This document shows, piece after piece, positions 1 through 15,459 of a DNA stretch of 15,459 bases. The notes beneath the pieces are model-generated. The model made no database searches, was not told the origin of the DNA, and was given only the letters and a program-made list of their open reading frames with translations. Source of the DNA: Candidatus Berkelbacteria bacterium. Lineage in GTDB: Bacteria; Patescibacteriota; UBA1384; JAHJRZ01. The position numbers and the translations under genes are program-made. The stretch spans positions 1 through 15,459 of the forward strand of contig JAPLVI010000159.1 of the NCBI GenBank assembly GCA_026397195.1, given 5' to 3'. Position 1 is the stretch's first letter, and every line of letters begins with the position of its first letter.

Positions 1-1
1 A

Positions 2-1588
2 GCCACAATTATGACTGATTTGCCCGTCAAACTTGATTTACATAAGTCTGAATTACATAATTATGACCGGACAAAAGCATTAAAACTATTCCAAGAACTT
101 GGTTTTAGATCTTTGATTTCAAAACTTCCTCTTTCAAATAAAGAAATTGCTTTAAGTCAAAAGTCTCTTTTCGAACAAAAAAGAGTTAAAGCTAAGAAAA
201 AACATGGTAAGTATTATTTAATTGATAATCGACAAAAATTTGAAAATTTATATAAAAAAATCAAAAAATGCGAGAATTTTGTTTTTGATGTCGAAACAAC
301 TACGCTTAATGGTCGATTAATTGGCATTTCTTTCGCTTTTAAGGAAAAAGAGGCATATTATCTTCCACTTTTAGATAAAGACAGAGATTATTATTTAAAA
401 GAAATAAAGCCGATTTTTGAAGATGAAACCCATGGAAAGATCGGACATAATTTGAAATATGATTACTTAATTTTAAATGGTGAAGGCATTAAAGTTCTGG
501 GCTTAAATTTTGATACGATGCTTGCGGCTTATGTTTTGAATCCGGGTAAACGCAATTACGATTTAGATAGTCTAACTTTTATTGAATTAGGTCTTGAAAA
601 AACACCGATTGAGGAATTAATAGGTAAAGGTAAAGAGCAAAAAACATTAGATAAGATCTCACTTGAAGAAGTAGCTGATTATTCCTGTGAAGATGCGGAT
701 ATCACTTTTCGTCTTTATAATCTTTATCGTCCGAGGCTTAAGAAAAAACTAGCGGAAGTTTTTTATTCGATTGAGATGCCGCTCGTTATAGTTCTTGCTT
801 GTATGGAAGGAGTGGGAATTAGGTTAGATTCTCGGTTTTTAAGAGTGATGTCTAAAGAAATAACGCGTGAAATCAATTTTATCTCGCAAAAAATTCATAA
901 ACTCGCCGGGATGAAATTTAATATTAACTCAACTCAACAATTACGCGAAATCCTATTTGAAAAATTAGGCATCGAAACGACAGATATTAGAAAGACAAAG
1001 ACCGGTCTTTCTACCGCCGCTGGTGAACTGGAGAAAATTAGAGAAAGACATAAAATAATTGATCTAATCGCCAAATATCGCGAAATTACTAAACTTAAAA
1101 ATACTTACCTTGAGGCCCTTCCAAAATTAGTGGCGGAAGATGACCGTATCCATACTTCATTTAATCAAACCATTACCACTACTGGACGACTTTCTTCATC
1201 GCATCCTAATTTGCAAAATATTCCTATTCGGACTAGCTTAGGCAATAGAATTCGGCGGGCATTTGTTGCCGATGAAGGTTATAAACTTGTAGCTTTTGAT
1301 TATTCTCAAATTGAACTTCGAGTTGTAGCTCATCTTGCGCAAGATAAAAAAATGATTTCCGCTTTCCAGAAAGGCGAAGATATCCATGCAGCGACAGCTT
1401 CATGGCTTTTCCATAAACAAATTTCCAAGATCTCGGACTTCGAAAGGCGCGAAGCAAAGACGGTTAATTTTGGCGTCCTTTATGGCATGAGCTCTTATGG
1501 TTTAGCGCAAGGAATGAAGGTTGATCGAGATTATGCGGCTGAATTTATTGATAATTATTTTGATACTTTTAAAGGAGTCAAAAAATAA
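2..1588 (+). CDS. polA: DNA polymerase I, 5'-truncated by the window, ending at an in-frame TAA
   Basis: Family A DNA polymerase for Okazaki-fragment processing and repair synthesis. The ATG at 11 is not the true start: the frame is open to base 2 and reads ATI-MTDLPVKLDL, the usual end of the 5' nuclease domain, so that domain lies outside the window. Counting from the ATG at 11, the 3'-5' exonuclease domain covers about 70-245 and keeps its acidic residues (D93/E95 in FDVETT, D151 in NLKYD, D228 in YSCED), so proofreading looks intact. The polymerase domain follows: TGRLSS at 391, motif A DYSQIELR at 430-437, motif B R479/K483/F487/Y491 in NFGVLYG. The frame stops at 1586-1588 after FKGVKK, where family members continue with Tyr and the O-helix-to-palm segment. 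This product would lack motif C and could not polymerise. The rest follows in the same frame to 2011. Confidence 0.93.
   Translation, partial: ATIMTDLPVKLDLHKSELHNYDRTKALKLFQELGFRSLISKLPLSNKEIALSQKSLFEQKRVKAKKKHGKYYLIDNRQKFENLYKKIKKCENFVFDVETTTLNGRLIGISFAFKEKEAYYLPLLDKDRDYYLKEIKPIFEDETHGKIGHNLKYDYLILNGEGIKVLGLNFDTMLAAYVLNPGKRNYDLDSLTFIELGLEKTPIEELIGKGKEQKTLDKISLEEVADYSCEDADITFRLYNLYRPRLKKKLAEVFYSIEMPLVIVLACMEGVGIRLDSRFLRVMSKEITREINFISQKIHKLAGMKFNINSTQQLREILFEKLGIETTDIRKTKTGLSTAAGELEKIRERHKIIDLIAKYREITKLKNTYLEALPKLVAEDDRIHTSFNQTITTTGRLSSSHPNLQNIPIRTSLGNRIRRAFVADEGYKLVAFDYSQIELRVVAHLAQDKKMISAFQKGEDIHAATASWLFHKQISKISDFERREAKTVNFGVLYGMSSYGLAQGMKVDRDYAAEFIDNYFDTFKGVKK
1586..1588 (+). other. in-frame nonsense codon TAA within polA
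   Basis: The codon order is GTC AAA AAA TAA TTA GAT GAA ACA. Homologues have Tyr at this point (GVK-x-Y-LDETK pattern), so one T-to-A or C-to-A change in a Tyr codon explains it. The frame is the same on both sides, so an indel is not needed. Confidence 0.9.
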
Positions 1589-2011
1589 TTAGATGAAACA
1601 AAAGACATGGCCAAAAGACTCGGATATGTTGAAACGATATTTGGTCGTCGTCGTTATATTCCTGAAATAAATTCCAATGTCTATGATATTGCCATGGCGG
1701 CAGAAAGAATGGCGATTAATATGCCAGTTCAAGGAACAGCAGCTGATATCATCAAACTTGCTATGATTAAAATCCAAAAAGAGATTTTAGATAAAAATAA
1801 ATCCCGCACCTTTAAAAAGGTGCGGGATAAAGAAATTAAACTTCTTCTGCAAGTTCATGACGAATTGGTTTTTGAAGTGAAGAAAGAATTGGTTGAAAAA
1901 TTTGTACCTAAAATCAAAAAAATAATGGAAGAGATATATAAACTTTCTGTGCCAATTAAAGTTGATGTTTCCGAAGGCTCAAATTGGGGGGCTCTCAAGA
2001 AGATAAAATAA
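1589..2011 (+). CDS. polA: DNA polymerase I, C-terminal part after the in-frame stop (motif C)
   Basis: This continues the polA frame without a shift, from Leu directly after the TAA (LDETKDMAKRLGYVETIFGRR). The first possible ATG restart is at 1607, with no Shine-Dalgarno-like sequence before it. Family residues are well kept: GYVETIFGRRR, AERMAINMPVQGTAADIIK and motif C QVHDELVFEV with the catalytic Asp at 1859-1861. Between AMIKIQKEI and LLLQVHDE there is an extra stretch of about 15 residues, partly encoded by a 13-bp-stem palindrome (1801-1828). Tandem TAA TAA end the gene. The strong conservation after the stop argues for a recent mutation, a sequencing or assembly error, or a read-through/split arrangement rather than an old pseudogene. 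On its own this fragment has no known activity. Confidence 0.9.
   Translation, partial: LDETKDMAKRLGYVETIFGRRRYIPEINSNVYDIAMAAERMAINMPVQGTAADIIKLAMIKIQKEILDKNKSRTFKKVRDKEIKLLLQVHDELVFEVKKELVEKFVPKIKKIMEEIYKLSVPIKVDVSEGSNWGALKKIK
1801..1828. repeat. 13-bp palindrome inside polA coding sequence
   Basis: The arms ATCCCGCACCTTT (1801-1813) and AAAGGTGCGGGAT (1816-1828) are perfect inverted repeats around a 2-nt centre. The palindrome encodes S-R-T-F-K-K-V-R-D within a segment that is longer than usual just before motif C. There is no following T-run, so it is not an intrinsic terminator. It is much more GC-rich than the flanking AT-rich sequence, which suggests a small inserted element. Confidence 0.75.
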
Positions 2012-2020
2012 TAAATGATA

Positions 2021-2049
2021 TTGTTGAAGAATAATTTTTTTGCTAATCT
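2021..2049 (+). promoter_or_regulatory. putative sigma-70-type promoter of holA
   Basis: TTGTTG (2021-2026), a 17-nt spacer and TAATCT (2044-2049). The expected transcription start near 2056 is only about 3 nt before the holA ATG at 2059, so the mRNA would be leaderless or nearly so. No Shine-Dalgarno sequence precedes the gene, which agrees with this. Confidence 0.45.
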
Positions 2050-2058
2050 AAATTTGCT

Positions 2059-3018
2059 ATGGTGATATTTATTTATGGCGATGATATTTATCAAAGCCAG
2101 AAAAGACTTATAGGACTCAAGGATAAATTTAAAGAAAAGTATGGGGATATTAATATCTCAATCTTTAACATTGAGAAAAAAGAAGAAATTAACACCTCAA
2201 AGATAATAAGTGAGATTGAATCAATGCCTTTTTTGGGGACAAAAAGATTAATAGTTGTTAGAAACCTAATATCTTGCGGTGATAAAAAAGCTAAAGAAAA
2301 AATCGATAAAAAACTAAAAGGAATTTCTGAAAGTTCGATTGTAATTTTCTTTGAAGTAGAGATGCCAAGAAAAAATGATAAATTATTTAGAGAACTCTTA
2401 AAACTTGCTAAAGTTGAAGAATTTCCTCAAATGAGAGGGTTTCAACTTCATAGCTGGATAAAGAAAGAAGTCAGCTCTCGCGGTGGAAAGATTGAAGCAG
2501 ATGCTTTAGAAAAATTAACTATGTTAGTTGGCGATGATACCTGGAGACTTTCAAATGAGATTGATAAACTTATCAACTTTAGTCATCCTCGGGCGATCAA
2601 GCGAGAAGAAGTTGAACTTTTGGTCTCGGAAAAGGTACAAACTAAAATTTTTGATTTAGTTGATGATTTGGCTCGTCGTGATGGTCAAATGGCTATTAAA
2701 TCGCTTCATCGCCTTATGGCTTTAGGAGAAAAGGATATGTATCTTCTTTCGATGATGGTCTATGGATTTAGGAACTTAATTTTAGTTAAATATTTAAACG
2801 AAACAAATAAAAAGATCAGAGAACCAGAAATGATTAAAGTATTGGGTCTTCATCCTTATGTTTTGAGAAAAGCACTCTCTGCTTCTAGATTTTTTTCCTT
2901 TCAGGAGCTTAAAAAAATATATCATAAACTTATGAAAGCAAATTTAAAAATTAGAGAAACAAATAATGACCCAGTTTTAGTACTCGATCTTTTGGTTAGT
3001 GAAATTTGTATGAGATAG
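2059..3018 (+). CDS. holA: DNA polymerase III subunit delta
   Basis: This is the clamp-loader delta subunit, which opens the beta sliding clamp as part of the replicative holoenzyme. At 319 aa it has normal family length. Recognition rests on the N-terminal MVIFIYGDDIYQSQKRL, the ESMPFLGTKRLIVVRNL segment at about 52-69 (the usual 'pFFg.kRLvvv' block of the AAA-like domain), the middle domain around GDDTWRLSNEIDKLINF (the conserved delta helix), and the C-terminal helical domain ending KIRETNNDPVLVLDLLV. Delta does not need Walker ATPase residues, and none are seen. It lies 47 bp after polA on the same strand, but its own promoter is likely at 2021-2049. Its stop is separated from the convergent rpsT stop by 3 bp with no visible terminator between them. 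Confidence 0.92.
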   Translation: MVIFIYGDDIYQSQKRLIGLKDKFKEKYGDINISIFNIEKKEEINTSKIISEIESMPFLGTKRLIVVRNLISCGDKKAKEKIDKKLKGISESSIVIFFEVEMPRKNDKLFRELLKLAKVEEFPQMRGFQLHSWIKKEVSSRGGKIEADALEKLTMLVGDDTWRLSNEIDKLINFSHPRAIKREEVELLVSEKVQTKIFDLVDDLARRDGQMAIKSLHRLMALGEKDMYLLSMMVYGFRNLILVKYLNETNKKIREPEMIKVLGLHPYVLRKALSASRFFSFQELKKIYHKLMKANLKIRETNNDPVLVLDLLVSEICMR

Positions 3019-3021
3019 ACT

Positions 3022-3348
3022 TCATTTCTTCTTTTTTTTGCTTTGAACTTTTTTAATCCTTTTTCTCTTCTTTGTCACTTTCTTTTCGGGATTTTTTATT
3101 AGATCTGATTTGAGTCGAGCCGCTTTATTCTTATGGATAAGATTAATTTTGGCTGCTTTATCGATCGCTGAAAACGCGGCCGAGAGCTTTTTTTCTTTTT
3201 TTCCGCCAGAGGCGGACCCGCCTTTGGCGGGCTTTTCTTTGTAATAAGCTGCAATTGCTTTCTTCATTGCTTCTTTATACTTTAAATTCTGAGCTAAATT
3301 TCTTTTGCTCACCCTTACTTTCTTTTTGGCTGATTTGATAATTGGCAT
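3022..3348 (-). CDS. rpsT: 30S ribosomal protein S20
   Basis: This is a small-subunit protein that binds 16S rRNA. The start MPIIKSAKKKVRVSKRN and the late segment AFSAIDKAAKINLIHKNKAARLKSDL are S20 hallmarks. At 108 aa it is longer than the usual 85-90. The surplus is a central insert KPAKGGSASGGKKEKK (about residues 39-54), encoded by two adjacent GC-rich palindromes (3202-3231), and a Lys-rich tail. The insert sits between the helices, where S20 tolerates length changes. No Shine-Dalgarno site precedes the ATG. Upstream in its own direction, about 30 bp away, lies structured repeat A (3378-3504), which could be part of its leader. The gene is monocistronic as far as can be seen. Confidence 0.95.
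   Translation of the reverse strand: MPIIKSAKKKVRVSKRNLAQNLKYKEAMKKAIAAYYKEKPAKGGSASGGKKEKKLSAAFSAIDKAAKINLIHKNKAARLKSDLIKNPEKKVTKKRKRIKKVQSKKKKK
3202..3231. repeat. two adjacent GC-rich palindromes inside rpsT
   Basis: TCCGCC-AGA-GGCGGA (3202-3216) is directly followed by CCCGCC-TTT-GGCGGG (3217-3231). On the rpsT strand they encode Pro-Ala-Lys-Gly-Gly-Ser-Ala-Ser-Gly-Gly. The block is almost pure GC in an AT-rich gene and coincides with a length insertion relative to ordinary S20. Confidence 0.8.
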
Positions 3349-3377
3349 AGTAGTTTAGTTTTTTGATTGGATTTCGC

Positions 3378-3504
3378 CTGAATACCCAGCTCTTTCCGCG
3401 AAAAGGGCTGGGATGAAGGTAAGTAAATGCAGCGGAGCGAAAACTTAGAAACGATCTCCGCCCTGATACCTCGCAGCTTGCTGCGAGGGCGGGTTCATTA
3501 ATTT
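3378..3504 (+). repeat. structured intergenic repeat A (subfamily 1)
   Basis: This 127-nt element shares its order of blocks with repeat B at 14070-14249: CTGAATACC, hairpin 1 (CCCAGC 3385-3390 with GCTGGG 3407-3412), GGGATGAAG, ATGCAGCGG, a variable middle, CCGCCCTGATA, hairpin 3 (CCTCGCAGC 3469-3477 with GCTGCGAGG 3480-3488), GGGTTCATTAATT. The hairpin sequences differ between A and B but the pairing is kept. It fills the gap between rpsT (minus) and the DHH gene (plus). The sense strand is unknown; plus is used because conserved blocks were read that way. Confidence 0.75.
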
Positions 3505-3559
3505 AAAAATTTCGACTTTTCAAATTTTAGCATGGATTATTTTTTTTGGCAATAGAGTA

Positions 3560-3588
3560 TTGACGAAAGCTTCTTTTTAGGTTAAGAT
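3560..3588 (+). promoter_or_regulatory. sigma-70-type promoter of the DHH gene
   Basis: TTGACG (3560-3565), a 17-nt spacer and TAAGAT (3583-3588). This is the best consensus match in the window. Transcription should start near 3595, giving a leader of about 30 nt before the ATG at 3625. Confidence 0.65.
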
Positions 3589-3624
3589 GTCATCAATTAG
3601 TAAGTATTTACCTAAAATTTCATT

Positions 3625-4854
3625 ATGGATTTAACACCTAAACAACAAGCGACTCAAGCTATCAAAGAGGCCCAAAAGATACTTTTAATTGCTCATGAGG
3701 AACTTGATGGTGATGCCATTGGCTCACTTTTGGCCTTAAATTATATCCTTTCAAAGATTGGTAAGGAAGTATTAACCATTTCTTCGGGTTCGATTCCAGC
3801 TGTTTATAGTTTTTTGTCTGATATTGACTCTATCAAAAAAGATATGGATGGCATAAAAGATTTTATGATTTTTCTTTCGGAAGAACATGCCAAAGTGGCA
3901 AGACTTTCTTATAAACTTGAAGATAACCGACTTAAAATCGTTATTTCTCCTAAAGCTGGCAATTTCTCTCCTAATGATGTTAATTTCGCTTATGGTGATT
4001 TTCATTATGATTTAATAATCATCCTTGATGCTGATGCACTAGAGAGGCTCGGTACTATTTATCGCGAAAATACAGAAATGTTTTATAAGACCGATACCTT
4101 GAATATTGATCATCATGTAAGTAATACCTATTTTGGAAAAATTAATTGGGTTGACGAGTCTGCTTCATCAGTTTGTGAAATTTTGGTTTCATTAATTGAG
4201 GCACTCGAAAGTGAACAGGGGAAACTAATGAATGGTAACGCAGCGACAGCCTTGCTTTTGGGTATCATGACTGATACTAACCTCTTCCAGAATCCGGCTA
4301 CGACATCAAAATCATTAACCGTTGCAGCACAATTGATAGCTTTAGGCGGTGATCGTGATTTAATAGCAAAAAGGGTTTTTCAGACCCATTCCTATTCAAC
4401 CCTTAAAATCTGGGGAAAAATACTTTCTAAACTTGACTCATATCCTGCGCTTGGGCTCGTTTGGTCAGAGGTAACCAAGAGCGATCTAGACATTACCGGC
4501 GCAGACGAAGGGGCACTATCGCAAGCAGTCAATAATCTCCTTTATACCACTGAGGGTGCCAAAATTGTGGCTTTATTTTCAGAATCAAATGGCATGATAA
4601 AAGTCAGTTTGCGTTCGACTGGAGGTTTTGATGTAGCGGCAATTGCTCGTGATTTTGGTGGTGGTGGTCACGAAAAGGCGGCTGGTTTTAAAATGGATGG
4701 CCTCGAGCTGGAAGAAGCCAAAAGAATTGTTTTAAAAAAACTTCGAGGTATAATTTTAGGTGAACAGACCTCTCTTGAGACTAAGGAGGAAAATAGAACT
4801 CAAATTGAAGAAAGAAAGAATGAATCGATTCCAGCCAAGATTCCTGAATCATGA
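3625..4854 (+). CDS. DHH/DHHA1 phosphoesterase, NrnA-like (oligoribonuclease / pAp phosphatase family)
   Basis: A metal-dependent phosphoesterase of the DHH superfamily. Bacterial NrnA members degrade short oligoribonucleotides and 3'-phosphoadenosine 5'-phosphate; the exact substrate here is inferred. Visible motifs are H24 and D28/D30 in HEELDGDAIGS (the family usually has Pro where this has Leu27), D135/D137 in ILDADALERLG, the signature DHH at 162-164 (NIDHHVSN), D217 in GIMTDTN, and the DHHA1 domain with GGFDVAAIARDFGGGGHEKAAGF at 333-355. Between motifs I and II there is an insert of about 50 residues (about 65-125). A polar tail (about 378-409) follows the DHHA1 domain. No Shine-Dalgarno site is seen. 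The final stop TGA overlaps the first bases of structured repeat X (ATGAAC at 4851). Confidence 0.9.
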   Translation: MDLTPKQQATQAIKEAQKILLIAHEELDGDAIGSLLALNYILSKIGKEVLTISSGSIPAVYSFLSDIDSIKKDMDGIKDFMIFLSEEHAKVARLSYKLEDNRLKIVISPKAGNFSPNDVNFAYGDFHYDLIIILDADALERLGTIYRENTEMFYKTDTLNIDHHVSNTYFGKINWVDESASSVCEILVSLIEALESEQGKLMNGNAATALLLGIMTDTNLFQNPATTSKSLTVAAQLIALGGDRDLIAKRVFQTHSYSTLKIWGKILSKLDSYPALGLVWSEVTKSDLDITGADEGALSQAVNNLLYTTEGAKIVALFSESNGMIKVSLRSTGGFDVAAIARDFGGGGHEKAAGFKMDGLELEEAKRIVLKKLRGIILGEQTSLETKEENRTQIEERKNESIPAKIPES

Positions 4855-4985
4855 ACTACCACCCCGACGTAACGTCGGGGTGGTATCCTCGGTCTGACGC
4901 CTCGGCCAGTTCGACATCTCCTCTGCTCACCTCGAACGCTTGGGGCTGGCTTGTATCCCTGCCATAGGTGGGGTGTTAAGCCAGA
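4851..4985 (-). repeat. structured intergenic repeat X (subfamily 2)
   Basis: This 135-nt element is homologous in inverted orientation to repeat Y (7308-7441). A 31-nt core (4884-4914) matches the Y core (7383-7413) at 30 of 31 positions. The flanking stems keep pairing with different sequence. One end stem is CTGGCTT/AAGCCAG (CTGGCCT/AGGCCAG in Y). The other is a 14-bp perfect hairpin, TACCACCCCGACGT (4857-4870) with ACGTCGGGGTGGTA (4872-4885). It fills the gap between the DHH gene and lepB and overlaps the DHH stop codon. No T-run follows the big hairpin. Confidence 0.8.
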
Positions 4986-5004
4986 GATGATAAACTCTCT
5001 CTTG

Positions 5005-5013
5005 TGATATAAT
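5005..5013 (+). promoter_or_regulatory. extended -10 promoter of lepB, probably giving a leaderless mRNA
   Basis: TGATATAAT is a perfect extended -10 (TGnTATAAT) with TATAAT at 5008-5013. There is no clear -35 at the right distance, as often with extended -10 promoters. The expected start near 5020 coincides with the lepB ATG at 5020. Confidence 0.5.
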
Positions 5014-5019
5014 TAAGCC

Positions 5020-5661
5020 ATGAGGGAAGAATTTTTATTGGCGAGTGAAGCGAAAGGAGCGAAAAGTTCTTTTCGCTCCCGAGCGAGCGAGCCGACAAAG
5101 GATTTTGATCCTTTATTTTCTAAACCAACACGAAGTTTTTTTATCTTTTTTGATTATATCCGCACGGCATTAATTATTATTGTTTTATTACTCCTGTTAT
5201 ATTATTTGGTTATCCAAGTATTTGTGGTTAAAGGAATAAGTATGGATCCGAATTTTGCTGATTCTGAATTTATTCTTGTCAATCGAATTAGTTATTACTT
5301 TGTTTCACCTGCTCGTGGTGATAGTATTGTCTTTATTTTCCCTGGTACAAGGAGCGATAAATACATCAAAAGGATTATTGGTTTACCTGGTGAGAGGATC
5401 CAAATAACAAACAATCAAATTAAGATTAACGGTCAAAAATTAGTAGAAGACTATATTCCAAAAGATTTTAAAACTTATGGTGATATTGATTATCGAATCA
5501 AAGACAATGAGTTCTTTGTTTTAGGAGACAACCGGGAATTATCTAATGATTCACGTATCTGGGGACCGCTCACACGAGGACAAATTATTGGACGGGCACA
5601 AATGATACTTACTCCTCTCGCCAAAAAGCAGTGGCTTGAAAAACAGGGATATAATATATAA
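5020..5661 (+). CDS. lepB: signal peptidase I
   Basis: A type I signal peptidase that removes signal peptides from exported proteins at the outer face of the membrane. One N-terminal membrane anchor lies at about 45-68 (TALIIIVLLLLLYYLVIQVFVV). The catalytic Ser74 is in KGISMDP, the general-base Lys117 is in KYIKRIIGLPGE, and box E is GDNRELSNDSRIWG at 169-182. The length (213 aa) is normal. The cytoplasmic N-terminal tail of about 40 residues is partly encoded by an 11-bp palindrome (5056-5079). The ATG at 5020 lies 6 bp after a TATAAT, so initiation may be leaderless. A TTG at 5038, preceded by GAGGGA, is an alternative start. It ends 4 bp from the convergent DUF2207 gene. The DUF2207 protein, with its signal peptide, is a plausible substrate. 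Confidence 0.94.
   Translation: MREEFLLASEAKGAKSSFRSRASEPTKDFDPLFSKPTRSFFIFFDYIRTALIIIVLLLLLYYLVIQVFVVKGISMDPNFADSEFILVNRISYYFVSPARGDSIVFIFPGTRSDKYIKRIIGLPGERIQITNNQIKINGQKLVEDYIPKDFKTYGDIDYRIKDNEFFVLGDNRELSNDSRIWGPLTRGQIIGRAQMILTPLAKKQWLEKQGYNI
5056..5079. repeat. 11-bp palindrome inside the lepB N-terminal tail
   Basis: GGAGCGAAAAG (5056-5066) and CTTTTCGCTCC (5069-5079) pair perfectly around TT. It encodes part of the cytoplasmic tail ahead of the membrane anchor, a region signal peptidases do not need. A GC-rich stretch with GAGCGAGCGAG follows directly. Confidence 0.7.
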
Positions 5662-5665
5662 CTCT

Positions 5666-7291
5666 TTAATATCCTTTTAATTCTTCAATTTCTTCTGCCA
5701 TTCCGCGACAGGCATTGACTGTTCTTACCATCCATTCGCAGGTCCCGACATATGGCATTGCCGACACATAAAAACTAGGAGTCTCTGCTGGCAGATTTTT
5801 GAAATGACCAATCCATTCTTCGGTCGCGCCTAATGCCTCGGCCTGTGGCAGATATTTTAAGCTTAAATTTTTCCCGTCTTCTATTGGATAATGACCAAGC
5901 AAATATTTTTTAAATGAAAGCCAACGTTCAAGCTCTGATTTACCGGCTGGGGTTCTCGGGGGAATAATTTTAGCAAGATATAGAATCAAGATTGAAGCAA
6001 CGGTAATCCCGAAAGGAGGTAAAAGCATCAAAGGATTTGCTGGGAAAAAAACAATAGCAAGGACATACAAGACTATGCTTAAAAGAAAGAGAGCAATGCC
6101 AATCAAATGATGCATTATTTTCATTCGATAAGGGTCTCTCTCAAAAAAACCTTTTAAAGAGCCGATTTGATAAATTTCGTGATAGACTTTTTCAAAAATT
6201 GGATCAACTAATTCCTTTTCCTCTATCTTTTCAAGCTCACCGAGACTTGTTTTTATCTTTTGTCTTTTAAAAAGCTCACCCAATATTTTTTCTTCATAGG
6301 GAAGAAGTTGAATATTTGTGTCTTTTCGTCCAAAAGTGATCATATCGCCTTTATCAACAATAATAACAACTCCTTTTTTTATAAGGTCGAGGATTGTTGC
6401 TGAAACTCCGATTTGGGTAATATCACCCTGATAAAGAAGATCTAGAAGAGCTGGCGGGATTTCATCTGGTAATTCGCTCGAAATTGGGAGACCGCGATTG
6501 ATTCTAACACTATTTTTATATCTCAAATGAAGATAAAGAAGCATAATTAAAGTTATAAGCGGCAGGGGTAACGATATTATTATTAGGGAGACAAGGCTTA
6601 AATTATCAAAGAAAAATTTTATTCTATCCCCCAATGGAAAAACAATTGAATTACTTAAAAATGTATCTTCAACTGTAAAACTCGAATAAGAACTTGTCTG
6701 AAAAGCATTATAAACAAGAACATTTTCTCCCTCGGTCGTTTGACTTGAATCTTCGATTCCATGGACGGCGTAAAATCTTTGTCCCTCGGCTGCCTCAGTG
6801 GCATTATTAGGTAATTTCACATTAACTTGCAAATTATTAATAAAAATACCTGGGCGGTCAAAAATTATATTTTTAAATAATATTTTTTTATTAACAATCA
6901 TAAGATTATTAAAAGATTTGTAGCTTATCTTTAAATTAGTATTTGAATAATAGTTCAAAGGGAAAGTAAGCCTAGCCATATCACCACCTTGGATATCGAT
7001 TTGAGATGAATCAATTTTTGTTCCATTTTCTTCAATTTCAAGCTCTCGAACATTTTTGGAGTCTACATTCCAAACAAAAGAAGATGAGTATAGACTCAAA
7101 CCAGCAAACTCTTCAACAACCACAAGACTAGAGTCATTTTTAACTTCAATATTTACCTTAAGATCATTGAGATTCCCAATTTCAGCAATTTGATCTCCTT
7201 GTGCTTTCGCGGAGGGGCTTTCAGTAAAAACAAATAACAACAAAAAAATTGCCGTGAAAATTAATCTAAAAAAAATTATTGCCCCTCGCAT
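5666..7291 (-). CDS. DUF2207 (YciQ-type) predicted membrane protein with signal peptide
   Basis: The family has no established function. The 541-aa protein has a clear signal peptide (1-30, hydrophobic core IIFFRLIFTAIFLLLFVF, likely cut after Ala-Lys-Ala before QGDQ). An extracytoplasmic beta-rich domain covers about 35-215, with NNLMIVNKKILFKNIIF and the tail block SSFTVEDTF. A membrane segment at 231-256 is followed by a cytoplasmic region (257-390) with a winged-helix-like stretch IPPALLDLLYQGDITQIGVSATILDLIKKGVV. A membrane hairpin follows (393-416 and 419-441), then a C-terminal cytoplasmic domain with the family motif RTPAGKSELERWLSFKKYL (446-464). It is downstream of ileS on the same strand, with repeat Y between them, so co-transcription is possible. 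Confidence 0.85.
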   Translation of the reverse strand: MRGAIIFFRLIFTAIFLLLFVFTESPSAKAQGDQIAEIGNLNDLKVNIEVKNDSSLVVVEEFAGLSLYSSSFVWNVDSKNVRELEIEENGTKIDSSQIDIQGGDMARLTFPLNYYSNTNLKISYKSFNNLMIVNKKILFKNIIFDRPGIFINNLQVNVKLPNNATEAAEGQRFYAVHGIEDSSQTTEGENVLVYNAFQTSSYSSFTVEDTFLSNSIVFPLGDRIKFFFDNLSLVSLIIISLPLPLITLIMLLYLHLRYKNSVRINRGLPISSELPDEIPPALLDLLYQGDITQIGVSATILDLIKKGVVIIVDKGDMITFGRKDTNIQLLPYEEKILGELFKRQKIKTSLGELEKIEEKELVDPIFEKVYHEIYQIGSLKGFFERDPYRMKIMHHLIGIALFLLSIVLYVLAIVFFPANPLMLLPPFGITVASILILYLAKIIPPRTPAGKSELERWLSFKKYLLGHYPIEDGKNLSLKYLPQAEALGATEEWIGHFKNLPAETPSFYVSAMPYVGTCEWMVRTVNACRGMAEEIEELKGY

Positions 7292-7307
7292 ATTTGAGTC
7301 TATTATT

Positions 7308-7441
7308 TCTGGCCTAATACTGTGAGCTTTAGCTCACAAATACAGGCCAGCCCGAAACGAGCCGCGGCGAGTGGAGGAAATATCGAACTGGCCGAGGCGT
7401 CAGGCCGAGGATATAGCGGCCTTAAGACCGCTATAGTTCAT
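7308..7441 (+). repeat. structured intergenic repeat Y (subfamily 2)
   Basis: A 134-nt element homologous to the reverse complement of X. In order: TCTGGCCT, TAATAC, hairpin TGTGAGCT-TT-AGCTCACA, ATAC, AGGCCAGCCC (closing the CTGGCCT/AGGCCAG stem), a purine-rich stretch, the conserved core at 7383-7413, then a hairpin with arms TATAGCGG and CCGCTATA, then TAGTTCATT. Relative to X the closing stem shows a T-A to C-G double change and both hairpins have changed sequence while still pairing. It lies between ileS and the DUF2207 gene, both on the minus strand. Confidence 0.8.
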
Positions 7442-7465
7442 TATATCATTAATGATTTAAGAGTT

Positions 7466-10318
7466 TTAAATCTTATCGACTTGGAAATTTATTGTTTGTT
7501 TGCCGGCAGGTATCGAATAAGCCAAGTTATTTTTTTTCACGAAGATAATACTTTCCGAGAGGGTATTTTCAAGTATTTGCTCGCTATACTTCTTAATTAT
7601 TTTTTTGGTTTTGTTGTCAACTGAAAAAGATATGATTGTTTTATTTTTAATAGTTAGGCCTTCTTTTTTTCTGGCGGCATTAATTTCTCTAATCAGATCC
7701 CGAATAAGTCCTTTTTCTTCAAGCCTCGGTGTAATTTTTGTATCCAAAACGATTTCATCTTTAATCTTAGCCACAGTTATTTTTTCTACATTAACTTCCC
7801 CTTTGATTAAATCAAGAAATTCATTTCCGAGGTTAGTTTTAATTTTTAAACTTGCAAGGGGTTGCCTTACTTTGATGCCGTTTTCTGCTCGTTTTGCTAA
7901 GGCCAAAGCCACCATTTCTCTTGTTTTTTTCATCGACTCAATCAATTTTTCATCAAGATAATCTTCTTGCATTTCGGGCCAGTCATCTAGATGAACTGAT
8001 TCTTTGGGTCCTTTAAGCTCCTGATAAATATTCTCGGCAATAAAAGGGGTAATCGGCGCCATAATTTTAGCAAAAGTAAGTAAGACGTGGTAAAAGACTT
8101 GTATGCCGGCTTCATCGTTCTCTTTAAAGCGGTCTCTGGACCTGCGCAGGTACCAGGTAGAAAGATCATTGATAAAGCTAGAGATTCCACGCGAGGTGCG
8201 GATAACATCATATTTATCCAGATATTCTGTGGTGTTTTCGATAAGTTCAGACAAACGTGCCATAATCCAAGCATCAAGAATATGAAGGTTATCTTTTTCT
8301 GGCAGAAATTTATTTTTCTCTTGTAGGGGGTAGAGCTTATAAAAAGAAAGAACATTAGTAATAATCATAATTACTTTCTTTTTTATTTCATCCAAATCAT
8401 GTTCAGAAAAAAATAGATTTTCTGATTTCATCACCACCGAAGACATCAAATAATAACGCAGAGCATCAACCCCGTGTTTTTCAATCATCAGCCAAGGATC
8501 AGGATAATTCTTTTTTGATTTAGAAATTTTTTCACCCTTTTCGTTAAGAATGGTGCCGGTGGTGACGACATTTTCAAAGGGTGCTTTATTAAAAAGAATA
8601 GTTGAAACAACATGCATCGTATAAAACCAAGCCCTGGTTTGGGAGATATATTCGGCAACAAATTGAGCTGGGAAACGATTATTAAATTGTTCCTCATTCT
8701 CGAAGGGGTAGTGGATCTCGGCAAAAGGCATGGAGGCCGACTCCACCCAGCAATCAAGAACTTCGGAGATCCTTTTCATCTCACCGTTGCAGACGCTGCA
8801 TTTAAGTTTTATCTTATCCATTTTGTGCTTGTGAAGATCCGCTTTCCTGACGTCGTCGCTGGCGTAGACCTCGTTGAAATTCAAGGCTTTTTCTTTGAGT
8901 TCAGCAAAACTGCCGATAAGAACAATATTGGCACAGTCCAAACTCTCGCACTTCCAGATCGGAATAGGTGTCGCCCAATAACGATTGCGGGAAATATTCC
9001 AGTCGGGCGCTTCTTCAATGCCTTTAGCAAAACGACCGTGTTTTAAATGTTCTGGATACCAATTAATTGATTCGTTAGTCGCGAGGAGAAATTTTTTAAT
9101 TTTTTGGATATTAATAAACCAGGCCGGGATGGCATTATAGTAGAGTTGAGTGTTGCAGCGCCAGCAAAAAGGATAACTGTGGATCAGATTATGTTTGGCA
9201 AAAAGAAGTCCGCGGCGGTCTAAATCTTTAACTATTATTCCATTGGCTTTTTTGAAATAATTACCTTCGATTAATTTTGGCGCAGAAGGAGTGAAATGGC
9301 CACGTTCATCAAGCAGGGAAACAATGGGCAAATCATTTTTTTGTCCTAAATTATAATCATCTTCCCCGTAAGCGGTGGCCAGATGAACCACCCCGGTTCC
9401 TTCTTCGGTTGAGACAAAATCCGCACTCAAGATCTGATAGGCATTTTTGTTGAGCAGAGTTGGACTGATTTGAAAAAGTGGTTTGTATTTAAGGCCAATC
9501 AATTCACGGCCTAAAAATTCTTTAACGACCTCCATTTTTCGCAATAACTTATTTGCTTTTTCAGAGGCTAAGATATAATTTTTTTCTCCCTCGCGCACGA
9601 GCACATATTTTATCTTTTCACCCACCGCGAGGGCCACATTTGCCGGCAAGGTCCAAGGAGTTGTCGTCCAGGCAAGAATGCTGGTCTGCGCGGGGAGTTT
9701 ATCATTTTTTTCTAACTTGAAGGCGACGGTGATCGTCTCTTCCTTGATGTCGTCATAACTATTATCCAGCGCCACTTCAAAATTGGAGATGGGCGTTTCA
9801 CAGCGAGGGCAGTACAAAAGAACTTTTTTGCCTTCATAAAGAAGACCTTTCTGCCAGATTTCCTTTAACCCCCACCAGACAGATTCGATATAAGTCGAAT
9901 CCATTGTTTTGTAAGAATGTTTTAAGTCCACCCAGCGGCCGATGCGTTCGATCATCTCCCCCCACTCTTCGGCATATTTCAAAACAGCGCTATTGCAGGT
10001 ATTGTTAAATTTATCTACGCCGATTTTTTCGATTTCTTTTTTGCCCGAGCTTTTAAGCTTTTTCTCAATGATATTTTCAATCGGCAGACCATGGCAGTCC
10101 CAGCCCCAGCGCCTTGGCACATAATATCCTTTCATTGTCCAATATCTGCCAACGACATCCTTAATCGTCGAAGCGAGGATGTGCCCATAATGAGGAAGCC
10201 CAGTGGCAAAAGGAGGGCCGTCAAAAAAACTATAGAGTCTGGCTTCTTTGCGGGCATCGAGACTCTTTTCAAAAATCTTCTTCTCTTTCCAAAATTTTAG
10301 TATTTCTTTTTCATCCAT
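7466..10318 (-). CDS. ileS: isoleucyl-tRNA synthetase, type 2 (eukaryal-like)
   Basis: Charges tRNA-Ile in the cytoplasm. At 950 aa it is a little short for type 2. The class I signatures are PHYGHI (42-47, HIGH) and KISKS (597-601, KMSKS, in GEKISKSKKNY). The N-terminal FFDGPPFATGLPHYGHILAS form is the eukaryal-type version. The CP1 editing domain contains WTTTPWTLPAN (217-227) and GTGVVHLATAYGEDDY, with the Asp region needed for hydrolysing misactivated valine. Zinc-type Cys pairs are CPRC (170-173), CWRC (385-388) and CSVC (507-510). The anticodon-binding domain follows (about 650-850). Type 2 enzymes are known for lower mupirocin sensitivity. It lies 22 bp downstream of an unidentified gene on the same strand. 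Confidence 0.95.
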   Translation of the reverse strand: MDEKEILKFWKEKKIFEKSLDARKEARLYSFFDGPPFATGLPHYGHILASTIKDVVGRYWTMKGYYVPRRWGWDCHGLPIENIIEKKLKSSGKKEIEKIGVDKFNNTCNSAVLKYAEEWGEMIERIGRWVDLKHSYKTMDSTYIESVWWGLKEIWQKGLLYEGKKVLLYCPRCETPISNFEVALDNSYDDIKEETITVAFKLEKNDKLPAQTSILAWTTTPWTLPANVALAVGEKIKYVLVREGEKNYILASEKANKLLRKMEVVKEFLGRELIGLKYKPLFQISPTLLNKNAYQILSADFVSTEEGTGVVHLATAYGEDDYNLGQKNDLPIVSLLDERGHFTPSAPKLIEGNYFKKANGIIVKDLDRRGLLFAKHNLIHSYPFCWRCNTQLYYNAIPAWFINIQKIKKFLLATNESINWYPEHLKHGRFAKGIEEAPDWNISRNRYWATPIPIWKCESLDCANIVLIGSFAELKEKALNFNEVYASDDVRKADLHKHKMDKIKLKCSVCNGEMKRISEVLDCWVESASMPFAEIHYPFENEEQFNNRFPAQFVAEYISQTRAWFYTMHVVSTILFNKAPFENVVTTGTILNEKGEKISKSKKNYPDPWLMIEKHGVDALRYYLMSSVVMKSENLFFSEHDLDEIKKKVIMIITNVLSFYKLYPLQEKNKFLPEKDNLHILDAWIMARLSELIENTTEYLDKYDVIRTSRGISSFINDLSTWYLRRSRDRFKENDEAGIQVFYHVLLTFAKIMAPITPFIAENIYQELKGPKESVHLDDWPEMQEDYLDEKLIESMKKTREMVALALAKRAENGIKVRQPLASLKIKTNLGNEFLDLIKGEVNVEKITVAKIKDEIVLDTKITPRLEEKGLIRDLIREINAARKKEGLTIKNKTIISFSVDNKTKKIIKKYSEQILENTLSESIIFVKKNNLAYSIPAGKQTINFQVDKI

Positions 10319-10340
10319 AAGGTTAAGTAAAAATTAAAAA

Positions 10341-11021
10341 CTAATTTTTCCAGGAAGAAACTGCTCGGCGTACACCCATGTAAAAATGTTTTTCTTCTCG
10401 ATCACGATAGCCAGACAATACATATCTCTTGCCTATTAGGTCATAATAAGCTTTTGGAATTTCTGGTCTTCTCTCCCAAGACATACCTCGGATGACACGG
10501 GAATGGGGGAACATAGTAACGCCCCAATTATCAAAAGGAGCCCCATTTTCATTATGGTAGCGTAGTGCGGCAACTAGATAGGCAGCAGGAGACAGGAAAT
10601 CATCTTTTGTTTCCACCCATTTTTTAACAGATTTAGCATTTCTTCTTAAAGAATCTTTATCTGGATTTTGTTGGTATTTTATCGCTTGGGCAAAAGCAGT
10701 TTTTGGCAGACCCTTTGTCCAGATTTCGCCAGTTCTCCAACCATCATTTCTAGAGGTTATGACCCGGTATCGTTTTTGCATCAATTCAACGATGTCGGTT
10801 ATTTTTATATCTTCGGGTATATAAATAATAAAATCCATTCCCACAACTTCGGGTAGTTTGGCTACTTCATTCCTAATTTCTTCTTCTGTCACCTCAATTC
10901 CTTTTTCTTTCCAATATGGATCTGTCCAAAATTCTAAATTTGCCTTTATCTCCGACTCCCTTGTTCTTTCGGGGATTGGTTCAATTGTCTCCTCACCTTT
11001 TGGCTCAGTTTCATCAGTCAT
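10341..11021 (-). CDS. hypothetical protein, possibly co-transcribed with ileS
   Basis: I do not recognise the family. The 226-aa product is soluble-looking, with no signal peptide or membrane segment. It opens with an acidic, Pro/Glu-rich disordered tail (MTDETEPKGEETIEPIPERT, 1-20), then a mixed alpha/beta body. Notable stretches are EVVGMDFIIYIPEDIKITDIV, the aromatic/basic GWRTGEIWTKGLPKTAF, NGAPFDNWGVTMFPHSRVIRG and a Tyr/Arg-rich end YYDLIGKRYVLSGYRDREEK. The many aromatic and Arg residues suggest ligand or nucleic-acid contact, but this is only an impression. It starts at the ATG at 11021 without a Shine-Dalgarno site and ends 22 bp before ileS. Confidence 0.7.
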   Translation of the reverse strand: MTDETEPKGEETIEPIPERTRESEIKANLEFWTDPYWKEKGIEVTEEEIRNEVAKLPEVVGMDFIIYIPEDIKITDIVELMQKRYRVITSRNDGWRTGEIWTKGLPKTAFAQAIKYQQNPDKDSLRRNAKSVKKWVETKDDFLSPAAYLVAALRYHNENGAPFDNWGVTMFPHSRVIRGMSWERRPEIPKAYYDLIGKRYVLSGYRDREEKHFYMGVRRAVSSWKN

Positions 11022-11047
11022 AATTTAGTTATTTGATATTTGAATTT

Positions 11048-11092
11048 GTTTAGGATTTGGGATTTTAGATTTATGATTTCCCCTGAAGGGGA
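11048..11092 (+). repeat. degenerate T-rich TTTAGGATTTGGG-type repeat with short hairpin
   Basis: GTTTAGGATTTGGG followed by ATTTTAGATTTATGAT (11048-11077) resembles the stretch at 13420-13452 upstream of the tRNA. It is followed by the small hairpin TCCCC-TGAA-GGGGA (11079-11092). The 228-bp gap 11022-11249 holds nothing else I can identify apart from a TATAAT at 11240-11245, close to the next ATG. Confidence 0.4.
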
Positions 11093-11249
11093 TATTACCA
11101 TTATATAACATTATTATCAAGAGGGCTTATGATATTTCTTTGGAGTGCCTATTATGCCAATGTCTGATCAGATTGAAAATACAGCCCTGATATGCTTTAA
11201 TTGTTCTAGATTTGTGGGATGATGGGTTTTACGAAGATTTATAATATCT

Positions 11250-11624
11250 ATGGGTAAATTATTAATTAAAAAGAAAAGCAATATTCACGGTATTGGAATT
11301 TTCACAACAGAACACATTGGTAAAAACTCCGTCTTTTATGTGATTCCTATAAATTCTATTTTTAATAAACCGAAATCTAAATGTGCTTACGTTGGAAGAA
11401 ATAGTTGGGTTTCTGATGAAGAAGTTTTGAATTATGTTAATCATTCTTGCGAGCCTAATTCAATCTTGGATATTTCAGATAAGCCCAGATTGATTGCCAA
11501 AAGAGATATCAAGAAGAATGAAGAAATAACAGTAGATTATAGTAGAACTGAAAAAAACGGCATAAAAGTTCCATGCGTCTGTAAAAGTAAGAACTGCAAA
11601 AAATATTTTTTGAGGATAGAATAA
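11250..11624 (+). CDS. small SET-domain protein (putative protein-lysine methyltransferase)
   Basis: SET enzymes transfer methyl from S-adenosylmethionine to lysine. The target here is unknown. The 124-aa protein is a minimal SET fold: the N-terminal strand block SNIHGIGIFTTEHI (10-23), the cofactor/active-site motif NHSCEPNS (64-71), the EEITVDYS strand (91-98) with the usual catalytic Tyr, and a post-SET zinc-type cluster CVCKSKNC (C109, C111, C116) that would complete with Cys67. The inserted SET-I region is very short. The region is more AT-rich than the housekeeping genes around it. Its stop is 1 bp before the racemase ATG, so the two are translationally coupled. A TATAAT at 11240-11245 sits just ahead of the start. 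Gene content and composition suggest horizontal acquisition. Confidence 0.85.
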   Translation: MGKLLIKKKSNIHGIGIFTTEHIGKNSVFYVIPINSIFNKPKSKCAYVGRNSWVSDEEVLNYVNHSCEPNSILDISDKPRLIAKRDIKKNEEITVDYSRTEKNGIKVPCVCKSKNCKKYFLRIE

Positions 11625-11625
11625 T

Positions 11626-12276
11626 ATGAAACCAAAGATCGGGTTACTAGGTGGTATTGGACCAGAATCTTCAGCAAAATTTTACGAATTGTTGATAAAA
11701 AAAGTTCAATCTTTAGGTGTAGAGTCTAATACTGAATATCCATATATAATTTTGGAGAGTGTCCCAGCTCCCGAGCTTTTTCTGGAGAATCCTGATTTAA
11801 CAATGTATAAACAAGGAGTAAAAAATCTTGAAAAAGCAGGAGCAAATTTTATTGTAATTATATGTAATACGGCGCATATATTTATTAATGAATTCAAAGA
11901 ATTAGTAAACATTCCAATAATTGATTTAAACAAAGAAACGGAAAAAGTTCTTAAAAGAAATAAAATTAAATCCATCACAGTTTTTGGTTCTAGAAGAACA
12001 ATCAATAAACTGTTTCGTTTTCAGGATATTTTATTGCATAAGATTTCAGCCGAAGATTCAAAAGTTATTGATGAAATTATACTTAAATACAATCGTGGGG
12101 AGAATAAGAGAAAATTAGAAGAAAAATTTGTCAAAATAATAAACAAATATTCTCAAAAAGATATTTTAATTGCCTGTACAGAGCTTTCTACAATTTCAAG
12201 AAATAGGGGCCTGGAGCATCTTGATACTTTCGACATTTTATTGGATGCCACCTTAAAGAAGTGGGGAGCCGTTTAA
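11626..12276 (+). CDS. aspartate/glutamate racemase family protein
   Basis: Cofactor-independent amino-acid racemases of this family use two Cys residues as acid/base pair. Both are present: Cys80 in VIICNTAH and Cys184 in LIACTELS. The N-terminal block IGLLGGIGPESSAKFYELL (5-23) is typical of the aspartate racemase branch. The length (216 aa) is slightly below the usual 225-240. The substrate (Asp, Glu or another amino acid) cannot be told from sequence. It overlaps functionally with the SET gene as a pair: 1-bp spacing, and the Shine-Dalgarno-like GAGGA lies in the SET 3' end about 9 nt before the ATG. D-aspartate or D-glutamate for peptidoglycan is the classic role, but the pairing with a SET protein is unusual. 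Confidence 0.85.
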   Translation: MKPKIGLLGGIGPESSAKFYELLIKKVQSLGVESNTEYPYIILESVPAPELFLENPDLTMYKQGVKNLEKAGANFIVIICNTAHIFINEFKELVNIPIIDLNKETEKVLKRNKIKSITVFGSRRTINKLFRFQDILLHKISAEDSKVIDEIILKYNRGENKRKLEEKFVKIINKYSQKDILIACTELSTISRNRGLEHLDTFDILLDATLKKWGAV

Positions 12277-12304
12277 TTTATACAGTTAAGTAAAAAACAA
12301 AAAA

Positions 12305-12322
12305 CCAGCTCAAATTAGCTGG
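12305..12322. repeat. short hairpin upstream of the first ASCH gene
   Basis: CCAGCT (12305-12310) pairs with AGCTGG (12317-12322) around CAAATT. A purine-rich GGGAGGG (12321-12327) overlaps its right arm and lies 5 nt before a TTG at 12333, so pairing could hide a ribosome site. No T-run follows. Confidence 0.4.
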
Positions 12323-12392
12323 GAGGGCACGGTTGAAAATTGGGTTCTCTTATGGTTTAATAATTATGAGAGTGCAATTAATTAATCTCATT

Positions 12393-12668
12393 ATGAAAAT
12401 TGAAAAGAAAGTCCAATCAAAATACTTCAAAGACATTTTAGAAGGAAAAAAAAGATTTGAAGTAAGATTAGCGGATTTTAAATGTAAACCAGGAGATGTT
12501 ATTGTATTGCTCGAACAGAAAGGCAAGACTCTTACCGGAAGAAAAATCGTATGTGAACTTTTATACAAATTGAATACTAAAGAGATAGAAAAATTTTACA
12601 AAAAAGAAGACATCGAAAAATACGGCCTGCTAATTTTAGCTATACGAAAAAAGTTCAATTTCAAATAG
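12393..12668 (+). CDS. ASCH/PUA-like domain protein (DUF3850-like)
   Basis: ASCH domains have a PUA-like beta-barrel fold and are thought to bind RNA or modified nucleotides; a few members have been shown to act on N4-acetylcytidine. The 91-aa protein (from ATG 12393) is just the domain: KKVQSKYFKDILEGKKRFEVR with a G-x-K-x-x-E-x-R form of the ASCH motif (G18, K20, E23, R25), then ADFKCKPGDVIVLLE and a C-terminal KYGLLILAI strand. I chose 12393 because domain homologues start MKI-x-KKV. The frame is open from ATG 12366, and a TTG at 12333 has a better Shine-Dalgarno (GGGAGGG), so the N-terminus is uncertain. It follows the racemase gene by 116 bp. Confidence 0.75.
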   Translation: MKIEKKVQSKYFKDILEGKKRFEVRLADFKCKPGDVIVLLEQKGKTLTGRKIVCELLYKLNTKEIEKFYKKEDIEKYGLLILAIRKKFNFK

Positions 12669-12731
12669 ACGGCACGCCCCTGCGTCATACTGTTGGTCGC
12701 TTCGCTCCCTCGTTCGCCTTGCAGGCTCACC

Positions 12732-12818
12732 ACATAACATGGTTTAAACGGGTTCGGGGCTCTGCTCGCCCTTCACCCAAATTGCTATCGCAACTTCAAA
12801 TATTCGGAGACGTTATAC
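12732..12818 (+). other. integron attC-like recombination site 1 (candidate)
   Basis: The left end ACATAAC (12732-12738) can pair with GTTATAC (12812-12818) as R''/R' boxes. Inside, TTTAAACGGGTT (12743-12754) is partly complementary to AACTTCAAA (12792-12800) as L boxes. The length of 87 nt is within the attC range. It lies after the first ASCH gene and before the second, where a cassette junction would be. The L-box pairing is imperfect. Confidence 0.42.
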
Positions 12819-12871
12819 GCAATCGCTGGTTCAGGGTAAGATTTATAGATCAACCCATAATTCATTCTAAT

Positions 12872-13192
12872 ATGAAGAAACTAAAATTTTCAGAGCCTTT
12901 ACCTAATTTGATTTTATCAGGTGAAAAATACGATACTTGGAGAATTAATGATGATAAAAATATAACTATTGATGATGTCCTTTCTCTTCGTAAGAATGAT
13001 GGGACCGAATTTGCGAGAGCAAAAGTTAAATGGATTAAACACACCAGGTTTCGATATTTAACTAATGAAGATAGGAAAGGACATGAATCTTTTGCAACAG
13101 ATGAAGAAATGTATAAAACTTATTCTCAATATTATAAAATGGATATCACCCCAGACACGCCTTTGAAAATTATTAAGTATGAATTATTGTAG
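12872..13192 (+). CDS. ASCH domain protein, cassette-like
   Basis: A 106-aa single-domain ASCH protein. It has the exact family motif G-x-K-x-x-T-x-R as GEKYDTWR (17-24), followed by the barrel strands INDDKNITIDDVLSLRKNDG and EFARAKVKWIKHTRF, and a C-terminal TPLKIIKYELL strand. The conserved part starts at MKKLKFSEPLPNLI, so ATG 12872 is preferred. The frame is open upstream to 12719, but that stretch covers the attC-like site and looks non-coding. The gene is flanked by attC-like sites at 12732-12818 and 13265-13357, all in one direction, as in an integron cassette. It is only distantly related to the preceding ASCH gene. Confidence 0.82.
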   Translation: MKKLKFSEPLPNLILSGEKYDTWRINDDKNITIDDVLSLRKNDGTEFARAKVKWIKHTRFRYLTNEDRKGHESFATDEEMYKTYSQYYKMDITPDTPLKIIKYELL

Positions 13193-13264
13193 CCCGAACC
13201 TGCGGCTTCTTCAGATTTCTTCGAAACCCTCGACCACGTTGCACTCTCACCTTAAGTTCTGGGC

Positions 13265-13357
13265 ATATAACAGGAATTTAACGGAAACCCTCTTTGCACT
13301 TCGGTTTTCTAAATTTTACTCCTTCATCGCAAAACTTCGTTAAATTCCGATTTATGT
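13265..13357 (+). other. integron attC-like recombination site 2 (candidate)
   Basis: ATATAAC (13265-13271) at the left and TTTATGT (13351-13357) at the right form imperfect R boxes. The L boxes are a perfect 11-bp pair, GGAATTTAACG (13273-13283) and CGTTAAATTCC (13338-13348), with an extra A/G offset as in attC extrahelical bases. The length is 93 nt. The right core has TTT in place of the invariant GTT, so this site may be worn out. It lies 72 bp after the second ASCH gene. Confidence 0.45.
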
Positions 13358-13419
13358 AGAAAATTCTCTCTTAAGGATTGATTTTATGATAAAATATGAT
13401 TAGAATAATAATGTTTTGC

Positions 13420-13452
13420 GTTTAGAATTTTGGGTTTGGGATTTAGTATTTG
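13420..13452 (+). repeat. degenerate T-rich TTTAGAATTTTGGG-type repeat
   Basis: GTTTAGAATTTTGGG followed by TTTGGGATTTAGTATTTG resembles the stretch at 11048-11077. It lies 9 bp before the tRNA gene. Confidence 0.4.
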
Positions 13453-13461
13453 TTTATTTTT

Positions 13462-13533
13462 GGGCCCATAGCTCAGTGGTAGAGCGTTCGGCTTATATCC
13501 GAATGGTCGCAGGTTCGATCCCTGCTGGGCCCA
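13462..13533 (+). tRNA. tRNA-Ile, anticodon UAU
   Basis: The full cloverleaf is visible: acceptor GGGCCCA/TGGGCCC, D arm GCTC-AGTGGTA-GAGC, anticodon stem TTCGG/CCGAA with loop CTTATAT (anticodon TAT, A at position 37), variable TGGTC, T arm GCAGG-TTCGATC-CCTGC, discriminator A. It is 72 nt long with CCA not encoded. UAU reads AUA (and probably AUU/AUC depending on modification). In most bacteria AUA is read by a CAU tRNA modified to lysidine. Confidence 0.93.
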
Positions 13534-13534
13534 T

Positions 13535-13731
13535 TTAGAAAGTTTGACGAGATTTGAAGTCAAAACCTCATAAAGCAAAAAACTAGAGTTTCGTTGAAAG
13601 GCAGGATTCGAACTGGGAAAGGGGTCGGGAAAACGGGAGTTTTCCCGCGGAGGAAGGAGCGGGAAACCGTGGGTGTCTCGGCACAGCCCCGCTTCATCGG
13701 GGCGAGCAGTGAGATTCCCTGCTGGGCCCAT
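13535..13731 (+). mobile_element. 197-nt unit bounded by a duplicated tRNA-Ile 3' end
   Basis: CCCTGCTGGGCCCAT at 13520-13534 (tRNA T-arm and acceptor) recurs exactly at 13717-13731. Between them is a GC-rich segment with hairpins GGGAAAAC-GGGA-GTTTTCCC and CCCCG-CTTCAT-CGGGG, and an antisense T-arm-like piece GGCAGGATTCGAACTGGG (13600-13617). The direct repeat at a tRNA 3' end looks like an attachment-site pair, but there is no integrase or coding gene inside. Confidence 0.4.
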
Positions 13732-13734
13732 ATC

Positions 13735-13763
13735 TTGCATTTTTTATTAAGATAAGATATCAT
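13735..13763 (+). promoter_or_regulatory. putative sigma-70-type promoter of rpsO
   Basis: TTGCAT (13735-13740), a 17-nt spacer and TATCAT (13758-13763). Transcription would start near 13770, about 18 nt before the rpsO ATG. Confidence 0.5.
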
Positions 13764-13787
13764 TATTAAAGTATAAAATTTGAAGTT

Positions 13788-14051
13788 ATGGCTAAGACCA
13801 AACAAGAGAAATTACAGGACAAGTACAAAGTTCATAAAACTGACACCGGCTCGACCCAAGTGCAGATTGTAGGTCTAACAAAGAGAATTAATGAATTGAC
13901 CAAACACCTTAAGAACCATAAAAAAGATTACGATTCTCGAGTTGGTCTTTTGAAGATAATTGGCAAACGACGCCGACTTTTAAGTTATCTTAAGAAAGAA
14001 GACGAGAAACAATATCTGAAATTGATTAAAGATCTGGATCTAAGAAAATAG
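13788..14051 (+). CDS. rpsO: 30S ribosomal protein S15
   Basis: A primary 16S rRNA-binding protein of the small-subunit platform. The 87-aa sequence has normal length and the full family pattern: [32 protein letters not shown] (the helix 1-2 region with the rRNA-contacting TGS-x-Q), [24 protein letters not shown], and an ending [12 protein letters not shown]. The leader is short and has only a weak purine stretch (GAAG) before the ATG. The order rpsO-pnp is the classical bacterial arrangement. Here the 329-bp gap contains repeat B and a long hairpin. Confidence 0.97.
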
Positions 14052-14069
14052 GTTTTATTGGATATTAGT

Positions 14070-14249
14070 CTGAATACCCCGCCCTTGAGGGGGGATGAAG
14101 ACATATCAATGCAGCGGCCCGTCTCGGCAGACCCCGAGCCGAGGTCCGTCCAAGACCATGGCCGAGACAGGTCTGACGGAAGCTGCAACTTTAGCAACGA
14201 ACCCGCCCTGATACTCCAAAGCTTGCTTTGGAGCCGGGTTCATTAATTA
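14070..14249 (+). repeat. structured intergenic repeat B (subfamily 1)
   Basis: A 180-nt relative of repeat A. It has CTGAATACC, a C-run/G-run hairpin, GGATGAAG, ATGCAGCGG, an added GC-rich stem region (GTCTCGGC pairing with GCCGAGAC, enclosed by GCAGC/GCTGC), then AACTTTAGCAACGA, CCGCCCTGATA, hairpin CTCCAAAGC (14214-14222) with GCTTTGGAG (14225-14233), and GGGTTCATTAATT. Blocks shared with A are in the same order. Hairpin 3 has a different sequence in A and B but the same pairing and the same TT loop. Confidence 0.75.
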
Positions 14250-14264
14250 GATAGAACAGAGGAC

Positions 14265-14353
14265 GGTTGGAAAGAGAATAGTTTGACTGACTCCGTCTAC
14301 TCCTTGCCACGGCTCGGAGTAGCCGAGACGGGCGAACTCTCCTGTTTCCAATC
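14265..14353 (+). promoter_or_regulatory. long stem-loop in the pnp leader
   Basis: The arms 14265-14283 (GGTTGGAAAGAGAATAGTT) and 14335-14353 (AACTCTCCTGTTTCCAATC) pair at about 15 of 19 positions, and inside them CCGTC/GACGG and TACTCC/GGAGTA form further stems. It ends 27 nt before the pnp ATG. In E. coli an extended hairpin at the same place is cut by RNase III and then allows PNPase autoregulation; a similar role here is an inference from position and shape only. Confidence 0.5.
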
Positions 14354-14380
14354 TCCCATGTTCTCAAAAAGGATTAAATT

Positions 14381-15459
14381 ATGAAAGAAGAAAAGAAGTT
14401 TGATGTAGATTTCGCGGGCAAGAAACTAGAATTATCAACAGGTAAATTAGCCCAATTAGCCGATGGCTCAATCGAGGCGAGATACGGTGACACTGTTGTT
14501 TTGGCCTGTGTCTGTGTTTCACCCGAACCGAATCCAGATATTGATTATTTGCCATTGTTAGTTGATTACGAAGAAAAATTTTATGCCGCCGGTAAGATTT
14601 CCGGTTCTAGGTTCATAAAACGGGAGGGCAGACCTTCTGACCAGGCAATACTAACAGCAAGATTAATTGACCGGCCCCTACGTCCTCTCTTCCCCAAAGA
14701 ATACCGCAATGATATCCAGGTCATAGTGACGGTTTTGTCGGTTGATAAGAAGAATGATCCTGATATTGTTTCAATTATTGCCGCCTCAACTGCATTAATG
14801 CAGTCACCCGTGCCCTTTAAAGGTCCGGTTGGCGCAATTAGGGTATGCATTATCGATGGTAAATTTGAAATAAATCCTGATGAGGACAAAACAGAAGATT
14901 GTGAATTAGATTTAGTGCTCGCTGGAACCGAAGACAGGACCTTAGTGGTTGAAGCCAAGGCCAAGGAGGTTCCCGAGGAAAAGATTTTAGAGGCAATTGA
15001 AGTTGGTCAAAAAGCGCTGAAACCGATAATTGAGATTCAGAGGAAGATTGCCAAAGTTGGTGGCAAGAATAAAGCCGAATTCATTATTGATGAATCAGAT
15101 ATTCACGTTAAAATTTCGGATGAATTTGGTTCAAAATTGCGCAAAGCTATCAGTGAAATAAATAAAGAAAAGAGAACTGAGGAGCTGGTAAAATTTGAAG
15201 CACAAATACTGGCTGCTTATGAAGGTGATTATAAACAAATTGAAATAAAAAATGCTTTTGATATTGCAGTGGAAAAGGAGGTAAGACGGGCAATTCTTGA
15301 AAATGAAATGCGGCCCGATGGAAGAAAGCTTGATGAACTTCGCCAAATTGATATTGAAATCGGATTGCTGCCTCGAACCCATGGTTCTGCTCTCTTTACT
15401 CGCGGGGAAACGCAGGTTCTTTCAATTGTCACGCTAGATACACCTTCGAAAGAACAGAT
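14381..15459 (+). CDS. pnp: polynucleotide phosphorylase, 3' end beyond the window
   Basis: A phosphate-dependent 3'-5' exoribonuclease of the RNA degradosome. The first 359 codons are present and the frame is open at the right edge. It opens MKEEKKFDVDFAGKKLELSTGKLA. The first RNase PH-like domain covers about 10-145, with ARYGDTVVLACV, FYAAGKISGSRFIKREGRPSD and LTARLIDRPLRPLFP. The helical domain follows, and the second RNase PH-like domain begins at RPDGRKLDELRQID (311) with LPRTHGSALFTRGETQ. AAGGA 8 nt before the ATG is one of the few good Shine-Dalgarno sites in the window. The KH and S1 domains would lie past the edge. It follows rpsO as usual. Confidence 0.96.
   Translation, partial: MKEEKKFDVDFAGKKLELSTGKLAQLADGSIEARYGDTVVLACVCVSPEPNPDIDYLPLLVDYEEKFYAAGKISGSRFIKREGRPSDQAILTARLIDRPLRPLFPKEYRNDIQVIVTVLSVDKKNDPDIVSIIAASTALMQSPVPFKGPVGAIRVCIIDGKFEINPDEDKTEDCELDLVLAGTEDRTLVVEAKAKEVPEEKILEAIEVGQKALKPIIEIQRKIAKVGGKNKAEFIIDESDIHVKISDEFGSKLRKAISEINKEKRTEELVKFEAQILAAYEGDYKQIEIKNAFDIAVEKEVRRAILENEMRPDGRKLDELRQIDIEIGLLPRTHGSALFTRGETQVLSIVTLDTPSKEQ

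Follow-up and report, generated by a model that had tools for sequence, protein, structure and literature searches.

Within the window, by which we mean the whole 15,459-nt contig of a Candidatus Berkelbacteria bacterium analysed here, lie two similar structured elements, X and Y, which raise the question of whether such a pair represents a functional RNA or a mobile repeat. The first-pass annotation had allowed for either, on the basis of a 31-nt core, equal length and three stems that differ in sequence and still pair. The core is indeed common to both (30/31 identical), as is the double change from T-A to C-G that distinguishes CTGGCTT/AAGCCAG from CTGGCCT/AGGCCAG. That observation was correct, and it was understated.

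X and Y belong to a dispersed, covarying family

The limits of both elements were fixed by comparing 28 copies. X occupies 4851-4993 on the forward strand (143 nt; R1 match 126.5 bits) and Y 7300-7441 on the reverse strand (142 nt; 152.3 bits), so that the lengths are near-equal, within limits that had been drawn too narrowly. X opens with ATGA, which we read as the host target, at the head of the 5′ strand of helix P1 (ATGAACT, 4851-4857). There follow P1a, a hairpin of variable sequence (4858-4884) with double changes at 8/8 modelled pairs across copies, and the 3′ strand of P1 (AGTTCGA, 4908-4914), which contains the central tetrad TCGA (4911-4914), the proposed guide. The second half consists of the 5′ strand of the long-range helix P4 (CATCT, 4915-4919; double changes at 5/5 pairs), helix P6 (CTGGCTT/AAGCCAG) with its inner hairpin P7 (4946-4984), and the 3′ strand of P4, AGATG, running into the 3′ terminus ATAA (4985-4993), all on the forward strand. 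Y, on the reverse strand, begins with ATGAACT at 7441 and ends at 7300 with AAATAATAG; its central strand AGTTCGA (7389-7383) and P4 5′ strand TATTT (7382-7378) together span 7378-7389. The three stems described earlier were therefore incomplete, as P1, which closes the 5′ half, and P4 (CATCT/AGATG in X, TATTT/AAATA in Y), which closes the 3′ half, had been missed. Folds of X and Y gave z scores of -4.47 and -5.57 against dinucleotide shuffles, and 0/200 shuffles equalled them.

The two elements are in opposite orientation beside different genes, as noted before; nonetheless each is codirectional with its own neighbours. The TGA at 4852-4854, in the left edge of X, terminates the ORF that lies upstream (3625-4854), and Y sits between a 950-aa ORF (7466-10318) and a 541-aa ORF (5666-7291), both on the reverse strand.

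Moreover, the repeat goes well beyond a chance resemblance between two sequences. Searching the 842-kb Patescibacteria MAG that carries the window (79.5% complete) with R1 gave 28 hits when matches up to E≤1 were counted. One of them is weak and covers part of another copy in antisense; the genome thus contains 27 copies, X and Y included, and one more was found in the congener. Covariation across further copies, a check that had been named beforehand, is strong in this family (family X): 92.0% of cells are paired, with double changes at 30/39 pairs, in an alignment fitted to the model, and 89.1% with 24/39 in an unfitted one; 0/500 shuffles were as high. P1 cells are 99.3% paired over the 28 copies. 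The exact core occurs twice in a collection of 84,980 genomes, which may leave out records near that of the window, once in the congener and once in an unrelated context judged to be chance. Four core matches in viral contigs were likewise judged by eye to be chance.

None of this gives specific support to a functional RNA. The modelled helices contain G-T and A-C cells in equal measure (34 and 35, some A-C cells being register artefacts), and therefore nothing favours one strand, nor RNA over single-stranded DNA. As the first-pass annotation had it, the element could be matched to none of the known RNA families: when the window (E≤1) and other loci (20 at E≤10, 19 at E≤1) were searched with Rfam 15, the elements drew weak matches below cut-off only, and those above the curated cut-offs were tRNA, 5S and 16S rRNA, all outside the elements. 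HEARO, or omega RNA (RF02033), is a structured RNA of a mobile element that is present in many copies; neither the 20 copy-bearing loci (E≤10) nor the window (E≤1) gave a match to it. A phylum-wide HEARO search (0/145) was uninformative, because its positive control was silent as well.

Insertion sites and relatives in other genomes

The window also holds two members of a second family, W, built on the same plan. W1 (3364-3498, reverse strand, limits by eye) reads ATGAACCCG, hairpin, TATC and, further on, TTCATCC, hairpin, GGTATTC and ATCCAAT, with P1 partly mismatched. W2 (14055-14243, reverse strand), whose P5 loop contains a long hairpin, lies between ORF 13788-14051 and an ORF from 14381 onward; the stretches flanking it match the congener, where they are 17 bp apart. 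The W model found matches in 22/379 Patescibacteria genomes (16 at E≤1e-5), and the W pattern had 0 matches in viral contigs. Family W has 95.0% of cells paired and double changes at 13/36 pairs. For 46 matches in other genomes the values are 90.9% and 35/36, in a fitted alignment that includes a few weak or antisense rows. Again 0/500 shuffles reached the observed values, except for 6/500 on one W measure. Overall, the elements measure ~90-210 nt.

ATRA (ATGA or ATAA) stands at the left edge of 28/28 X copies and of most W copies, and the insertion point lies directly 3′ of it, often at a stop codon. In 9/28 X copies and in 7/24 matches elsewhere, one of them doubtful, a codirectional ORF upstream has its stop codon within the left tetranucleotide. 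The next base after the element edge is preferentially A (18/27 X, 14/19 W), and among the X and W copies no strongly conserved base precedes AT[G/A]A or follows the terminal TAA. Five of these places could be aligned with the congener, and at the two that were readable, those of X and C94:8044, it lacks the element and has a TGA or TAA stop codon at the same spot (joint read by eye). Neither place revealed a target duplication; such places are few, and the congener is diverged. At C94:8044 the congener sequence GGATAAACTTGATAA resembles both element edges, so a former copy or a scar may have lain there. The places of C30:2614 and C9:12915 were also matched, and that of Y falls at a contig end.

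Short members from another genome were found in frame inside two protein genes, RelA/SpoT and a PcrA-type helicase, where 7/7 and 8/8 aligned homologues, respectively, are without the insert. Both copies are open in frame throughout. By eye, that frame is not open in the long families X and W.

The two intergenic places and the two protein insertions favour ATRA as a host target that is kept at the left edge without being part of the element. Taken together, dispersed copies, crisp ends, congener places without the element and insertion 3′ of a fixed tetranucleotide support the hairpin-dependent mobile repeat that the first-pass annotation had offered as its second option. A cis-acting RNA (terminator, stabiliser or attenuator), spread by ordinary duplication and kept for regulation, is by comparison very unlikely. 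Many copies do lie between codirectional genes directly after a stop codon (both neighbours are codirectional in 14/28 X copies), and those that were folded have stable hairpins. However, 6/28 are antisense to both neighbours, the congener is without the element at the compared places, and some members lie within coding sequence.

One central strand opposite both ends

In these elements both termini find their partner in a single central strand, at a fixed register. Of 93 listed elements, 59 distinct ones qualified for a test in which the centre was picked from the 5′ end only, and in 44/59 the element's own 3′ end also paired next to the tetrad, compared with a mean of 11.4 and a maximum of 20 in 2000 trials with permuted 3′ ends. 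Other registers gave 0-10.

Furthermore, the choice between ATGA and ATAA at the left edge tracks the matching central base. Base 3 is coupled to its central partner in 28/28 X copies of the fitted alignment. When the partner was picked without positions 1-3 (position 4 serving as tie-break; 11/94 rows unscored), coupling was seen in 15/18 W copies and 32/37 others scored. In the X rows the partner chosen in this way often lay in the hairpin, which left base 3 in a G-C or A-T pair in just 13/28 of them, and the X figure is therefore taken from the fitted alignment. Within G160 alone, two ATAA copies have TTCT and seven ATGA copies have TCCT; the W copy L137 is an exception to the coupling, and P4 is broken in copy L087:6833. 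Were ATRA owned by the element, the coupling could be ordinary stem compensation.

The commonest central tetrads are TCGT and TTGT, and half of the X copies (14) have TCGA, whose last base is unpaired with A1. TTGT fits both the ATRA target and the ATAA terminus except for one kept T.G, whilst TCGT fits ATGA except for the kept T.G and has one further mismatch against ATAA. With one tetrad opposite both the target and the 3′ terminus, a single guide could hold both ends of the element together with a new target.

Proposed mode of movement and comparison with known systems

We think it probable that X and Y represent a mobile palindromic element without a transposase, working in the manner of IS200/IS605, with the target chosen by base pairing, and behaving like Rickettsia palindromic elements (RPE). 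Such an element would enter as one oriented unit directly 3′ of a host ATGA or ATAA, which would stay at its left edge. Its folded form would be single-stranded, most likely DNA that becomes exposed during replication, and would have two domains. In one, P1 joins the 5′ end to the central strand and encloses P1a; in the other, P4 joins the 3′ end to the bases next to that strand and encloses P5 and P6/P7. The central tetrad would then lie opposite the target ATRA and the terminal ATAA as one guide for both ends and the new target. Cutting and joining there would be the work of an enzyme acting in trans, probably a HUH single-strand transposase of the IS200/IS605 type.

Y1 transposases (PF01797) occur in 29/55 genomes of this bacterial class, and the search of the window's own genome, which is 79.5% complete, gave no match at E≤10. 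The lack of a match there would suit a non-autonomous relative of some element class whose enzyme is not of the HUH type. A serine or tyrosine recombinase that acts on single strands in folded form would be an example, as with integron attC sites, which are recognised as folded hairpins. We regard this as quite unlikely, given that the ends of the copies seen share no core beyond ATRA/ATAA and that an array arrangement is absent among them.

Movement as RNA is an unlikely alternative, in which a transcript with this structure, possibly able to cleave or circularise itself where its termini pair, enters ATRA sites by reverse transcription or reverse splicing. Strong structure and covariation, termini that are both aligned by the central strand, the excess of codirectional over opposed placement and a reverse transcriptase gene in both genus members would fit it, and P1 with its kept T.G-type mismatch at the left edge resembles the guide helix of group I introns. 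Against this, the elements are small, an intron core cannot be recognised in them, and Rfam introns, group I included, gave no match in the window (E≤1) or the 20 loci (E≤10). The two in-gene copies are open in frame, making splicing unnecessary there, and balanced G-T and A-C cells are unlike the expectation for an RNA of one strand. Moreover, the genome's own reverse transcriptase gene adjoins a small ORF, an arrangement that looks like a diversity-generating retroelement, and it was set aside as a carrier for this reason.

We consider it evenly balanced whether there exists, spread over Patescibacteria, a class of gene-less elements whose two ends and target are all encoded by a single central strand in fixed register. 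In such a class, exchanging one guide base would switch insertion between ATGA and ATAA, and short members would spread through coding sequence as in-frame, translatable inserts. If so, insertion would follow a new self-guided logic built on one shared guide, and the mechanism by which palindromic elements of the RPE kind spread would become accessible. It bears on how gene-less palindromic elements multiply and enter important genes unbroken, as presumably in the RPE case, and it could account for odd peptide inserts in conserved Patescibacteria proteins. As the left-edge and central bases vary together across several genomes, the rule is directly testable. A caution also follows: structured, covarying repeats in such genomes need not be regulatory RNAs.

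Among known systems, RPE are without a transposase and mixed in placement. They are described as palindromic, ~150 bp long and of several families, many in frame inside unrelated protein genes (PMC10969869). The present elements are alike in size, in being palindromic, in lacking a transposase, in mixed placement, in forming several families and, for the short members, in their in-frame inserts in unrelated proteins. In this comparison of described features they differ from RPE in phylum, in the central strand shared by P1 and P4, in the ATRA target and ATAA end, and in the closed frame of families X and W as read by eye. As in REP/RAYT systems, palindromic repeats adjoin Y1 transposases in this class. 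However, the REPs studied are short and carry a GTAG tag (PMC8266576), and the W model (R2) matched one of 30 Y1 loci, with a 27-base hairpin piece (E 0.64). RAYT as carriers were rejected, since the 20 loci read have small REP-like flanks unlike the ends of X and W.

In its proposed working the element resembles IS200/IS605. IS608 inserts 3′ of TTAC, which is retained at the left flank, selects its target by guide base pairing and prefers one next base (PMC5934647). The elements described here share the tetranucleotide kept at the left, hairpins near both ends (P1a and P6/P7), a proposed matching of target and ends by short guides, and a next-base preference. Unlike IS200/IS605, they are without a transposase gene and are folded over their whole length. 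Whereas the guides of IS608 lie 5′ of each hairpin, the one proposed here sits 3′ of the left hairpin, between the two domains, and both ends as well as the target appear to be served by a single tetrad.

Copies and folded structure of family X

The first-pass annotation had described a pair of structured repeats carrying compensatory changes, and this pair was borne out as described, with true limits wider than first given. Element X occupies 4851-4993 on the forward strand and element Y 7300-7441 on the reverse strand, both belonging to one family (family X). The element's own genome comprises 183 contigs totalling 842 kb and is 79.5% complete; with X as a DNA query we recovered 29 pieces from it. 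A covariance model built from 22 copies gave 28 matches in this genome at E ≤ 1, of which 27 are separate copies; the remaining match is weak and covers part of one of these copies in antisense. The copy count is probably too low, because several copies are found close to, or at, the end of a contig (e.g. on C84, C38 and C141). The congener G001, the other member of the genus examined, contained one match. The model with stricter filters found matches in 2/55 genomes of the class; Y as a plain DNA query found matches in 2/61 genomes.

The 28 copies support a helix P1 joining the 5′ end to the centre around hairpin P1a, a small P3, and a long-range P4 joining the centre to the 3′ end around P5 (by eye, with a 2x2 TC/TC loop) and P6 with P7. 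The copies covary: for a structure drawn by hand from the same sequences that were scored, the model-fitted alignment of 28 copies is paired in 92.0% of 1033 cells and doubly changed in 30 of 39 pairs, with a covariation score of 0.394 versus 0.148 in shuffles (0/500 as high). When partners were slid by one to three columns, 24-52% were paired. Moreover, a MAFFT alignment of 22 copies, not fitted to the model, was 89.1% paired with double changes in 24/39 pairs. P4 variants include CATCT/AGATG, TATTT/AAATA, TTACT/AGTAA and TTTTC/GAAAA, among others; P3 contains no double changes. The modelled helices hold 34 G-T and 35 A-C cells, a balance that favours neither DNA nor RNA as the form of the element.

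Elsewhere in the window, at 1-2011, a polA-like gene is split, with an ORF at 2-1588 stopping at an in-frame TAA and the polymerase remainder at 1607-2011. An AT-rich stretch at 11029-11079 matches several congener places and is possibly a third repeat family. A tRNA-Ile gene (13461-13534) is followed by a GC-rich stretch (13560-13737) at whose close, by eye, the 3′ end of the tRNA is repeated, an arrangement resembling that left after integration.

Family W and its relatives in other genomes

The window holds two copies of a second family, W, built on the same plan. Our extraction yielded 19 own-genome copies, some partial, and one in G001. An alignment of 13 was 95.0% paired with double changes in 13/36 pairs, none of them in P4. 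Of 379 Patescibacteria genomes, 22 gave matches to the family W covariance model at E ≤ 0.01 and 16 also at E ≤ 1e-5, with up to nine candidates scored per genome; some matches look like chance (e.g. L233, L234) and others are without the ATRA left edge (L230, L246). Alignment of 46 matches, including one truncated match and three lying on the opposite strand of a better match, was 90.9% paired with double changes in 35/36 pairs, P4 among them. P1 and P4 sequences vary between genomes, and pairing is kept within most elements. A near-identical hairpin of the CCCAGCYCTTTYCGCGRAAAGRGCTGGG type is present in P7 of family W (window 3385-3412) and in P5 loops of family X (L031, L036, L040, L042), as if whole hairpins had been exchanged between the families.

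Two members were also found in frame inside genes. One lies within a RelA/SpoT gene of genome G003, after HWQYK; the protein is identical to P0001 of Ca. Berkelbacteria Licking1014_7, and the insert is missing in 7/7 aligned homologues among 120 listed. Another, of 35 residues, lies inside a PcrA-type helicase and is missing in 8/8 aligned homologues, again among 120 listed. L228 and L246 also sit in long ORFs. Among 12 hand-picked short elements, ten have a length that is a multiple of 3, nine of which are open in frame xAT|RAA, though being related to one another they are not nine independent events. In families X and W this frame is, by eye, closed.

On own-genome contig C118 (L248) a small ORF adjoins a reverse transcriptase ORF, which together we take to be probably a diversity-generating retroelement. 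Many of 20 RAYT loci (L197-L216; G001, G030, G021 and others) are a single gene between near-identical short palindromes.

A shared centre and the insertion site

The family W centre CGGGT-TCGT-TGG pairs with both the start ATGAACCCG and the end CCAATAA via one tetrad, and a single tetrad likewise serves both ends in family X and in elements of other genomes (e.g. L225, L229). With the centre picked from the 5′ end alone, the own 3′ end pairs at least 3 consecutive bases directly after the tetrad in 44 of 59 distinct elements. Permuting 3′ ends among elements gave a mean of 11.4 and a maximum of 20 (2000 trials), and other registers (-4 to +4) gave 0-10. The tetrad base facing T2 was G in 35, T in 14, C in 8 and A in 2 of the 59; its Watson-Crick partner is avoided. 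Position 3 and its central partner form 24 G-C and 4 A-T pairs in the 28 family X copies. This partner follows the left edge in 15/18 W copies and 32/37 elements of other genomes, 11 of 94 rows being unscored. Among nine family W model matches in G160, an ATAA start goes with a TTCT centre (n=2) and an ATGA start with TCCT (n=7); W copy L137 violates the coupling. The shared centre and left-edge coupling fit target choice by pairing and do not prove it.

Aligned copies are strongly conserved from AT[G/A]A through the terminal TAA, where this strong conservation ends. The next base is A in 18/27 X and 14/19 W copies, as counted from a list that misplaces a few W limits. At the place orthologous to that of X the congener has no element: by eye, the gene there ends ...AATCTTGA and passes directly into the sequence found 3′ of X. 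At C94:8044 the element is also absent from the congener, whose gene end reads GGATAA against GGATGA in the own genome (by eye). The congener without the element keeps the gene end at both readable places, so the stop codon inside the left tetranucleotide is, judging from these comparisons, host sequence. In the window, TGA 4852-4854 is the stop of ORF 3625-4854; a codirectional upstream ORF ends within the left tetranucleotide in 9/28 X copies and 7/24 matches elsewhere. At C94:8044 the congener (L161) continues ACTTGATAA, similar to element edges, and its GGATAAACTTGATAA resembles two X-element edges joined; because of this resemblance the place may be an old scar, perhaps one of excision. 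At C182:4414 and C169:1209 the congener is also without the element, the exact joint being illegible, and C165:1739 aligned poorly.

Comparison with known systems

IS608 inserts 3′ of TTAC, which stays at the left flank, with the target picked by pairing with a re-programmable guide and ~70% of insertions at TTAC|C (PMC5934647). X/W elements resemble IS608 in having a target, no duplication seen, hairpins, a proposed guide and a next-base preference; they differ in guide position, in their single shared tetrad and in that no enzyme was found. PF01797 was absent from the own-genome sequence (79.5% complete), and the family W model run over 30 Y1 loci found no ends of the X/W type. Because of these three differences, we would say that X/W elements work like IS608, not that they are IS608-type. 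Rickettsia palindromic elements (RPE) are closest to the X/W elements in behaviour (PMC10969869). Among the top-listed papers of a literature search lying mostly outside subscription journals and judged by title or abstract start, none was on palindromic, non-autonomous or structured Patescibacteria repeats of this kind, nor on RPE-like or guided elements matching them.
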